Shown here one piece after another: positions 1 to 64,000 of a DNA stretch of 64,000 bases (its first letter is position 1; every line of letters starts with the position of its first letter). Location: contig ONKO01000008.1 of assembly GCA_900318445.1 (NCBI GenBank), positions 24,732 through 88,731 of the forward strand, written 5' to 3'. Position numbers and translations under genes: made by a program. Source of the DNA: an uncultured Bacteroidales bacterium (GTDB lineage: Bacteria; Bacteroidota; Bacteroidia; Bacteroidales; UBA932). Under the pieces are notes generated by a model that worked only from the letters and a program-made list of their open reading frames with translations, did not search any database and was not told the origin of the DNA.

Positions 1-164
1 TGCGCCAGGTACGTAAGGACGTGACGGCCAAGTGCTACGGCGGTGACGTCACCCGTAAGCGCAAGCTGCTCGAAAAGCAGAAGGAAGGCAAGAAGCGCAT
101 GCGTCAGATTGGTACCGTCCAGGTCCCCCAGAGCGCCTTCATGGCCGTCCTGAAGCTGGATTAG
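1..164 (+). CDS. lepA: Elongation factor 4 (LepA), C-terminal end only
   Basis: Partial gene entering from the left edge, read from base 3 and ending at TAG 162-164. The visible tail carries the very conserved LepA C-terminus: [20 protein letters not shown], then [20 protein letters not shown]. LepA is a ribosome-associated translational GTPase that back-translocates or rescues stalled ribosomes under ionic stress. This basic C-terminal domain contacts the ribosome in the family; the GTPase domains lie outside the window. It is followed by a repeat-rich gap before menA. Confidence 0.95.
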
Positions 165-173
165 CTCCCCTCC

Positions 174-341
174 TTGGACCTGGTCCACCTCATTCTTGGA
201 CCTGGTCCAGCCCATTCTTGGACCTGGTCCACCTCCATCGGCCCACCTGTAACGCACTTTTGGCCCTTTTTCGCGTTATACGTCCCACTCAGGGGTACCC
301 TGTAACGCACAAAACGGCCTTTTTCGCGTTACTCGTCCCGG
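174..341. repeat. Left arm of the ~145 bp inverted repeat flanking menA
   Basis: Three tandem 22-bp units each hold the near-palindrome TTGGACCTGGTCCA (174-187, 196-209, 218-231). They are followed by two palindromic units of the form GTAACGC-(17 nt)-GCGTTA at about 248-277 and 302-332, whose centres read GGCC followed by a T run. The whole block is repeated in reverse complement at 1304-1450. It lies between lepA and the menA promoter. No ORF is supported in it. Confidence 0.9.
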
Positions 342-381
342 TCATGAGCGGCGTGCCCTTGTTTAGCGGCGGGGAAAACAC

Positions 382-389
382 TACCTTTG
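382..389 (+). promoter_or_regulatory. menA -7 promoter box, start codon 4 nt downstream
   Basis: TACCTTTG matches the Bacteroidota sigma consensus TAnnTTTG. The menA ATG is at 394, so a transcript starting at the usual distance would have essentially no leader. The box lies inside the segment bounded by the inverted repeats, so it would move with the gene if that segment inverted. Confidence 0.7.
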
Positions 390-393
390 CGGC

Positions 394-1302
394 ATGAAAC
401 TCAAAGCATCCCTTGAATCCATGCGCCTGCGCACGCTGCCGCTTTCCATGGCGGGCGTGCTGCTGGGCATTCTTCTGGCCGTAGCCGACTGGAAGGTAGA
501 CCTCTGGACGGCCGTCCTCATTGTCATCACCACCGTGTGCCTGCAAATCCTGTCCAACCTGTCCAATGAACTGGGAGATGTCCTGCGCGGCACCGACACC
601 GCCGAGCGGCAGGGTCCGCAGTATGGCCTGAACAGCGGAGAAATGACTGTCCGGGATATGAAGGTGCTCATTGGCATCTTCGTGGGGCTCTGCATCGTGT
701 TTGGAACGGCCATGACATGGCGCGCCTTCGGGACCCTGTGGGGCATAACCCCCATCCTGGTGCTCATGCTGGGTGCCGCCGCCATCATGGGTGCCATGAA
801 GTACACCCTGGGGCATAATCCCTATGGCTACCGGGCCAAGGGAGACATCTATGTGTTCCTGTTCTTCGGGCTTGTGGCCGTGATGGGTGCCTATTTCGTG
901 TGTACGAAAGGCGTGGGACTCCACTGGAAGCTGCTTCTTCCCGCCGCCGGCGTGGGCTGCTTCAGCGTGGGCGTGCTCAACGTGAACAACATCCGTGACA
1001 TGAAGACGGATGCAGTCAACCGCGTTACGGTGGCCATCAAGCTGGGTGCACACCGTGCCCGCATCTATCAAACGGTACTTATTTGCCTGGGCTGGGTGTG
1101 CATGGCTGCCTACTGCCTGCTGTGCTGGCCGTCCTGGTGGCACTGGTTATGGGTGCTTACCCTGCCCCTCTATGTGTTGCATCTCCATGGCGTCTGGACG
1201 CGGGAAGACCGTGCCCTGGACCCCATGCTTCCCCTCCTGGTTCTTTCCACCTTCGCCCTTTGCCTTCTGATGGGCATCGGGTTCAGTGCATTCCTGTTCT
1301 AA
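394..1302 (+). CDS. menA: 1,4-dihydroxy-2-naphthoate octaprenyltransferase (MenA, UbiA family)
   Basis: A 302-aa polytopic membrane protein that would attach a polyprenyl chain to 1,4-dihydroxy-2-naphthoate in menaquinone synthesis, at the cytoplasmic membrane. The N-terminus MKLKASLESMRLRTLPLS is typical of MenA. The first Asp-rich prenyl-diphosphate site is NELGDVLRGTD (residues about 58-68) and the second is NNIRDMKTD (about 200-208). At least seven hydrophobic segments alternate with these polar loops, and length is normal for the family. It stands alone between inverted repeats rather than in a men operon. Start chosen at 394 because it is preceded by a perfect -7 box and gives the family N-terminus. 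Confidence 0.9.
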   Translation: MKLKASLESMRLRTLPLSMAGVLLGILLAVADWKVDLWTAVLIVITTVCLQILSNLSNELGDVLRGTDTAERQGPQYGLNSGEMTVRDMKVLIGIFVGLCIVFGTAMTWRAFGTLWGITPILVLMLGAAAIMGAMKYTLGHNPYGYRAKGDIYVFLFFGLVAVMGAYFVCTKGVGLHWKLLLPAAGVGCFSVGVLNVNNIRDMKTDAVNRVTVAIKLGAHRARIYQTVLICLGWVCMAAYCLLCWPSWWHWLWVLTLPLYVLHLHGVWTREDRALDPMLPLLVLSTFALCLLMGIGFSAFLF

Positions 1303-1303
1303 A

Positions 1304-1450
1304 CCGGGACGTGTAACGCGAAAAAGGGCCCAAAGTGCGTTACAGGGTACCCTTGAGTGGGACGAGTAACGCGAAAAAGGGCCAAAAGTGCGTTACAGGT
1401 GGGCCGATGAGGCTGGACCAGGTCCAAGAATGCCCTGGACCAGGTCCAAC
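1304..1450. repeat. Right arm of the inverted repeat flanking menA
   Basis: Reverse complement of the block at 174-341 with a handful of mismatches. It has two GTAACGC...GCGTTAC palindromic units (1313-1343 and 1366-1396), then GGGCCGATGAGG, then two units of TGGACCAGGTCCA (1414-1426 and 1435-1447) against three on the left. It lies between the convergent ends of menA and the LytTR regulator gene, where it could also act as a bidirectional terminator. Confidence 0.9.
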
Positions 1451-1457
1451 TCCGAAG

Positions 1458-2204
1458 CTACTTCTCCAACCACTCCAAAAATCCGTCTACGCGGGCGCGG
1501 GAGACGGTGAGGTCCGTGAGGGAAGGAATGCCGTGTTTCAAAGAGATGCGCAGGCGGCCGCCCATGAGGCGCGAGACGGAGTCTATCACGCCCTCGCTGA
1601 TGATGCAGCTGCGGGAGATGCGGAAAAACGCCTCGGGGTCTACACTGTCTGCCAGGGCATCCAGCGAGTCGTCGGTAACATAGGAAGACCCGCTCAGCGT
1701 AACGATATAGGAGTTCTTGGCCTCTGAATAAAAGTAGGCGATATCCGACGTGCGCACCGGAACAATGCGGTCATTGAGCCGGATGAGGAACTTCTCCTTC
1801 CGGACCTGGTCCATCATGGAACGCATGGCCTCCCCGGCCGGCTTTACGGCTTCTCCGCTGGCCACGCGCTGGATGGCGCGCTTAAGGTCTGCCACCTCGA
1901 TGGGCTTCAGGAGATAATCCACGGCGTTTACCTCAAAGGCATGTACGGCATACTGGTCGTAGGCCGTTGTCATGATGACGGGGCAGGGGATTTCCGTCTG
2001 CGAAAAGATCTCGAAGCTGTTGCCGTCACTCAGTTCCACGTCCATGAAGATGACTTCGGGGGCGGGATGTGTCCTGAGCCATTCCAGGCTGTCTTTTACC
2101 GAGCCGATGGCACCCACCACCTCTACGGCGGGGAAGTTGTCCGAGAGCAGTTTCTGCATGTGGGCGCGGGCGCGCGGTTCGTCTTCTATGATAAGGGCTT
2201 TCAT
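1458..2204 (-). CDS. LytR/AlgR-family response regulator (REC + LytTR)
   Basis: A 248-aa cytoplasmic response regulator. The N-terminal receiver domain has the acidic pair in IIEDEP and the phosphoacceptor Asp55 in IFMDVELSDG, followed by TTAYDQYAVHAFEVNAVDYL with its conserved Thr and the LLKP lysine. The C-terminal LytTR DNA-binding domain (about 150-248) starts at FLIRLNDRIVPV and contains FFRISRSCII. It lies 37 bp downstream of the sensor kinase gene on the same strand, so the two form a two-component pair. The MKALIIEDEP start was preferred over an upstream in-frame start because it is the canonical receiver N-terminus. Divergence from the sus-like genes suggests it controls them; that is inference. 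Confidence 0.88.
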   Translation of the reverse strand: MKALIIEDEPRARAHMQKLLSDNFPAVEVVGAIGSVKDSLEWLRTHPAPEVIFMDVELSDGNSFEIFSQTEIPCPVIMTTAYDQYAVHAFEVNAVDYLLKPIEVADLKRAIQRVASGEAVKPAGEAMRSMMDQVRKEKFLIRLNDRIVPVRTSDIAYFYSEAKNSYIVTLSGSSYVTDDSLDALADSVDPEAFFRISRSCIISEGVIDSVSRLMGGRLRISLKHGIPSLTDLTVSRARVDGFLEWLEK

Positions 2205-2241
2205 GGTGATACTAATCTGTGGTAACAGCAAAGTTAGCAAT

Positions 2242-3396
2242 TTATTCCGGTTCTTCCAAGATGGGCACTGTAACGGAAAAGCGGGTTTCGGTACTGTCTA
2301 TGAGGATTTCCTCCCCGGCAATGTCCCGGTACTGGTTGCGGACATACTGGAGGCCGATACCGGAAGACGACGGAGCCGTCTGCTTGGGAATGATGTTGTT
2401 GGACACCCGGACCACCTTTCCGTCGGTGGAAATCTCCGCCACCAGCGGATTGTCCGGGCCGATGGCATTGTGCTTCACGATGTTCTCCAGCAGGATTTGC
2501 AGCGTGCACGGAACAATGTAGCCTTTGGGAATGTTCTCACCGATATGGTCCTCGGTAATGAGCCCCTCCGAGAAACGGATGAGCAGAAGGTCCCGGTAAT
2601 TGCGGGCAAAGGCCAGTTCATCGGCGAGGGGAACCAGCTGTTTTCCCTCCAGCTTCATGAGGTAGCGGTAGATGGCCGCCATTTTGTGAATGTAGGCGCT
2701 GGCCTCCTCCCGCGTGCCTTCCTGCACAATGGAGTCCAGTACGTTGAGGCTGTTGAAGAGAAAGTGCGGGTTCACCTGGTTCTTGAGGTTCATGTAGCGG
2801 AACTCGGCCTGATGCCGCCGGGTACGCTGGGCCGATGTCTCCCGCTGCATCTGCAGTGCGAAGTTCATCATGAACACCAGCGAGACCAGCGTGGTGAAGA
2901 TCAGGAGAATCATCACGCCGGAATTCTCCAGGATGACGTTGCCGCTGTAGTTGAGGTCCGTGTAGACGCGGATGGCGAAGATGAGCGCCACGGCTGCCAC
3001 CAGCCACCCGGCGTTGCGGTACCAGGACTGGTCCCGCTCATAGGCCGCCGCCCCATAGGGAGTGAGCCTGTGCGCAAAGGCATAGAGCGCCCAGCCGATG
3101 ATTTCCGTGACCGCAAAGGTAGTGAGGGCCGGTCTCCAGAAGGCGGGTATGGCGTCCAGTTTGGCCAGGGCCCCCGCATTGCCCAGCACGAATCCCACAA
3201 TGTTGACAAGGATAAGGGACGTGACGGTAATCTCCACCGTCATTTTGGAACGGAAGCAGATGATGCCGGCAAGGGTCATGGTGAGCGCCGTGAGAAGGAG
3301 ACTGTCCCGCATGTCCAGTGCGGCGCACAGTAAAGCCACACCTGCATGCAGCAGCGCGAATGCGTGAATAATCCAGTGGTCTGCCTTAATCTTCAT
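2242..3396 (-). CDS. LytS/YpdA-type sensor histidine kinase
   Basis: A 384-aa integral membrane sensor. About six hydrophobic segments fill residues 8-180, followed by a short linker and the His_kinase (PF06580-type) domain with phosphoacceptor His211 in QVNPHFLFNSLN. A degenerate ATPase domain follows (LLENIVKHNA as N-box, SSSGIGLQYVRNQY as G-box). No large extracellular sensor domain is visible, so the ligand would be sensed within or near the membrane. It is followed at 37 bp by its LytTR response regulator and is transcribed divergently from the MFS/sus-like genes. The start at 3396 is chosen because a -7 box ends 7 nt upstream; the in-frame extension upstream is not membrane-like. Confidence 0.85.
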   Translation of the reverse strand: MKIKADHWIIHAFALLHAGVALLCAALDMRDSLLLTALTMTLAGIICFRSKMTVEITVTSLILVNIVGFVLGNAGALAKLDAIPAFWRPALTTFAVTEIIGWALYAFAHRLTPYGAAAYERDQSWYRNAGWLVAAVALIFAIRVYTDLNYSGNVILENSGVMILLIFTTLVSLVFMMNFALQMQRETSAQRTRRHQAEFRYMNLKNQVNPHFLFNSLNVLDSIVQEGTREEASAYIHKMAAIYRYLMKLEGKQLVPLADELAFARNYRDLLLIRFSEGLITEDHIGENIPKGYIVPCTLQILLENIVKHNAIGPDNPLVAEISTDGKVVRVSNNIIPKQTAPSSSGIGLQYVRNQYRDIAGEEILIDSTETRFSVTVPILEEPE

Positions 3397-3403
3397 GATG
3401 GCA

Positions 3404-3411
3404 CAAAAGTA
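3404..3411 (-). promoter_or_regulatory. -7 box for the histidine kinase gene
   Basis: On the minus strand the sequence reads TACTTTTG followed by 7 nt and the ATG at 3396. It matches TAnnTTTG and implies a leader of only a few nucleotides. It sits in a divergent intergenic region of about 148 bp shared with the MFS/sus-like operon. Confidence 0.6.
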
Positions 3412-3494
3412 CGGAGAAATTCCGTTCGTCGCAAAAAAATATCCATTCGGCGGACAGGCCCGCTCCGGCGTGGCCAATTTACCTTTAAATATAC

Positions 3495-3502
3495 TACTTT
3501 TG
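3495..3502 (+). promoter_or_regulatory. -7 box for the MFS/sus-like operon
   Basis: TACTTTTG matches TAnnTTTG and lies 42 nt upstream of the MFS start. It is the only clear promoter-like element seen before the collinear genes 3545-16429, so it may drive the whole locus. Confidence 0.6.
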
Positions 3503-3544
3503 CGCCGAACCACTTTTAAGTCGCTTAAACTAGTCTCTATATAT

Positions 3545-4870
3545 ATGTCGCAGAAACGTGATTTGACCTTCCGTCAACTCGTAGACCTCAGCTTTGGCTT
3601 TCTGGGCGTGCAAATTGCCTATGCCCTGCAGAGCGCCAATATCAGCCGTATCTTCGCCACGCTGGGAGCCGACCCTCACCAACTCAGTTTCTTCTGGATC
3701 CTTCCCCCGCTGATGGGCATGCTGGTGCAGCCGCTCATCGGCAAGTACAGTGACCGTACCTGGTGCCGGATGGGCCGACGCAAGCCCTACCTCCTCGTGG
3801 GCGCCATCATCGCCGTGCTGGTGATGATGTTCCTGCCCAACGCCGGCAGCCTTCACTTCAGTACCCGGCTCTTCCTGGGCCTCAACATGGCCATGTGGTT
3901 CGGCCTGTTCTCCCTCATCTTCCTTGACACCTCCATCAACGTAGCAATGCAACCCTTCAAGATGATGGTGGGAGACATGGTGAACGAAAAGCAGAAGACC
4001 CAGGCCTACAGCATCCAGAGCTTCCTGTGCAATGCCGGCTCCCTGCTTGGCTACCTGTTTCCCATCTTCTTTACCTGGATCGGGATTGCCAACACCGCTC
4101 CGAGGGGCGTCGTCCCAGACAGCGTCATCTGGAGCTTCTACGTGGGCGCACTCATCCTCATCCTCTGCGTGCTCTACACACTCCTTCGCGTGAAGGAAAT
4201 GCCTCCGAAGGAGTATGCCGAGTTCCATAAGATTGCCGATGACGCCGGCTCCGAGAAACCCTCCGAGGGTCTTGTGAAGCTCCTCATCAAAGCCCCGTCC
4301 ACCTTCTGGACCGTGGGCCTCGTGCAGTTCTTCTCATGGGCTGCCTTCCTCTATATGTGGACCTACACCAACGGTGCCATCGCCCAGAATGTGTGGAATA
4401 CCACCGATACCGCCTCCGAAGCCTATCAGGCTGCCGGCAACTGGGTGGGCGTTCTCTTCGCCGTGCAGGCCGTGGGCTCCCTGGCATGGGCCGCCGTGCT
4501 GCCGAGGTTCAAAAATCTCAAGCTCTCCTATGTGGTGAGCCTTCTCGTGGGTGCCGCGGGCTTTGCCTCCGTGATGTTCATCCACAACCAGTATGCCCTG
4601 TTCGTGAGCTACTTCCTCATCGGCTTTGCCTGGGCTGCCATGCTGGCCCTGCCCTTCACCCTCCTTACCAACGCGCTGGAGGGAAGCCCTTACATGGGCA
4701 GCTACCTGGGCCTGTTCAACTGCACCATCTGCCTGCCCCAGATTGTGGCGGCCGCAACCGGTGGCGCGGTGCTCTCCCTCCTCGGCGGCAGCCAGCCGGC
4801 CATGCTCCTTGCAGCCGGCGTGTTCCTGGTGCTGGGCGCCGTAAGCGTGAAACTTATCAACACTAAATAA
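3545..4870 (+). CDS. MFS sugar transporter of the SLC45/GPH-like type
   Basis: A 441-aa protein with about 12 membrane segments. The N-terminus LSFGFLGVQIAYALQSANIS and the loop GKYSDRTWCRMGRRKPY (the family's GRRKP/D-x-x-x-R-R motif between TM2 and TM3) are typical of sucrose/maltose transporters of the SLC45-like MFS group found in Bacteroidota starch loci. Expected role: bring maltose or malto-oligosaccharides from the periplasm into the cytoplasm. It is the first gene of the sus-like operon, 17 bp before susC. Start at 3545 rather than the upstream ATG at 3395, because the upstream extension overlaps the divergent promoter and is not protein-like. Confidence 0.85.
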   Translation: MSQKRDLTFRQLVDLSFGFLGVQIAYALQSANISRIFATLGADPHQLSFFWILPPLMGMLVQPLIGKYSDRTWCRMGRRKPYLLVGAIIAVLVMMFLPNAGSLHFSTRLFLGLNMAMWFGLFSLIFLDTSINVAMQPFKMMVGDMVNEKQKTQAYSIQSFLCNAGSLLGYLFPIFFTWIGIANTAPRGVVPDSVIWSFYVGALILILCVLYTLLRVKEMPPKEYAEFHKIADDAGSEKPSEGLVKLLIKAPSTFWTVGLVQFFSWAAFLYMWTYTNGAIAQNVWNTTDTASEAYQAAGNWVGVLFAVQAVGSLAWAAVLPRFKNLKLSYVVSLLVGAAGFASVMFIHNQYALFVSYFLIGFAWAAMLALPFTLLTNALEGSPYMGSYLGLFNCTICLPQIVAAATGGAVLSLLGGSQPAMLLAAGVFLVLGAVSVKLINTK

Positions 4871-4887
4871 TTTCTAACTACACACTA

Positions 4888-7800
4888 ATGAAAAGGTTAC
4901 TAACCGCATTTGCAGTGCTGTGCGCAGCCTGCATGACCGTATTCGCCCAGGGCGGATACCAGGTTAAAGGTGTGGTGGTAGACGCCATCGGCCCCGTTAT
5001 CGGAGCCTCGGTGATCGAGCAGGGAACGTCCAACGGCGTTTCCACCGGTCTGGATGGCGACTTCCTCCTCACTGTTTCCAGTGCCGATGCTATCGTGGAA
5101 ATCACCTGCATCGGCTATGCATCCCAGACTTTCGCGGCCAAGGATGTGCCCGCTTCCATTCTCCTCGCAGAAGATACCAATTTCCTCGACGAGGTGGTGG
5201 TCATCGGTTACGGTACCGTGAAAAAGAGCGACCTCACCGGTTCCGTCTCCACGGTCAAGGCCGATGAAATCAACAAGGGCGTCGTCACCACGCCGGCCGA
5301 CCTCCTCCGCGGCAAGAGCGCGGGTGTCGTCGTTACCGCCGGTTCCGGTATGCCCGGCGCCGGAGCAACCGTCCGTATCCGTGGCGGCTCCTCCATCAAC
5401 GCTTCCAACGACCCTCTGTACATCATCGACGGCCTGCCGGTCTCCAATGACGGCATTTCCGGCATGAGCGATCCGCTGTCCTCCATCAACCCGGAAGACA
5501 TCGAGAGCTTCACCGTCCTCAAGGATGCATCGGCCACCGCCATCTACGGTTCCCGTGCTTCCAACGGTGTTATCGTGATTACCACCAAGAAGGGCTCCAA
5601 GACCGCCGGCGTTCCCATGAACGTAGCCCTGGACGTGACCACTTCCGTCAACACCATCGCCAAGTACAACAAAGTGCTTGACGCCGCTGGCATCCGTTCC
5701 CTCATCCGCGACTTCTACGGTCTCAATTCTGCCGCCGAGGCTGCCCTGGGCAATGCCGACACCAACTGGCAGAAGGAAATCTACCGTGTGGCTCCTTCCG
5801 TGGATGCCAACCTGAGCCTCTCCGGCCGCATCGGCGAGAACCTGCCTTACCGCGTGAGCGTAGGCGCCACCTCGCAGCAGGGTACCCTGAAGGGCTCCGA
5901 GATGAGCCGCTGGACCCTGGGTGTGAGCCTGGCTCCCACCTTCTTCGACAAACACCTCACCGTGAGCCTAAACGGTAAGGGCACCATCGCTTATAACAGC
6001 TATGCCCAACCAGGGCGCCATCAGCGCCGCCAACCACTACGACCCCACCAAGCCCGTGTTTGATGAGAACGGTCTCAACGGTTACTCCACCTGGCTGGAC
6101 AAGAAGGGCAACACCAACACCATGGCTACGCTCAATCCCGTGGCTCTCCTCGATCCCACCCTTCAATCCAACACCGCCAACTCTGCCCGTTTCCTCGGAA
6201 ACGCCCAGATTGACTACAAGATCCACGGTTTCGAAGACCTTCGCCTGAACCTGAACCTGGGTGCCGACCTTGCCAAGTCCAACGGCCAGAACATGACCAA
6301 GGAAGGCAGTGAAGCTTCCTACCACAACACAGACCAGGCCGGCGGAGGTTCCAAGACCCTCTACGACTACACCCGCCGCAACACCACCCTGGAGTTCTAC
6401 GCAGACTACAGCCACACCTTCGCCGAGAAGCACTTCGTAGACTTCATGGCCGGTTATTCCTGGCAGCACTTCTGGAGCAACAACCATAACCACTCCTGGC
6501 GTATTACCGACGGCAAGGAATTCTCCAACAAAGAGGGCAAGGGCGAGCTCTACCTCATCTCCTTCTTCGGCCGTGCCAACTACAGCTTCGCAGACCGTTA
6601 CCTCATCACCGCCACCCTCCGTGCCGATGGTACTTCCCGCTTCCAGAACAACAAGTGGGGTATCTTCCCGTCCGTGGCTCTGGGCTGGAATATCAAGAAC
6701 GAGCCTTTCATGAAGAATGTCCAGAAGCTCTCAACCCTCAAGTTCCGCGCTTCCTGGGGTGAGACCGGCCAGCAGGAAGTGGGCGGCTACTACGACACCT
6801 TCGCCCAGTTCCTCTCCATCAACACGCCCGGTTCCTACTACTTTGCCGGTAACGGAGACAACTACGTGGCTCCTATCGTAGCCCTCGGCTACAGCGCCGA
6901 CCTCAAGTGGGAAACCACCACCACCTATAACGTAGGTCTGGATCTCGGATTCTGGGACGACCGCTTCACCGCATCCGTGGATGCCTACAAGCGTGACACC
7001 CGCGACATCCTCAACTTCATCCCGGTCCCCGGTCTTTCCAACCTGACCAACATGCTCAACACCAACATCGGCTCTATGACCAACATGGGCTTCGAGGTGG
7101 ACCTGAACGCCGTTCTCATCGAGAAGCGTGACATGAGCTGGACCTTCGGCATCAACGGCGCCTACAACAAGAACAAGGTGACCAAGCTCACTGCCTCCGA
7201 CGAGAACGCTGCCGGCATCGAGACCGGTAGTATCTCCGGCGGTACCGGTAACAACGTACAGCTCATCCAGGTGGGTTATCCCATGCGCACCTTCTACCTC
7301 TATCAGCAGGTGTACGATACGCAGGGCCGTCCCATCAACGGTGTCTACGTAGACCGTGCCGGTGCCGTGGATGTGGACGGCAACGTCATCCCTGACGGCC
7401 AGATCACCAAAGACGACAAATTCATGACGCACCATGCCGACCCCGACGTGACCCTGGGCTTCAACACCAGCTTCACCTGGAAAAACTGGACGGCAGCCCT
7501 CTCCGGCCACGCCTCCTTCGGCAACTGGGTTTACAACAACGCCGCATCCGATACGGAAATGCTGGCCGACCTCTGGACCAACAGCTTCGTGGGCAACCGC
7601 CTTGCCTCGGCCCGTGAGTCCATGTTCAGCCAGGCACAGTACCTGTCCGACTACTATCTGCAGGACGGCTCCTTCCTCAAGCTGGACAACTTCACCCTGG
7701 GCTACACCTTCCCTCAGTTCCAGGTTGACAAGAACCGTTACGCTGTCCTGAATGTTTTCGGTACCGTGCAGAACATCTGCACCATCACCCGCTACAAGGG

Positions 7801-7888
7801 CATGGATCCCGAAGTGTACGGTGGTATCGACAACAACATGTACCCGCGTCCGAGAACCTTCGTGCTCGGTCTCAAGTTTAACTTCTAA
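4888..7888 (+). pseudogene. SusC/RagA-type TonB-dependent receptor with a +1 frameshift
   Basis: Two overlapping frames together make one full-length outer-membrane receptor of about 1000 residues. The first frame (4888-6063) has a signal peptide ending VFAQ, a carboxypeptidase-like beta domain (YQVKGVVVDAIGPVIGASVI), the SusC motif EVVVIGYGTVKKSDLTGSVS and the plug motif RIRGGSSINASNDPLYIIDG. The second frame (from about 6002) holds the beta-barrel and ends FVLGLKFNF, a typical terminal strand. At 6005-6007 the sequence has CCC; reading CC instead gives NSYANQGAISAANHYDPTKP, exactly as expected for SusC. A single-base insertion or sequencing error is therefore the simplest explanation. It is directly followed by susD (TAATG overlap at the upstream alternative start). 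Confidence 0.85.
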
Positions 7889-7902
7889 TGCGGCTTACGA
7901 AA

Positions 7903-9459
7903 ATGAAAACCATCAAAAACATATTTGGCGTGCTGGCAGCCGCTGCTACCCTCACTGCCTGCGTGGGTGATCTGAATGTGAAGCCGATCGACCCCAACGC
8001 AAACACCGTGGACAAGGTGCTTGTGAACGAACAGTCCCTTAACGCGTACATCTCCGGTGTCTACCTGGGCTTTGCAACATCCGGTTACTACGGTGCCAAT
8101 GGCGATGCCTCCATTTCCGGTCTGGACGGCGGTGCTTCGCAGTACATCCGCGGCCTGTATCACCACCAGGAACTCACTACCGACGAGAGCGTCTGCGGCT
8201 GGAACGACCAGACCATCAAGAACTTCCACTGGATGAACTGGACCACCGACGATACTTTCATCTATGCGTTCTATTCCCGCATCTTCATGCAGGTCTCCGT
8301 GGCCAACGAGTTCATCCGCGAGGCTAGGCTCATCAACGCCGACCCCGCTCTTCTGAACCGTTTCGTCGACGAGGCCCGTACCATGCGCGCCCTCGCATAC
8401 TACCATGCCATCGACTGCTTCGGCAACGTTCCTTTCCTGACCGATACCGACATCGTGGGCACTACTCCCCAGCAGATTTCCCGCGCCGACCTCTTCGTCT
8501 GGCTTGAGGGTGAGCTGAAGGACATCATCGAGAAGGGCAACCTTCCCGGCAAGGACAATGTGGCGGAAGGCCATGTGAGCATGGGCGCTGCCAAGTTCCT
8601 CCTCGCAAAGCTCTATCTGAATGCCGGTGTCTATACCGGTACGGAACGCTGGCAGGACTGCGCCAATGTCCTCAAGGACCTCATGGACGACGGTTACTCC
8701 CTGCACAAGACTTCCGTGGGCGGCAAGTACTCGGCCTATCAGGAACTGTTCCTCGCCGACAACAACCTGCGCACCGACGAAATCATCTTCTCCATCCAGC
8801 AGGACGGTGTGTACACCACCAGCTACGGTGTCACCAACTACATCATCTTCGCCTCTACCGGCGGTGAGATGGATCCCAAGGAAATCGGCATTTCCTCCGG
8901 CTGGGGCGGTCTTCGCATGACTCCCGAGTTCTACAAGAAATTCTCCGACTCCGACTCCCGCAAGCTCTTCTACACGGCTACCCAGCAGGAGAGCATCGAC
9001 GACATCGGCGAATTCTCCAACGGATATGCCTTCATGAAGTTCCTCAACCGCACCAGCGATGGTGAGCCCGGTAAGGAAGAAGGCTTCGTGGACACCGACT
9101 TCCCGCTCATGCGTTATGCCGATGTGCTCCTGATGGCGGCCGAGTGCCAGCTGCACGGCGCTACCGGCATCGACGGTCTGGCTGCCTTCAACGAAGTGCG
9201 TACGCGTGCCGGTGTCTCCACCGTTTCCACGCTTACCGCCGACCTCATTCTGGACGAGCGCGCCCGCGAGCTCTATCAGGAGTGCTGGCGCCGCAGCGAC
9301 CTCATCCGCTTTGATAAGTTTGTCTCCGGTTACAACTGGCAGTGGAAGGGCAATGTGGAGGAAGGTAAGGACGTGGAGAGCTATCGCGTTCTCTTCCCCA
9401 TCCCCGACAGCGACCGTCTGGCCAATTCCAACCTGAAGCAGAACGAGGGATACAAATAA
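7903..9459 (+). CDS. SusD/RagB-family nutrient-binding outer membrane lipoprotein
   Basis: About 518 aa. A lipoprotein signal (MKTIKNIFGVLAAAATLTAC) is followed by a helical TPR-type SusD fold. Supporting motifs are the N-terminal NAYISGVYLG, RTMRALAYYHAIDCFGNVPF (the strongly conserved R-x-Y-x-D-x-F-G-x-VP signature), and a C-terminal RARELYQECWRRSDLIRF, equivalent to the ER-E-x-E-G-R-W-D-LIR signature of the family. It caps the SusC barrel and binds glycan at the surface. An alternative ATG at 7888 overlaps the susC stop; 7903 gives the cleaner lipoprotein signal. Confidence 0.93.
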   Translation: MKTIKNIFGVLAAAATLTACVGDLNVKPIDPNANTVDKVLVNEQSLNAYISGVYLGFATSGYYGANGDASISGLDGGASQYIRGLYHHQELTTDESVCGWNDQTIKNFHWMNWTTDDTFIYAFYSRIFMQVSVANEFIREARLINADPALLNRFVDEARTMRALAYYHAIDCFGNVPFLTDTDIVGTTPQQISRADLFVWLEGELKDIIEKGNLPGKDNVAEGHVSMGAAKFLLAKLYLNAGVYTGTERWQDCANVLKDLMDDGYSLHKTSVGGKYSAYQELFLADNNLRTDEIIFSIQQDGVYTTSYGVTNYIIFASTGGEMDPKEIGISSGWGGLRMTPEFYKKFSDSDSRKLFYTATQQESIDDIGEFSNGYAFMKFLNRTSDGEPGKEEGFVDTDFPLMRYADVLLMAAECQLHGATGIDGLAAFNEVRTRAGVSTVSTLTADLILDERARELYQECWRRSDLIRFDKFVSGYNWQWKGNVEEGKDVESYRVLFPIPDSDRLANSNLKQNEGYK

Positions 9460-9462
9460 TAG

Positions 9463-12162
9463 ATGAATCGACTTATGAAGAAAATAGCATTATTCTTTCT
9501 GGCAGCTGTGACGGGCCTCTCCGTCGTATCCTGCGTCAAGGAGAAGCTGGTTACATTTGACATGAGCCAGGCTGTTCCGCCCGTCATCGATTCGTATGTC
9601 ATGGACGAGAAAGGCGATGTGGCCGTGACCTTCACGCCTGCCGCGATGGGCCAGTCCTTCAACGAAAAGATGCCGGTATCTCACTCTCTGGTACTGCTGT
9701 CGGCAGACGGCAAGGACGCCAGCAGAGTCCTTTCTTCCACCGTGGATGGCAACATCATCACGGTGAGCGCCCGCAACCTCAGCCGCGGCCTGGCTACCCT
9801 GGGCTATGTGGACGGGGACGTGGTGAAATCCGTATCGCTGTCCCTCCGCGCTTCCCTGCAGGACCAGGCCCGCGATAACGGTATCAACGGCTATGTGGAA
9901 TCGGTGGGCCGAATCGCCCTCTCCGACGTCCTGGTATCCCTGCCCAAGGAAAGCCCGTATAAGGAATACACCAAGGACAGCGACTGGACCATCACCGGCG
10001 CCCTCAGCGCCTATGAGATCAACTGGGACAAGGACCTCAACATGTGGACCGACGGCAAGCACAATCACGTAGCAGCCCACGTTGCCCTGGGTAAGGACGA
10101 CGAGTTCAAGTTCCGCAAGGATCTGGGCTGGGATGTGAACATGGGCGGTGAGTTCGGCGATCTTGAAACCGAATTTGACGTCGCTCAGAACGGCGCCAAC
10201 ATCAAGGTGGGCGAAGAGGGTATCTACGACATCTTCTTCAACGACGAAACCGGCAAGGCCTGGATCCTCGAAGCCTTCGATCCTTATCCGGATTATACGC
10301 AGTCCAGCACATGGTCCATCATTGGCGAACTGTCTGTCTATGGCATCAGCTGGAATGGTGACATTCCCATGATTTCTGACGGTACCAACCATCTGGCCCT
10401 CAGCGTTTCGCTGGGCGAAAAGGATGCGTTCAAGTTCCGTAAGGATGCCGACTGGGCCGTGAACCTGGGTGGTGAATTCGGCGGCGTTGGCAGCGAGTTC
10501 TCCGTGGGCCAGGATGGCGCGAACATTGAGGTCAAGGCAGAAGGTGTCTACGACATCATGGTGAACCCCGATGCCGGTAAGGCTATGGTTTCCGAGGCTT
10601 CCGGTGCCCGCGTGAGCTCCATCGTCGTCGTGGCTGAACCCGAAGAGCCCGAAGGCTTCAAGGGCTGGGGCATCATCGGCCTCAACGGAGACTGGGACAA
10701 CGACCTTGCCCTTGGCGTGAAAGACAATGTCTGGTATGCCTTTGTTACGGCCAAGGAAGAAACGTCCTTCAAGTTCCGTAAGGATGCCGGTTGGGATGAA
10801 AACTACGGTATGCCCAAGGAGGACGGCTTCACCTACTCCATGGGTACGGCATTCCCGGCTGTTGCCGGTGGCGAGAACATTCCGCTTGCCGCAGGCTTCT
10901 ACAAGGTGGAACTCAATCTCTCCGACGATCAGAATCCTACCATTACCATCTACGACAACGTGGAGGTATGGTCCCTCATCGGCAACTTCAACTCCTGGGG
11001 TGGAGACGTGGATATGGAACTCAAGGACGGCAAGTGGGTGAGCCCGGCTGTCCAGCTGGATAACAAGGGCTTCAAGATCCGCAAGAATCATGACTGGGGT
11101 GCCAGCTACGGCGGAACCTTCGTGAAACTGGGTGAGCCCTTCGACGCCACTACCACCGATAACAACAACATCGTGCTGGAAGAGGACGGCGAGTACGTGG
11201 TTACCCTCGACCCCAGTGCCCTCAAGATTACGGTGGAACCCGCCCTTCCGGCCAACGTCTGGTCTGTCATCGGCGTTGTCAACGGCACTTCCTGGAACAA
11301 GGACTTCTATATGACCGAGACGGAAGGCGTGTGGGTGAGCGAATCGCTGGAGTTCGAAACCGGCGCTGAGTTCAAGCTCCGCTTCAACAACAGCTGGGCC
11401 GATGAAGACTGCCTGGGCGGCGCTACGGGTGGTATCGAGCTTGCGCCGGGTGTTCCCGTCACTCCCGTACACCCTGGCAACAACCTCAAGATAAAGGAAG
11501 CCGGATCCTACTTCGTGGTCTATGACAGCAACAAGGGTATCGTTTACCTGCAGGGCTGGGCTCTTATCGGCAACATTAACGGTACCAACTGGAACCGCGA
11601 TTTCCTGATGACCGTGGGCGAGGACGGCCGCTGGTACAGCGACGTCGTCTCCATCGAGGGTGACTTCAAGCTCCGCCGCAACGGGTCTTGGGCCGATCCC
11701 GATACCCGTGGCGCCGAGGGTGATGGTTTCCAGTTCACTCCGCTCACTTCCTTCACGGCTGTCGCTCCCGGCAAGAACATCGGCGTTCCTGCAACGGGCA
11801 AGTATGTGATTGCCTTCAACGCCGAGAGCGGCGAGGTTACCGCCTACCGGGCCGAGTGGGCCCTCATCGGCAACATTGACGGCACTTCCTGGGACAAGGA
11901 CTTCTCCCTCGTCGAGTGGGCCGAAGGCGTCTATTCCGCGAAGAGCGTCAAGCTGGAGGGCGAGTTCAAGCTCCGCCGCAACGGGTCCTGGGCCGATGAG
12001 AACACCCGCGGCGCTGAGGCCGACGGCTTCTCCTTCACCGCCGGTACCGAGTTTACCGTAGTGGGCCCCGGCAAGAACATCGGCATTCCCGCTGCAGCGT
12101 ACTATGATGTAAAGTATACGCCTGCAACCGAGAAAGTGCTCATTACAGCTCTTGTCGACTAA
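9463..12162 (+). CDS. SusE/SusF-like surface lipoprotein with seven tandem starch-binding-like domains
   Basis: An 899-aa protein. The lipobox is VVSC (Cys24), followed by a SusE-type N-terminal Ig-like domain (PPVIDSYVMDEKGDVAVTF). Seven copies of a SusE/F beta-sandwich then begin at W-x-I/L-I-G motifs near residues 172, 283, 401, 501, 599, 697 and 796, each continuing with a W-x-x-D segment and an F-K-F/L-R binding segment. Characterized SusE and SusF of B. thetaiotaomicron carry two and three such domains, so this is an enlarged version. The last two repeats are nearly identical at the DNA level around FKLRRNGSWAD (11665-11700 and 11965-12000), which points to recent internal duplication. 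Likely role: hold starch or related alpha-glucan at the cell surface. Operonic with susD (3 nt gap). Confidence 0.85.
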   Translation: MNRLMKKIALFFLAAVTGLSVVSCVKEKLVTFDMSQAVPPVIDSYVMDEKGDVAVTFTPAAMGQSFNEKMPVSHSLVLLSADGKDASRVLSSTVDGNIITVSARNLSRGLATLGYVDGDVVKSVSLSLRASLQDQARDNGINGYVESVGRIALSDVLVSLPKESPYKEYTKDSDWTITGALSAYEINWDKDLNMWTDGKHNHVAAHVALGKDDEFKFRKDLGWDVNMGGEFGDLETEFDVAQNGANIKVGEEGIYDIFFNDETGKAWILEAFDPYPDYTQSSTWSIIGELSVYGISWNGDIPMISDGTNHLALSVSLGEKDAFKFRKDADWAVNLGGEFGGVGSEFSVGQDGANIEVKAEGVYDIMVNPDAGKAMVSEASGARVSSIVVVAEPEEPEGFKGWGIIGLNGDWDNDLALGVKDNVWYAFVTAKEETSFKFRKDAGWDENYGMPKEDGFTYSMGTAFPAVAGGENIPLAAGFYKVELNLSDDQNPTITIYDNVEVWSLIGNFNSWGGDVDMELKDGKWVSPAVQLDNKGFKIRKNHDWGASYGGTFVKLGEPFDATTTDNNNIVLEEDGEYVVTLDPSALKITVEPALPANVWSVIGVVNGTSWNKDFYMTETEGVWVSESLEFETGAEFKLRFNNSWADEDCLGGATGGIELAPGVPVTPVHPGNNLKIKEAGSYFVVYDSNKGIVYLQGWALIGNINGTNWNRDFLMTVGEDGRWYSDVVSIEGDFKLRRNGSWADPDTRGAEGDGFQFTPLTSFTAVAPGKNIGVPATGKYVIAFNAESGEVTAYRAEWALIGNIDGTSWDKDFSLVEWAEGVYSAKSVKLEGEFKLRRNGSWADENTRGAEADGFSFTAGTEFTVVGPGKNIGIPAAAYYDVKYTPATEKVLITALVD

Positions 12163-12167
12163 TGTTT

Positions 12168-12205
12168 TTTCAGGCGGGCGCCCCTGATCGGGCACCCGTC
12201 TGCCA
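12168..12205 (+). other. Intergenic hairpin between the susE/F-like and susG-like genes
   Basis: CAGGCGGGCGCCC (12171-12183) can pair with GGGCACCCGTCTG (12190-12202) around a 6-nt loop, with a C/A mismatch and a G-U pair. No U-run follows on the plus strand, so it is more likely an mRNA-processing or stability element than a terminator. The T-run lies upstream (12164-12170). Confidence 0.4.
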
Positions 12206-12222
12206 ATGAATAGACTTTTGTT

Positions 12223-14442
12223 ATGAAACTTGTGAAATACCTTTGGATGCTCCTCGCCGCCGGCCAGCTGCTTGCCTGCGGCTCCAAGAATAACCCGGAA
12301 GGCCAGACCGTTACTCTGTCCGTGACTCCCGCGAGCCTTATCTTCGAGGCGGAAGATGCGGCCAGCAAAATGGTGACGGTGACCTCGTCCGCCTCCTGGA
12401 CGGCCGAGACCCGGGAGAGCTGGCTGCACCTGTCATCGGCCTCGGGTTCCGGCAACGGCTCCTTCTCCGTGAAGGCGGATGCCCTTGCCGGGAGTCCCCG
12501 CGAGGCGGTGATTACCGTGAAGGCCGGGGACAAGGAGGCCAGCGTGAGTGTGAAGCAGGGGGCCAGCGGACTGGTTCCCGTGCCCGCTTCCTTTGACGGG
12601 ACCAAGCGCTCCAATACGGCCTACCAGCTGCTCATCTATTCGTTCGCCGACAGCGACGGGGATGGCTGGGGAGACATCAAGGGTATCACGCAGCACCTGG
12701 ATTACCTGGACGAGCTGGGCGTAACGGCCCTGTGGCTGAGCCCGCTGCATCCGTCCGACTCTTATCACGGATACGATGTGACCGATTACTTCGGGGTAAA
12801 TCCCAAGCTGGGAACGGAAGATGACTTTAAAGAACTCCTGGAGAAGGCTCATGCCAAGGGCATTGAGATTTACCTGGATTATGTCCTCAACCACAGCGGA
12901 AAGGGACATGCCTGGTTCAAGGAGGCCATCGCCGATGCGTCCAGCCCTTACCGGGACTACTATTTCTTCAGCGCCAATCCTTCGGCCGACTACAAGAATT
13001 TCCCCATGCTGAAGGGCACTTCCTATAATGCCGGCGAATGGAAGCAGGTGACGTCCGGATCTCCCAAAATTACCATTTCTGCCACGACGGAGGCCGTAAC
13101 AAACGGAACGGCTTCCTGGAACCTCTGGACCTGGCAGGATGGCGGCGAGGGGAAGGTGGTCAAGTTCGTGGACAAGGGAGACGGCACCTACTATCTGGTG
13201 ATGAACATTTCCGGCAAGTGGGGCGTCCTTGTCCGCAAATACGACAACTGGAACGCCGGCTCCAAGTTTGGCGCAAAGAGCGGCGGCACCATCACCGAAG
13301 GCCAGCCGATGGAGCTGGTGGGGGACGGCGGTGACATGTGGTTCACCGGTAATGGTGGCCGATACAAGATCGAGCTCACCGACGTTTCCACCGAAACCCT
13401 CTTCTACATGGGCTGCTTCAGCGACTGGATGCCGGATCTCAACTACGGAGATGTCTCCGCAGCCCGGGACAATGCCTGCTTCAAGGATATGGCGGCATCG
13501 GCCGACAAGTGGATCCGGATGGGCGTGGACGGTCTTCGCCTCGATGCCGTGAAGCATATCTGCGGCGGCATCGGCTCCTTCAACCATGCGTCAGACCGCG
13601 CGCTCCTTGCCCAGTGGTATGAGCACTGCAATGCTACGTACAAGGAGGCGGGCCATGCCGGCAACATCTTCATGGTGGCCGAGGAATGGGATTCGCACGA
13701 TATAGAGAAAACGTACTACCAGTCACTTACGTCCTGCTTCGAGTTCGACTACGGCTACAAGCTGCGCGACGTGCTCAACAGCGGAAATGCTTCCGGCTTC
13801 GTGAGTGCCGTGTCGGGCTTTGTCTCGGACCACACAGCCCAGCGCCCCGACGCCATAACCTCCTTCTTCCTCTCCAACCACGACCAGAACCGTTTTGCCA
13901 GCGAAATCGGCAGGAACGTCGCCCGCGAAAAGCAGGCGGCTGCCATCCTCCTCAGCGGTCCGGGCAAGCCCTTCATCTACCAGGGCGAGGAACTGGGCTA
14001 CTGGGGCGCCAAGAATAGCGGTGACGAGTATGTGCGTACGCCCATCAAGTGGACAAAGACCGGAGCCGTCGCTTCCGGTGCCCTGAGCGGGAAGGTGGAT
14101 AACGATATGCTCACGGCCGATATCTCCGTTGAGGCACAAAAGGGCAGGGACGACTCCGTCCTGAACGTGTACAAAACCTGGAGCCGCCTTCGCAACACCT
14201 ATCCGGCCCTCGCCGAAGGCACCATGAGCGCCGCTCCCGTTTCCGGTACCTCCATCGCGGCCTGGTATATGTCCCTCCCCGGCGCCAAGAGCCTCCTGGT
14301 GATCCATAACGTGGCCTCTTCCACCAAGGGTGTCACCGTCACCGACTCCATGTCCAGCCCCGTCGCCGTCCTGGGCGGTGCCTCCGTCTCCGGAACCACC
14401 CTCACCCTGGGTCCCAACTCCTCGGTGGTGTTTGAGCTGTAG
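12223..14442 (+). CDS. SusG-like GH13 alpha-amylase lipoprotein with N-terminal BACON-like domain
   Basis: A 739-aa protein. Lipobox LLAC (Cys19); residues about 28-112 form a BACON-like beta domain (TLSVTPASLIFEAEDAA...SASWTAETRESWLHLSS). The GH13 barrel starts at YQLLIYSFADSDGDGWGDI. Catalytic regions are visible: DYVLNHSG (region I, about 216), GVDGLRLDAVKH with nucleophile Asp441, MVAEEWDS with acid/base Glu487, and FLSNHDQNR with Asp554. Residues about 268-400 interrupt the barrel with a beta-rich module (WKQVTSGSPKITISATTEAV through TETLFYMGCFSDW), in the place where SusG carries its inserted CBM58. It would cut starch at the cell surface for SusC/D uptake. The N-terminal BACON domain is not part of classic SusG. 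Confidence 0.9.
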   Translation: MKLVKYLWMLLAAGQLLACGSKNNPEGQTVTLSVTPASLIFEAEDAASKMVTVTSSASWTAETRESWLHLSSASGSGNGSFSVKADALAGSPREAVITVKAGDKEASVSVKQGASGLVPVPASFDGTKRSNTAYQLLIYSFADSDGDGWGDIKGITQHLDYLDELGVTALWLSPLHPSDSYHGYDVTDYFGVNPKLGTEDDFKELLEKAHAKGIEIYLDYVLNHSGKGHAWFKEAIADASSPYRDYYFFSANPSADYKNFPMLKGTSYNAGEWKQVTSGSPKITISATTEAVTNGTASWNLWTWQDGGEGKVVKFVDKGDGTYYLVMNISGKWGVLVRKYDNWNAGSKFGAKSGGTITEGQPMELVGDGGDMWFTGNGGRYKIELTDVSTETLFYMGCFSDWMPDLNYGDVSAARDNACFKDMAASADKWIRMGVDGLRLDAVKHICGGIGSFNHASDRALLAQWYEHCNATYKEAGHAGNIFMVAEEWDSHDIEKTYYQSLTSCFEFDYGYKLRDVLNSGNASGFVSAVSGFVSDHTAQRPDAITSFFLSNHDQNRFASEIGRNVAREKQAAAILLSGPGKPFIYQGEELGYWGAKNSGDEYVRTPIKWTKTGAVASGALSGKVDNDMLTADISVEAQKGRDDSVLNVYKTWSRLRNTYPALAEGTMSAAPVSGTSIAAWYMSLPGAKSLLVIHNVASSTKGVTVTDSMSSPVAVLGGASVSGTTLTLGPNSSVVFEL

Positions 14443-14477
14443 TTGACTTTTTCAGCATTTTTTGTTAACTTGCGGCC

Positions 14478-15617
14478 ATGAAAAGGATACTTTTTGTGGC
14501 CGCACTTTTTGCGGCTGTTTCTTGCGGGTCCAAGAACAATCCGGACCCTGGAAAGCCTGAGATCCCCGAAGAAGTGGGTACGCCCACCTTTGCCAAGGGT
14601 GCAGATATCAGCTGGGCTTCGGAGATGGAAGCGGAAGGCCGGAAGTTCCGCCTCAAGGACGGTAAGGAAGCCGATCTTCTTTCTGTTCTGAGGGCCAGCG
14701 GCATCAACTCCATCCGCCTTCGCGTATGGGTAGACCCTTACAAGGGCTGGAGCGGCAAGGAAGATGTCCTGGCTATGGCCCGGCGCGTTTCGGAAGCGGG
14801 CCTGGCCCTTATGGTGGACTTCCACTACAGTGACTTTTTCGCAGACCCTTCGCGCCAGCAGATTCCTGCCGCCTGGAAGGCCGACAAAGCCGATATCGAC
14901 AAGATGTGCGCCCACGTGACGGCACATACGAAAGAAGTGCTGGAGGCCCTGAAGGCCGCCGGCGTTACCGTGAACTGGGTGCAGGTGGGGAACGAAACCC
15001 GCAGCGGAATGCTCTTCGGCTCGGGAGACCTTGTATGGGCAAACAAAGGAAGCGAATTTGCCAGTTACGTAAAACTTTCCAACGCCGGCTACGATGCCGT
15101 CAAGGCCGTTTACCCGTATGCGATGGTGATGCCTCACCTCAATAACGCCTACGATGCCTCTGGCAACGAGTGGTGGGTGTCTTCCTTCAAGGCGCAGGGG
15201 GGCAAGTTCGACGCCCTGGCCTTTTCCCACTATCCGCAGGAATGCTGGAACGGGAAAACCAGAATGGAGGCCGATGAAGCCAACCGCCTGGCCCTCGAGT
15301 TCGTGCAGTTCGCGGTGGAGAAGTACAAGGTTCCTGTCATCGTGAGCGAGGTAGGCGTGAAGACGCCGGAGAACGAGTCGGAGGCCAAACGCCTTCTGCA
15401 GGCCTTCATGACGGGCATCCGCAAGGTCAAGGGCTGTGCCGGTGTCTTTTACTGGGAGCCCGAGACCGACGGCAGCTGGAAACCCAAGGTGTACGATGAT
15501 GCATCGGCTATCTACCGCTACACCGGAGAGCAGGGACCCTGGACCCTGGCATACGACATGGGTGCCTTTACTGCTGCCGGTGCACCTTCGTCTGTCATGG
15601 AGGTATTTGAGTACTGA
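14478..15617 (+). CDS. GH53 endo-beta-1,4-galactanase (arabinogalactanase) lipoprotein
   Basis: A 379-aa protein with lipobox AVSC (Cys16). The GH53 barrel begins FAKGADISWASEMEAEG and continues RLRVWVDPYKGWSGKEDVL and MVDFHYSDFFADPSRQQIPAAW, all signatures of the family. The acid/base is Glu173 in WVQVGNETRSG and the nucleophile Glu291 in VIVSEVGVKTPENES. It is expected to cleave beta-1,4-galactan side chains of pectin at the cell surface. Its presence in an otherwise alpha-glucan locus is notable. Its stop overlaps the next start (TGATG). Confidence 0.9.
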   Translation: MKRILFVAALFAAVSCGSKNNPDPGKPEIPEEVGTPTFAKGADISWASEMEAEGRKFRLKDGKEADLLSVLRASGINSIRLRVWVDPYKGWSGKEDVLAMARRVSEAGLALMVDFHYSDFFADPSRQQIPAAWKADKADIDKMCAHVTAHTKEVLEALKAAGVTVNWVQVGNETRSGMLFGSGDLVWANKGSEFASYVKLSNAGYDAVKAVYPYAMVMPHLNNAYDASGNEWWVSSFKAQGGKFDALAFSHYPQECWNGKTRMEADEANRLALEFVQFAVEKYKVPVIVSEVGVKTPENESEAKRLLQAFMTGIRKVKGCAGVFYWEPETDGSWKPKVYDDASAIYRYTGEQGPWTLAYDMGAFTAAGAPSSVMEVFEY

Positions 15618-16429
15618 TGAGAACCATCTCGCGCGCTTTCTATAAAATGCCTGTGATTACCATTTTCATCACAGGCATTCCGCTGTTCTACTTCCTGTTC
15701 GTACTGGCCTACAAGCCCTTCCTGATGGACGAGTTCCTCGCGGTGGGAGCAGGGCGTTATACGCTCAATCTCATCGTGTGCACGCTCATCGTGCTGGGTG
15801 TGGTGTCGCTCTCCCGCATGCTGCTCTACCTCCTTCGCCGCAGGCTGGACCTGAACTGGCCGCTGTACATCCTGTGGTGCCTTAGTGAGGCGGTGGTGAG
15901 CGGGCTTTTCATGTCCATCCCCATGGGTATCGGCTGGGGCAGCGTCCGGCCCTATTTTACCGTGATGTCCCTGTGCGTGCTGTATACGTCGGGCATCCTG
16001 GTGTTCCCGCTGTCCATCATCTCGATGGCTGTCCAGATGAACGACCTGGTCCGGGAAATCGGCCGGCCGGTCATTCCCGAGGAAAAGACGCTCATCCGTT
16101 TCTATGACGACCAGAAGCGCGTCAAACTGGTGGTCTCCTCAGAGTCTGTCCTTTATATAGAGGCCGAGGAAAATTACGTGCATGTAGTGCACCTGGACAA
16201 TGGAAAGATCCGGGATCTGGCCCTTCGAAGCTCCATGCGCTCGCTGGAAGACACTCTGAAGCGCCACGGGCTGGTGCGCTGCCACCGCTCCTTTTTTCTC
16301 AATGCGGCCCATGTGGACCTCCTCAAGAAAGACGCCAACGGATATGCGCTGGCCCGGCTGGACCAGGAGGGCGCGAGGGAAATTCCGGTATCCAAACGCT
16401 ATTACCAGGCTGTAACGGCGCTTTTGTAA
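15617..16429 (+). CDS. Membrane-anchored LytTR transcriptional regulator
   Basis: A 270-aa protein with four hydrophobic segments in residues about 12-135 and a LytTR DNA-binding domain in about 165-268 (VLYIEAEENYVHVVHL, LVRCHRSFFLNAAHVDLL, EIPVSKRYYQAV). It has no receiver domain, so activity would be set through the membrane segments or a partner. It is translationally coupled (TGATG) to the GH53 gene and ends the locus, which suggests local feedback control; that is inference. Together with the LytS/LytR pair at the head, the locus carries two LytTR proteins and no SusR- or hybrid-type regulator. Confidence 0.85.
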   Translation: MRTISRAFYKMPVITIFITGIPLFYFLFVLAYKPFLMDEFLAVGAGRYTLNLIVCTLIVLGVVSLSRMLLYLLRRRLDLNWPLYILWCLSEAVVSGLFMSIPMGIGWGSVRPYFTVMSLCVLYTSGILVFPLSIISMAVQMNDLVREIGRPVIPEEKTLIRFYDDQKRVKLVVSSESVLYIEAEENYVHVVHLDNGKIRDLALRSSMRSLEDTLKRHGLVRCHRSFFLNAAHVDLLKKDANGYALARLDQEGAREIPVSKRYYQAVTALL

Positions 16430-16511
16430 GTTTTTGACATTCGGCCAATTGGCCTATAAATCAGTTACTAAAATAATTTATTTGTTCCAAAGCTGTAAGT
16501 TTTTATTGATT

Positions 16512-16536
16512 TTGACATAAAAACATCGTACCTTTG
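16512..16536 (+). promoter_or_regulatory. Promoter for the candidate small RNA or ppdK leader
   Basis: TTGAC (-33 region, from 16512) and TACCTTTG (16529-16536) form a good Bacteroidota promoter. Transcription would start near 16541, upstream of an intrinsic terminator at 16592-16629. Confidence 0.65.
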
Positions 16537-16540
16537 CGCT

Positions 16541-16629
16541 GGACATTGAAGCTTGCTTCGTGTCTATTTGTTAAGTTCGTTTTATATACCCGGACGGTTT
16601 CCTTGGGGAGGGAAGCCGTCCACTTTTTA
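16541..16629 (+). ncRNA. Candidate small RNA or terminated leader upstream of ppdK
   Basis: About 88 nt between a strong promoter and an intrinsic terminator. A 5' hairpin is possible (GGACATTGAAGC with GCTTCGTGTC, about 16541-16564), followed by an A/U-rich linker. The terminator pairs GGACGGTTTCC (16592-16602) with GGAAGCCGTCC (16611-16621), 8-nt loop, followed by ACTTTTTAT. No ORF of note lies inside. A second promoter for ppdK follows, so this looks like an independent transcript. I do not recognise it as a known RNA family. Confidence 0.45.
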
Positions 16630-16642
16630 TCTGATGGTTTTT

Positions 16643-16673
16643 TTGCCAGTTTGCTGTAAAAACCGTATATTTG
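16643..16673 (+). promoter_or_regulatory. ppdK proximal promoter
   Basis: TTG at 16643-16645 and TATATTTG at 16666-16673, separated by 20 nt, match the Bacteroidota -33/-7 arrangement. It gives a leader of about 35 nt before the ppdK ATG at 16714. Confidence 0.6.
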
Positions 16674-16713
16674 CACGTTTAAGACAGTCGATATTTAATC
16701 TAATAATAGTTTT

Positions 16714-19440
16714 ATGGCAGAAATTAAGAAAAGAGTCTATCGCTTTGGCGGCAAGCACGCCGAGGGCAATGGCAAGATGAGAGAGCTTCTGGGTGGCAAG
16801 GGCGCCAACCTCGCAGAGATGAATCTCCTGGGTATGCCCGTTCCCGCCGGTTTTACCATTACTACCGAGTGCTGCACGGAATACTACCGTCTGGGCGGTG
16901 GCTACACCCCCGAACTCCGCGCAGAGGTGGCCGCAGCCCTGGAAGCTACCGAAAAGATCATGGGCAAGAAGTTTGGCGACGCCAACGATCCGCTCCTGGT
17001 CAGCTGCCGCTCCGGCGCACGCAGCTCCATGCCCGGCATGATGGATACCATCCTCAATATCGGCCTTTGCTCCGCTACCATTCCCGGCATGATCAAGAAG
17101 ACTGGCAACCCCCGTTTCGTGTATGACGCCTACCGCCGTCTCATCATGATGTATTCCGACGTCGTGATGGAAAAGGCCGAGGGCATCGAGCCCGCAGACG
17201 GCCAGGGTATCCGTCAGCAGCTGGACCGCATGATGGAAGACGTGAAGAAGGCCAATGGCTACAAGAGCGACACCGAGCTCACCGCCGACCAGCTCAAGGA
17301 CCTGGCCGAGGCTTTCAAGGTGCGCATCAAGGAAGTGCTGGGTGTTGAATTCCCGGACGATGCCCAGGCTCAGCTCTGGGGCTCCATCGGCGGCGTGTTC
17401 AAGAGCTGGAACGGCAAGCGCGCTATCCGCTATCGTCAGATCGAGCACATTCCCGATGACTGGGGCACGGCTGTGAACGTACAGTCCATGGTGTTCGGTA
17501 ACATGGGTGACACCTCCGCTACCGGTGTGGCTTTCTCCCGTAACCCCGCCAACGGCGACAACAAGTTCTACGGCGAGTGGCTCATCAACGCCCAGGGCGA
17601 GGATGTGGTGGCCGGTATCCGTACCCCCAACCCCCTGAACGAAGCTACCAAGAGCGAAAAGAACAAGAACCTCGCTTCCCTCGAGACCGCCATGCCGGAG
17701 GTTTACAAGGAGCTGGACGAGATTCGCAAGAACCTGGAGAACCACTTCCAGGACATGCAGGATATTGAATTCACCATCCAGGAAGGCAAGCTCTGGATGC
17801 TGCAGTGCCGTATCGGCAAGCGCACCGGCCTGGCCGCCCTCCAGATGGCTGTAGATATGGTAGAGGAAGGCCTCATCGATGAGAAGACCGCCGTGATGCG
17901 TGTAGCTCCCGCCCAGCTGGACGAGGTTCTGCACCCCATCCTGGATCCCGCCTCTGAGAAGAAGGCCGCCATCATGGCCCAGGGTCTGCCCGCTTCCCCG
18001 GGTGGCGCCGTAGGCCAGATTGTGTTCACCTCCGAGGATGCCATCAAGTTCGCCGCTGCCGGCAAGAAGTGCATCCTGGTCCGTGAAGAAACCTCTCCCG
18101 AAGACATCGACGGCATGCACGCCTCCGTGGGTATCCTCACCGAGCGCGGCGGCATGACCTCCCACGCCGCCCTCGTGGCCCGTGGCTGGGGCAAGTGCTG
18201 CATCGTAGGCTGCGACACCCTCAAGATCAACTTCAAGGACAAGACCGTTACCTTCACCGGCGTGAACAAGACCTTCAAGGAAGGTGAGTTCATCTCCCTG
18301 AACGGTGCCAAGGGTCTCGTGTACGAAGGCGCCATCGAGACCATGGACGCCAGTGAAAACCCGCTCTTTGCCAAGTTCATGGCCATGTGCGACAAGTTCC
18401 GCAAGCTGGGTGTCCGCACCAACGCCGATACTCCCGAAGACGCTGCCCGCGCCCTCAAGTTTGGCGCCCAGGGCATCGGCCTGTTCCGTATCGAGCACAT
18501 GTTTTACGGCAAGAACTCCGAGCTCCCGCTGAGCAAGCTGCGCAAGATGATCCTCTGCGACACCGACGAGGAGCGCAAGGCCGCCCTGATGGAACTGGAG
18601 CCCTTCATGAAGGCCGCCGTCAAGGAGACCCTCCGCGTGATGGACGGCAAGCCGGTCGTGTTCCGTCTGCTGGATCCGCCGCTCCACGAGTTCGTACCTC
18701 AGGGTGAGGACAAGAAGAAGGAGCTGGCCAAGGATCTGGGCATCTCCGTGAAGGAAGTGGAGAAGCGTGGAGAAAGCCTCCACGAGGTGAACCCCATGAT
18801 GGGTCACCGCGGTGTCCGTCTGCACGTGAGCTTCCCGCTCATCGCCGAGACACAGTACCGTGCCATCTTCACCGCTACCGCCGAGCTTCAGAAGGAAGGC
18901 CTGCACCCGCATCCGGAGATCATGATCCCCGTGACCATCAGCGCCCGCGAGCTCAACTTCCAGAAAGTCATCTGCGACCGCATCAAGGCCGAGGTTGAGG
19001 CCCACAGCGCCCAGCTTATCGACTACCAGTTCGGTACCATGATCGAGATCCCCCGCGCAGCCCTCACCGCCGACCGTATGGCCCGTACCGCCGAGTTCTT
19101 CAGTTTCGGTACCAACGACCTCACCCAGATGACCTTCGGCTTCAGCCGCGACGACATCGGCACCTTCATGGGTGACTACCTCGGCAACAAGATCCTGGAT
19201 TCCGATCCGTTCCAGACCATCGATGTCAAGGCTGTGGGCCAGCTGGTCCAGATGGGCGTCGAGCGTGGCCGCAGCAAGCGTCCCGGTCTGCAGTGCGGTA
19301 TCTGCGGTGAACACGGTGGAGACCCCAAGTCCATCGAGTTCTTCAACACCATCGGCATTGACTACGTGTCCTGCAGCCCGTTCCGCGTGCCCATCGCCCG
19401 CCTCGCCGCTGCCCAGGCCGCTATCGCGCAGGCCAAGTAA
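16714..19440 (+). CDS. ppdK: Pyruvate, phosphate dikinase
   Basis: A 908-aa cytosolic enzyme interconverting pyruvate, ATP and Pi with PEP, AMP and PPi. In order: an N-terminal ATP-grasp-type nucleotide domain (GGKGANLAEMNLLGMPVPAG, then SCRSGARSSMPGMMDTILN), the swivelling phosphohistidine domain with catalytic His484 in GILTERGGMTSHAALVARGW, and the C-terminal PEP/pyruvate TIM barrel (GIGLFRIEHMFYG, GHRGVRLHVS, FFSFGTNDLTQM, CGICGEHGGDP). Full family length, intact. Monocistronic, with its own promoter and a strong terminator. Very strong codon bias (few synonymous choices) suggests high expression. Confidence 0.97.
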   Translation: MAEIKKRVYRFGGKHAEGNGKMRELLGGKGANLAEMNLLGMPVPAGFTITTECCTEYYRLGGGYTPELRAEVAAALEATEKIMGKKFGDANDPLLVSCRSGARSSMPGMMDTILNIGLCSATIPGMIKKTGNPRFVYDAYRRLIMMYSDVVMEKAEGIEPADGQGIRQQLDRMMEDVKKANGYKSDTELTADQLKDLAEAFKVRIKEVLGVEFPDDAQAQLWGSIGGVFKSWNGKRAIRYRQIEHIPDDWGTAVNVQSMVFGNMGDTSATGVAFSRNPANGDNKFYGEWLINAQGEDVVAGIRTPNPLNEATKSEKNKNLASLETAMPEVYKELDEIRKNLENHFQDMQDIEFTIQEGKLWMLQCRIGKRTGLAALQMAVDMVEEGLIDEKTAVMRVAPAQLDEVLHPILDPASEKKAAIMAQGLPASPGGAVGQIVFTSEDAIKFAAAGKKCILVREETSPEDIDGMHASVGILTERGGMTSHAALVARGWGKCCIVGCDTLKINFKDKTVTFTGVNKTFKEGEFISLNGAKGLVYEGAIETMDASENPLFAKFMAMCDKFRKLGVRTNADTPEDAARALKFGAQGIGLFRIEHMFYGKNSELPLSKLRKMILCDTDEERKAALMELEPFMKAAVKETLRVMDGKPVVFRLLDPPLHEFVPQGEDKKKELAKDLGISVKEVEKRGESLHEVNPMMGHRGVRLHVSFPLIAETQYRAIFTATAELQKEGLHPHPEIMIPVTISARELNFQKVICDRIKAEVEAHSAQLIDYQFGTMIEIPRAALTADRMARTAEFFSFGTNDLTQMTFGFSRDDIGTFMGDYLGNKILDSDPFQTIDVKAVGQLVQMGVERGRSKRPGLQCGICGEHGGDPKSIEFFNTIGIDYVSCSPFRVPIARLAAAQAAIAQAK

Positions 19441-19461
19441 CCTGCTGGATATCAATACATT

Positions 19462-19503
19462 AAAAAATTCTCTTTAGGCAGAACAGCCTAAAGAGAATTT
19501 TTT
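19462..19503. terminator. Bidirectional terminator between ppdK and phoH
   Basis: Perfect 18-bp stem (19462-19479 with 19486-19503) around the loop AGAACA. It starts with an A run and ends with a T run, so it can act on both strands for the convergent ppdK and phoH genes. Confidence 0.92.
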
Positions 19504-19541
19504 ATATGCCTGTTAATCAGGCGATTAGGTCGGGTGCGCCA

Positions 19542-20885
19542 CTACAGAAGGCGCGAGGCAATTTCGGAGAGCATGGAGCGTTCTCCCTTGCGGAGGAAGA
19601 TGTGCTCGAACAGGAACTGGCCCTTCATCTTCTCTCCCAGGTGGGTGAGGCCGTTGCTCCACTGGTCCAGGTAGGGCTGGTCAATCTGGAAGACGTCTCC
19701 GGTGAACACCATCTTGGTGCCTTCTCCGGCACGGGTGATGATGGTTTTCATCTCATGGGGCGTGAGGTTCTGGGCCTCGTCTACAATAAAGAAGACCTTG
19801 CCCAGGGAACGGCCGCGGATGTAGGCCAGCGGGGAAATGAGGAGTTTCTCCTCCTTGAGGAGCATATCCAGTTTCTGGGCCTGCCGGCTGCCGGGCTTGA
19901 AGCAGTGGCGGATGACCTCCAGGTTGTCCATGAGCGGCTGGATGTAGGGGCTCATCTTGCTCTTCTGGTCTCCGGGCAAAAAGCCGATGTCCTGGCCGCC
20001 CAGCACCACCGTGGGACGCGTGAGGATAATCTGGTCATAGTCATCGGCCTGCTCCAGGGCCGATGCCAGTGCAATGAGCGTTTTCCCCGTTCCGGCACCA
20101 CCGGTGAGGGAAACCAGGGGGAGGGAACGGTTGAGGCAGGCGTCCATGGCGAACTTCTGTTCGTCGTTGCGAGGGCGGATGCCATAGGCCGATTGGGTGC
20201 GTACCAGCACAATCATCTCCCGCTTGGCGTCGTAACGGGCGCAGACGGTTTCTCCGCCGAAGTTGAACTTGTACAGCTGGTTGGGAGCAGGTTCCCGGGG
20301 GCCCACCTCCAGCCAGGGAATGGCGTTGTCCTGGCCGTAGCAGAGGCGCTGCAGGGCTTCGGAGGAGGCCTCCATCTCGATGACCTCCCGGGTGACGGCG
20401 TTCACCACCTCGTTGTCCATACGGTCTGTGAGGTAGTCCTGGGCTTCCATGCCGGCGGCAATTGCCTTCAGGCGCAGGTTGATGTCCTTGGTAACCAGTG
20501 CCACAAAGCGGTCCGGGTTGTTGTCCCGTACCCACATGGCCGTGGAGAGGATGCGGTGGTCCTGGATGTCGTCCCGGAACAGTTCCTGGAACTCCGGGGC
20601 AAAGGGATGGTTGGGCTCTACTTTGAGGAAGCCCTTCTTCTCTCCCAGCGGGACCCCGCGGGGACCGGCCTTCTGCCCTTCCACCAGCTCGCTCAGGTCC
20701 CGCATGAAGGCGCGGGCGTTGAAGTTGATGGTTTCGTCACCTTTCTTGAACTTGTCCAGTTCCTCGATAACGGCGATGGGAATGACAATGTCGTTGTCCT
20801 GGAACTGTTTTACACTCTGGTAGTCGTGCAGGATGACGTTGGTATCCAGCACGAAAATCTTGGACTTGGATTTTTTAGTCTTCAC
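19542..20885 (-). CDS. PhoH2-type protein: PIN domain fused to PhoH ATPase
   Basis: A 447-aa protein. The N-terminal PIN nuclease domain starts KIFVLDTNVILHD (metal-binding Asp) and includes ILSTAMWVRDNNPDRFVALV. The C-terminal PhoH ATPase/helicase has Walker A LTGGAGTGKTLIALA and Walker B FFIVDEAQNL, plus MVFTGDVFQID. PhoH2 proteins of other bacteria unwind and cleave RNA. The start is GTG at 20885, overlapping the stop region of the upstream gene by 11 bp, so translation is probably coupled. No ATG gives the PIN N-terminus. Confidence 0.9.
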   Translation of the reverse strand: MKTKKSKSKIFVLDTNVILHDYQSVKQFQDNDIVIPIAVIEELDKFKKGDETINFNARAFMRDLSELVEGQKAGPRGVPLGEKKGFLKVEPNHPFAPEFQELFRDDIQDHRILSTAMWVRDNNPDRFVALVTKDINLRLKAIAAGMEAQDYLTDRMDNEVVNAVTREVIEMEASSEALQRLCYGQDNAIPWLEVGPREPAPNQLYKFNFGGETVCARYDAKREMIVLVRTQSAYGIRPRNDEQKFAMDACLNRSLPLVSLTGGAGTGKTLIALASALEQADDYDQIILTRPTVVLGGQDIGFLPGDQKSKMSPYIQPLMDNLEVIRHCFKPGSRQAQKLDMLLKEEKLLISPLAYIRGRSLGKVFFIVDEAQNLTPHEMKTIITRAGEGTKMVFTGDVFQIDQPYLDQWSNGLTHLGEKMKGQFLFEHIFLRKGERSMLSEIASRLL

Positions 20886-22002
20886 CTTCCAGCGTATTTA
20901 AGAGGGATTCGAGAATTTGCGGGATTTCTACCTTTCCGGTAAGGCGGACACCGGGTTTTCCGGGAGCGGGATGGCCGATGGGATAGTACACCACATCCTG
21001 AAGGATGAGCTCGGCGTCTACGTAGTCGTAGTCGATGTCGGCAATTTGGACAATGACGCCCGGCACCTCGCCGAAGAGCACGCGCACGGGGTTTTCCTCG
21101 CCGTAGGCCTTTGAGATGTCCTGGATGGAGACATCGGCCCCGGTGGTGCCGGCCATGGAGCGCAGCGCCGTAAGAAGACCTCCGTCTCCCACGGTGACGC
21201 CGGCCTTCACGATGCCGTCTTCCACCAGTTCCCGCACCACCTCATAGCAGTCCATGAAGTAGTCCGCGTCCTGGACGTCGGGGGCGGTGGAAGGGCTGGC
21301 GCCGAGGGCCTGCGAGAGGGCGCTGCCGCCCAGGCGGAAGTCGCAGGGGTCGAACGGGATGTACAGGATCCAGTCTTTGGGCTCGGGGACGAGGGAGGCC
21401 GATGCCTTGCGCCGACGCGTCATGCGCGGATTCACGGTGCGGTACGGGAGGTCCCTCAGGAGGCTTTCTTCCTCCGAGAAGTCGTCTTCCTCGAGCTCCG
21501 CCGCCGTGGTGGCCTTGAAGCTGACGGCGGGTGCGCCGCTGGAGAAACCGAACTTTTCTATCTTGATACCCAGGGCGTCAATGTAGCCGCAGGCTTTTTC
21601 CACAGAGTCGTAGAAAGCGGCAGGAAGGCCGATTCCCCTGGCGTTCCACTTCCAGTCGGCCTTCAGGGAAAGGTCCGGGAGACGGAAGTGACCGCCCATC
21701 CAGATGGCGTCGATAAGGCCCTGCGCCACTTTGGCGGCAGAGTAAGAGCCGGCAAAGGAGAGGGGCAGCTCTCTTTTCGGGAGCGCCTCTACCTGCCGGG
21801 CATATGCATCGATGTGGGCCTCGTCGTAGGGGCGGTCGCTGGGGGCGGGGTCTTTCCTTTCATCGGCCAGGACGGCTGCCTGGCTCTCCGGAAGAGACGA
21901 CGGGTCTGACAGGCATTCCCGCAGCATCATGCCCGGAGAATAGGGCATCTGCACGCCGTCTATGATGTAATGGCTGTTTAGTAGGTCCGTTTTACCGCTC
22001 AT
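20875..22002 (-). CDS. AIR synthase/PurL-like C-terminal-domain protein, function unknown
   Basis: A 375-aa protein. The C-terminal half resembles the AIRS_C fold of PurM/PurL: VTVGDGGLLTALRSMA corresponds to the family's H-D-x-SDGGL-x-x-AL motif, and ENPVRVLFGEVPGVIVQI to its following strand. The N-terminal half has MPYSPGMMLRECLSD and SYSAAKVAQGLIDAIWMGG, also PurL-like. It is far shorter than PurL and lacks any visible ATP-binding loop, so a purine-synthetic role is not supported. It heads an operon with phoH (11 bp overlap). Its -7 box lies 4 nt before the start codon. Confidence 0.6.
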   Translation of the reverse strand: MSGKTDLLNSHYIIDGVQMPYSPGMMLRECLSDPSSLPESQAAVLADERKDPAPSDRPYDEAHIDAYARQVEALPKRELPLSFAGSYSAAKVAQGLIDAIWMGGHFRLPDLSLKADWKWNARGIGLPAAFYDSVEKACGYIDALGIKIEKFGFSSGAPAVSFKATTAAELEEDDFSEEESLLRDLPYRTVNPRMTRRRKASASLVPEPKDWILYIPFDPCDFRLGGSALSQALGASPSTAPDVQDADYFMDCYEVVRELVEDGIVKAGVTVGDGGLLTALRSMAGTTGADVSIQDISKAYGEENPVRVLFGEVPGVIVQIADIDYDYVDAELILQDVVYYPIGHPAPGKPGVRLTGKVEIPQILESLLNTLEGED

Positions 22003-22006
22003 GCTT

Positions 22007-22052
22007 CAAATTTAGGTATTTTTCCGTACAATGGCAATTTTTTGTAACTTTG
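22007..22052. promoter_or_regulatory. Divergent promoters for the AIR-synthase-like gene and folC
   Basis: On the minus strand TAAATTTG occupies 22007-22014, ending 4 nt before the ATG at 22002. On the plus strand TAACTTTG occupies 22045-22052, ending 7 nt before the folC ATG at 22060. Both match TAnnTTTG and both imply almost leaderless mRNAs. The whole divergent region is only 57 bp. Confidence 0.65.
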
Positions 22053-22059
22053 TATTACT

Positions 22060-23511
22060 ATGGATAGAGGGTTCACAGAGGCCGGTTATGAGGCACTCGT
22101 AGAGGATATTTTTCGAAGGTTTCCGTCGGTACAGAAAGACGGCTTCAGCGCCGGTGCCTACAAGCCCGGCCTGGAACGCATGCGGGCCTTCGAGGAGGCC
22201 CTGGGGCATCCCACACGTGCATTTCGCAGCATCCACATTGCCGGCACCAACGGCAAGGGCTCGGTGGCCAATATGCTCGCTTCGGCCCTCAGCTCCTGCG
22301 GGCTCAGGACGGGGCTCTTCACCTCCCCGCACCTGATGGATTTCCGTGAAAGAATGGTCATAGCGCCGCCGGAGGCCGATGGTACTCCGGGGGCTAAAGA
22401 AAAGGCCAATGCCCCCGGAGTACCATCGGCCTCCGGTGGCCGCGCCAGGCTTATCTCCCGGGAGTATGTCTACGAATTCCTCACGCGGTGGCTGCCGTGG
22501 ATTACAGAGAACCAGCTGTCGTTCTTTGAGATCACTACCGGATTAGCGTTCAAGTGGTTTGCAGATGAAGGGGTGGACGTTGCCGTCATCGAGACGGGCC
22601 TTGGCGGACGCCTGGACAGCACCAATATCCTGGAAAAACCGCTTCTCACCGTGGTTACTTCCATCGGCTTTGACCACATGGCGCTGCTCGGCAATACGCT
22701 GGAGCAGATTGCCGGGGAGAAGGCAGGGATTTTCAAGGCCCGCGTCCCCGCGCTGGTGGGGGAGCGCATCCCCGAGACCGCGCCCGTTTTCGAGACAAAG
22801 GCCCGCGGGCTGTGCCCGCTTTTCTTTGCCGATGAGATGAGCCCCGCCCTGTGGGACCAATCGGCCCGCATCCTTCAGGAAATGGACCTGCAGGCCCGTG
22901 TACAGGCGAAAAACCTTCGCACCGTGCTCTCGGCACTGGATATCCTTCGGCCCGCCTTCCCCTCGCTGGAGGAGGGAGCCATTGTGGACGGCATTGTCCA
23001 CACCGCCCGCAACATGGGCTTCCATGGCAGGTGGGAACGCTTGCAGCAAAGCCCCACCGTCATTGCCGACATCGGCCACAACGCCCACGCCCTGCGGCAC
23101 AACTTTGCGCAGCTCCACTCACGCATCGCTTCCGGTGAAAACGACGCCCTCATCATCGTCTACGGCATCATGGCCGATAAGGACCTCGACGCCATCCTGC
23201 CCCTCATGCCCCGGGAAGCCACCTACCTTTTCGCCACCCCCTCCACACCCCGCGCCCTCCCCGCCGCCGAAATCCTCAAGCGTTTTAAGGCCTTTCATCA
23301 GACTCATGCCGCAAGGCCTACGGAGGGATGTACCCCTTCGGGGGCATCGGCCTGTTTTATAGCCCCCGAAGGGGTACACCCTCCGCAGGCCGTAGACTCC
23401 GTAGCAGAGGCTGTAAAGCAGGCGCTGGAACTGGCAACGCCCCAATCCCTCATCTACATCGGCGGCAGCACCTTCGTCGTGGCCGATGCACTGCCGCTCT
23501 TTCTGAAGTAA
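22060..23511 (+). CDS. folC: Folylpolyglutamate/dihydrofolate synthase carrying two palindromic inserts
   Basis: A 483-aa Mur-ligase-type enzyme that adds glutamates to folates and makes dihydrofolate from dihydropteroate. P-loop AGTNGKGSVANMLASAL (61-77), TGLFTSPHLMDFRERM, ITTGLAFKWFADEGVDVAVIETGLGGRLD split over the omega-loop region, SIGFDHMALLGNT, ADIGHNAHAL, and the C-terminal IYIGGSTFVVADAL. Family length is about 420-440; the excess comes from two in-frame inserts. Residues about 102-127 separate ERMVI from SREYVYEFL, and about 419-444 lie before the final DSVAEAV helix. Both inserts are long inverted repeats at the DNA level (separate entries). The frame is intact. Confidence 0.92.
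   Translation: MDRGFTEAGYEALVEDIFRRFPSVQKDGFSAGAYKPGLERMRAFEEALGHPTRAFRSIHIAGTNGKGSVANMLASALSSCGLRTGLFTSPHLMDFRERMVIAPPEADGTPGAKEKANAPGVPSASGGRARLISREYVYEFLTRWLPWITENQLSFFEITTGLAFKWFADEGVDVAVIETGLGGRLDSTNILEKPLLTVVTSIGFDHMALLGNTLEQIAGEKAGIFKARVPALVGERIPETAPVFETKARGLCPLFFADEMSPALWDQSARILQEMDLQARVQAKNLRTVLSALDILRPAFPSLEEGAIVDGIVHTARNMGFHGRWERLQQSPTVIADIGHNAHALRHNFAQLHSRIASGENDALIIVYGIMADKDLDAILPLMPREATYLFATPSTPRALPAAEILKRFKAFHQTHAARPTEGCTPSGASACFIAPEGVHPPQAVDSVAEAVKQALELATPQSLIYIGGSTFVVADALPLFLK
22365..22440. repeat. In-frame palindromic insert A in folC
   Basis: Arms 22365-22394 and 22411-22440 (30 nt each) are complementary at 29 positions; the exception would be a G-U pair in RNA. The loop 22395-22410 is TAAAGAAAAGGCCAAT, whose reverse complement is ATTGGCCTTTTCTTTA. 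It is translated in frame (loop reads A-K-E-K-A-N) and adds about 25 residues between two conserved FolC motifs. Confidence 0.93.
23315..23391. repeat. In-frame palindromic insert B in folC
   Basis: Left arm 23315-23345 (31 nt) pairs with 23362-23391 (30 nt) with one bulged A and one mismatch. The loop 23346-23361 is ATCGGCCTGTTTTATA, matching the loop of insert A on the opposite strand and that of insert C in pbpC. The arms share blocks with insert A (GGAGG, GATG, TAC, CGGGGGC) but differ at several paired positions on both sides. Confidence 0.92.
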
Positions 23512-23557
23512 GGGCACAATAATTGAACATAAGGGCTTTCGAATCAATACACAGCCT

Positions 23558-26500
23558 ATGAAACGCATGCTAAAGACCTGGCTGCTGGCCATCCTGGCCG
23601 GCGTGGTGACGCTGGGGGCGCAGGAAAGCGGACGTCAGCTCACCTCCCTCTGGAAAGAGTACGAGAAAGCACACAAGGCCGACCGCCCCCAGAAGGAAGC
23701 GGCCGCCCTCTCGAAGATCAAGGAAGAGGCTGTAAAACAGCACCTTCCCGTAGATTTCTATGACGCAGCTACGCTGTATGTCTACGCCGTCCAGCGCCGG
23801 GATTGGAAGCAGCGGGATACCCTTCGGCGCCAGCTGGAGGAGGACGTGAAGGCCTTTGACGAGCCCATCGTCACCTTCCTGTGGATGAAGGAATGGAAGT
23901 ACAGCTCCCCGGAAGACCTCCTCACATTTGTCGAGGCCCATTCCAAGGCCCTGGAAGCCAATCATAAAGACCTCCATCGCGGTGCGCAGAACATTCTGGG
24001 TGGATGCTTCGTTGACTTTATCGGTACAGACCGCGAATATGCCCTGTGGGCGCTTGAGGAGTACGATATCCTGGAAAAAGAGTACAAGGGAGTGTATCCC
24101 CATGAAGCGGTGGTTGCATACGAGAGAATTGTACGGCAGCTTTTCGAAGACCGTTCCGAGGCACGGAAGGCCTGGGAGGAACTGGCCGCGAAGTATGCGG
24201 GCCGGGCCTTTAGCGTGTGGCCCCGGGCGCAGCTGCTGCAGTTTCGTATGGAGGAGCTGGAGAAAGACAAGGCCGGTAGCGACGCGTTCCGGGCCCTCTA
24301 CGAGGAAGCATCGGCCCTGGATAAGGAAAGAACCGCTTATACCGGTGCCGAAGGAAAGCTGGTAGCGGGCTGCAAACTGCCCTCCTCTCTGATGGAGGCG
24401 TTGAAGGAGAAGTGGCTGCGGGTGGCTGTGCATGACGGTAAGGTGCAGGTGATGTTCCAGAACCTGGACAAAGCCACCGTTACCCTTCGGGAAGGAAAGA
24501 AAACGCTCCAGGCCTGGAAGGTGGAAAACCCTGCGCGCAGTTTCCATGTGGAGGATACCGTCAGCCTGCCGCTACCTGTGCTTCCCGACGGAGAATACTC
24601 GCTGGAAGTGCGTGAGGCCTTAACAGGGAACGAAACCATGTACGAGCAGTACACGCTCTCTGTCGCATCCCGCAAGGACAGCCGCGGCCACTGCGTGTAT
24701 GTGGCCGACTTCGAGACCGGCGTTCCGCTGAGGAGCGCCACCGTGGCGCTTCTCAAAAACGGCAAGGAGATTGCTAGCGCCAACCTTAAGCTGGACGGCT
24801 TTACGCCGCTTCCGGAATCTGTCCAGAAGTACCTGAAGGATACCAGGGCTAATTTTCAGTTGGTGGTCAAAGCCGGCAATCGTCGCTCCCGCCCGCTGTA
24901 TCTCTCGTCTGGCTATTCCCCGAAGACGTATGACAGTCATGTCCGGTGCAACATCTATAAGGACCGTGGCGCCTACAATCCCGGCGACACCCTGCAGTTC
25001 AAGGCCATTGTCTTTGACGGCGACCCTGCCCGCAGCCTCCAGGTGGTAAAGGGGCGTAAGGTGGAAGTCCGCCTCCACGATGCCGAGGACAACGTGGTGG
25101 AAACGCTTCACCTCACCACCAACGCGTGGGGCTCGGTGAGCGGCCGCTTCGTTATCCCTGAGGGACACCGCGGAGGCCGATGGGAACTGGAAGCCGTAGG
25201 CCTCGGGGCCGACTGGTTCCGCGTAGACGAATTCGTGCTCCCCACCTTTGACCTCACCTTCGATGCGCTGGACGGGTTCTATCTTGTGGGGGCCGATGTT
25301 CCCGTAAGCGGCAAGCTCGTCAGCTACTCCGGCCACAGCCTTTCCGGGGCGCGCGTGCATGTAAGCGTGAATCGCTACGGGACCTCCGTCCTGGAGCAGG
25401 ATCTTCCCGTTGGAGCGGACAACCGCTTCGAGACCTCCTTCCCGGCCATGAAGGCCGGCTATTATGAGGCCGATGTCACCGTAACGGAGGCAAGCGGCGA
25501 GATGCACAGTTTCCGGGAAGGGTGGTATATCGGCGAGAACCTGTCTGTCGATGTGCGCGTAAGGAATGCGGCCGATGCCGACTGTCAGTGGATGGTCGTT
25601 ACCTCCCGGACACTGGCGCTCGAGCTTCACGCAAAGGATGCCGGGGGAAATGCCGCGGCGCTGCCGGTCCGCTATGAACTGACGACTCCGGACGGGAAAG
25701 TGGTGCTCGCCGACGGTGAAGTGGCATCGGCCCAGCCGTTCTCCCTGGAACTTCCGGGAGACGGGCTGTATGTGGTGAGGGCCAGTGTATCGGCCCGGAA
25801 AGCCGGCGGAGAAACGGTGTCCGCAGAGACGAAGACTTCTGTTCTCAGCGTCCTCCCGGGAAGCCGCGTGCTTTCTGCTGGTGCCGGGGGCGTGTTCCTT
25901 CCCGGCCCTCTGCAGGTAGCTGCGGGCGGGAAAATATCGGCCCGCCTGGGTAGCTCTGAGGGCGATGCCTGGGCGCTTGTGACCCTCTACGGAGATGGGC
26001 GGCAGGTGCTGGAGAACAAGGCTGTCCATGTGTCGAACGGTACGCTGGAGGATATCCGGTTCGCGTATAAGGACTCCTATCCCGAAGCAGTGCGCCTGCA
26101 GGTGTTCTATTTTATTCACGGAAAGTCCGTCAGCTATGAACGTGAATTCCGCCGGGAAAAGGACAAGTATACCCTTCCGCTGCAGTTTACCCGCTTTACG
26201 GATAAAGCTTATCCGGGCGCCCGCTACACCTTTACGGTGAAAACGGCGCCGGAGGCCGAGGTCCTGGTGGCGGCCTGGGACAAGAGCATGGATGCCATCG
26301 GCCCCAACGACTGGCCGCTCGTGAACCTTAGGGACTTCTCGGTGGAGAGCGTTTCCGTCGCAGCGGCCTGCGGCCGCGTAGCCGGCAATGACCGCATTGT
26401 CATCGGGTATGGCAGGGGACCGGGCCTTCTCTCCAAGGCAAGCCGTAATATGGCTGTGACCGAAGACCTGATCATGGAAGAAGCTGTTCCCTTCCAGCTG

Positions 26501-28534
26501 GTAGAGCAGAAACCCAGTTTCGGCGGTGTTTCGGCTGTCCCCATCCGCGAAGAATTCGCCTCGGCCCTTACCTTCCAGCCGCAGCTGTATCCGGGCAAGG
26601 ACGGAACGGTGGAGTTCAGCTTCCGCACGTCCGACAAACTCTCTACCTATTATATACGCGTGTACGCGCACGACAAGGCCATGCATAATGCCATGGTGAC
26701 AGATGAAATGGTGGTGTCCCTGCCGGTGAAAGTGTCCCTCATGGAACCCCGCTACCTCTACGAAGGAGACCGCTACGAGGCCGCCGTCACGGTTTCTTCC
26801 GTGGCCGATGCTCCCGTCTCCGGCGTGCTTTCGCTCATGGCCGGTGACAAGGTGCGGCAGGTGCGGGTGGAAGTTCCCGCCGGCGGTACCGTCACGGAGT
26901 ACTTCCCGGTAGAGGCATCATCCCCGGAATTTCTCACGCTCACGGCCTCCTTCAAGGCCGCCGACTTCTCCGACGCCGTTCGGGTTTCGGTTCCGGTGTA
27001 CCCGGCCGCCCAGCAGCTTACGGAGGCGCATTCGGCCGTGCTGCTTCCCGGCATGGACCGCGAGGCGCTGCTTGCAGAGCTCCGTTCCCGCTTTGTGAAT
27101 GTGCCGGCATCGGAGGCCAGCCTTCGCGAGATTTCCGTGAAAGAGATGGTGGAGGCGGCCCTGCCTTCGCACGTGGAGCCTGCCGGCAATGATGTGCTCT
27201 CACTCTCCGAGGCCTGGTATGTTGCGCAGCTTTGCCATCTGGAAAGTGACCTTCTGGAAAAGATTCTCTCCTGCCGCAATGCAGACGGCGGTTTTGGCTG
27301 GTTCGAGGGCATGACTTCCAGTCCGGTGATTACGGCGGTCCTTCTGGAGCGGTTTGCCCGCCTCCGGGATCGCGGCTTCGAGGTGCCGGATATGACCGCT
27401 GCTGTCAAGTATCTGGACAAGAATCAGTTTGGGACGGCCCGGCCGGTATGGAATGGCTGGATTGGAGATGCACAGTATGTCTATGTCCGGTCCCTGTATC
27501 CCGGAGTGCCTTTTGAGGAAAAGGCCGTGACGGCTGCGGAGAAGAAGCGTTGGAAGGAGTTTACGAAGGAGGTGAAGCGGGAGCTGGTACCGTCGGCCCG
27601 GGAAGGCCGTGGCCTCGAGGGGCAAATCCTCGGGAAAGCCCGCCGGCTCCTGACGCTCCGCAGCCTCCTGGAAAGGGACGGCGGCCTGGCGCTGGCCAAG
27701 GCCTGGGGTATTTCCCTCGGGACATCGGCCCGGCTCCGGAAATCCATGGAGGCCGATGCTGCCTCGCTCCTGGAGTACGCCGTTGAGCACAGGGATGGTG
27801 GCTGGTACTATCCTAATGCCGTCATGCCCTGGAGAGGCTTGCTGGAAAGCGAAGCCTACGCGCATGCGCTGCTGTGCCAGCTTTTGGACGGTACAGAGGT
27901 GGCCGATGGTATTCGCCTGTGGCTCATGCTGCAGAAGGAAACGCAGAAGTGGGATGCCACTCCGGCCTTTGTAGATGCTGTTACGGCTGTTCTGGATGGC
28001 TCCGAGGCCATGCTGAATACGAAGGTGTTGGCGCTGTCGGCTTCCTATGAAGCGCCCTTCAGCACCGTGAAGGCTACCGGAAACGGCTTCACCATTAAGC
28101 GGAAGTTCTACCGGGACGGTGTGGAAATCCAGCCCGGAGATGCTGTGGCTGTGGGAGACCGAATCTGTGTGAAGTATCTGATCTGGAACGGCGAAAACCG
28201 TTCGTTCGTGAAAGTGACGGCCGGCCGCGAAGCTTCTTTGGCTCCGGTGCAGCAGCTTTCCGGCCCTGTAGGCCACGGCTTCATTGTCCCGCTGCGCTCC
28301 GGTGTGGCCTGGGGTTTTGTGCCGCAGGGCTACCGTGAGGTGAAGGCCTCCTGCACCGAATACTACTTTGACAGCTATCCCGAGGAGAACACCACCCTCA
28401 CCGAAGAGTTCTTCGTGGAGCGTGCCGGTTCCTTCCAGGCGCCGGTGGTCACTGTGGAAAGCCTCTACGCCCCGCACTACCGCGCCAATTCCGGCTTCAG
28501 GGCTCCGCTGGAGGTCTTTGTGGCGTCTAAGTAG
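23558..28534 (+). CDS. Large alpha-2-macroglobulin-like protein without the thioester motif
   Basis: A 1658-aa exported protein. The signal peptide ends LGAQ; it is not lipobox-like. Residues about 30-270 are helical. Then come MG-type beta domains: YVADFETGVPLRSATVALL, the MG2-like DRGAYNPGDTLQFKAIVFDG, and the central A2M segment TFQPQLYPGKDGTVEFSFRTSD with VSLPVKVSLMEPRYLYEGDR. A helical TED-like region (about 1220-1450) contains NADGGFGWFEGM, but no C-x-E-Q thioester is present. It ends with a receptor-binding-like beta domain (YYFDSYPEENTTLTEEFFV). The lineage is common in Bacteroidota as a large periplasmic or surface protein of unclear role. It begins 46 nt after folC. Confidence 0.8.
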   Translation: MKRMLKTWLLAILAGVVTLGAQESGRQLTSLWKEYEKAHKADRPQKEAAALSKIKEEAVKQHLPVDFYDAATLYVYAVQRRDWKQRDTLRRQLEEDVKAFDEPIVTFLWMKEWKYSSPEDLLTFVEAHSKALEANHKDLHRGAQNILGGCFVDFIGTDREYALWALEEYDILEKEYKGVYPHEAVVAYERIVRQLFEDRSEARKAWEELAAKYAGRAFSVWPRAQLLQFRMEELEKDKAGSDAFRALYEEASALDKERTAYTGAEGKLVAGCKLPSSLMEALKEKWLRVAVHDGKVQVMFQNLDKATVTLREGKKTLQAWKVENPARSFHVEDTVSLPLPVLPDGEYSLEVREALTGNETMYEQYTLSVASRKDSRGHCVYVADFETGVPLRSATVALLKNGKEIASANLKLDGFTPLPESVQKYLKDTRANFQLVVKAGNRRSRPLYLSSGYSPKTYDSHVRCNIYKDRGAYNPGDTLQFKAIVFDGDPARSLQVVKGRKVEVRLHDAEDNVVETLHLTTNAWGSVSGRFVIPEGHRGGRWELEAVGLGADWFRVDEFVLPTFDLTFDALDGFYLVGADVPVSGKLVSYSGHSLSGARVHVSVNRYGTSVLEQDLPVGADNRFETSFPAMKAGYYEADVTVTEASGEMHSFREGWYIGENLSVDVRVRNAADADCQWMVVTSRTLALELHAKDAGGNAAALPVRYELTTPDGKVVLADGEVASAQPFSLELPGDGLYVVRASVSARKAGGETVSAETKTSVLSVLPGSRVLSAGAGGVFLPGPLQVAAGGKISARLGSSEGDAWALVTLYGDGRQVLENKAVHVSNGTLEDIRFAYKDSYPEAVRLQVFYFIHGKSVSYEREFRREKDKYTLPLQFTRFTDKAYPGARYTFTVKTAPEAEVLVAAWDKSMDAIGPNDWPLVNLRDFSVESVSVAAACGRVAGNDRIVIGYGRGPGLLSKASRNMAVTEDLIMEEAVPFQLVEQKPSFGGVSAVPIREEFASALTFQPQLYPGKDGTVEFSFRTSDKLSTYYIRVYAHDKAMHNAMVTDEMVVSLPVKVSLMEPRYLYEGDRYEAAVTVSSVADAPVSGVLSLMAGDKVRQVRVEVPAGGTVTEYFPVEASSPEFLTLTASFKAADFSDAVRVSVPVYPAAQQLTEAHSAVLLPGMDREALLAELRSRFVNVPASEASLREISVKEMVEAALPSHVEPAGNDVLSLSEAWYVAQLCHLESDLLEKILSCRNADGGFGWFEGMTSSPVITAVLLERFARLRDRGFEVPDMTAAVKYLDKNQFGTARPVWNGWIGDAQYVYVRSLYPGVPFEEKAVTAAEKKRWKEFTKEVKRELVPSAREGRGLEGQILGKARRLLTLRSLLERDGGLALAKAWGISLGTSARLRKSMEADAASLLEYAVEHRDGGWYYPNAVMPWRGLLESEAYAHALLCQLLDGTEVADGIRLWLMLQKETQKWDATPAFVDAVTAVLDGSEAMLNTKVLALSASYEAPFSTVKATGNGFTIKRKFYRDGVEIQPGDAVAVGDRICVKYLIWNGENRSFVKVTAGREASLAPVQQLSGPVGHGFIVPLRSGVAWGFVPQGYREVKASCTEYYFDSYPEENTTLTEEFFVERAGSFQAPVVTVESLYAPHYRANSGFRAPLEVFVASK

Positions 28535-28535
28535 C

Positions 28536-28571
28536 CAAAAAAAAGTCCTCCAGGGAAAACTGGAGGACTTG
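28536..28571 (-). terminator. Terminator downstream of tRNA-Val
   Basis: AAGTCCTCCAG (28543-28553) pairs with CTGGAGGACTT (28560-28570) around a 6-nt loop. The A-run at 28536-28543 becomes a U-run on the minus strand, so it terminates the tRNA transcript. It may also serve the plus-strand gene ending at 28534. Confidence 0.85.
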
Positions 28572-28575
28572 GAAG

Positions 28576-28650
28576 TGGGCGGTACTGGATTCGAACCAGT
28601 GACCCTCTGCTTGTAAGGCAGATGCTCTGAACCAACTGAGCTAACCGCCC
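28576..28650 (-). tRNA. tRNA-Val, anticodon UAC
   Basis: Cloverleaf on the minus strand. Acceptor GGGCGGT pairs with ACCGCCC, the D-arm is in TAGCTCAGTTGGTTCAGAGC, the anticodon stem-loop is TCTGC-CTTACAA-GCAGA (anticodon TAC), and the T-arm has GGTTCGAATCC. CCA is not encoded; the bases after the discriminator A are CT. A terminator follows. Confidence 0.96.
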
Positions 28651-28698
28651 GAAAGGGATTGCAAAGGTAGTAAGTTTTTTTTACAATCCAAAAAATTC

Positions 28699-29805
28699 TT
28701 AACCGAGACTCTGGCGGAATTCGGACGGGGTTACGCCCATCACATCCTTGAAGTTGCGCCAGGCAGTGGTGCGGGAGCGGAATCCGGCGTTGAAGAAGGC
28801 CTCCTGGATGTCGCATTCGGGGTCGTTGCGGAGTTGGTCGGCTACGGAAGCCACGCGTCTAGAGATGATCATTTCCTTGAAGCCGCTGTTGGTCTCCTGA
28901 CGGATGATGCGGTTGAGGTAAGTGACATTGGTGCCGCAGCGGCGTGCCATGCTTACCAGGGAAAGGTCCGGGTCTCTCCAGATTTCTTCCTTCTCCATGA
29001 AGTTGGTAATGCGGCTCCACAGGCCAAACTCGGGAGAAAGGCTCTGCGCCGGCTTCTCCTCAACCTCCTGCGGCGTTACTTCGGGTACCTCGGGAATTTT
29101 TTCGGTGGTCTTGCCCGGACGCAGGCGGTCTCCCAGTTCGAAATCCATGGACAGGTAGTAGAACATTGCGGCGAACAGCGGCAGCAGCACCATGAGGTAA
29201 GGAATGTTGGTGAGCACCAGGATAATGTGCACGACGCAAATGACGGTGAGCCCGAAGCTGTAGTTGACAATCCACCAGAAGTTTGCACTGCTCTTCCGAT
29301 AACTGTATGGCAGCATGAACAGGATAAAGCAGTAAGGGATCATGATGGCCTGCGATGCAAGGCGAAGCAGGACGTCGGCTTTCTTGACGTTGGCGATGAT
29401 ATCTGCCGTCGTGTCCAGCTGTGTCCATCGGCCGATGAAAAACAGGAAGGCGAAGGTAAAGACAGCCGGAGGCAGGAACAGGAAGAAATAGCGAAGGGGC
29501 GTGAGCCAGTCCGACCTTACCACGGTGATGGGATAGAGCACCATAATAATATGGAGGGTCATGTAGATGAGGCCCATCCATGGCGGAAGCATGGTGAGCG
29601 GTTTAGCGGCTCCTGTACCAGCCGCGATATTGGCAACCAGTGCGAAGCCTGCCATGAGACCGCTGGCGAGGGATCCCAGCGCCAGAAGCCAGCGGGAATT
29701 GTCTCCGGTTTCATGTCTTAAACGGCCCAGCTGACGGGCGCATATGAGGCACACGACCATTTCCATGGTAGTGGAGATAATCGCTAGCAAAAACACTGTT
29801 TTCAT
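28699..29805 (-). CDS. Membrane-anchored AraC-family transcriptional regulator
   Basis: A 368-aa protein. Six or seven hydrophobic segments occupy residues about 3-225. A linker with EKIPEVPEVTPQEVEEKPAQ leads to a C-terminal AraC-type double helix-turn-helix (about 260-366): LSLVSMARRCGTNVTYLNRIIR, then IQEAFFNAGFRSRTTAWRNFK and GVTPSEFRQ. It is divergent from the fimbrial operon and is its likely regulator (inference). ATG 29805 is chosen over an upstream TTG. A -7 box TAATTTTG lies at 29829-29836. Confidence 0.85.
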   Translation of the reverse strand: MKTVFLLAIISTTMEMVVCLICARQLGRLRHETGDNSRWLLALGSLASGLMAGFALVANIAAGTGAAKPLTMLPPWMGLIYMTLHIIMVLYPITVVRSDWLTPLRYFFLFLPPAVFTFAFLFFIGRWTQLDTTADIIANVKKADVLLRLASQAIMIPYCFILFMLPYSYRKSSANFWWIVNYSFGLTVICVVHIILVLTNIPYLMVLLPLFAAMFYYLSMDFELGDRLRPGKTTEKIPEVPEVTPQEVEEKPAQSLSPEFGLWSRITNFMEKEEIWRDPDLSLVSMARRCGTNVTYLNRIIRQETNSGFKEMIISRRVASVADQLRNDPECDIQEAFFNAGFRSRTTAWRNFKDVMGVTPSEFRQSLG

Positions 29806-29828
29806 AGACTCATCTGTCAAATACGTTT

Positions 29829-29836
29829 CAAAATTA
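29829..29836 (-). promoter_or_regulatory. -7 box of the AraC-type regulator gene
   Basis: Minus-strand TAATTTTG matches TAnnTTTG, 23 nt before the ATG at 29805. Confidence 0.5.
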
Positions 29837-29882
29837 GTAAAAAATAAACAATTATCATAGACGTTTTTTTAATTTTGAAACT

Positions 29883-29910
29883 TGTACATAAATGGTAATC
29901 CCTACCTTTG
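29883..29910 (+). promoter_or_regulatory. Promoter of the fimbrial operon
   Basis: TTG at 29883-29885 and TACCTTTG at 29903-29910 form a -33/-7 pair. The leader is about 70 nt and ends in GGAGCGGAGG just before the first gene, one of the few purine-rich, Shine-Dalgarno-like stretches in the window. Confidence 0.7.
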
Positions 29911-29984
29911 GGTTCGAAAAACCACTACACTATACCCCTGGTTGGTTTGCCTCTCAAGGGCAATATGGAGCGGAGGATTAAACT

Positions 29985-31655
29985 ATGATAAAACGGACAA
30001 CGAAACTTAAACTGTGTATTTTTCTGTGTGCTGTCACATCGGCTTTTTCATTGCCAAGTGTGAACGCACAGGAAATTTCTATACGTACCAACCTGGTAAT
30101 GGATGCATTATCAGAGCCCAATCTGGGCGTGGAATGGAAAACCGGAGAACATTGGAGTATCGGCCTCAATGGCGGTCTCAAGCCGTGGCCCCGCTGGCTG
30201 GCCTGGGACTGGGATGCTGCGAATGAAACCCATTGGCGTAACTTTATTGTTTCGCCCGAGGCGCGGTACTACGTGAACGAGGTGTTCAAGGGCTTCTTTG
30301 TCGGGGCCGATGCCGTGTATACGCATTATAATGTAGGGAGGGTTTCTACTCCTTTCAGTATTTTCCCGGAAGTGGAGAATAACCGGCTGCAGGGCTCCTT
30401 CTGGGGCGGAGGCCTCTTTGTGGGGTATGCCTGGTGGCCCTGGCAGCACTGGCGGCTGGAACTGGCAGCCGGTGCCCTTGCCGGTCTCGCTGCATACGAC
30501 CGTTATGACTGTGCGCACTGCGGAACCAAACTGGCCGAGGAACGCCGGGCTGCCGTCGTTCCCCAGCTGGCTCTCAATGTGGCCTGGAACCCGGTGGGCA
30601 GAAACAGACATGAGGAACTGAAGGCTGCCCGTATGATCTCGGGTACCGACACTATTACCGTCCTCTCGCCGCCCGTTGCATTCGTCGTGCATCTCGAAGA
30701 CGTGAAACCCCCGCTTACCCGGGCCGATTCCCTGTCGGCAGAGTACCCCTGGATCCAGCCCATGGACAAATACCGTCCGCTCACTTATCTGGACCTGTCA
30801 CTTTCTTCCCGTGACAGCCTGCTGTTCGTCAACTTTGAACTGGACAGCTATTCTCTCCGCCGGGATTACCAGAACAACGCGCAGGTCCTGGACCGGATGC
30901 AACAAGCCGCAGAGGAAGTCCTGGGTGCCGATACAACCGGCGAACTGATGGTTTCCGTGGTGGGACTTGCCTCCATCGAAGGCCCCAAGCAGCGCAACGA
31001 TACGCTAGCTGTACGTCGCGCCCGCGCCGTGGCCGATTATCTGGTAAACCGAACCGGCCTTGACCGCCGTCAGTTTGAGGTTGTAGGGAAAGGAGAAGCC
31101 TGGGATTGGTTCCGGGCCCAGCTCATGGCCCTTCGGGAGGGTGGAAATGGTTTCACCCCTGCCGAGGTGAAGTCCCTGCTGGATATCATTGACCGTGAAA
31201 CAGATCCCGACGTGCGGGAACGTCTGCTGAAGGCCAGCCCTGCCCTGTATGACAAAGTGAAGGAAAACCTGTTGTCCGACCAGCGTAACTCAGGGTATAT
31301 CCGCCTGTATTACAGCAATCTTCCGGATCCCGTGACGCGTAGCTGGAACGGGCCTGTGTCCAATCTTCTCAAGGCCAAACGTTACCGTGAAGCCGTACGG
31401 ATGATTGAGAGTGACAAGGACCTCCTCAGCCGCGTCAAGGCCGATGCCGAGGCGGCCAATGCGTACGGCATAGCCTTGTATTTCACGGCACTGGAAGACA
31501 AAGACACGGCTCGTGAGAACGAGGCCCTGCGATGGGTGGAAGAAGCAGCCCGGAAAGGCTCCGAAGCTGCCCGGCAGAACCTGAAGGGAATTGAGGTATA
31601 TGGACCGGCCTGGAAAGAGTATGAGGCCTGGAAAGAAGTCATGGAAGAAAACTAA
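29985..31655 (+). CDS. DUF3575/OmpA-like outer membrane protein of the fimbrial locus
   Basis: A 556-aa protein with a signal peptide ending VNAQ. Residues about 30-205 form a DUF3575-type beta-barrel region (ISIRTNLVMDALSEPNLGVEW, SPEARYYVNEVFKGFFVG, QGSFWGGGLFVGYAW). An OmpA-C-like segment follows (LLFVNFELDSYSLRRDYQNN, then ASIEGPKQRNDTLAVRRARA), then a helical tail with Sel1/TPR-like character (EEAARKGSEAARQNLKG). Proteins of this build commonly head Mfa-type fimbrial operons in Bacteroidales. The real function is unproven; an assembly or anchoring role is likely. Confidence 0.8.
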   Translation: MIKRTTKLKLCIFLCAVTSAFSLPSVNAQEISIRTNLVMDALSEPNLGVEWKTGEHWSIGLNGGLKPWPRWLAWDWDAANETHWRNFIVSPEARYYVNEVFKGFFVGADAVYTHYNVGRVSTPFSIFPEVENNRLQGSFWGGGLFVGYAWWPWQHWRLELAAGALAGLAAYDRYDCAHCGTKLAEERRAAVVPQLALNVAWNPVGRNRHEELKAARMISGTDTITVLSPPVAFVVHLEDVKPPLTRADSLSAEYPWIQPMDKYRPLTYLDLSLSSRDSLLFVNFELDSYSLRRDYQNNAQVLDRMQQAAEEVLGADTTGELMVSVVGLASIEGPKQRNDTLAVRRARAVADYLVNRTGLDRRQFEVVGKGEAWDWFRAQLMALREGGNGFTPAEVKSLLDIIDRETDPDVRERLLKASPALYDKVKENLLSDQRNSGYIRLYYSNLPDPVTRSWNGPVSNLLKAKRYREAVRMIESDKDLLSRVKADAEAANAYGIALYFTALEDKDTARENEALRWVEEAARKGSEAARQNLKGIEVYGPAWKEYEAWKEVMEEN

Positions 31656-31659
31656 CAGG

Positions 31660-32733
31660 ATGAAGTTCAGAGCTTATCATATCGGTATGGTTTTGTCCGT
31701 CATGGCGGCGGCCTTCACGGGCTGCAGCCTGGTGGACGAGAATCTTACAGACTGTGAGGCCGATCACGAGATCAACTACGAGCTTCGTCTTGTGACCAAC
31801 CTTACCACCGAGCTGCAGACCCAGCTTTCTACGCAGGTAGAACTGACGGCCGTCGCCGCATCCATCCAGGACCATCTCAAGGGAGTTTTCACCGATTACG
31901 CCCACGATGTAGACCTTTCCTTCTACGATGTCACGGAGGACTCCTTGCGGCTTCACCACGAGACCCATATCATGGACGCCAACCAGTCCAGCTATACCTT
32001 ATATATACCCGTGCGCAAGTATATGCATGTGGCTGTGGCCAATCTGCAGCCCATGCTGCCCGACGGCTCTTCGGCGCCTCGTGAGCTTGTCCTGACAGAA
32101 GATGAAAAATGCCATCGCTCCCGGCTGGATCTGGTGGTGAACAGCACCAAGAATATCATTCCTTCACAGACTTCGGGCGTTTTCAGCGCTCGTCTTCCCA
32201 TGGATATCAAGGACGGAGTAGACCAGCAGTTCGACGTAAAGCTGTATATGGTGAACTGCGCCAGCTCCCTGGTGCTGGATACTCTAGGCAGCCATATCAA
32301 GGACATCAAGGTGCTGGCCTCCGGCTTTGCCAATGGCTTCAATCTGGCCGACAGTACCTATTCCTTCACCTTTAATCCGCAGGTGCGGGCCGGCGAAGTG
32401 AAAGTAGGGGACGGCCAGTTCGTGTGCTTCTGCGCAGTGACGCTTCCTTCGATGGATTCAGACGCAACCAAGTCCATCATCAATACCGATGACCCTTACA
32501 TAGCCCAGCCGGCCGAAGAGTCGCTGTGGCAATATAGCGTCTATACCACTTGCGAAGATGGCTCCGTTACGGAAACCATCCTGGGCGTGAAACTGCCGCT
32601 GCGGGCATCGCAGTTCAAGATGATACGGGCCAAGATTCAACCCGATGGCAGTGTGGCGCCGCGCGAGCCATTCGTCGGGGCCAGCGTCACGTTGAATTGG
32701 AACGACGGACCCAGTTGGGAAATTGATTTTTAA
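31660..32733 (+). CDS. FimB/Mfa2-family fimbrial anchor lipoprotein
   Basis: A 357-aa lipoprotein (lipobox FTGC, Cys22). The opening CSLVDENLTDCE matches the Mfa2 pattern C-S-x-x-D-x-L-x-D-C. A beta strand INYELRLVTNL follows, and later VDLSFYDVTEDSLRLHHE corresponds to the family's D-x-SFYD segment. Mfa2/FimB-type proteins anchor and cap the fimbrial shaft in the outer membrane. It starts 4 nt after the previous stop; the upstream in-frame ATG at 31591 lies inside that gene. Confidence 0.8.
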   Translation: MKFRAYHIGMVLSVMAAAFTGCSLVDENLTDCEADHEINYELRLVTNLTTELQTQLSTQVELTAVAASIQDHLKGVFTDYAHDVDLSFYDVTEDSLRLHHETHIMDANQSSYTLYIPVRKYMHVAVANLQPMLPDGSSAPRELVLTEDEKCHRSRLDLVVNSTKNIIPSQTSGVFSARLPMDIKDGVDQQFDVKLYMVNCASSLVLDTLGSHIKDIKVLASGFANGFNLADSTYSFTFNPQVRAGEVKVGDGQFVCFCAVTLPSMDSDATKSIINTDDPYIAQPAEESLWQYSVYTTCEDGSVTETILGVKLPLRASQFKMIRAKIQPDGSVAPREPFVGASVTLNWNDGPSWEIDF

Positions 32734-32765
32734 TAAAATAACACAATTTGTTAATCACTTTAAGT

Positions 32766-35156
32766 ATGAAGAAACTCTTTAATTTGGCTCTTGTGGGTAC
32801 CATGGTACTCGCGGCCGCAGCTTGCCAGCGGGAGCAAATGGGTTCTTCTTCCGTGGAGGCCAATGGAAATGGCGTCAAGGAAGTGACTACCCAGTTTGTT
32901 CTCAATGTTGCGTCATCTCCCCAAACCAAGATGACGGCCGATGTGGTTCAGATGAACCATAATTTCCGTGGCATGGACAATGCCAAGATCTTTGTCTACA
33001 ATACCGGCATGATTCCCGAGAATCCGGTATCTACTACTCCGGATGCTTTTGTCCTGAAGACGAACTCCTGGACGAAAGATGAAGCAAAGTATTTTGATAT
33101 GGGAACGCTGCTCAGTTCCAGTTCACTTGATAATGCGGGCACGAACAATAAAGACAACTCTTCCAACCGCGTTCTTCAGCTTTCTATCCCTGTGGGGGTA
33201 GATGCCGTTCTCTTTTATGGAAAGGCTATCAAAGGAAATAACGCAGAGAGTTATGAGTATGGCGGCACCAACATGAGCGCTACCAAATTCGATGTGGATC
33301 CGAGCAAAACCGTTATTGCTGCGCAGAGGATTCTTACCACGGATGCCATCGTGGACAGTTATGATGCAACGGGTGCATTGATGATCTACATTATCAATGA
33401 TATTCTTGGTACATTTGTGGATAAGACGAATAGTTCTCTTTATGGCTTCCCGGGTTCTACCTATCCGGTAGAACATGTTGACCCTCAAACTTCAGCTGTG
33501 ACTATAACGTATGATGGGGAAGGATATCGTGACTTGAGCTGGGATGCTCTTGGTCATCAGTACGAAATCCAGACAAAAGGTGCCTCCAGCCGTTATTCTG
33601 AAGCTGGCGGTTTTGGCATGGGCCGTACCCTTTCCGGACTGGAGGAGGTACTTGGCCGCTGCTATTACCTGTTTACCGACATAAGAGCTGGCGAGTATCG
33701 TACCGGATCATCTGGCGCTGTGAAAATGATGATTTCGGACATGTATAAAGTGATCTCTGATGCATCTAGTGCAACTCCTACAAACGAGTATGAGGCAAAC
33801 GCAAAACGTCTTGCCGTAGCGATACTGGGTAGGGCCGAAGATTTCTTCTTCAGCCCGACAGCCGCTAATATTCCGGAAGGATACTCCGCGGGTGATTATC
33901 GGCCTCTTTCTACCATTGAAATGAAACTAGGCTCTACAATATGGAATGCGAACAAATTTAATCTGGCGGAGGACCTGAATAAATACCCGTATGAGCAATT
34001 CAGAATCCCCAGAGGCGCTGCCCAATTGGGTTTCTGCATGGAAAAGCAAGCAAAAATCGTTCAGGGCGAGGGCGCTAACGCTGAAACAGTCGGCCCGGAA
34101 TATCTTGACAATACTGACCATTATACCCATGATTTCTTCTATTACCTGCATCCCAACCGGGCTCTGGTGAGCCATGGTGACAAGATGTTTGACCCCAAAA
34201 AGTATATGCACCCTGCCGAGCTCTGGTATTATGTCAACTCTCCTATCCGAACGACCAATAAGGAAAATCTCAAAGTGGGCGATTATCCCAACGGCGTAAA
34301 TCCTTGGAAAAACGAAGGCAGCTGGACTGCTGATGCATGGGAAGCCAAGGGCAAGGTTAAGTCTTCTACCAGAGGCGTTGCCGTCAAGAATAACATCAAT
34401 TACGGAGTGGCTCTGTTGAAGTCTTCGGTTCTCAAATCGGCAGCTACCTATAATGATAACCGTTGGGCTATGACTGAACATAAGGAAAATGACCGCGCTA
34501 TTTCGGAGAGTGCTCTCAGGCTTACATTGACCGGTATCCTTATCGGTGGTGTCAACCCCAGGATGGACTGGCAGTTCGTAAGAAAATACTCCTCTGGAGA
34601 GTTCTCCTCTTTTGATGGGGTTATCTATGACTCTTCCATTGCCAGCGGAACAGTTCCTACTCCTGCCGGCCAAGAGAATTACACGCTCGTTTATGACAAT
34701 TTCAATTCTACCGATGAGAATTCTGACGGCAATCTTCAGAACGACCAGAACAACGTCCTTATCGCTCTTGAATTCAAGAACAATGGAGATCCCTTCTGGG
34801 GAAAGCACAACCTGATCCCCACCGACGGTTACTTCTATCTGGTAGCAGAAGTTCCGGCACCCAGCCAGACACAGGCTGATAATCTGGCATGGCCTACCGA
34901 CCATCAGATTCCTCCCTTATTTGGCGTAGACGGCGAGGCTATTACTGTTAATGGCAAGGTCGCAGGCGATTCCAAGAAAATCGGCCGCGTGTTCATGCAG
35001 GACTTCATGACGGAGATCAAGTTCAAACTGGTGGAGAACTCCCTGAAAAACGCCTATTATACCATGCCCGACCTTCGTGCATCGCAGATGTCCCTGGGCC
35101 TCTCCGTGGATCTTCAGTGGATTCCTGGTCTTCAGTATGATAACATTGAGCTGTAA
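32766..35156 (+). CDS. Mfa1-family fimbrillin, major subunit candidate
   Basis: A 796-aa lipoprotein (AAAC, Cys20). Mfa1-type features are the N-terminal TTQFVLNVASSPQTKMTADVVQ followed by NFRGMDNAKIFVYNTG, and the C-terminal FMTEIKFKLVENSLKNAYYTMPDLRASQMSLGLSVDLQW, typical of the donor-strand end of the family. It is larger than P. gingivalis Mfa1 (about 560 aa). Codon usage is more A/T-rich than the flanking housekeeping genes. It is the third gene of the operon and has a full-length paralogue directly downstream. Confidence 0.8.
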   Translation: MKKLFNLALVGTMVLAAAACQREQMGSSSVEANGNGVKEVTTQFVLNVASSPQTKMTADVVQMNHNFRGMDNAKIFVYNTGMIPENPVSTTPDAFVLKTNSWTKDEAKYFDMGTLLSSSSLDNAGTNNKDNSSNRVLQLSIPVGVDAVLFYGKAIKGNNAESYEYGGTNMSATKFDVDPSKTVIAAQRILTTDAIVDSYDATGALMIYIINDILGTFVDKTNSSLYGFPGSTYPVEHVDPQTSAVTITYDGEGYRDLSWDALGHQYEIQTKGASSRYSEAGGFGMGRTLSGLEEVLGRCYYLFTDIRAGEYRTGSSGAVKMMISDMYKVISDASSATPTNEYEANAKRLAVAILGRAEDFFFSPTAANIPEGYSAGDYRPLSTIEMKLGSTIWNANKFNLAEDLNKYPYEQFRIPRGAAQLGFCMEKQAKIVQGEGANAETVGPEYLDNTDHYTHDFFYYLHPNRALVSHGDKMFDPKKYMHPAELWYYVNSPIRTTNKENLKVGDYPNGVNPWKNEGSWTADAWEAKGKVKSSTRGVAVKNNINYGVALLKSSVLKSAATYNDNRWAMTEHKENDRAISESALRLTLTGILIGGVNPRMDWQFVRKYSSGEFSSFDGVIYDSSIASGTVPTPAGQENYTLVYDNFNSTDENSDGNLQNDQNNVLIALEFKNNGDPFWGKHNLIPTDGYFYLVAEVPAPSQTQADNLAWPTDHQIPPLFGVDGEAITVNGKVAGDSKKIGRVFMQDFMTEIKFKLVENSLKNAYYTMPDLRASQMSLGLSVDLQWIPGLQYDNIEL

Positions 35157-35162
35157 TCTTCA

Positions 35163-36821
35163 ATGACCCGTTTTTCTGCATTATTCAAGCTGAGCAGCCT
35201 GCTCATACTTTTGGTATGGGCAGGGGCCGGCTGCGCGCGTCTTCGCCGCGATGATGCAGAACAGCATGCCATTTCACTGGTCGTTTCCCTCAAAAATGTC
35301 GACCCTGCGCAGGAACCGGCCACCAAGATGAGTGCCGACGTCACTCAGTCCGAAGGCGTTTTCCGCGGGATAGAGCATTTGTACATCATACCCTTCAGCA
35401 CGGAAAACATGCTGGTGGAACCCCAGGATGCCCGTCTGGGCGCCCAGAATATATCCCTGGCGACCAGTGGAATTGGCAAAACGGGCCTTGTGCCCAACAA
35501 TAACTCACATTTCTTTGGCAGCGCCTTCGTCCCCAGCGGGACAAACCGGGTCCTTACTTACGGCAAGTCTCCGGACGAGGGCGAAGGCGCATCCAAAGTA
35601 TCCAAACACCTCTATGGTGTACTCAACGGCAAAAACCTTCAGGACCCTTCGAAATCGGAGGATATTTCTTTCCATCTGGAACCCATCCTTGCAGACGGGG
35701 AACCGGACGAAATGACCATAGTAGAGTCCAAGGCCGATGAGATGCTGGATCAGCTCAATACCGTCATGACCCTGATGAGGGAGAGCCAGTACGCCTCCAT
35801 CGTGAGCATACATGATGCGGTCAAAAGGGTAAACCAGATCCAGGCCTGCTCCTATGCGGTCTTCAACCAGATTCGCTCGGAGATTCAGGCTGCCCTGTGG
35901 AAGATTCCATATGAAAGTGAAGGACTGCTACAGGAAATACGCCATATCCAGGATGCATTGGGTGGTTTTTCCAACGCCATGGCCACTCTCGGAGCCTCTT
36001 TCCCCGCTAATTATGGCATACCTGAGGGATCTGTCGGCTTCTGGTGGAACGGCAAGGCTTTCATCCGCCTCATTAACAGCGTGAACATTTCTCTGGTGAA
36101 TCCGGCATCGTACTGCTATCCGCCCAGTTTGTGGTACTATGCAAACTCTGGCGTAAAGACGTCCACTTCCGATGATGTCCGGAGCGGCTACACGCAGAAC
36201 AGCCCTTCCTGGGGCGTAATCCTTGACCTTTATCGGGACGGTGATACGGTCAGCGGCATTACCCAGGCCATGGCTATCGTGGACCAGTTGCAATACGGCG
36301 TGGCTCTCATGAGGCTCAGCCTGGATGCTCCGGGCACTGAAGCCGCCAGCCTTATTGACAAATGTCCGTTGACCGGTATTATCATTGGGGAACAGAAGGA
36401 TCTGGATTACCGCTTCATGCCTGGTACGGGTGAATCCAGGTTCATCTATGACAATAATGTCAAGGGACTTTACATCGGAAACACCGGGGATGCCACCCAG
36501 ACACTGGTTCTTCAGACAAGCGTGGACCAGGATGTGCATTTTGCCCTGGAATTCACGAACACTACCGGCGTCAAGCGGTATTGCCAGCAGGGGGATATTC
36601 TTCCGTGGTGCAAGTTTTACCTTGCCGGTGTGCTTAAGGCTCCCGCCGGCGGCAGCGTTTTTACGCAGGACCATTATACCGACGTGAAAGTAAAGGTGGA
36701 AGGTCTGCAGAGTGCCTATAACACGGTCCCGGACCTCAGGTCTCCGCAGTTGGAAATTGGCGTAGTGACAGAGATGAGATGGTCTCAAATTACTCCGCAG
36801 TCCATTACGCTTGATTTTTAG
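35163..36821 (+). CDS. Second Mfa1-family fimbrillin
   Basis: A 552-aa lipoprotein (GAGC, Cys24). Paralogue of the preceding protein: PATKMSADVTQSEGVFRGIEHLYIIPF parallels its N-terminal region and YTDVKVKVEGLQSAYNTVPDLRSPQLEIGVVTEMRW its C-terminus. Its length is close to that of classic Mfa1. Six nucleotides separate the two genes. It may be the true shaft subunit, with the longer paralogue as a variant or accessory; sequence alone does not decide. Confidence 0.78.
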   Translation: MTRFSALFKLSSLLILLVWAGAGCARLRRDDAEQHAISLVVSLKNVDPAQEPATKMSADVTQSEGVFRGIEHLYIIPFSTENMLVEPQDARLGAQNISLATSGIGKTGLVPNNNSHFFGSAFVPSGTNRVLTYGKSPDEGEGASKVSKHLYGVLNGKNLQDPSKSEDISFHLEPILADGEPDEMTIVESKADEMLDQLNTVMTLMRESQYASIVSIHDAVKRVNQIQACSYAVFNQIRSEIQAALWKIPYESEGLLQEIRHIQDALGGFSNAMATLGASFPANYGIPEGSVGFWWNGKAFIRLINSVNISLVNPASYCYPPSLWYYANSGVKTSTSDDVRSGYTQNSPSWGVILDLYRDGDTVSGITQAMAIVDQLQYGVALMRLSLDAPGTEAASLIDKCPLTGIIIGEQKDLDYRFMPGTGESRFIYDNNVKGLYIGNTGDATQTLVLQTSVDQDVHFALEFTNTTGVKRYCQQGDILPWCKFYLAGVLKAPAGGSVFTQDHYTDVKVKVEGLQSAYNTVPDLRSPQLEIGVVTEMRWSQITPQSITLDF

Positions 36822-36825
36822 AAAG

Positions 36826-38535
36826 ATGACTGGCAGGATATGGCATAGAATCATGATGGCGGCGTTCGCAGCGCTGCTGGCTGTCTCTTGTCGTAGGGAG
36901 GATCCGTATATGAAGGCCGACGCCCAGCTTATGGTCTCCCTCTATATACCGGGAGCAACCATGACCCGTGCCGAGACCGGCATGGTGAATCCTCTTTCTG
37001 AGGAATTGAAATTTACTTCTCTGAGAATCTGGGCTTTCTTCTCAGATACCGGAGAACTTATCAGTTACAAATGTTTTCAGAATTCGGAAGATACGCCTCT
37101 AAACCAAACCGGTCTTCCCAATTCTACCATTACCCGCTTTGGCCTGCCGCTTTCGGGAGAAAAATTTAATCTCCTGACCGCTTCTCCGCGCCGGCCGGTA
37201 GATGTCTATGCCGTCGCGAACATAGAATCTGCGGTCTCGGCAGTGCCGGGAAAGACCGCTTCCCGTGAAGACCTTGACGGAATTATTGTGAGCAATATTG
37301 GCGGCAGCGAGCCGCTGACCCGGTCTGTCCCTGACGCCGGTCTTCCCATGTCGGGCGTGTTAAAGGGGGCGAGCGTTACGGGCGGATATCCCGTTTTGAA
37401 CATATCCACACTGAAACTTACCAGAGCGGTTTCCAAGATTCGCTTTGTGTTTTGCCAGCAGGGTATCCCTGCAACGGAAACGGAGCCTGCAGTCATTGCA
37501 AATGCTGCCTGTGAAATTCTGGGTATTTCCTTTGATGGCATCAGCGATGGCAAGGACTGCCAGATTGCTACTACCGAACGCCTGTTTACGGAGAACACGA
37601 TTGATCTGGGCGATAAGCCCGGATACGTTCCTCTTTCTGCCTCTGTCAGTGGAACCGGCGGGAATCCCATTATTCCCAACTCAAATCTTTCCGTCGTAGA
37701 AGATCCGGAATTACTGTTCTTCCGCAGCGCCGGTAACGAGGGAGAAACCGCCGAGCACTATGAATCCAGGCTGGATGCGGCGGTGTCACCGGAATCCCAG
37801 GTGGGCCCTGTTTATCTGAGGGAGACGGATAAGAGAATATCCGGGGAAATCAGGTACCGTACTTCTTCCGGCGGAGCTGTCCAGACGGCCAGTTTCTCCA
37901 TGGGTGCGGGTGATGTTTTCTCCCGCAACCATACCTGGATAGTCTATGCCTGCTTTGTCGAGGAAACCATGAAGCTGAGGCTGAAAGTCGTTGTCATGCC
38001 CTGGGACTGGGACAGTTATGTTCTGGACTACACGACTTCCTCCATCAATGTCATTCGTCGTTTCACAGTGTTTGAGGCGCCTGTCCCCAGGTTCTATAAG
38101 AAAGAAATCCGTGACAGCTTCTATGAAATCAGGTTCTGGCATACAGTGAGAATCGATGATCTGGAGGAAGAGAATTCCGTAACGGGTGAGATTATCATTG
38201 CAACGCCGGTTGGAGGTACGCTGCATGTTATACCGGTTCCACAGCCCGGCACACTGACTCCGGACGTTATTCTTGTAAGCCCGTCAACAGTACCTATATA
38301 TCCCAACTATGTGAACATGGCGAACGGACGTATAGAAGATTGCCAGATTCGTGTGACTGTAAGGTGTAATACGGATAGTTACACCCCGGAGCAGCTGGAG
38401 CAGCTGGCGGGACAATACATAGATCTTTATTTCAGTGTAGAGACTCCGGACCACAGATTTGTGGACCTTGGCTCGGAATCCATCGATTTTTATAGATTTA
38501 TTCTGGATCCCGATTGGGAATCCTATTTGGAATGA
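36826..38535 (+). CDS. Fimbrial accessory lipoprotein, Mfa-like
   Basis: A 569-aa lipoprotein (AVSC, Cys22). The early segment LMVSLYIPGATMTRAETGMVNPLSEELKFTSLRIWAF resembles minor fimbrillins (beta strand, then TRAE, then I-x-x-LRIWAF). The central part has ISTLKLTRAVSKIRFVF, a motif shared by Mfa-like and fimbrillin-like proteins; the rest is beta-rich. ATG at 36826 is preferred over a TTG at 36811 inside the previous gene. It overlaps the next gene by ATGA. A minor or tip-proximal subunit is the best guess. Confidence 0.65.
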   Translation: MTGRIWHRIMMAAFAALLAVSCRREDPYMKADAQLMVSLYIPGATMTRAETGMVNPLSEELKFTSLRIWAFFSDTGELISYKCFQNSEDTPLNQTGLPNSTITRFGLPLSGEKFNLLTASPRRPVDVYAVANIESAVSAVPGKTASREDLDGIIVSNIGGSEPLTRSVPDAGLPMSGVLKGASVTGGYPVLNISTLKLTRAVSKIRFVFCQQGIPATETEPAVIANAACEILGISFDGISDGKDCQIATTERLFTENTIDLGDKPGYVPLSASVSGTGGNPIIPNSNLSVVEDPELLFFRSAGNEGETAEHYESRLDAAVSPESQVGPVYLRETDKRISGEIRYRTSSGGAVQTASFSMGAGDVFSRNHTWIVYACFVEETMKLRLKVVVMPWDWDSYVLDYTTSSINVIRRFTVFEAPVPRFYKKEIRDSFYEIRFWHTVRIDDLEEENSVTGEIIIATPVGGTLHVIPVPQPGTLTPDVILVSPSTVPIYPNYVNMANGRIEDCQIRVTVRCNTDSYTPEQLEQLAGQYIDLYFSVETPDHRFVDLGSESIDFYRFILDPDWESYLE

Positions 38536-41210
38536 TCAGACGCTTCCTTCATATCGCCTTCCTTCTGATTGCACTCCTGGCGACGGGATGTGTAAGGGAG
38601 AATGCGTTTTCCGTTGATACCCCGGGCATCAAGCTTACAGTCCGGTGCGACGAGTCTGAACTTACCAAGGCAGATGAGACAAGGGACGGAGAGCAGTCTT
38701 ACAATGAGAATATCATCCAGTCCGTCGATTTCCTCTTTTATTCCGGAGAGAACCCTTCTTCTTCGGCAGATGCCGTTTATCACGTCCGCAAGGAACTGAG
38801 CAGGGATTCCATGCTTCCGGGCTCCTGGGAAGAAACCTTCAATCTCGTGATTAAGAGGGAAATCATCGAGACCCGTATTTTTGCCCACTCCAATCGGGCA
38901 AAGGTGTATGTCCTTGTCAACTTTGACGCTTCGTTCATCGGGGACCTGTCCCTCACTTCGAGCGAGGATCTTTCGGCGAGAAAACTCATTACGGATTTTG
39001 CTGCGTCGGAAGAGGGATATATCCAGCCCTGCTTCCAGATGGACGGAGATGCTGTTGTGGAATTGGAATATGACGAGGATGCTGCTCCCAATGTGGATGC
39101 CACAATCCTTGTGAAACGTTTTGCGTCAAAACTTACTGTCGGTTTTCATGTGGAACCCCGTGTAGAGCTTGTTCACCGGAACCATGAGCAGGATCCCAAC
39201 GAGATTTGGGAACCGGTTCTGCACACCATGCGCGTATATCTGGTGGATGGCATCAAGTCGGTAGTGCTGAGCAGTCACGACGGCATGCTCCCGGATCCGC
39301 AGACAGCAGATCCGGATCCGGAGTATTTCTCCTATAGCGGCAGCGAAACCAAACGGCCCTTTGTCCGGGATAATGGAACGGCCTATTTTGATTTCGAGAC
39401 AGTGGGTGATAAACAGTACTACACCACCTGGCCCATGTATTCTTATCCATCCACCTGGACAAGCGATATTACGAATTATTCGTCCTATACCGGCGGGCTT
39501 CCGTCGGAGCCTCCGTATTTCAAGCTGGAGATGGACTGGAAGAGACTTCCGGAAAACGGATATGACTACGACCGCCGCAAGTACTACTACAAGATTTACA
39601 TGCCGTTCAATGAACTCAAGCGTAACAACTGGTACGGCTTCTTCGTAGATGTGTCTATCCTGGGCTCCGAGACCGACGAGGGCAAGGCTGTCCTTGAACC
39701 GACGTGCTATCTGCTGGACTGGCAGAACAAGTCGTTGTCCATCAATAAATACGCCGTTATCAGCAAGGCGCGTTATCTGTCTGTGGACAAGACAAACTGG
39801 GAGATCAACAATGTGAATACGCTCGCCATTCCTTTCCTGTCCAGCCATAATGTGAAGGTGGTAGAGAAGAGTGTCAGGGCGACAAGGCCTTTTTACGGGG
39901 TTCTCGGCAATAATGGTTATGCCTTGGGTTATAATGAAAATCTTCACGCCTGGATACGGGATAATGGAGACGGCAGTTATTACCTGGATTACACGAACCA
40001 GCCGGCGGGAAGTGAAGATTGGGAGCCGTCCCACTGGCTCACCAACACTTCCACCTCCATCATTCTGGATCATCCACTGGTGAATGAGAATACCAAGAAA
40101 GACTTTGATTATTCCGTTTATACCATCGATTTTGATATTGTCCATACGGATTTGGAGAAAGGCACCTTTACTTATAACCAGTATCTGCGTCACATATCCA
40201 TTGTCCAGCGCCCCGGTATCTATATTGAAAGGCTCCGCAATTCGGATACGGAGATTGTCAGGCGTAATCCAGGTACCGGGCAGGGCCTTTATGGATACCC
40301 GGATGGCGATGAGCCCTGGGCCGACAAGCCCTGGGGATATGTCTATGTAAACGGCGGGCGTTTTATCAGGTCCGAGAAAGAGTCTCATACCGGCAATCAG
40401 GATCGATATTACTCTTTGCATACTCCTAATAATAAGCGGGAATACCAGTGGCAGACCGTGTGGTATACCGGCGGTTCCAAAGACATATTCGATATTCACG
40501 TAACGGTGCTCCCTGCCAGCTCCACCTTCGTGATTGGGGATCCCCGGGAAAACAGAGTCGATATTCTTGATGATGAAGCGAAGTATCCCGGCCTGTATAA
40601 ATTCACAATTGATGGAAAGACGGAGCAGGAAAAGCAGGATGACCAGCGCATCCTTGAGTCCATTCGTCCGCTGTCTTCGGAGATGAATCCCTATGGAACA
40701 TATCATCCGGACAGGACGAGGATTGGTTTCAACAAGGCAAAGGCCCTTTATGGAGACGAACCGTACAGGTCCCTTCGATGGTATTATCCCACAGAGAATT
40801 CTTCCCGCACAGAAAACATGGTGGCTCCCAGTTACCGCATTTCCTCTAAATTCAGCGGTATCGAATTCGGTAATCTGGACAAGAAATACGCCGAGTATCG
40901 CTGTGCAGCCTTTCAGGAAGACGGGTTCCCGGCCGGGCGCTGGCGCTTGCCTACCAAGGCAGAAATCAATTTCATCGGCATGCTCTCGGCCAAGGGGTTC
41001 TTTGAGTTCCTGTTCAATAACAATGGCGTTTACTGGTCGGCCAACGGCGCGGTGAAGGTGAGCGGAAGCAGTGTTGATCTAACCAACTCTGACACAGCCT
41101 TGCTTCGCTGCGTATATGATTCCTGGTATTGGGATAAGATTGACGGCTTGGAGGGCGACCCCCGCCAGCCGCAGCGTGATGTATTTGTCTGGGGAGATAA
41201 GGAAAGATGA
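38532..41210 (+). CDS. Large fimbrial-locus lipoprotein, possibly DUF4906-type
   Basis: An 892-aa lipoprotein (ATGC, Cys20). The N-terminal ITVR-like strand KLTVRCDESELTKADETRDGE and IQSVDFLFYSG recall fimbrillin-type proteins, as does ILVKRFASKLTVGF. The C-terminal part, ending in EFLFNNNGVYWSANGAVKV and GRWRLPTKAEINFIGML, looks like a lectin/FISUMP-like fold and matches the layout of DUF4906 proteins of Bacteroides fimbrial loci (tentative). It is translationally coupled on both sides (ATGA with both neighbours). Confidence 0.6.
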   Translation: MIRRFLHIAFLLIALLATGCVRENAFSVDTPGIKLTVRCDESELTKADETRDGEQSYNENIIQSVDFLFYSGENPSSSADAVYHVRKELSRDSMLPGSWEETFNLVIKREIIETRIFAHSNRAKVYVLVNFDASFIGDLSLTSSEDLSARKLITDFAASEEGYIQPCFQMDGDAVVELEYDEDAAPNVDATILVKRFASKLTVGFHVEPRVELVHRNHEQDPNEIWEPVLHTMRVYLVDGIKSVVLSSHDGMLPDPQTADPDPEYFSYSGSETKRPFVRDNGTAYFDFETVGDKQYYTTWPMYSYPSTWTSDITNYSSYTGGLPSEPPYFKLEMDWKRLPENGYDYDRRKYYYKIYMPFNELKRNNWYGFFVDVSILGSETDEGKAVLEPTCYLLDWQNKSLSINKYAVISKARYLSVDKTNWEINNVNTLAIPFLSSHNVKVVEKSVRATRPFYGVLGNNGYALGYNENLHAWIRDNGDGSYYLDYTNQPAGSEDWEPSHWLTNTSTSIILDHPLVNENTKKDFDYSVYTIDFDIVHTDLEKGTFTYNQYLRHISIVQRPGIYIERLRNSDTEIVRRNPGTGQGLYGYPDGDEPWADKPWGYVYVNGGRFIRSEKESHTGNQDRYYSLHTPNNKREYQWQTVWYTGGSKDIFDIHVTVLPASSTFVIGDPRENRVDILDDEAKYPGLYKFTIDGKTEQEKQDDQRILESIRPLSSEMNPYGTYHPDRTRIGFNKAKALYGDEPYRSLRWYYPTENSSRTENMVAPSYRISSKFSGIEFGNLDKKYAEYRCAAFQEDGFPAGRWRLPTKAEINFIGMLSAKGFFEFLFNNNGVYWSANGAVKVSGSSVDLTNSDTALLRCVYDSWYWDKIDGLEGDPRQPQRDVFVWGDKER

Positions 41211-44200
41211 TGAGAAGGTTGATTTCATATCTGATGGCACTGCTTGCCTTTGTCGCTTGTTCGGCCCGGCTGGAGGACGATTTCTCCGGAGGGATGGACC
41301 CGTCCCTTGAAGGCAGGCCCGTTACCTTCACTTTCTCTGTGCCCGATGTCCGTCTCGCCCCTTCTACCAAAGGTGTGGAAGGCGATGATGGCGGAATTAA
41401 CGATGGCCCATACCTGGATCCTGACAAACTGTATCTTCTCGTGTGCGGCAATACTCAGAGTATCAAGTACATAAGAAAGGCGGAAGTTGTCCTGGACGAA
41501 AATGGTAAACCTGACGTGGAAGAGATTTTGGCAAGTGAAGTGTCGGATTATCCGCTTGCAGACGGTGCGGAAAGCGTAACGATGTACAAATTCAAGGTTC
41601 AGCTTGAACTTACAGACTTGCCCCGTACGGTTCATATTCTGGGCAATATTGACGAGCAGCAGCTTATTACAGGTTCCTACGTATATCAGCTTTTACCCAC
41701 GCTCATGTCTTATGAGGGGAAACAGGCCTATTGGCAGAAGATTAACATGCCTCCCATATACCCTCTTCAGGACAGTCACGGACAGCCCGTGATGGAGGGT
41801 GGCTCTTACCTTCCTGACGCGAAAGCCGAAGCGGCAATGAAGCATATCCCCCTCATTCGAAACTATGCCAAGATTCAAGTCACGGATGCCACTGCGCCGG
41901 AAGACGGATTCCAGTTATACAGTTATGCCGTCATCTATTACCCGCAACGTGGAACGGTGACTCCGTACAGGAGCAATGTGGACAATGTCAAGGATGCTTT
42001 CGCCTTTAACAATAAAGGCGACAACTATCGTTTCAGCGGTTATGAAAGGTGCCGCTTCCAGGACCTGGACGAGGATTTGCATTATCTTGGATACCTGACT
42101 CCCAATGTCACCTTTGACCGGGAGATTCCGCCTGCATCCATGTTCGAGTTTCCGGAAACCAGCGGCGGCAGGGTCATAAAATACGACAAGAATAACCCGG
42201 ATCTGGGCTTCTATCTATATGAACGTCCTGTCCCTTCGGATAATCTGAACCCCACGTTTGTCATTATCCGCGGAAAATTTGGTGAGGGGAATGAATATTA
42301 TTACTATCGGCTGGACCTGATGGAAACAAAGACGGTGAATCATGAGTCAGTTTACCAGTATTATCCCATATTCAGGAACTTCAGATATAACATCCAGCTC
42401 AATCGTATTTCCTCCATCGGCGTCTCCACTCCCGAGGCGGCCGCCAATTCCTCCGGCGCGCAGGATATATCGGCCGATATCTCCATGAAGCATTTGGCCG
42501 ATATCTCCAACGGCCAGACGCGTCTTGTGGTAGAGCCCTTCATGGCAAAGACATATACAGGTCCCAACGAGGAAGGTTACTATTACCTTTATGCCCGTTT
42601 CTACAACGACCTCAATTCCTCGGAACCCAATGTGGACTGGGGCGCTGTTTCCGTAGAACTTGAACCGCTTGAGGACCAGTCAGAAGACATCCTTATCCTG
42701 TACGACGACGTGGGCAACGAGGTGCACAGCTTCTATCCGGCGGCGCAGACCATGGGCGGAGAACCGGGATTCAGAATTGTCCGCTTCAATACAAAGACGG
42801 CAGGCTCTCAGACCAAGACGCAGAAGATCAAGATAACAGGCCGAAACCTGTACACCCATGAAGAATTCCCCCTTTACAGGGAGGTAGAGATTACTCTGCA
42901 GAAGAAACAGACCATGACCGTCACCTGCAGCGTTCCGGAGCTTCCTCTTCAAAAGGAGGCAAGCCAGGTTGTGAATGTAACCATACCTTCCGCTTTGCCT
43001 TCATCGATTTTCCCGCTGGAGTTCACCATCGAGGCGGAGCGCCTTACCCTTACTCCGGACAACCAGGTTTCGAGCAACAATCTTCCCGTTCATTCCGGCC
43101 TCTCCATTTCGGATCACGAAGAGTATGCAGGAAAGACTACCATCCAGTACATCAGGACCCTCACGGAGGACGAGTACAGGAGTCTTCCCGTCACGGACGG
43201 TACCGTTACCTTCGCCAGCTATTTTAAGTCCAATACCAGCGTCAGTGCAACTACTGTCTGGGTAGCGAATGAATTTTTCATCAAGGGCTCTGCCTCCTTC
43301 GAAAACGTGGACGGCGTTACCGGACATTTCTACGTTCAGGCCGACAACGATTATATTGGTGGCTGCATTGTTGTCATCAACATGGACAACCTGGAGAGCA
43401 ACTACGATGAAGAAGGCTGGAAGGCATATACAAAGAATACAGCGCTGAAGATCCCCAAAGGAGTGAAAGTCTCCTTCCGTTCAACCAAGACTACAAAAGG
43501 ATTGAGCGGTAGCGACAAGTTCTACTGCTACAGTCCCGAAAGTGAAAAGACGGCGAAGGATGGCCGGTTCTCTATCGGCGGAAACATCGCCTCCCTCCTT
43601 GTGGGCGACAATTTTGGGGCGCTTGGTCCTACTCTTACCGACTGGTCTTTCCAGAACTGTTTCAGGGATCACGTGAATCTTTCAGATGCATCTGAACTGG
43701 TTTTGCCCATGGGAACTTGTCCGGATAACGGTTATAAGAACATGTTCAATGGTTGCACGGGTTTGACGGGCGCACCCCTCTTGCCTGCCACTACACTGGC
43801 GACCTCAAGCTACGAGAGCATGTTTGATGGGTGCTCCTCCCTGGCTGTTCTCCCTGACGACTTTGTGCTTCCGGCTGCCACGATGGCTAAAAATTGCTAT
43901 AAGTTCATGTTCCGGAATTCCGGGCTTACGAAGGCTCCGGCCCTCAAGGCAACTACGTTGGCGGAATCTTGCTATTACGGCATGTTTGCCGGGTGTACCT
44001 CCCTGTCAACCTCTTCGAGCCCTGTCCTTTTGCCGGCTTCAAAACTGGAGACGAATTGTTACATGGAAATGTTCAATGGCGCAACCGGAGTGAATGAGGT
44101 CATTTGTCTGGCAACGGATAGGTCTGCGGGCGGTTGTACGACAAGATGGTTGCAAAATGTGGCTGTGTCCGGTACATTCTGGGCGCCTTCAGGCGTAACC

Positions 44201-44305
44201 TGGGGCACGGGTGTGAGCGCTGTTCCGACCAGCTGGGTGATGAAGGATTATGCGGTTCCGATATTCCCGGACGATCCTCCGTTTGTGGGTGAAATCGATT
44301 TATAG
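41207..44305 (+). CDS. Fimbrial tip-adhesin candidate with C-terminal BspA-like repeats
   Basis: A 1032-aa lipoprotein (FVAC, Cys18), the largest of the operon. The N-terminal 450 residues are fimbrillin-like (VTFTFSVPDVRLAPSTKGVEG, KLYLLVCGNT). The middle is beta-rich. The last 190 residues hold about five units of the pattern C/S-Y-x-x-MF-x-G-C-x-x-L with intervening P-A-x-x-LP or PATTLA (GYKNMFNGCTGL, SSYESMFDGCSSL, NCYKFMFRNSGL, SCYYGMFAGCTSL, NCYMEMFNGATGV). They end in a W-L-x-NV-x-x-SGTFWAP capping segment. These resemble BspA/DUF285-type leucine-rich repeats used in adhesion. The same module recurs at 45561-47222 and in a fragment at 49923-50358. Confidence 0.65.
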   Translation: MMRRLISYLMALLAFVACSARLEDDFSGGMDPSLEGRPVTFTFSVPDVRLAPSTKGVEGDDGGINDGPYLDPDKLYLLVCGNTQSIKYIRKAEVVLDENGKPDVEEILASEVSDYPLADGAESVTMYKFKVQLELTDLPRTVHILGNIDEQQLITGSYVYQLLPTLMSYEGKQAYWQKINMPPIYPLQDSHGQPVMEGGSYLPDAKAEAAMKHIPLIRNYAKIQVTDATAPEDGFQLYSYAVIYYPQRGTVTPYRSNVDNVKDAFAFNNKGDNYRFSGYERCRFQDLDEDLHYLGYLTPNVTFDREIPPASMFEFPETSGGRVIKYDKNNPDLGFYLYERPVPSDNLNPTFVIIRGKFGEGNEYYYYRLDLMETKTVNHESVYQYYPIFRNFRYNIQLNRISSIGVSTPEAAANSSGAQDISADISMKHLADISNGQTRLVVEPFMAKTYTGPNEEGYYYLYARFYNDLNSSEPNVDWGAVSVELEPLEDQSEDILILYDDVGNEVHSFYPAAQTMGGEPGFRIVRFNTKTAGSQTKTQKIKITGRNLYTHEEFPLYREVEITLQKKQTMTVTCSVPELPLQKEASQVVNVTIPSALPSSIFPLEFTIEAERLTLTPDNQVSSNNLPVHSGLSISDHEEYAGKTTIQYIRTLTEDEYRSLPVTDGTVTFASYFKSNTSVSATTVWVANEFFIKGSASFENVDGVTGHFYVQADNDYIGGCIVVINMDNLESNYDEEGWKAYTKNTALKIPKGVKVSFRSTKTTKGLSGSDKFYCYSPESEKTAKDGRFSIGGNIASLLVGDNFGALGPTLTDWSFQNCFRDHVNLSDASELVLPMGTCPDNGYKNMFNGCTGLTGAPLLPATTLATSSYESMFDGCSSLAVLPDDFVLPAATMAKNCYKFMFRNSGLTKAPALKATTLAESCYYGMFAGCTSLSTSSSPVLLPASKLETNCYMEMFNGATGVNEVICLATDRSAGGCTTRWLQNVAVSGTFWAPSGVTWGTGVSAVPTSWVMKDYAVPIFPDDPPFVGEIDL

Positions 44306-44320
44306 CGGGGAGGGATGATT

Positions 44321-45556
44321 ATGAAAAAAGGATTATTGATTGTTGTCACTGCGCTGCTTGCGCTTTCTTCCTGCTGGAAAGAGACTCCGGCAGTGGAAGA
44401 AGGATGCACCTACGCGTTGTCTTCCCTGCGCTTTGAGCTTGTGATTGACCGTGCCGAAACCAAGGGTATCAAGACGGGCTGGGAGAGCGGGGACAAGGTA
44501 TTTGTCTTTTTCTCGGGAGTGACGAACGCGTATGTGACCCTGTCATTTGATGGGAGCGGCTGGTCATCTTCTCCCAGTAGTGGCATGGCCCGATTGACCC
44601 AGACGGGAGTATTGACAGCTGTTTATCTGCCGTATGTGGGAAATGTGCTTCCTGAGTATTCCGACGGCTGGCATTTTGCCGCCGTGTCTGAATCCTATTT
44701 CCTGAAGGCGGATAAGGTAGAGTATTACATTGTGGATCAGGATCATCAGGGCGCTACGCTGGGCGCCAGGCTGGCCATGACCAAGGCGAACGATGAAAGT
44801 GCCCAGTTTTTTGTTCCCAAGGCGCCGGAACAGAACGAGACCATGCGTCTGGCTTGCAATGTAGTGACGCCCACGGGACTTGCCGGCATAGCTTCGGACG
44901 GAACCGTTACATCCTCCGGGGGCTCGCAAGGCGCCTGGATGACGGGTTATCCCGCAACAGTTGCCGGGGAAGAGGGCTTCTATTTCTACGGAATGATAGC
45001 CGATGCCCCGGGCCCGGATACCTACTTCGCCCTGAAAGATGCCGATGGCACTTACTACAAGCATTATTATAAGGGGAATACGACACTGCTGCCCCGCAGG
45101 TCTTATCAGCTCCCGGTTTTTGCTGACTGGTCCGGTGTGGGGGCCGATGTTCCGGCGAATGTCGGAGGATATCTGTGGTATAGTCTGAATGATGGCGCGT
45201 CTTCTCCTCTGGAGACAGGAACCCCGTCTGCTGTTCAGCCTCAGCCGTCCGGTCAGAAGCTTATCCCTTCTAAAACGGCGTGGGAAGGATTGCTGGATTC
45301 CCAGAAAGCGGTCCAGGTTCCTATGACAATTGACGGAGTGTCTGGCGTTCTGATGGTGGACAAGCTTGCCCCTTCCCAGTATTTCTTCCTGCATGAAGGA
45401 GATTATTGGAGCTCGGCAACCGGATTCTTCTTCCGGGTTTCGCCCGGCGGAACCTGTACCGTCGAATCCGGCACTCCGGAATCGGCCTATGTACGAGCCA
45501 TTTTGGATGTAAGCAGTGGAAACATCATCGATCCAATCAATGGTGGAGATATTTAA
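44321..45556 (+). CDS. Fimbrillin-family lipoprotein
   Basis: A 411-aa lipoprotein (LSSC, Cys18). Fimbrillin-like N-terminal part: RAETKGIKTGWESGDKVFVFFSG, the characteristic T-K...W-E-x-GD-x-x-x-VF motif, and later LPRRSYQLPVF. The C-terminal 100 residues (GQKLIPSKTAWEGLLDS, then YFFLHEGDYWSSATGFFFRVS) form a FISUMP/DUF1566-like end. An AGCGGGGAGGG stretch lies 7 nt upstream of the ATG at 44321, a rare good Shine-Dalgarno, so this start was preferred over 44315. Minor subunit of the fimbrial operon. Confidence 0.65.
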   Translation: MKKGLLIVVTALLALSSCWKETPAVEEGCTYALSSLRFELVIDRAETKGIKTGWESGDKVFVFFSGVTNAYVTLSFDGSGWSSSPSSGMARLTQTGVLTAVYLPYVGNVLPEYSDGWHFAAVSESYFLKADKVEYYIVDQDHQGATLGARLAMTKANDESAQFFVPKAPEQNETMRLACNVVTPTGLAGIASDGTVTSSGGSQGAWMTGYPATVAGEEGFYFYGMIADAPGPDTYFALKDADGTYYKHYYKGNTTLLPRRSYQLPVFADWSGVGADVPANVGGYLWYSLNDGASSPLETGTPSAVQPQPSGQKLIPSKTAWEGLLDSQKAVQVPMTIDGVSGVLMVDKLAPSQYFFLHEGDYWSSATGFFFRVSPGGTCTVESGTPESAYVRAILDVSSGNIIDPINGGDI

Positions 45557-45560
45557 TTCG

Positions 45561-47222
45561 ATGGCTATGAAAGGTAATTGTATAAAATATATCCTGCTCT
45601 GTCTTCTCCCGCTGGTGTCCTGCATGAAAGAGACGCCGGAGCGTGTTGCTGTTAAGTCTTCGAATACCATTCTGTATTCGGTCACGGCCAGTCAGGCCCC
45701 GATTACCCGCGTCTCGACAGGTGGCCCGGACTTTGCCGATGGCTATGTCTTTGAAACTGGCGACAAACTCTATGTGGAACACAGGGAAGGCGAGACGCTC
45801 AAGCTCTATGGTGTCCTGGACCTAGTCTCGGGCGCAGGGACGGCAACAGGCGGCTTCGAAGGGGAACTGAATTGCCTGGATGGTTTTGTTCCGAAAGATA
45901 ATACATTACTGAAAGCTACGCTGGTGGGCGCCGGCGCAGCCGACGGATTCTTCAGCATTGCGAATTCCGTAGTGACTGATGTGACCTATCCCGCTTCGGT
46001 CCCTTACGCCGCTCTGCCGGATCTGGTCCGGAAATACAGCTATATCACGGGAACCAGCTCGTATGATGCAAAAAACTTCAACAACCTCACCCAGCAGTCC
46101 GTGTTCCTGCTGTTCTCCTTGGAGGTGAACAGGACGAAGCTTGACGACCCGATGGTTACGACAGTCTCCGTTAAGAATAATGATTATCAGGTACTTGCTG
46201 TTACGGATGTCCCCGTAACGGGCCTGACGGCCGTCGGCCATATCGAGTGCCCCGGGGTGATACCTGTGAGCAAGAATCCGGATATGCAGTCTGCCGAGGT
46301 CTGGGCCGATAACCTCAAGTGCGGGGATCCTTTTGCTTCCGATCTGTCATTGGACGTGAACCATTACTACAGTGTCAAGCGCTCTTCGCTGGCCACAGAC
46401 TGGTTCCGGATTAAAGCGACTCAGGATGGAACGACGGTGACATTCAATTATTGCAAAGCCGATGACAAAATCAAGTACAGTCTGGACGGTGGCGAGAGCT
46501 GGACGGATTACAATACGTTGAAGGATATTCCGCTGAATAAAGATCAGGAAATCTGTTTCCAGGGATCGAAAACGAATTACAAGAATGCCAAGGCGGAAGG
46601 AGGAAACACCTATGGCGCTCCTTCCACTAAACCCATCTTCCAGGCCAACAAGAAATGCTTTATTGCCGGAAATGTCATGACGCTCCTTAAGGACCGTGAA
46701 AATTTGAGCGACGAGGCTTTTGATGGCGCGTTTTCTAAAGATGGAACTAACAATACTTGGCTGGATATTGATCCAAACGACCCCTTGCTCCTTCCTGCTA
46801 CAACCTTAACGGAGAGATGTTATAAAGGTATGTTCAGAAGATGCACGGCGCTTCAATATGCACCGGACCTTCCGGCCGAAATTCCTGCTGCCGAATGCTA
46901 TAGCGGTATGTTCCGTCAATGTGGAAATGATAACCTTAAACGAGTTGCGATTTTCCTCAAGGTTAAGATAGGAGAAGGAAATGAGAAGAATAACTATCCT
47001 TTTTTATCCAATGCAGATCATACCAATCTGGGAGAAGGCGGCTATCTTGACAAGTGGATGGACGGAACCAATCCGAAGAATGGTACTCTTTATTGCCACC
47101 CGGAAATGAATGCATATTGGACAAACTTTTGGACTTGGTGGGGGAGTACCGATAAGAATTTCTTTGCCAATCGTCCCAAGGATTGGAGCATCAACAACTG
47201 GACAACTTACATCCAGCCGTAG
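45561..47222 (+). CDS. Fimbrillin-like lipoprotein with two BspA-like repeats, last gene of the operon
   Basis: A 553-aa lipoprotein (LVSC, Cys21). The N-terminal half is fimbrillin-like (ITRVSTGGPDFADGYVFETGDKLYVE matches the T-R...W/F-E-x-GD motif). The region around residue 300 (VTFNYCKADDKIKYSLDGGESW) is a beta-strand domain. The C-terminal part contains ERCYKGMFRRCTALQ and AECYSGMFRQCGND, the repeat type seen in the 1032-aa protein. It then ends GTLYCHPEMNAYWTNFW...NRPKDWSINNW. It starts right after the previous stop. Likely surface exposed at the tip; sequence is A/T-richer than the chromosomal average here. Confidence 0.6.
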   Translation: MAMKGNCIKYILLCLLPLVSCMKETPERVAVKSSNTILYSVTASQAPITRVSTGGPDFADGYVFETGDKLYVEHREGETLKLYGVLDLVSGAGTATGGFEGELNCLDGFVPKDNTLLKATLVGAGAADGFFSIANSVVTDVTYPASVPYAALPDLVRKYSYITGTSSYDAKNFNNLTQQSVFLLFSLEVNRTKLDDPMVTTVSVKNNDYQVLAVTDVPVTGLTAVGHIECPGVIPVSKNPDMQSAEVWADNLKCGDPFASDLSLDVNHYYSVKRSSLATDWFRIKATQDGTTVTFNYCKADDKIKYSLDGGESWTDYNTLKDIPLNKDQEICFQGSKTNYKNAKAEGGNTYGAPSTKPIFQANKKCFIAGNVMTLLKDRENLSDEAFDGAFSKDGTNNTWLDIDPNDPLLLPATTLTERCYKGMFRRCTALQYAPDLPAEIPAAECYSGMFRQCGNDNLKRVAIFLKVKIGEGNEKNNYPFLSNADHTNLGEGGYLDKWMDGTNPKNGTLYCHPEMNAYWTNFWTWWGSTDKNFFANRPKDWSINNWTTYIQP

Positions 47223-47243
47223 GCCGTCCCCAGCTCCCCAGCC

Positions 47244-47294
47244 GATGTACGTACAAAAAACGGCAATCCAGTGAGGTTTAGATGTACGTACATC
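47244..47294. repeat. Paired GTACGTAC palindromes downstream of the fimbrial operon
   Basis: GATGTACGTACA occurs at 47244-47255 and again at 47281-47292, where it is part of the 14-nt palindrome GATGTACGTACATC. The two copies are 37 bp apart. They could be a protein-binding site or recombination scar. No gene is seen in 47223-47510. Confidence 0.5.
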
Positions 47295-47300
47295 TGTAGC

Positions 47301-47409
47301 CGTGGCGCTTATCACACTGACAAACAGCGCATTAGAGTAACTGACGGGTATGAATAGCATACCCGTCAGTTACTCTAATCGTTTAGTATTCAACTATTTA
47401 AGCGCCACG
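47301..47409. repeat. Nested symmetric palindrome between the fimbrial operon and TA island
   Basis: Outer stem CGTGGCGCTTA (47301-47311) with TAAGCGCCACG (47399-47409). Inner perfect 22-bp stem (47331-47352 with 47358-47379) with the loop AATAG. The spacers on each side are both exactly 19 nt and are not complementary to each other. No U-run follows, so a plain terminator is unlikely. It could form a cruciform or be the site of a site-specific enzyme. Confidence 0.85.
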
Positions 47410-47454
47410 CTGCACCGCGGCGACAGTACCGCCACAACACTGTTGCCATTTTTT

Positions 47455-47500
47455 TTGGTCCTTTCAAAAATATGTTATACATTTGCAAAAAGTGTTATAC
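47455..47500 (+). promoter_or_regulatory. Promoter/operator of TA module 1
   Basis: TTG (47455-47457) and TACATTTG (47478-47485) form a promoter. Two direct repeats TGTTATAC (47473-47480 and 47493-47500), spaced exactly 20 bp apart, overlap and follow the -7 box, suiting autorepression by the antitoxin. The same arrangement occurs at module 2. Confidence 0.7.
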
Positions 47501-47510
47501 GCTCTTGCAA

Positions 47511-47831
47511 ATGGAAACAGCTACAAAAACTCAAACAGCCTTCCGGATTGAGAATTCCATTCTGGAAAACTTGAAATGGAATGCGAAAAAAGCGCACACG
47601 TCTGTGAACGCCCTCGTGGAGGATGCGTTACGGGAAAAGTATGGCAGGGGAATCGTCTTCCCCAAACTTCCGCCAGAGTTCTTCGAAAAGTCAAAAGAAC
47701 TGGAACGCTTTGCGCTAAAGGGGACTAAACTTCCCAAGGAGTATGAGGGGCTTGATGCCAGTGAGTATCCTGAGATGGATAAGAGGCTTTTAGAAGACGC
47801 ACTATATGAAAAATATATCACTCGTACCTAA
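47511..47831 (+). CDS. Antitoxin of TA module 1 (ribbon-helix-helix-like)
   Basis: A 106-aa protein. The N-terminal TQTAFRIENSILENLKWNAKKAHTSVNALVEDALREKYGR fits a ribbon-helix-helix DNA-binding fold (beta strand TAFRI, helix, then S-V-N-ALVEDAL). The C-terminal half, FPKLPPEFFEKSKELERFALKG and LPKEYEGLDASEYPEMDK, would neutralise the toxin. It overlaps the PIN toxin gene by 26 bp. Start METATK is chosen from conservation with module 2; an upstream ATG would place the promoter inside the gene. Confidence 0.75.
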   Translation: METATKTQTAFRIENSILENLKWNAKKAHTSVNALVEDALREKYGRGIVFPKLPPEFFEKSKELERFALKGTKLPKEYEGLDASEYPEMDKRLLEDALYEKYITRT

Positions 47832-48255
47832 GGCTTTTATAGACACCAATATTCTGGTGGATTTCATACTCCCCGAGAGACCCAAACATGCGGTTGCCCG
47901 TGATGTTTTCAATCTCATATACTCGCATTATGTAGAAGCTTCCATTTCTACGCAAAGTATTCTGGATGCCGCCTATATATGTCGGAGGTCCCTCAACTTT
48001 AATCCGGATTCTTTTCGGGAGGCTATTATGTATTTGATTGATCACACCAATGTCGGCTATGTGGATTCGTTTGACATGAAAACTGGTTTGAGAGATGCTT
48101 GTCCCGATATCGAAGACAGCGCACAAATCTCTTTTGCATACAGTCAATGTTGCGACATCATAGTAACGGCCGACAAAGAATTGCTCTCTCGTGAAGTCCC
48201 TTCCCCTATGAGAGTCATGTCCCCCGAGGAATTTGTAAACAATTGCCGAACTTAG
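47806..48255 (+). CDS. PIN-domain toxin of TA module 1
   Basis: A 149-aa PIN-domain (VapC-like) ribonuclease candidate. Conserved acidic residues: AFIDTNILVDFILPE (first Asp), ASISTQSILDA, and the C-terminal DIEDSAQISFAYSQCCDIIVTADKELL (Asp/Glu cluster). It ends VPSPMRVMSPEEFVNNC. Paralogue of the toxin at 49088-49525. Expected to cut RNA when freed from its antitoxin. Confidence 0.82.
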   Translation: MKNISLVPKAFIDTNILVDFILPERPKHAVARDVFNLIYSHYVEASISTQSILDAAYICRRSLNFNPDSFREAIMYLIDHTNVGYVDSFDMKTGLRDACPDIEDSAQISFAYSQCCDIIVTADKELLSREVPSPMRVMSPEEFVNNCRT

Positions 48256-48270
48256 TTTTCAGTTTTCGTA

Positions 48271-48729
48271 ATGCGGGAAGTCTCCAAAGAAGAATATGAA
48301 AGTCTAATACGCCTGATGGCCTCTTACCGGGGGCATGGGGATGATCCCAAGGTGGGCATATTCTGGTATAACACTACAGAGAAAGACATTTTCGGAATCG
48401 TTTCCCTGCCGCTCCTAATTTTTACTCGTGCTAACGCAAAAGGATGGGTCTCGTGCTCCGAAACACATGAAGAGGTGTGGTGGTGGGAATGCAGTCGACA
48501 GGCACGTCGCGGTGGCTTTGACGGCCCCTTTATCGGTTTTTATGATGATTATCCCAGGGGTAGGGTCTTCTATCATATGGAAGAAGACCGTTATGTGGTG
48601 GCAGTAGGCAAATGGATAGAAGAGTACCCCGAGGCCAAAGAACTAATTCTGGCCGAATTCGACCTCCCCGCCGACAAAACCACCTTCGAATACGCCATTC
48701 ACTGGGACATCGGCCAAACCTGGCGCTAG
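48271..48729 (+). CDS. Unrecognised 152-aa protein between the two TA modules
   Basis: I do not recognise this protein. It is soluble, has no signal peptide, and is rich in aromatic residues (GIFWYNTTEKDIFGIVSLP, EEVWWWECSRQA, AIHWDIGQTW). ATG 48271 follows the PIN toxin stop by 15 nt, so it may be co-transcribed with module 1. The next promoter begins right after its stop. Possible passenger gene or third component of the module. Confidence 0.65.
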   Translation: MREVSKEEYESLIRLMASYRGHGDDPKVGIFWYNTTEKDIFGIVSLPLLIFTRANAKGWVSCSETHEEVWWWECSRQARRGGFDGPFIGFYDDYPRGRVFYHMEEDRYVVAVGKWIEEYPEAKELILAEFDLPADKTTFEYAIHWDIGQTWR

Positions 48730-48732
48730 TCT

Positions 48733-48778
48733 TTGTCTTTTTCCATAAAATGTTATATATTTGCAAAAAGTGTTATAC
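48733..48778 (+). promoter_or_regulatory. Promoter/operator of TA module 2
   Basis: TTG (48733-48735) and TATATTTG (48756-48763) form a promoter. Direct repeats TGTTATAT (48751-48758) and TGTTATAC (48771-48778) are 20 bp apart, as at module 1. The segment TTGCAAAAAGTGTTATAC is identical in both modules, so they may cross-regulate. Confidence 0.7.
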
Positions 48779-48780
48779 AA

Positions 48781-49098
48781 ATGGAAACGGAAGCAAGAAC
48801 ACAAACGGCCTTTCGGCTAAAGGACGGCCTGCTGGAAAGACTCAAATGGCAAGCAAAGCGTGAAAAGAAATCGCTGAATGCTTTCGTTGAGGAAGTATTG
48901 GAAGAGAAGGTGGGCCGGGAACTCGTCTTTCCCAAACTTCCCCCGGAATTCTTCGAGAAGGCCCGGGAGGAAACGGAACGTTTCGTTTTGAAGGGTGCCA
49001 AACTGCCTAAGGAATATGAGGGCTTGGATTCTTTCGAACAGGCAGAAATGGATAAGAAGTTTTTACTGGACGCACTCTTGGAGAAATATGGAGAATAG
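48781..49098 (+). CDS. Antitoxin of TA module 2 (paralogue of module 1)
   Basis: A 105-aa protein with TQTAFRLKDGLLERLKWQAKREKKSLNAFVEEVLEEK (ribbon-helix-helix-like) and FPKLPPEFFEKAREETERFVLKG, LPKEYEGLDSFEQAEMDKK. Overall layout is the same as the module 1 antitoxin with clear divergence in the helix. It overlaps the toxin gene by 11 bp. Confidence 0.75.
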   Translation: METEARTQTAFRLKDGLLERLKWQAKREKKSLNAFVEEVLEEKVGRELVFPKLPPEFFEKAREETERFVLKGAKLPKEYEGLDSFEQAEMDKKFLLDALLEKYGE

Positions 49099-49525
49099 AA
49101 TTAAAGCGTTTATTGACACAAATATCCTTTTGGATTATATGATTCCTTCCCGGGAAGGACATGATGTTGTCGTCAACTTGTTTTCCCTCATCCTTACGGC
49201 TAAGATTGAGGCGGCTTTTTCTACGCAATCCATATTGGATGCTGTGTATATCGGTCGCAAACTTCCAGATTTTCCCGAAGCTTTTCGGGAAACACTGATT
49301 CATTTGCTTAACCGGACTAATTCCAGCTATATCGATACATGGGATGTAAAGTCGGCCTTGATGGATTCCAATTCCGACATCGAAGACAGCGCGCAGATTT
49401 CCTTCGCCTACTCCCAATGTTGCGATGTCATTGTGACAAAGGACAAGAAACTGCTCTCCCGTGATGTCCCCAGCCCCATGCGGGTGATGACCCCCGAAGA
49501 CTTCGTGAACGCCTGTCGCGCCTAA
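49088..49525 (+). CDS. PIN-domain toxin of TA module 2
   Basis: A 145-aa PIN protein: AFIDTNILLDYMIPS, AAFSTQSILDAVYIGRK, DIEDSAQISFAYSQCCDVIVTKDKKLL, ending VPSPMRVMTPEDFVNACRA. Start MENRIKAFIDTN is chosen because it aligns with module 1; an upstream start lies deep in the antitoxin. The last 66 bp, beginning CGTGATGTCC at 49460, are the start of the direct repeat shared with 51501-51957. Confidence 0.82.
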   Translation: MENRIKAFIDTNILLDYMIPSREGHDVVVNLFSLILTAKIEAAFSTQSILDAVYIGRKLPDFPEAFRETLIHLLNRTNSSYIDTWDVKSALMDSNSDIEDSAQISFAYSQCCDVIVTKDKKLLSRDVPSPMRVMTPEDFVNACRA

Positions 49526-49916
49526 TCGGCAATCGTAAACCGCACCGCCGCCGTACCGCCCTCATCGTCCACCACGGTGAGGGTGTGCTGTCCCGGGGCG
49601 GGGGAGAGGAGCAGTTCGTGCCGCAGCCGGGTCTCGCCCACATACGTGTTGTCCAGATGCCACCAGAGCGTGGCGTCGCTGCGGTGATGCGCTGCCCGGA
49701 ACACAATGCCCTCCTTTTCGCCGCTCAGCTGCCGGGGAATGGACAGCACCGCCCCGGCCTGGGGATAAATAAACTGGATGGGGGTGTCGGCCTGCCTTCT
49801 CGCCGCTCCGCTATACTCTGGATGATGCGGCCTGTAATACCATTCCATGGCCGGAGGCAGCACAAATTCACCCGTCCGGTGGTAGGGACAGGGGTCGCTG
49901 TCCAGCCCCACTGCCG
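49460..49916. repeat. Direct repeat copy 1 (PIN tail + pbpC tail)
   Basis: About 457 bp matching 51501-51957 with an offset of 2041 bp. It covers the 3' end of the PIN toxin gene and the 3' end of pbpC, joined through the same overlapping stop codons in both copies. Similarity is high but not perfect (for example around 49790-49830), so the duplication is not very recent or has been under different constraint. Confidence 0.93.
49522..49916 (-). pseudogene. Truncated C-terminal copy of pbpC
   Basis: Minus-strand remnant of about 130 codons: PYHRTGEFVLPPAMEWYY, then TPIQFIYPQAGAVLSIPRQL, ending in a terminal AVRFTIAD. It corresponds to the last 130 residues of the intact pbpC at 51563-53740 (BiPBP_C-like domain). 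It lacks the glycosyltransferase and transpeptidase domains and has no promoter. It breaks off abruptly at about 49916, where adhesin-derived sequence begins. Confidence 0.9.
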
Positions 49917-49922
49917 CATACT

Positions 49923-50358
49923 GTTATATGGAAATGTTCTCGGGTTGCACTAATCTGAAATCGGCGCCTGATCTCTTGGCAACCGTGCTTGAAGATAAGT
50001 GCTATTTACGAATGTTCTTAAATTGCTCAAAGCTTAAGTCCATCCCTACCTTCGCTTCAGATGTAACTATGTCCGGTACAAGCAGCAGACGCAGATATTG
50101 TTTCCAGATGTTTCAAGGCTGTATCGGAATCAACAGGCTTGATGGGTCGTTGTTTGAGGAAACTACGGAACTTAAAGCTAATTGCATATTAAATGCTACT
50201 CCACCACTAACGTAACAAACGATAGCTATACACAAAACTGGCTGCAAAATGCAAAGTCCACAGGAACCTTCCACTATCGCGATGGTACCACTTGGTATAG
50301 AGATAATCAACACGGCATCCCTAACGGATGGACTCCTGTAGCTGATCCTGTGCAGTAG
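49923..50358 (+). pseudogene. 5'-truncated, frameshifted fimbrial adhesin fragment
   Basis: The frame begins abruptly at the junction with the pbpC fragment (CYMEMFSGCTNL) and contains three units of the BspA-like pattern: YMEMFSGCTNLKSAPDLLA, KCYLRMFLNCSKLKSIP and YCFQMFQGCIGINRL. Near 50195 the frame shifts. Downstream, another frame reads CYSTTNVTNDSYTQNWLQNA then KSTGTFHYRDGTTWY, ending GWTPVADPVQ and TAG at 50356-50358. This is the same capping segment that ends the adhesin at 41207-44305. There is no signal peptide or start of its own. Confidence 0.8.
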
Positions 50359-50431
50359 TCCCCGTTTACACCAAGGTGCTTTGTTCCGAAAATCAAACTT
50401 TTCTATATAGATTATTTTGAAATAAAGAATT

Positions 50432-50465
50432 ATTGCCTATCTTTGTAGCGAAAAGAATAGGCAAT
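50432..50465 (+). promoter_or_regulatory. Promoter/operator of higBA
   Basis: A -7 box TATCTTTG at 50438-50445 with TTG at 50417-50419. A perfect 9-bp inverted repeat ATTGCCTAT (50432-50440) / ATAGGCAAT (50457-50465) overlaps the -7 box and reaches the ATG at 50464. It suits binding of the HTH antitoxin as autorepressor. Confidence 0.75.
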
Positions 50466-50763
50466 GAGAATCGTGTCACATAGGAAACTGAGGGAGTTCT
50501 ACCAATCGCCTGGTAAAGAAGACTCGGAAGTGGCGCTGGAAAGATGGTATGAAATTGTCGAGGCGGCGCAATGGCAGAACTTCGCAGAAATGAAGGCCGA
50601 TTTTGGGAGTGTGGATGCCGTAGGAAACCAGCACTACGTCTTCAATATCAGAGGAAACAAATACAGGCTGGTGGTAGTTGTGAAGTTCGTGATGGGGTAT
50701 GTTTTTGTCCGTTTTGTGGGCACGCATGAAGAATATGATCAAATAGACGCGTCAACGATATGA
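50464..50763 (+). CDS. higB: HigB-family mRNA interferase toxin
   Basis: A 99-aa protein of the HigB_toxin (PF09907-type) family. N-terminal RIVSHRKLREFY, SEVALERWYEIVEAAQWQNFAEMKADF, then VFNIRGNKYRLVVVVKFVMGYVFVRFVGTHEEYDQID, the usual end with the conserved H-x-E-Y-D. The toxin-first order is typical of hig modules. Overlaps higA by 4 bp (ATGA). Confidence 0.88.
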   Translation: MRIVSHRKLREFYQSPGKEDSEVALERWYEIVEAAQWQNFAEMKADFGSVDAVGNQHYVFNIRGNKYRLVVVVKFVMGYVFVRFVGTHEEYDQIDASTI

Positions 50764-51125
50764 AAAAGAGTTTAGATCAAATGAGGTATGAGTATGCACT
50801 CACGCGGGTGGAGGAATTGCTTCCGCTTGTAGGAGAGGATACTGCTGCCAATGACCCTCAGGCCATGGAACTGGCCATCATGTCCGATTTCGTCATCGCC
50901 TATGAAAAAGAACATTTCCCTATGGGGAAACCCACTGTCTCACAGCTGATTCAGTTATCCCTTGAAGAGCAGGGAATGACACAGCGGGACCTGGCAAAAA
51001 AAATCGGCGTAAGCCCTACCCGTATCAATGATTATGTCACGGGTCGGGCCGAACCCACCCTGAAGGTGGCACGCCTGCTGTGCGCTACGCTTGGCATCGC
51101 CCCTGCCCTAATTCTGGGGATGTAG
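50760..51125 (+). CDS. higA: HigA-family antitoxin (HTH)
   Basis: A 121-aa protein. The N-terminal part interacts with the toxin (RVEELLPLVGEDTAANDPQAMEL). The C-terminal XRE-type helix-turn-helix is LEEQGMTQRDLAKKIGVSPTRINDYVTGRAEPTLKVARLL. It is coupled to higB by ATGA and probably represses the promoter at 50432-50465. Confidence 0.88.
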   Translation: MKKSLDQMRYEYALTRVEELLPLVGEDTAANDPQAMELAIMSDFVIAYEKEHFPMGKPTVSQLIQLSLEEQGMTQRDLAKKIGVSPTRINDYVTGRAEPTLKVARLLCATLGIAPALILGM

Positions 51126-51186
51126 ACTTGCATTGCAGATGGCGGCTGGACAGTTGATCGAAGTGACTGACATTGACGCCCTATGA
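51124..51186 (+). pseudogene. 3' remnant of an antitoxin gene
   Basis: The frame ending at TGA 51184-51186 reads RLALQMAAGQLIEVTDIDAL and overlaps the next start by ATGA, exactly as an antitoxin overlaps its toxin. Only about 20 codons remain because higA occupies the upstream side. The antitoxin partner of the YoeB-like toxin therefore appears to be lost. Confidence 0.45.
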
Positions 51187-51566
51187 AGCTGTACCTGAGC
51201 CCCAAGGCGTCGTATCTGTACCAGGCCCTCAAGTCCAAAAGCGTTCCGTATGCCGAGCAGGTGAAAGCCCTGTTCCGGGACATCCAGGCGCACCCGCAAG
51301 AGGGAATCGGCACACCCGAAATGATAGACGCATCCCTTCCCGGATACTGGGAACGCCGTTTCAACGGAAGCGGCATGGTTACTTATTACAGTGAGGGAGA
51401 TTATGTGATCATCATCTCCATTATGAACGAGCTTCTGCCTTCCTACGAGGAATTGCCATTCAAGCTTCAGGAAGCATCCAAGGAGGATTATGCTCAAATT
51501 CGTGATGTCCCCAGCCCCATGCGGGTGATGACCCCCGAAGACTTCGTGAACGCCTGTCGCGCCTAA
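51183..51566 (+). CDS. Chimeric YoeB/RelE-like toxin fused to the tail of a PIN toxin
   Basis: A 127-aa ORF. Residues 1-105 resemble Txe/YoeB-type toxins (AEQVKALFRDIQAHPQEGIGTPE, LPGYWERRFNGSGMVTYY, a canonical GYWSRRI-like segment, then VIIISI). From about residue 107 it reads RDVPSPMRVMTPEDFVNACRA, identical to the last 21 residues of the PIN toxin at 49088-49525. The junction at 51501 coincides with the boundary of the direct repeat, so the fusion was created by the rearrangement. Whether the product is active is unknown. Confidence 0.75.
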   Translation: MKLYLSPKASYLYQALKSKSVPYAEQVKALFRDIQAHPQEGIGTPEMIDASLPGYWERRFNGSGMVTYYSEGDYVIIISIMNELLPSYEELPFKLQEASKEDYAQIRDVPSPMRVMTPEDFVNACRA

Positions 51567-51957
51567 TCGGCAATCGTAAACCGCACCGCCGCCGTACAAC
51601 CCTCGCCGTCCACCACGGTGAGGGTGTGCTGTCCCGGAGCGGGGGAGAGGAGCAGTTCATGCCGCAGCCGGGTTTCGCCCACATACGTGTTGTCCAGGTG
51701 CCACCAGAGCGTGGCGTCGCTGCTATGATGCGCTGCCCGGAACACAATGCCCTCCTTCTCCCCGCTCAGCTGCCGGGGAATGGACAGGATAGCTCCTGCC
51801 TGCGGATAGATAAACTGGATGGCCGTCTGTGTCCGCCTCCGCGTAGCGCCCGTATACTCCGGATGATGCGGCCTGTAATACCATTCCATGGCCGGCGGCA
51901 GCACAAATTCACCCGTCCGGTGGTAGGGACAGGGCTCGCTGTCCAGCCCCGCTGCCG
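51501..51957. repeat. Direct repeat copy 2 (PIN tail + intact pbpC tail)
   Basis: Partner of 49460-49916. Here the pbpC side continues into an intact gene, so this copy marks the original pbpC locus. The two copies bracket 1.58 kb of unrelated sequence (adhesin fragment, higBA and the YoeB-like part). Confidence 0.93.
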
Positions 51958-53740
51958 GAATGAGCATCTCCTTCCCCGGGCAGTCAGGCCCCGCCAGCAT
52001 GCCGGAGTCCCCGCACACCGCTACCCAGGCACCGGGAGACGGCCGATGGTGTCCGGCCCGGCCATCGGCCTTTTTTAAGGCCGGGCCGGACGCTTCGGCC
52101 GTCTCCGGTTCGGGGAACCACCGGTCGTCGGCCGGCAGGAGGTTCAGGATATCAAACAGCACGGGACCGGCGGTGTGGGCCCCCGTGAGGCCGGGAACGC
52201 CATGGCCATCGGCATTCCCCGCCCATACGCCAATGGTGTAGGCCGGCGTCATGCCCACGGCCCAGGCGTCGCGGAAGCCATAGCTGGTGCCGGTCTTCCA
52301 GGCCGCTTTGCGCACGGAGCGGATGAGCCTCCAGTCCAGTTCGTCGGGGCGGTTCACCTCCTTGAGAGCCTCCAGCGTATACCACACGGATAACCCGGAA
52401 GTCCTGGCCATATCGGCATAGGCGGCCGTAATCTCCTTCAGCCGGCCTTCGGCCCCGCCCAGGATGAGCGACAGGCCATAGTGCTCGGGCGCCTCGGTGA
52501 GGGTGGTGAGTCCCGCTTCCTTCAGGAGGGCATGGAACCTGGGCACGCCGTACTGCCTGAGAAGGAATACGGCCGGCACGTTGAGCGAGCGGGCCAGGGC
52601 TTCGTCGGCCGCTACGGCGCCGTAGTACTGCCGGTCAAAGTTCTGGGGCGCGAAACCGCCCAGGTTCACCGGAATGTCGGGAAGAAGGGTCTTGGGCAGG
52701 ATGGTGCCGTCTTCCAGCGCAGCTGCATACAGGAACGGCTTCAGGATGCTTCCCGTAGAACGGGGCGCCCTTGCAATGTCCACGGCGGCGCCTGCCCGCT
52801 CCCGCCCGGGGGAAGCGTTCCCTACATAGGCCACCACGTTCCCGGTGCGGTTGTCCATGACAATGGCGGCCATGTCGGCGATGCCTTCGCGCGCGAGCTC
52901 GTCGGAGCGCCGGTTAACCACTGCCTCCACGGCTTTCTGTAGCGGGAATTGCAGCGTACTCACCGTCCGGACGCCCCTGGGACAGCCTTCTACGTAGTGG
53001 GACGCCCACGCCGGAAGCGGCAGGGGCGCACCGGGAAGCGGCTCCTCCAGGGCGGCTTCGTAGTCGTCCGTTGTCATGTCTCCATGCTCCAAAAGGCGCC
53101 GGAGGAGGCGGTTGCGTTTTTGCAGCAGTTCCTCCCGGTTCTTGCCGGGGTGGATGGAAGAGGGTGCGTTGGGCAGGACGGCCAGCGTAGCGGCCTCGGC
53201 CCAGGAGAGTTCATTGGCCGGACGCCCGAAGTAGCGCCATGCTGCGGCTTCCAGCCCCACCACATTTCCGCCGAAAGGGGCATGTGAGGCATAGAGCGAG
53301 AGGATATGCTTCTTTGAGTAACGGAGTTCCAGGCGGGTGGCCTGCACGGCCTCTATGATTTTTTGCCAGAGGTTCCGCTCCTTCTGGCGGGACAGGCGAA
53401 TTACCTGCATGGTGAGGGTACTGCCGCCACTCACCACATGGCCGCTCCGGGTATTGTCCACGGCGGCTCTCACCAGCGCGACCGGGTCCACGCCCGGATG
53501 CCACCGGAAATGCCGGTCCTCAAACTGGATGATGGCCGCCGCAAAACGCTCCGGAACGGTGTCGCACGGCGGAAAACGCCACTGGCCGTCGTCTGCGATG
53601 CGGGCTCCGAGGAGCTCGCCCTCGGCGCTCTCGACAACGGTGGAGTAGCTCACCCCTTTGAACAGATCCCGTGGCAGGCAAAGCAGCCACCCTGTGAGGA
53701 GGGCGGCTGCCAAAAGCCATATCCACTTCTTTTTCGTCAA
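51563..53740 (-). CDS. pbpC: Penicillin-binding protein 1C with a palindromic insert
   Basis: A 725-aa bifunctional peptidoglycan synthase. Membrane anchor WIWLLAAALLTGWLLCL, GT51 glycosyltransferase (FEDRHFRWHPGVDPVALVRA, GGSTLTMQVIRLSR), transpeptidase with active Ser in STGSILKP and KTGTSYGFRDAWAVG, and a C-terminal BiPBP_C-like domain. Residues about 545-570 (ETAEASGPALKKADGRAGHH) derive from palindromic insert C. Start is TTG at 53740, 2 bp after the stop of the alpha-2-macroglobulin gene; no ATG precedes the membrane anchor. The stop overlaps the chimeric toxin gene on the other strand. Confidence 0.9.
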   Translation of the reverse strand: MTKKKWIWLLAAALLTGWLLCLPRDLFKGVSYSTVVESAEGELLGARIADDGQWRFPPCDTVPERFAAAIIQFEDRHFRWHPGVDPVALVRAAVDNTRSGHVVSGGSTLTMQVIRLSRQKERNLWQKIIEAVQATRLELRYSKKHILSLYASHAPFGGNVVGLEAAAWRYFGRPANELSWAEAATLAVLPNAPSSIHPGKNREELLQKRNRLLRRLLEHGDMTTDDYEAALEEPLPGAPLPLPAWASHYVEGCPRGVRTVSTLQFPLQKAVEAVVNRRSDELAREGIADMAAIVMDNRTGNVVAYVGNASPGRERAGAAVDIARAPRSTGSILKPFLYAAALEDGTILPKTLLPDIPVNLGGFAPQNFDRQYYGAVAADEALARSLNVPAVFLLRQYGVPRFHALLKEAGLTTLTEAPEHYGLSLILGGAEGRLKEITAAYADMARTSGLSVWYTLEALKEVNRPDELDWRLIRSVRKAAWKTGTSYGFRDAWAVGMTPAYTIGVWAGNADGHGVPGLTGAHTAGPVLFDILNLLPADDRWFPEPETAEASGPALKKADGRAGHHRPSPGAWVAVCGDSGMLAGPDCPGKEMLIPAAGLDSEPCPYHRTGEFVLPPAMEWYYRPHHPEYTGATRRRTQTAIQFIYPQAGAILSIPRQLSGEKEGIVFRAAHHSSDATLWWHLDNTYVGETRLRHELLLSPAPGQHTLTVVDGEGCTAAVRFTIAD
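52032..52108. repeat. In-frame palindromic insert C in pbpC
   Basis: Left arm 52032-52063 and right arm 52079-52108 are complementary except for a 1-nt bulge and a small internal loop near 52046-52050. The loop 52064-52078 is ATCGGCCTTTTTTAA, the closest to the family consensus. On the coding (minus) strand the loop reads A-L-K-K-A-D, parallel to A-K-E-K-A-N in folC insert A. The arms share GGAG, GGCCGATGGT and TCCGG with insert A. Confidence 0.92.
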
Positions 53741-53742
53741 CG

Positions 53743-56700
53743 TTACTCGGTTACTACGGCCTTTCCGCTGGCGCTGCTGGCATTCACCGTGGCGTCGTAC
53801 ATGGCTTCACAGTGCACGGAAGGCAGCGTGTAGGTACCTTCGTAGGCAGCCCTCAGCTGCACGCGGAAGGTTTTGCTGCGGCCGGCCGGCAGGGCAAAGA
53901 ACCAGTCCACGCGGTCGTCCCGAATGTCCTTGAAGTCGTAGCCGTCCTCGGCCGATGCCCCTCCGGTGAGGCGCTCGTTCACAATCTCCCAGCCGGAAGG
54001 AATGCCCATGGAAAGCGCCAGGTTGCTGAGGGAACGGTTGACGTTGCCTTTCACGGTGATGATGGCGCTCAGGCGGGTTCCCTGGGAGAGCGTGGCGGGA
54101 CTGATGGCCGCGCCGTTTTCTCCTGCATATTTCACATTCACTTCCAGCCCGTTGGAAACTGCCTTGGCGGCCGGTTCGCGGGTCTCGGTAAGAATGGTGG
54201 CGTAGAGTTTTCCGTCGGAGAGGTTCTTCACCGTCGTGGGACCGCTCAGCGCACGCGTGAGGACAGATCCGGCGCTGGCTGCATCCTCCTCTCCCACCCG
54301 GGCATGGAGGGCGCCGCTCTGCGCCTTTTCGCTCAGATGGTGGTAGGCAATGGCGGCGAAGGTGCTTTCCTGGGTAGACAGCACGCGGTCTGGCATGTCC
54401 TGCATGAGGGCGAAGGCATCGGCCACCCGTCCGCAGAGGGCCAGGGCATCCACGGCCAGCATGCGGTCGCGGAAGGTGGTGCCAAAGGTGAGTTCGTTGA
54501 ACTCGTATTCGGGGAAGGTGCGCTGGGTGCCGTCCAGGAGGGCGTCGGAGAGGGAAGCCTTTCCGCTCAGGGCATAGGCCGATGCCAGTGCCCACCGGGC
54601 CTGGTCACTCAAATCCTCCGCAGAGCGCAGGCGGTTCATGCCGGACAGGTTGGCAGCTCCGGCTACGGCCAGGGTATACAGGCGGTATGCCTCGTCCAGG
54701 TCGGAGAAGGCTACCTTTCCGGCTGCGCGATAGGCCTGGCTCAGTTTTTCCTGGAAACTCTTCCATCTTTTCACGACGCCCGCATTCACCTCAAAGCCGG
54801 CTCGGGATGCCTCGGAGAGGAACTGCCCGGCCATGGACGATACCCACGAATCCGACGTGCCGCCTTCCCAGTAAGCGAAGCCGCCATCGGCCTGCTGACG
54901 GGAATACAGCATCTTGATGAGGCCGGGAATGAGTGCCCGGGCCTCCTTGGCATCGGCTTCCGGAAGGAATGGCATCAGATGCAGAAGGGTGAGTCCCCGT
55001 GCGCTCAGCTGCTCGGCGCAGCTGTACGGGTAGTTCTTGATGAAGAGGAACATGCCGCGTGCGTCCAGTGCCGGCAGTGTGGCCAGCTGGAGCGTATTGC
55101 CGTTTACGCTGGCCGATGCGCCCGGCTCAAGCACCATGCGTTCCACGTTCGTCCTTACGGGGTTCGGGTTACGTACCTCCAGGGCTACGGTTTCCGTGGC
55201 CTTGTGGCCGCCGCCCGATGCCGTGACGGTGATATGGGAAATGCCCTCGGCGCTGCCGGCCGTGAGCGGGAAGCGCAGGAGACGGTCTCCCTTGGCGCTG
55301 AACGTCACTTTCTGCGAACCGCCGCCCTGGAGGGGACCATCGGCCTTCACGGTGATGGTGGCCTCGCCCAGCTTGTCTTCCATGGCGAAGACGTTCACTG
55401 CGGCCTGGGTGGTTTCACCGGTGCCCATCACGCGGGGCAGGGTGGTCACGACCATCAGGGGATTCTGGACGGGAACGGTCTTTTCCAGTTTTCCGTAGGC
55501 CCCGTCGTGTCCGGCGATGAGCATGAGACGGACGCTGCCCACATACATGGGAAGCTGCAGCTTGAGGATGTCGGTTCCCTTCTCCAGGGTCTTGGGCGCC
55601 TTGTAGAGGACCACCGGGTTAAAGCGGTTGTCCTTGCGGGCGCTGCGCACGGCGTCTTCGTCACCGCCGATGGCCGCCAGCGGCGAGAAGCGTCCGCTGA
55701 ACGCACCGATCACCTGGTCATAGAGGTCCCAGGTGTTTACGGTGAGGGCCTCGCTCCTGTACATCCGGCTCCAGGGATCGGGGGTCTTGAAAGCGGTAAG
55801 GTCCAGAAGGCCTTCGTCCACGAGGGCCAGCGTGTAGGTCATGGGCTTGCCGTTTTTCTCGGAAACTTTTATCAGGAAGGGTTCCTCCGGATGAAGGACG
55901 TCCGGCATCTGGACGACGGGCTCCAGGTGCGAGGCGGCGTTTTCCACCTTCACGCGCTGTACGCCGTACAGGCGCAGGGGAAGGTCGTTGGCCGATGCGC
56001 CATAGGGTTGCAGCAGCGTTACCTGCACATAGATGTTGGGTGCCATGTCGGGCGATACGGTGAAGGTCCAGGGGGTGTCCTTGTCGGAGGTGCTTACCCA
56101 CTCGCGGGAAAGCACTCCGCCGGTGTTTGTAAGCTCCACAAGGGCTTTTCCGCCCGGTGCCGCCGGAATGAACACGGTGGCTTTCTCGCCCGCCGTATAG
56201 GAAGGCTTGTCGGTGGAGAGGGTAATCATGGTAAGTGCCTCGGGGTCTCTTCGGCCCGCACGGCCGCTGTACTCGGGCCAGTCCACCGTAAACTGGGCAC
56301 CGCTTACGTGTCCGCTCTGCGTGTCCCGGGCCAGGACCACGTAGCGGCCCCATTCGGGATAGTTCACCTGGAAGCTGAAGGAAGCGCCCTCGGCTCCCAC
56401 GGTTGCGGTTCCGCCCTTGACCTTGGTTACGGAACTGCCGTTCACGTAGGCGTCCAGGGTACCGCCGGCGTTATCCCACCACCAGTTCCAGCCGGCCTTG
56501 TATACGGCATATTCCACTTTGTGCCCTTTCACTTTTTTGCCTTGCGGGTCCACCACAACCAGCTGGAAGCTGTGCTTCTGGTCGGTCTCCAGGAATTCGC
56601 CGTCGGGAATACGGATGCCCACGTAGGAGCTGTAGGGAGAGTAGGGCAGGGTTTCGGTGGTGAAACTCTCGTCTCCTCCGGGCTCTTCCACACTGGTGGT

Positions 56701-58842
56701 AATAAAGGCCTGCAGCATGCCCGGGGCGTTCTGGGCGGCAGGCAGTTTTACCTGGGCCTGGAGCGCTCCGCCGGCATCCAGCCGGCCCTCAAACAGCACC
56801 TGCTCGTCGGCGCTGAAGCCGGTAGAGGGCTGGGTAAAGATATATTTCTCAAATCCCTTGAACGGGGAACCGTTCACTTTCTTCAGGGTGGCCTTGGCCC
56901 TTACCGGCAGGTTGCCGGCTACGCCGCCGCTGAGCCAGGCTGCACTCACGGGCACCTGGATGGTCTTTCCGGCTTCCAGTACGGAAGGGAAGGAGGTATT
57001 CACCTTGAGGCGGTTGGGCTTCACGGTCTCTATGTGCAGCACCTTGTGGAAGCTGCTGCCGCCCACTTTGAGGTAGGCGTTCCAGTAGCCGGTGGGGTCA
57101 TCGGCCTTCGTGGGAACGTCAAAGCTGAAGAAGCCGTCGGTGCCCTTGCGGGTGAACTTGCCATAGAACTGTCCGGCGGGGGTGTATACTTCCAGGGTGG
57201 CCGGGTGTGCCTCGGGCAGGGTCTTTCCCTTGTCGGCCACGATGGCGGTTACGTGCAGGGTGTCGCCGGGGCGCCATACGCCGCGTTCTCCGTAGATGAA
57301 GGCCTTGATGCCCTCCTTGAGCACTTCGCCTCCCACGTCAAAGCGGCTCATGGAGCGCTGGCTGCCATCCGTAACCTTGAGGTAGGCGGAGCTGCCGCCG
57401 GCTTTGGCCACAACGGCAAAGGGAGTACGGCTGATCGCGATGGTGGCGAGGCCGCTCTCGTTGGTCTTACCCTTTCCGATGCTCTGGAGCTGGTAGTCAT
57501 ACACTTCCACGCTGGCTCCGTACACGGGATCGGCCGTAATGAGGTCGGTGGCGGCTACCCACAGCTGCTTGCCACCGGCATACTCGGCCATGAGACCCAG
57601 GTCGCTGGAGATGAGCTGGCAGGCCGGGAAGCGGTCTCCGTCCATGTAGTAAGACGGTTTTTCGGGATCGTCGGCTTCTTTCCAGTTGTACTTGCTCCAG
57701 TCGTAGAAGTTGTCCCAGTAGTAGGGTTCGGGGGAGTCCCAGGCGGCTTCTTCCTCGGGGCTGGGCTTGCCGCTGGGCTTATTCATGGCTTGCAGGATTT
57801 CCTTGCCGCCGTAGAGGCTCTGGTCCATGCGGAAGCACAGGCGGATGCGGTAAATGGCGCCGGGCTCCTGTTTAAACAGTCCGCTCAGGTCCAGGCTGTG
57901 GGTGTTCCACTGGTGCAGGTCCTTGGTGGCATCCAGGGGGACGTCGGCCTTGTAGATGAGGCGTCCGCTGCGGCGGAGGCTGTTGCCGGTGTCCAGGTTG
58001 TTGTCCTGCAGGAACATGAGGATGTTCTGCTCGTAGATCTTGATCACGCGCACCTCCACGGCGCTCAGGTTCACGGCATTGAAGGGGATGATGAGCTGCT
58101 GCTTGTCGGGGAGGATATTTCCCTTGAAGGGGAACTTGACGGCGGGCTTCTCTTCCTTTTCCCGGAACACCTTCACGTAGTCCTGGGTGAGCGTATTTCC
58201 GTTTTCGTCCTTCAAGCCCTTGTCCAGGGTGAGCGTGAGGTCTCCCTTCCGGTTTTCAAAGTGCACGCGCAGAAGGCTTCCCTGCACCTGGACATAGCTG
58301 CGGGCCGCGCCTTCCAGCTCTACCATGCCTTTGTCCCTGGCATTGGCGGGGGCCTCACTGAGCTCCACCTCGATACACGTCTCGGCCAGGGTGGCCTGCA
58401 CCACGCGGAAGCTCTCTCCGTTGTCAGGCTCGGCCTCTTCCTGGACCGGCTCCGGGGACTTTCCCTTGACGGTGATGCCGTAGCTGAAGGTCTCGGGTGC
58501 GCCCGGAATGAGCTTTCCCAGCGCAAACTTCACCTGGTACACCAGGCCTTCCCTGAGGGCACCATCGGCCGGAATGAAACTCACGGACTGGCTGCCGTCC
58601 CACCTGACCTCGCCCTTGACGACGGGTTTGATGGTGAAGAGCCCTTCCGTGGGAGTAGCGGTGGCATTCTCCGCAAGGTCTATCCTCAGCGGGGTATCGG
58701 CGGTGATGATGCCACCGGTATACGCCTTGATGTAGGGAGCAAAATCCTGTGCCGACGGTTCCTGGGCCGTCTTCTTGGGTCCGCAGGCGGCCACGAGCAT
58801 CGCTGCGGCCAGCACGAAAATCCGAGCGTGATTTGTAAACAT
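53743..58842 (-). CDS. Bacterial alpha-2-macroglobulin lipoprotein with thioester motif
   Basis: A 1699-aa lipoprotein (VAAC, Cys20) of the YfhM/BaM type. In order: MG domains (VEVRVIKIYEQNILMFLQD; the MG2/A2M_N segment IYGERGVWRPGDTLHVTAIVAD; WPEYSGRAGRRD), the A2M core (PVVLYKAPKTLEKGTDILKLQLPMYVGSV), and the TED domain with thioester SCAEQLSARG near residue 1275 and ADGGFAYWEGG. It ends with a receptor-binding beta domain (GYDFKDIRDDRVDWFFALPAG). It traps proteases in the periplasm and is classically paired with pbpC, which follows 2 bp downstream and is probably co-translated. Confidence 0.93.
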   Translation of the reverse strand: MFTNHARIFVLAAAMLVAACGPKKTAQEPSAQDFAPYIKAYTGGIITADTPLRIDLAENATATPTEGLFTIKPVVKGEVRWDGSQSVSFIPADGALREGLVYQVKFALGKLIPGAPETFSYGITVKGKSPEPVQEEAEPDNGESFRVVQATLAETCIEVELSEAPANARDKGMVELEGAARSYVQVQGSLLRVHFENRKGDLTLTLDKGLKDENGNTLTQDYVKVFREKEEKPAVKFPFKGNILPDKQQLIIPFNAVNLSAVEVRVIKIYEQNILMFLQDNNLDTGNSLRRSGRLIYKADVPLDATKDLHQWNTHSLDLSGLFKQEPGAIYRIRLCFRMDQSLYGGKEILQAMNKPSGKPSPEEEAAWDSPEPYYWDNFYDWSKYNWKEADDPEKPSYYMDGDRFPACQLISSDLGLMAEYAGGKQLWVAATDLITADPVYGASVEVYDYQLQSIGKGKTNESGLATIAISRTPFAVVAKAGGSSAYLKVTDGSQRSMSRFDVGGEVLKEGIKAFIYGERGVWRPGDTLHVTAIVADKGKTLPEAHPATLEVYTPAGQFYGKFTRKGTDGFFSFDVPTKADDPTGYWNAYLKVGGSSFHKVLHIETVKPNRLKVNTSFPSVLEAGKTIQVPVSAAWLSGGVAGNLPVRAKATLKKVNGSPFKGFEKYIFTQPSTGFSADEQVLFEGRLDAGGALQAQVKLPAAQNAPGMLQAFITTSVEEPGGDESFTTETLPYSPYSSYVGIRIPDGEFLETDQKHSFQLVVVDPQGKKVKGHKVEYAVYKAGWNWWWDNAGGTLDAYVNGSSVTKVKGGTATVGAEGASFSFQVNYPEWGRYVVLARDTQSGHVSGAQFTVDWPEYSGRAGRRDPEALTMITLSTDKPSYTAGEKATVFIPAAPGGKALVELTNTGGVLSREWVSTSDKDTPWTFTVSPDMAPNIYVQVTLLQPYGASANDLPLRLYGVQRVKVENAASHLEPVVQMPDVLHPEEPFLIKVSEKNGKPMTYTLALVDEGLLDLTAFKTPDPWSRMYRSEALTVNTWDLYDQVIGAFSGRFSPLAAIGGDEDAVRSARKDNRFNPVVLYKAPKTLEKGTDILKLQLPMYVGSVRLMLIAGHDGAYGKLEKTVPVQNPLMVVTTLPRVMGTGETTQAAVNVFAMEDKLGEATITVKADGPLQGGGSQKVTFSAKGDRLLRFPLTAGSAEGISHITVTASGGGHKATETVALEVRNPNPVRTNVERMVLEPGASASVNGNTLQLATLPALDARGMFLFIKNYPYSCAEQLSARGLTLLHLMPFLPEADAKEARALIPGLIKMLYSRQQADGGFAYWEGGTSDSWVSSMAGQFLSEASRAGFEVNAGVVKRWKSFQEKLSQAYRAAGKVAFSDLDEAYRLYTLAVAGAANLSGMNRLRSAEDLSDQARWALASAYALSGKASLSDALLDGTQRTFPEYEFNELTFGTTFRDRMLAVDALALCGRVADAFALMQDMPDRVLSTQESTFAAIAYHHLSEKAQSGALHARVGEEDAASAGSVLTRALSGPTTVKNLSDGKLYATILTETREPAAKAVSNGLEVNVKYAGENGAAISPATLSQGTRLSAIITVKGNVNRSLSNLALSMGIPSGWEIVNERLTGGASAEDGYDFKDIRDDRVDWFFALPAGRSKTFRVQLRAAYEGTYTLPSVHCEAMYDATVNASSASGKAVVTE

Positions 58843-58861
58843 TTGGTTATGTGGTTTTTAT

Positions 58862-58897
58862 GGAATTTCTCCCCGTCGTTTCGACCGGGGAGAAATT
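58862..58897 (-). terminator. Hairpin between malY and the alpha-2-macroglobulin gene
   Basis: AATTTCTCCCCGTCG pairs with CGACCGGGGAGAAATT (one bulge) around TTT, all within 58872-58905. On the minus strand a short U-rich stretch follows. It would end the DUF3737-malY transcript; the plus strand also has TTTTG after it. Confidence 0.6.
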
Positions 58898-58919
58898 TTG
58901 TAAAATGTTGACAATGAAC

Positions 58920-60110
58920 TTATTGCGCATCACGGTAGGAGAGGAAGCCTTCACGGAAGCGTTCCAGTCCGTCCAGGAGCCGTGTGCGGGGACATGCTAT
59001 GTTGAGGCGTTCGAATCCTTCGCCGGCAGCGCCGTAAATGGTGCCGGTAGAAAGGACCAGGCCGTGCTTCTCCCGAAGGTGCGTTGCGAAGCGCTCGCTG
59101 AACCCTTCCATGGATTCTCCGCTGCGCCGTGCCGTTCGGCAGTCCAGCCACATGAGGTAGGTGCCTTCGAGCGGCAGTACGTTTACCTGGGGTAGTTCGT
59201 CTTCCAGGTAGCAGCTCACGGCGCGGGCGTTGTGCCACAGGTAGGTGCGCAGTTCGTCCAGCCAGGCGCCGCCTTTTCCGTAGGCTGCCTGGAGGGCGGC
59301 AACGCCGAATACGTTCACGTCACAGCATTCGTTGTCGTTGATGGCGCGGTCCATCCTGGCCAGGACGTCCGGGTTGGCTGCGTAGATGTTGGCAATCTGG
59401 ATACCGGCGACGTTCCATGCCTTGGTGGGGGAGATGCAGGATACCGAGTTCTCCACATACTGCGCGGGCAGGGTGGCCCAGGGGGTGTAGTTGTGGCCGG
59501 GGTAGGTGAGTTCGCAGTGGATTTCATCGGCCACTACAAAGACGTTGTTGCGCCGGCAGATTTCTCCCATCAGGAGCAGTTCCTCGCGGGTCCAGACGCG
59601 GCCTGCCGGGTTGTGGGGGTTGCACAGGAGGAACACCCTGGCTTCCTTGGTCTTGGCCTCGAAGTCGTCCCAGTCCACAATGTAGCGGGAACCGTCATAG
59701 CGGAGCGGGTTCACCAGCTGCTCGCACTTGTTGTTGCGGATGGCCGGGAAGAAGGCATTGTAGCAGGGCGTCTGCACCAGCACTTTGTCTCCGGGCCGGG
59801 TCATGGCCTTGATGGCGGCGCTGTAGGCCGCGATGACACCGGTGGTGGGGACGATGGTTTCCCGGCCGATTCCTTCCCAGCCGTGCCGCTCGCGGAACCA
59901 CCGGCTCATCACTTCATAGTAGGAGTCCGGTACCAGTTCATAGCCAAAGACACCGTGGTCCAGGCGTTTCTGGAGGGCTTCCCGGATTTCGGGGGCCACT
60001 TCAAAGTCCATGTCTGCCACCCACATGGGCAGCGTGCCGGGGTAGAGGTCCCATTTTACGCTCTCGGAATTCCGGCGGTCGGGGCAGGTGTTAAAGTTGT
60101 AGCGTGTCAT
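58920..60110 (-). CDS. MalY/PatB-type PLP-dependent C-S lyase
   Basis: A 396-aa fold-type I aminotransferase-like enzyme. N-terminal KWDLYPGTLPMWVADMDFEVAPEI is the PatB/MalY signature. Substrate and cofactor motifs: VPTTGVIAAYSAAIKAMTRPGD, LLCNPHNPAGRVWT, VVADEIHCELTYPG, and the PLP lysine near residue 230 in SPTKAWNVAG. C-terminal LNIACPRTRLLDGL. It would cleave cystathionine or cysteine S-conjugates to homocysteine or a thiol, pyruvate and ammonia. Start overlaps the upstream DUF3737 stop (ATGA), so the two are co-translated. Confidence 0.88.
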   Translation of the reverse strand: MTRYNFNTCPDRRNSESVKWDLYPGTLPMWVADMDFEVAPEIREALQKRLDHGVFGYELVPDSYYEVMSRWFRERHGWEGIGRETIVPTTGVIAAYSAAIKAMTRPGDKVLVQTPCYNAFFPAIRNNKCEQLVNPLRYDGSRYIVDWDDFEAKTKEARVFLLCNPHNPAGRVWTREELLLMGEICRRNNVFVVADEIHCELTYPGHNYTPWATLPAQYVENSVSCISPTKAWNVAGIQIANIYAANPDVLARMDRAINDNECCDVNVFGVAALQAAYGKGGAWLDELRTYLWHNARAVSCYLEDELPQVNVLPLEGTYLMWLDCRTARRSGESMEGFSERFATHLREKHGLVLSTGTIYGAAGEGFERLNIACPRTRLLDGLERFREGFLSYRDAQ

Positions 60111-60964
60111 TCTGAGCGGTTTATTGTCATGATTTCGCAGTCTCCCGGTTTCTTGATGTTCTCATCCAGGATAATCTCTCCAATGGACCCGGCCTCGATG
60201 CGGCCGCTGCGGGGGTTCTTCACGCTCACTACATGGCCTTTCACGGTAGCCTGAACCGTGCTGTACTCAAAAGCGAGGTTTGCGTCGGGTTCAAAGGTGC
60301 AGTCTTCCAGGATAAGGTTTTCGCAGTAGCACAGGGGCTGGCTTCCGCCAATGTGGCAGCGAACCAGCTTCAGGTTCTTTGCGTACCAGCCCAGGAACTC
60401 TCCCTGGATGCGGGAGTCGTAGACCGTTACGTTCTCGCTCTCCCAGAATGCGTCCTTGGTGTCGAGGTCGGAGTTACGGATGACTACGTTCTTGGAGTAC
60501 TGGAAGGAGTAGTTGCCCTGCAGTTTGAAGTTATCCACCTCGATGTTGTCCGTGTGCATGAAGATGTAGTTGGCATTGACGGCCTCTACATTCTTGAGGG
60601 TTACTTTGTCGCAGTCCCAGAAAGTCTCCTGGGCGTCGGTGAACTTCACGTTTTCCAGGTAGGTACCGGTAATGCGGCGGAACATCTTCGGGGCCTCGAT
60701 GAGGGTGTCGTACATCTTGCAGTCCCGCGTGTACCACAGCGCGGCGCGTGCGCCCTCGCGGAAGATGCAGTTTTTGATGGTGAATCCGTCGCACTCCCAG
60801 AAGGGATACTTGCCCTTGAATTCACAATTTACGGCCTCGATGTCCTTCCCTTCCTTGAGGGAGGATTCACCGGGGCCGATGACTACGTTTTCCAGACGGA
60901 GACCGTCCTTTTTACAATATAAAGGCCTTTCACCTTCGAAATACTTATTACAAATCGTTTCCAT
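60107..60964 (-). CDS. DUF3737 right-handed beta-helix protein
   Basis: A 285-aa soluble protein with the DUF3737 opening NKYFEGERPLYCKKDGLRLENV. It is built from repeating 20-25 residue turns such as DIEAVNCEFKGKYPFWECDG, FTIKNCIFREGARAALW, VTLKNVEAVNANYIF and VVIRNSDLDTKDAFWESEN, which indicates a pectate-lyase-like beta-helix. Biochemical role unknown. It lies in an operon with malY (ATGA overlap). ATG 60964 is chosen because a -7 box ends 7 nt upstream and METICNKYF is the family N-terminus; the upstream extension would run across the promoter. Confidence 0.85.
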   Translation of the reverse strand: METICNKYFEGERPLYCKKDGLRLENVVIGPGESSLKEGKDIEAVNCEFKGKYPFWECDGFTIKNCIFREGARAALWYTRDCKMYDTLIEAPKMFRRITGTYLENVKFTDAQETFWDCDKVTLKNVEAVNANYIFMHTDNIEVDNFKLQGNYSFQYSKNVVIRNSDLDTKDAFWESENVTVYDSRIQGEFLGWYAKNLKLVRCHIGGSQPLCYCENLILEDCTFEPDANLAFEYSTVQATVKGHVVSVKNPRSGRIEAGSIGEIILDENIKKPGDCEIMTINRSE

Positions 60965-60971
60965 ATACTTA

Positions 60972-60979
60972 CAAAGGTA
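60972..60979 (-). promoter_or_regulatory. -7 box of the DUF3737-malY operon
   Basis: Minus-strand TACCTTTG, 7 nt before the ATG at 60964. The leader would be at most a few nucleotides. Confidence 0.65.
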
Positions 60980-61064
60980 GTAAATTTTAATAAAAAACGT
61001 GTGCGCGCCGTATAGGATTGCCGCGTTTCCGCCTAATCGGCCTTCTCCGGTCCGTCCTCGTTTA

Positions 61065-61198
61065 CCGCGTTGACACGGAATCGCCATTCTACGGCACTCT
61101 GGCTGTCAACGCGGCAGCGTTTTTGGCTTTTTTGGCCGATTTCCGTGCCGCGTTGACGCCAAATCGCCCTTCTGTGCATTCTGCGTGTCAACGTGGCA
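61065..61198. repeat. Tandem palindromic repeats downstream of groEL
   Basis: Unit 1: CCGCGTTGACA (61065-61075) with TGTCAACGCGG (61104-61114). Unit 2: TGCCGCGTTGAC (61146-61157) with GTCAACGTGGCA (about 61187-61198). Between the arms both share AATCGCC-x-TTCT. A degenerate third unit begins near 61020 (CCGCGTTTCCGCC, AATCGGCCTTCT). Between the units lies GCTTTTTTGGCCGAT, related to the loop of the in-gene palindromes. No gene is seen between 60965 and 61262. Confidence 0.85.
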
Positions 61199-61204
61199 GC
61201 GCGT

Positions 61205-61241
61205 AAAAAAGAGACGGGCTCCTTCACAGGGCCCGTCTCTT
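61205..61241 (-). terminator. groESL terminator
   Basis: AGAGACGGGC (61210-61219) pairs with GCCCGTCTCT (61231-61240). The A-run at 61205-61210 is a U-run on the minus strand. It lies 22 nt after the groEL stop. Confidence 0.9.
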
Positions 61242-61262
61242 GTGTTTATGCTTTGTGTGGAA

Positions 61263-63154
<1,892 letters not shown>

Positions 63155-63180
63155 AATATTGTGTTTTTATAAGTTTACAA

Positions 63181-63210
63181 AAAGCCGCCTCCAATTGCGG
63201 AAGCGGCTTT
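63181..63210 (-). other. Terminator-like hairpin in the groES upstream region
   Basis: On the minus strand AAAGCCGC-T-TCC and GGA-G-GCGGCTTT pair around a 6-nt loop and are followed by TTTTTGT, 27 nt before the groES ATG. It looks like an intrinsic terminator, yet no gene reads into it from that side. It could be an attenuator if the promoter lies further upstream; I see no TAnnTTTG box on this strand between 63154 and 63286. Confidence 0.5.
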
Positions 63211-63274
63211 GGGAAATCAATTGGTGTGCCAATTCCTCGCCGACTGACAATTTGGCAGAGACGGAAAAATGCGT

Positions 63275-63282
63275 TATCTTTG
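63275..63282 (+). promoter_or_regulatory. -7 box of the small secreted protein gene
   Basis: TATCTTTG, 4 nt before the ATG at 63287; almost leaderless. Confidence 0.65.
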
Positions 63283-63286
63283 CCTT

Positions 63287-63685
63287 ATGAAAAGATCCTT
63301 TATATTAATGGTGTGTCTGCTTGCGGCCACACTGGGCTTGCAGGCGCAGTCCTACAAGCTGGTCCTTCCCGAGGGTATTCCGGCCGATGCCGCCAAGGTG
63401 CTGGAGCAACGTTTTACCCAGATGCTGCAGGGGAGCGGAATAACGCTTGCCGATGACGGCGCGCCGCTTACGGTCACGGCCCAGGTGGTGAGCCGGGTGG
63501 AGACCCCCGGTTCCATGAGCCAGACGGCTCTTACCATCGACCTTGTTGCGAAGGCCGGAGATGTCGTTGCCACCTTCCCCGTCAAAGGGGTGGGAGAGGG
63601 CGATGCCGATGCCTGGCTGAGGGCTGTCAAGCAGCTTCTCCCGCGGTCCAAAACGGCCCTCGAATTTGTTGAAAAGCTGAAATAG
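63287..63685 (+). CDS. Small exported protein of unknown function
   Basis: A 132-aa protein. A clear signal peptide (MKRSFILMVCLLAATLGLQAQ) is followed by a mature alpha/beta domain of about 110 residues (YKLVLPEGIPADAAKVLEQRF, LTVTAQVVSRVETPG, ALTIDLVAKAGDVVATFPVKG). I recognise no family. It is monocistronic between groES (divergent) and the rRNA operon. Confidence 0.75.
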   Translation: MKRSFILMVCLLAATLGLQAQSYKLVLPEGIPADAAKVLEQRFTQMLQGSGITLADDGAPLTVTAQVVSRVETPGSMSQTALTIDLVAKAGDVVATFPVKGVGEGDADAWLRAVKQLLPRSKTALEFVEKLK

Positions 63686-63745
63686 CTGTCATTCAACAGT
63701 TTATAAAAAATCTTAAAAATTTCTTCAAAAATTTCTTCGGAAAAG

Positions 63746-63776
63746 TTTGCAGATTCAAAAAAAGGTAGTACCTTTG
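63746..63776 (+). promoter_or_regulatory. rRNA operon promoter
   Basis: TTTG at 63746-63749 and TACCTTTG at 63769-63776 with a 19-nt spacer, preceded by an A/T-rich upstream region (63700-63760) as in strong rRNA promoters. The leader of about 165 nt to the 16S start is consistent with rrn processing leaders (GATCTTTGAAAAGAC-type sequence at 63818). Confidence 0.85.
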
Positions 63777-63944
63777 CAATCCCGTTCGGAACACGAGCGG
63801 GTTTTTAATCGAAAAGATCTTTGAAAAGACTGAAAGGAAAGTACAAGCAAGTACCGGAAATTTGTAACAAATTTCAAGTAAACGAGCGTCAGTTTCTTTA
63901 GGAAACTAGAAGCGTCAGGAACAAGCTAAGCATTATAAAAATAT

Positions 63945-64000
63945 ACAATGAAGAGTTTGATCCTGGCTCAGGATGAACGCTAGCGGCAGGCTTAACACAT
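63945..64000 (+). rRNA. rrs: 16S ribosomal RNA, 5' end only
   Basis: Begins near ACAATGAAGAGTTTGATCC, the universal 16S 5' end. GATGAACGCTAGCGGCAGGC and TTAACACAT are the Bacteroidales pattern. Cut by the window edge. The exact 5' base is uncertain by 1-3 nt. Confidence 0.95.

Follow-up and report, generated by a model that had tools for sequence, protein, structure and literature searches.

In one genus of Bacteroidales, some gut bacteria have dozens of short hairpins lying in frame within their housekeeping genes. These hairpins, which we call family A, are built around an 18-nt loop that is conserved in either orientation, whereas their arms are specific to each site but still pair. We favor, with somewhat better than even confidence, the reading that they are small mobile palindromic insertion elements resembling Rickettsia palindromic elements (RPEs), in which template switching re-matches the arms and a trans-acting factor keeps the loop. 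No description of this hairpin family was found in the literature that we searched, which lay mostly outside subscription papers.

The window, by which we mean the whole 64,000-nt stretch of DNA analyzed, contains folC (which, from its motifs, we take to encode folylpolyglutamate synthase) with two of these hairpins (Table 1). A first-pass annotation had placed two in-frame palindromes in this gene, and both their positions and their inclusion in the open reading frame were as it described. Hairpin 1 has 30-bp arms that are 97% complementary around a 16-nt spacer, and hairpin 2 has 20-bp inner arms (95%) that, with small interruptions, reach the full span given in Table 1 in the predicted fold; 98-nt stretches around the pair have predicted fold energies of -79 and -64 kcal/mol. 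The annotation had also called the two loops related, which is borne out by a joint core, GGGGGCATYGGCCTKTTYTWTAGCCCCC, that occurs twice in the window, once on each strand, where 0.00 occurrences are expected (100 shuffles). Its further view that the arms clearly share an ancestor is right at the apex, where the inner 8-10 bp look alike by eye, and fails for the whole arm, the outer arms being unlike. In a structural model of FolC (mean pLDDT 88.9, 33-sequence alignment), the only stretches of at least 3 residues with pLDDT below 50 are residues 115-121, 423-426 and 428-432, all within the inserts, which are predicted to be disordered loops.

Table 1 Features of the analyzed window (coordinates count from its first base; window = G000:C18:24732-88731)
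Feature	Position	Strand	Details
folC carrying two hairpin inserts	22060..23511	+	483-aa ORF; Pfam Mur_ligase_C and Mur_ligase_M; 80 orthologous loci
Family A hairpin 1, 76 nt, folC residues ~102-127	22365..22440	-	Loop strand antisense to folC; site empty in L113
Hairpin 1 conserved 18-nt loop	22394..22411	-	CATTGGCCTTTTCTTTAG, including the closing pair
Family A hairpin 2	23315..23391 (approx.)	+	Loop strand sense to folC; inner arms 23326-23345 and 23362-23381
Hairpin 2 conserved 18-nt loop	23345..23362	+	CATCGGCCTGTTTTATAG
Third family A hairpin of the window	52037..52104	+	G000:C18:76768-76835, E 1.1e-7

The hairpins recur throughout the genome to which the window belongs (G000, 2.3 Mb; other G numbers denote relatives and L numbers individual loci). 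A loop pattern allowing up to 3 mismatches gave 72 matches there vs 27 for a reversed control. From 30 returned loci, 13 were judged to be centered in long hairpins and served as a gapless seed alignment, in which 85.2% of cells were paired vs 54.8% after shuffling and changes were two-sided in 24 of 25 pairs, a result equaled in 0 of 500 shuffles. The two-sided arm change claimed in the first-pass annotation is therefore real, though more copies were needed to establish it. A covariance model built from these 13 copies yielded 22 matches in the same genome, 21 of them at E <=1.2e-4 (150 of 2,320 first-look candidates were scored), which confirms genome-wide recurrence of the loop-plus-arm pattern. 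One match is the third hairpin of the window, whose host is a minus-strand gene with transglycosylase, transpeptidase and BiPBP_C domains (L048).

Copy number differs widely between genomes. In the genomes behind the folC relatives, matches at E 0.01 numbered 42 (G061), 25 (G062), 54 (G063), 40 (G064) and 16 (G065), with 9 in G028, 2 weak ones in G023 and zero model matches in G067. Across wider samples, each including G000, matches occurred in 3 of 61 genomes at E 0.001 and in 12 of 200 genomes of the genus at E 1e-4 with stricter filters, and 24 genomes from outside the genus had zero family A matches. The folC relatives are chiefly Bacteroidales or Bacteroidia, many bearing the names of rumen samples, and include one Candidatus Cryptobacteroides faecihippi; the genus itself is presumably Cryptobacteroides.

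To describe the hairpins we assembled 120 copies, drawn from 80 fetched stretches (part of the listed model matches) together with earlier loci; 6 of 126 automatic hairpin rows were left out as weak or off-target. Some loci are redundant, L055 being the same as L045 and each of L036, L037 and L044 duplicating another; L050, L052, L054, L239 and L240 have no row in the set, and L050 and L052 entered the comparison of G000 with G028 below. On the loop strand, the consensus of the 120 copies reads CGGAGG, about 10 variable bases, TTTCC-GNA-G, the loop CATCGGCCTTCTTTTTAG, C-GNA-GGAAA, variable bases and CCTCCG, with GNA assigned by eye, and the element measures about 66-80 nt. The loop is the most conserved part, the foot CGGAGG/CCTCCG is moderately conserved, and the middle of the arm is nearly free in sequence yet paired; the apex is completely paired in the consensus of G000. 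Mean GC of the outer arms was 0.35 in 18 intergenic copies, which are AT-rich, vs 0.62 in 97 genic ones. The family A loop is species-specific: at positions 7-9, the genic copies of G064 read TAT in 11 of 16, whereas those of G063 read CTT in 15 of 19 and TAT in 1 of 19, and at eight sites occupied in both genomes TAT is found in every G064 copy and in no G063 copy. Two other palindromes were noted. One, TTCTCTTTAGGC...GCCTAAAGAGAA, is dispersed over three places with different short loops (window 19461-19504, L014 and L016) and looks like a terminator or repeat; the other, ATTAGAGTAACTGACGGGT...ACCCGTCAGTTACTCTAAT (window 47331-47379, L020), has constant arms and a varying loop, the opposite of family A.

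Codon scoring of the flanks placed 97 of the 120 copies in genes and 18 outside them, with 5 unclear. Among the genic copies the loop runs antisense to the gene in 68 and sense in 29, and the frames are (antisense, 0) in 64, (sense, 1) in 19 and others in 14. The two commonest frames amount to a single arm frame with the loop inverted and together account for 83 of 97 copies. The number of copies counted as genic and in frame (97) is partly built in, because the genic call demanded a frame open through the hairpin. By Pfam, hosts in G000 include the Mur-ligase-type protein FolC, NAD-dependent DNA ligase, a DHH/DHHA1 protein, FtsK, urocanase, ATP synthase (presumably the gamma subunit), PriA, an RsmF-type methyltransferase, the primase DnaG, UvrD/PcrA, a SpoU methylase, a penicillin-binding protein and an M16 peptidase. 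Relatives add IPP transferase (MiaA), MraW methylase (RsmH), prephenate dehydrogenase, TruB and DNA_processg_A (DprA), and a reading of protein sequences suggests PolA, BCCP and other hosts.

Orthologous genes with empty sites point to insertion. Site 1 of FolC is empty in many of the 80 relatives (e.g. L113) and holds differing palindromes in others, and the MiaA site is empty in G000, G028 and G062 but contains a family A hairpin in G061 and G063 and a hairpin of a second family, B, in G065. When RsmH of G062 is compared with that of G064, the difference is a clean gap of 72 nt. Inserts in MiaA and RsmH measure 72-78 nt, equal to the hairpin or slightly longer, and therefore both arms are foreign there; the notion that the arms are captured host flank is unsupported at these two sites. 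Compared with G000, prephenate dehydrogenase has an insert of 72 nt vs a hairpin of 80 nt, and at one A2M site (L204 of G064) conserved host residues lie within the outer right arm, so that in these two cases the foot may include host bases. A scan of the insertion sites for target-site duplications, as a MITE might leave, gave nothing convincing. The first-pass annotation had held that a mobile element would be untenable if close relatives all carried the inserts and the pattern were confined to folC, and the opposite was found on both counts, with empty sites in FolC, MiaA and RsmH and recurrence across the genome. Its mobile element thus stands as far as dispersal and empty sites go, from which we infer mobility, while a linked transposase, a target-site duplication and a hop between strains were all unseen. 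Where different species have hairpins at one and the same site, either inheritance or a hot spot may be the cause.

Directly after a complete copy, L267 (G063) and L204 (G064) carry tandem half hairpins of about 45 nt, each a loop with one arm, which is what replication slippage or template switching would leave. The linker of RsmH holds a different palindromic insert, AGGCGCTCTGCAGAGCGCC..., in three genomes (L259, L260 and L203). In-frame repeats of the form TCATTCTGAGCG...GAAGAATCT, with peptides such as HSERSEE and VILSEAKDL, occur in host genes at L080, L265, L271 and L052, one of them at FolC site 1.

The fate of the arms was followed in orthologous copies. The eight sites shared by G063 and G064 were compared over 21 pairs per site, of which 100 in all are unchanged, 53 differ on both sides and 15 on one side; 7 of these 15 come from the decayed RsmH copy of G063, in which 11 of 21 pairs remain. 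FolC (11 two-sided, 4 one-sided) and an LptF-like site (10 and 1) may represent separate insertions. At UvrD, TruB and two AtpG sites, where loop orientation is alike and stems are intact, 60 pairs are the same, 23 changed on both sides and 1 on one side, and three of these four sites are probably inherited, since their arm similarity ranks among the highest 5% of 304 cross pairs. Elsewhere one-sided changes are common. In a fixed register, two-sided vs one-sided counts between G000 and G028 are 0/3 in DnaG, 2/6 in RsmF, 10/2 in FtsK, 4/8 in PolA and 0/11 in BCCP. Among family B copies of the closer species G211 and G215, three of four pairs have 0 two-sided vs 2 one-sided changes each, with identical loops, and the fourth has different arms (10 two-sided vs 2 one-sided); two comparisons with G156 give 1 two-sided and 1 one-sided change. 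Arm homogenization is thus seen at the eight G063/G064 sites and is absent at DnaG and BCCP of G000/G028 and at three of the four G211/G215 pairs. The mixed counts suggest that a mismatch first appears on one arm only and is matched or corrected afterwards, more so in some lineages, and that re-matching would be slow or lineage-dependent. A spacer inversion was also observed, L103 and L104 having common arms around a 38-nt spacer that is reversed. The self-correcting hairpin of the first-pass annotation accordingly finds backing in the 53 two-sided vs 15 one-sided changes and in the inverted spacer of L103/L104, and loses it at other orthologous copies, whose decay is one-sided. Published work reports that template switching homogenizes arms and inverts spacers in yeast genes (available portion of PMC8604942) and aids stem maintenance (available portion of PMC8794818).

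Family B has an unrelated 38-nt loop, TCCGCGTCGCTTCGCGACCCTGTACGGGCAAATGCTCC, and was found in 23 of 200 genomes of the genus, with none of the reversed pattern among the matches listed for these 200. In 24 copies, several of which have weak stems, the loop is 0.92 identical, whereas the arms are 0.47 identical but 0.86 Watson-Crick paired. Over 40 copies, selected with up to 3 mismatches at fixed positions, the loop is invariant at 27 of 38 positions, and a 5-bp mini-stem within it has one variable pair, which is always matched, as C-G in 23 copies or as T-A in 17. In prephenate dehydrogenase, a 14-nt arm, TCAGGGGCAGAGGC, stands under a family A loop in G063 and under a family B loop in G211 and G215; the match length of 27 is reached by a fraction of 0.0003 of about 4,000 random pairs. 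In all, 42 same-site pairs of families A and B were compared, most of them without arm sharing, in a set that includes a few duplicates (L261 twice; L241 and L065 are one gene). The FolC copies of G063 and G064 have 13 nt of outer arm in common, with the loop reversed. In a separate observation, folC site 1 of another genome (L134 3292-3468) has two hairpins in one gene with the loop ATGGACCCTTATTTTC, one base different, and differing outer arms, a possible third loop family.

From the loop swap in this one gene, the reversed FolC loops and the TAT signature at the eight shared sites, one may tentatively propose that the loop itself is the mobile unit, arms being resident and loops being swapped, inverted or homogenized like cassettes through the homology of the apex (TTTCC/GGAAA) and template switching in trans, a reading that we regard as possible, though doubtful. 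In the account that we prefer, mobile palindromic insertions with re-matched arms, the element would spread by a putative trans-acting factor that recognizes the loop in a folded single strand, and such recognition would explain why the loop is under constraint whichever way it points and whichever of several frames it is read in. After insertion, template switching at replication would copy arm onto arm and sometimes invert the spacer, and this re-copying would let pairing last while the arm sequence drifts. The element would persist where the encoded peptide is a soluble linker in a tolerant loop.

What such a factor might be is bounded by our search for Y1 (HUH) transposases of the TnpA-REP/RAYT type, which mobilize REP-like elements on folded single-stranded DNA. 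That they move these hairpins is an unlikely explanation in our view, whatever the attraction of the hairpin anatomy, the dispersed copies and the four Y1_Tnp matches of G000. The first-pass annotation had suggested looking for such a gene; it is present in the genome but fails to separate hairpin genomes from others, Y1_Tnp occurring in 18 of 21 genomes tested, 8/8 with family A (G023 with weak matches only) vs 10/13 without, and the surroundings of 19 Y1 loci hold no convincing family A hairpin (best E 0.18). The association with Y1 transposases was therefore set aside as not discriminating. A REP would moreover end a 5-13 bp stem in a GTAG/CGTC tag (PMC3733652, available portion), whereas here the loop is most conserved and the foot is CGGAGG/CCTCCG. 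Folding of a single strand would also fit an excess of G-T over A-C on the loop strand of the arms, which persists where the loop is antisense to the gene (61 vs 11), but this excess is absent from family B (11 vs 16) and from 23 non-genic family A copies (7 vs 8). The overall asymmetry of genic family A (83 vs 21) was thus rejected as proof of a single-stranded intermediate, and it is not main evidence here because codon constraint and the RNA search model can bias it. For IS200/IS605-like single-strand transposition, which would bias orientation with respect to replication, the eight matches on contig C21 of G000 were counted by strand of the contig as assembled, four being on the plus and four on the minus strand.

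We give little credence to the hairpins being regulatory or stabilizing RNA structures selected in host mRNAs. The strong predicted folds of the folC pair (-79 and -64 kcal/mol) and the two-sided changes are what such structures would display, as is a pair at the start of orthologous ORFs (L184 of G063 and L196 of G064), whose arms are 26/28 identical allowing a shift of one; codon scoring calls both of these copies genic but in different frames, and they may therefore precede the start codon and have a regulatory role. Yet the hairpins occur in both gene orientations (29 sense, 68 antisense), so the loop would also need to work as its own complement, orthologues have empty sites, and in Rfam searches of 11 loci none of the matches listed reached the gathering score. 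Those below it were mostly to miRNA hairpins, and an Rfam identity was rejected. Hardly any credence goes to selection for the peptide that the hairpin encodes, a disordered linker of the type ..AKKADA.. or ..SASLRDPVRANAP.., with the palindrome as a by-product. The strong preference for one arm frame (83/97) and the predicted disorder of the FolC inserts would suit it; however, peptide selection would not preserve arm complementarity, the same loop is translated from either strand and in several frames, and AT-rich non-genic copies have intact loops. The family B loop, invariant at 27/38 positions with a mini-stem pair that is C-G in 23 and T-A in 17 of 40 copies and never mixed, argues the same way.

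Among known systems, RPEs have empty sites in relatives, as do the present hairpins, and we know of no transposase for them. Cyanobacterial small dispersed repeats are likewise very small mobile structured repeats with compensatory changes, but they measure 21-27 nt and lack long site-specific arms. Like our hairpins, RPEs are short palindromes that lie in frame in many unrelated genes and are translated, and unlike them they measure about 150 bp, encode a conserved peptide and are defined as families by the whole element (PMC10969869, in the portion available); they are also said to lose arm identity over time (PMC6649704, likewise in part). The present hairpins strongly conserve only the loop, with site-specific arms whose pairing is kept in some lineages. 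They therefore agree with RPEs as in-frame palindromes in coding genes with empty orthologues but lack whole-element similarity (family B arms 0.47 vs loop 0.92; family A mid-arm columns variable). REPs, too, are dispersed palindromes, some of them intragenic, with hosts that include UvrD, DNA polymerase I, DNA ligase and TruB (PMC3733652, as far as its available text goes); UvrD, ligase and TruB are hosts here too by Pfam, and PolA by protein reading. In REPINs, one paired stretch is variable and shows compensatory changes (PMC3116915, available text). REPs and REPINs conserve their ends, whereas our hairpins conserve the central loop, and neither a GTAG/CGTC foot tag (120 copies) nor a linked RAYT (Y1) gene (19 Y1 loci) was found. 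Coding palindromes of nematomorph mitochondria are perfect inverted repeats in coding DNA for which arm conversion by template switching has been proposed, but both of their arms encode conserved host protein (PMC6649704, available part), whereas the present hairpins are extra DNA where tested and have a dispersed conserved loop. We file the hairpins as a variant of in-frame palindromic elements, RPE-like but failing whole-element similarity and with the REP/REPIN plan inverted.

These hairpins show that palindromes inserted in frame also occur a long way from Rickettsia, among Bacteroidales of the rumen and gut, in housekeeping genes and at up to dozens per genome. A constant loop on matched, site-specific arms offers a natural assay of whether palindrome pairing is kept by selection or by template switching, and it cautions that two-sided changes by themselves are no proof of a functional RNA. 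The same anatomy bears on the question of what moves the smallest mobile DNAs, and loop exchange between resident arms, if true, would be an unrecognized mode of concerted evolution of dispersed DNA.
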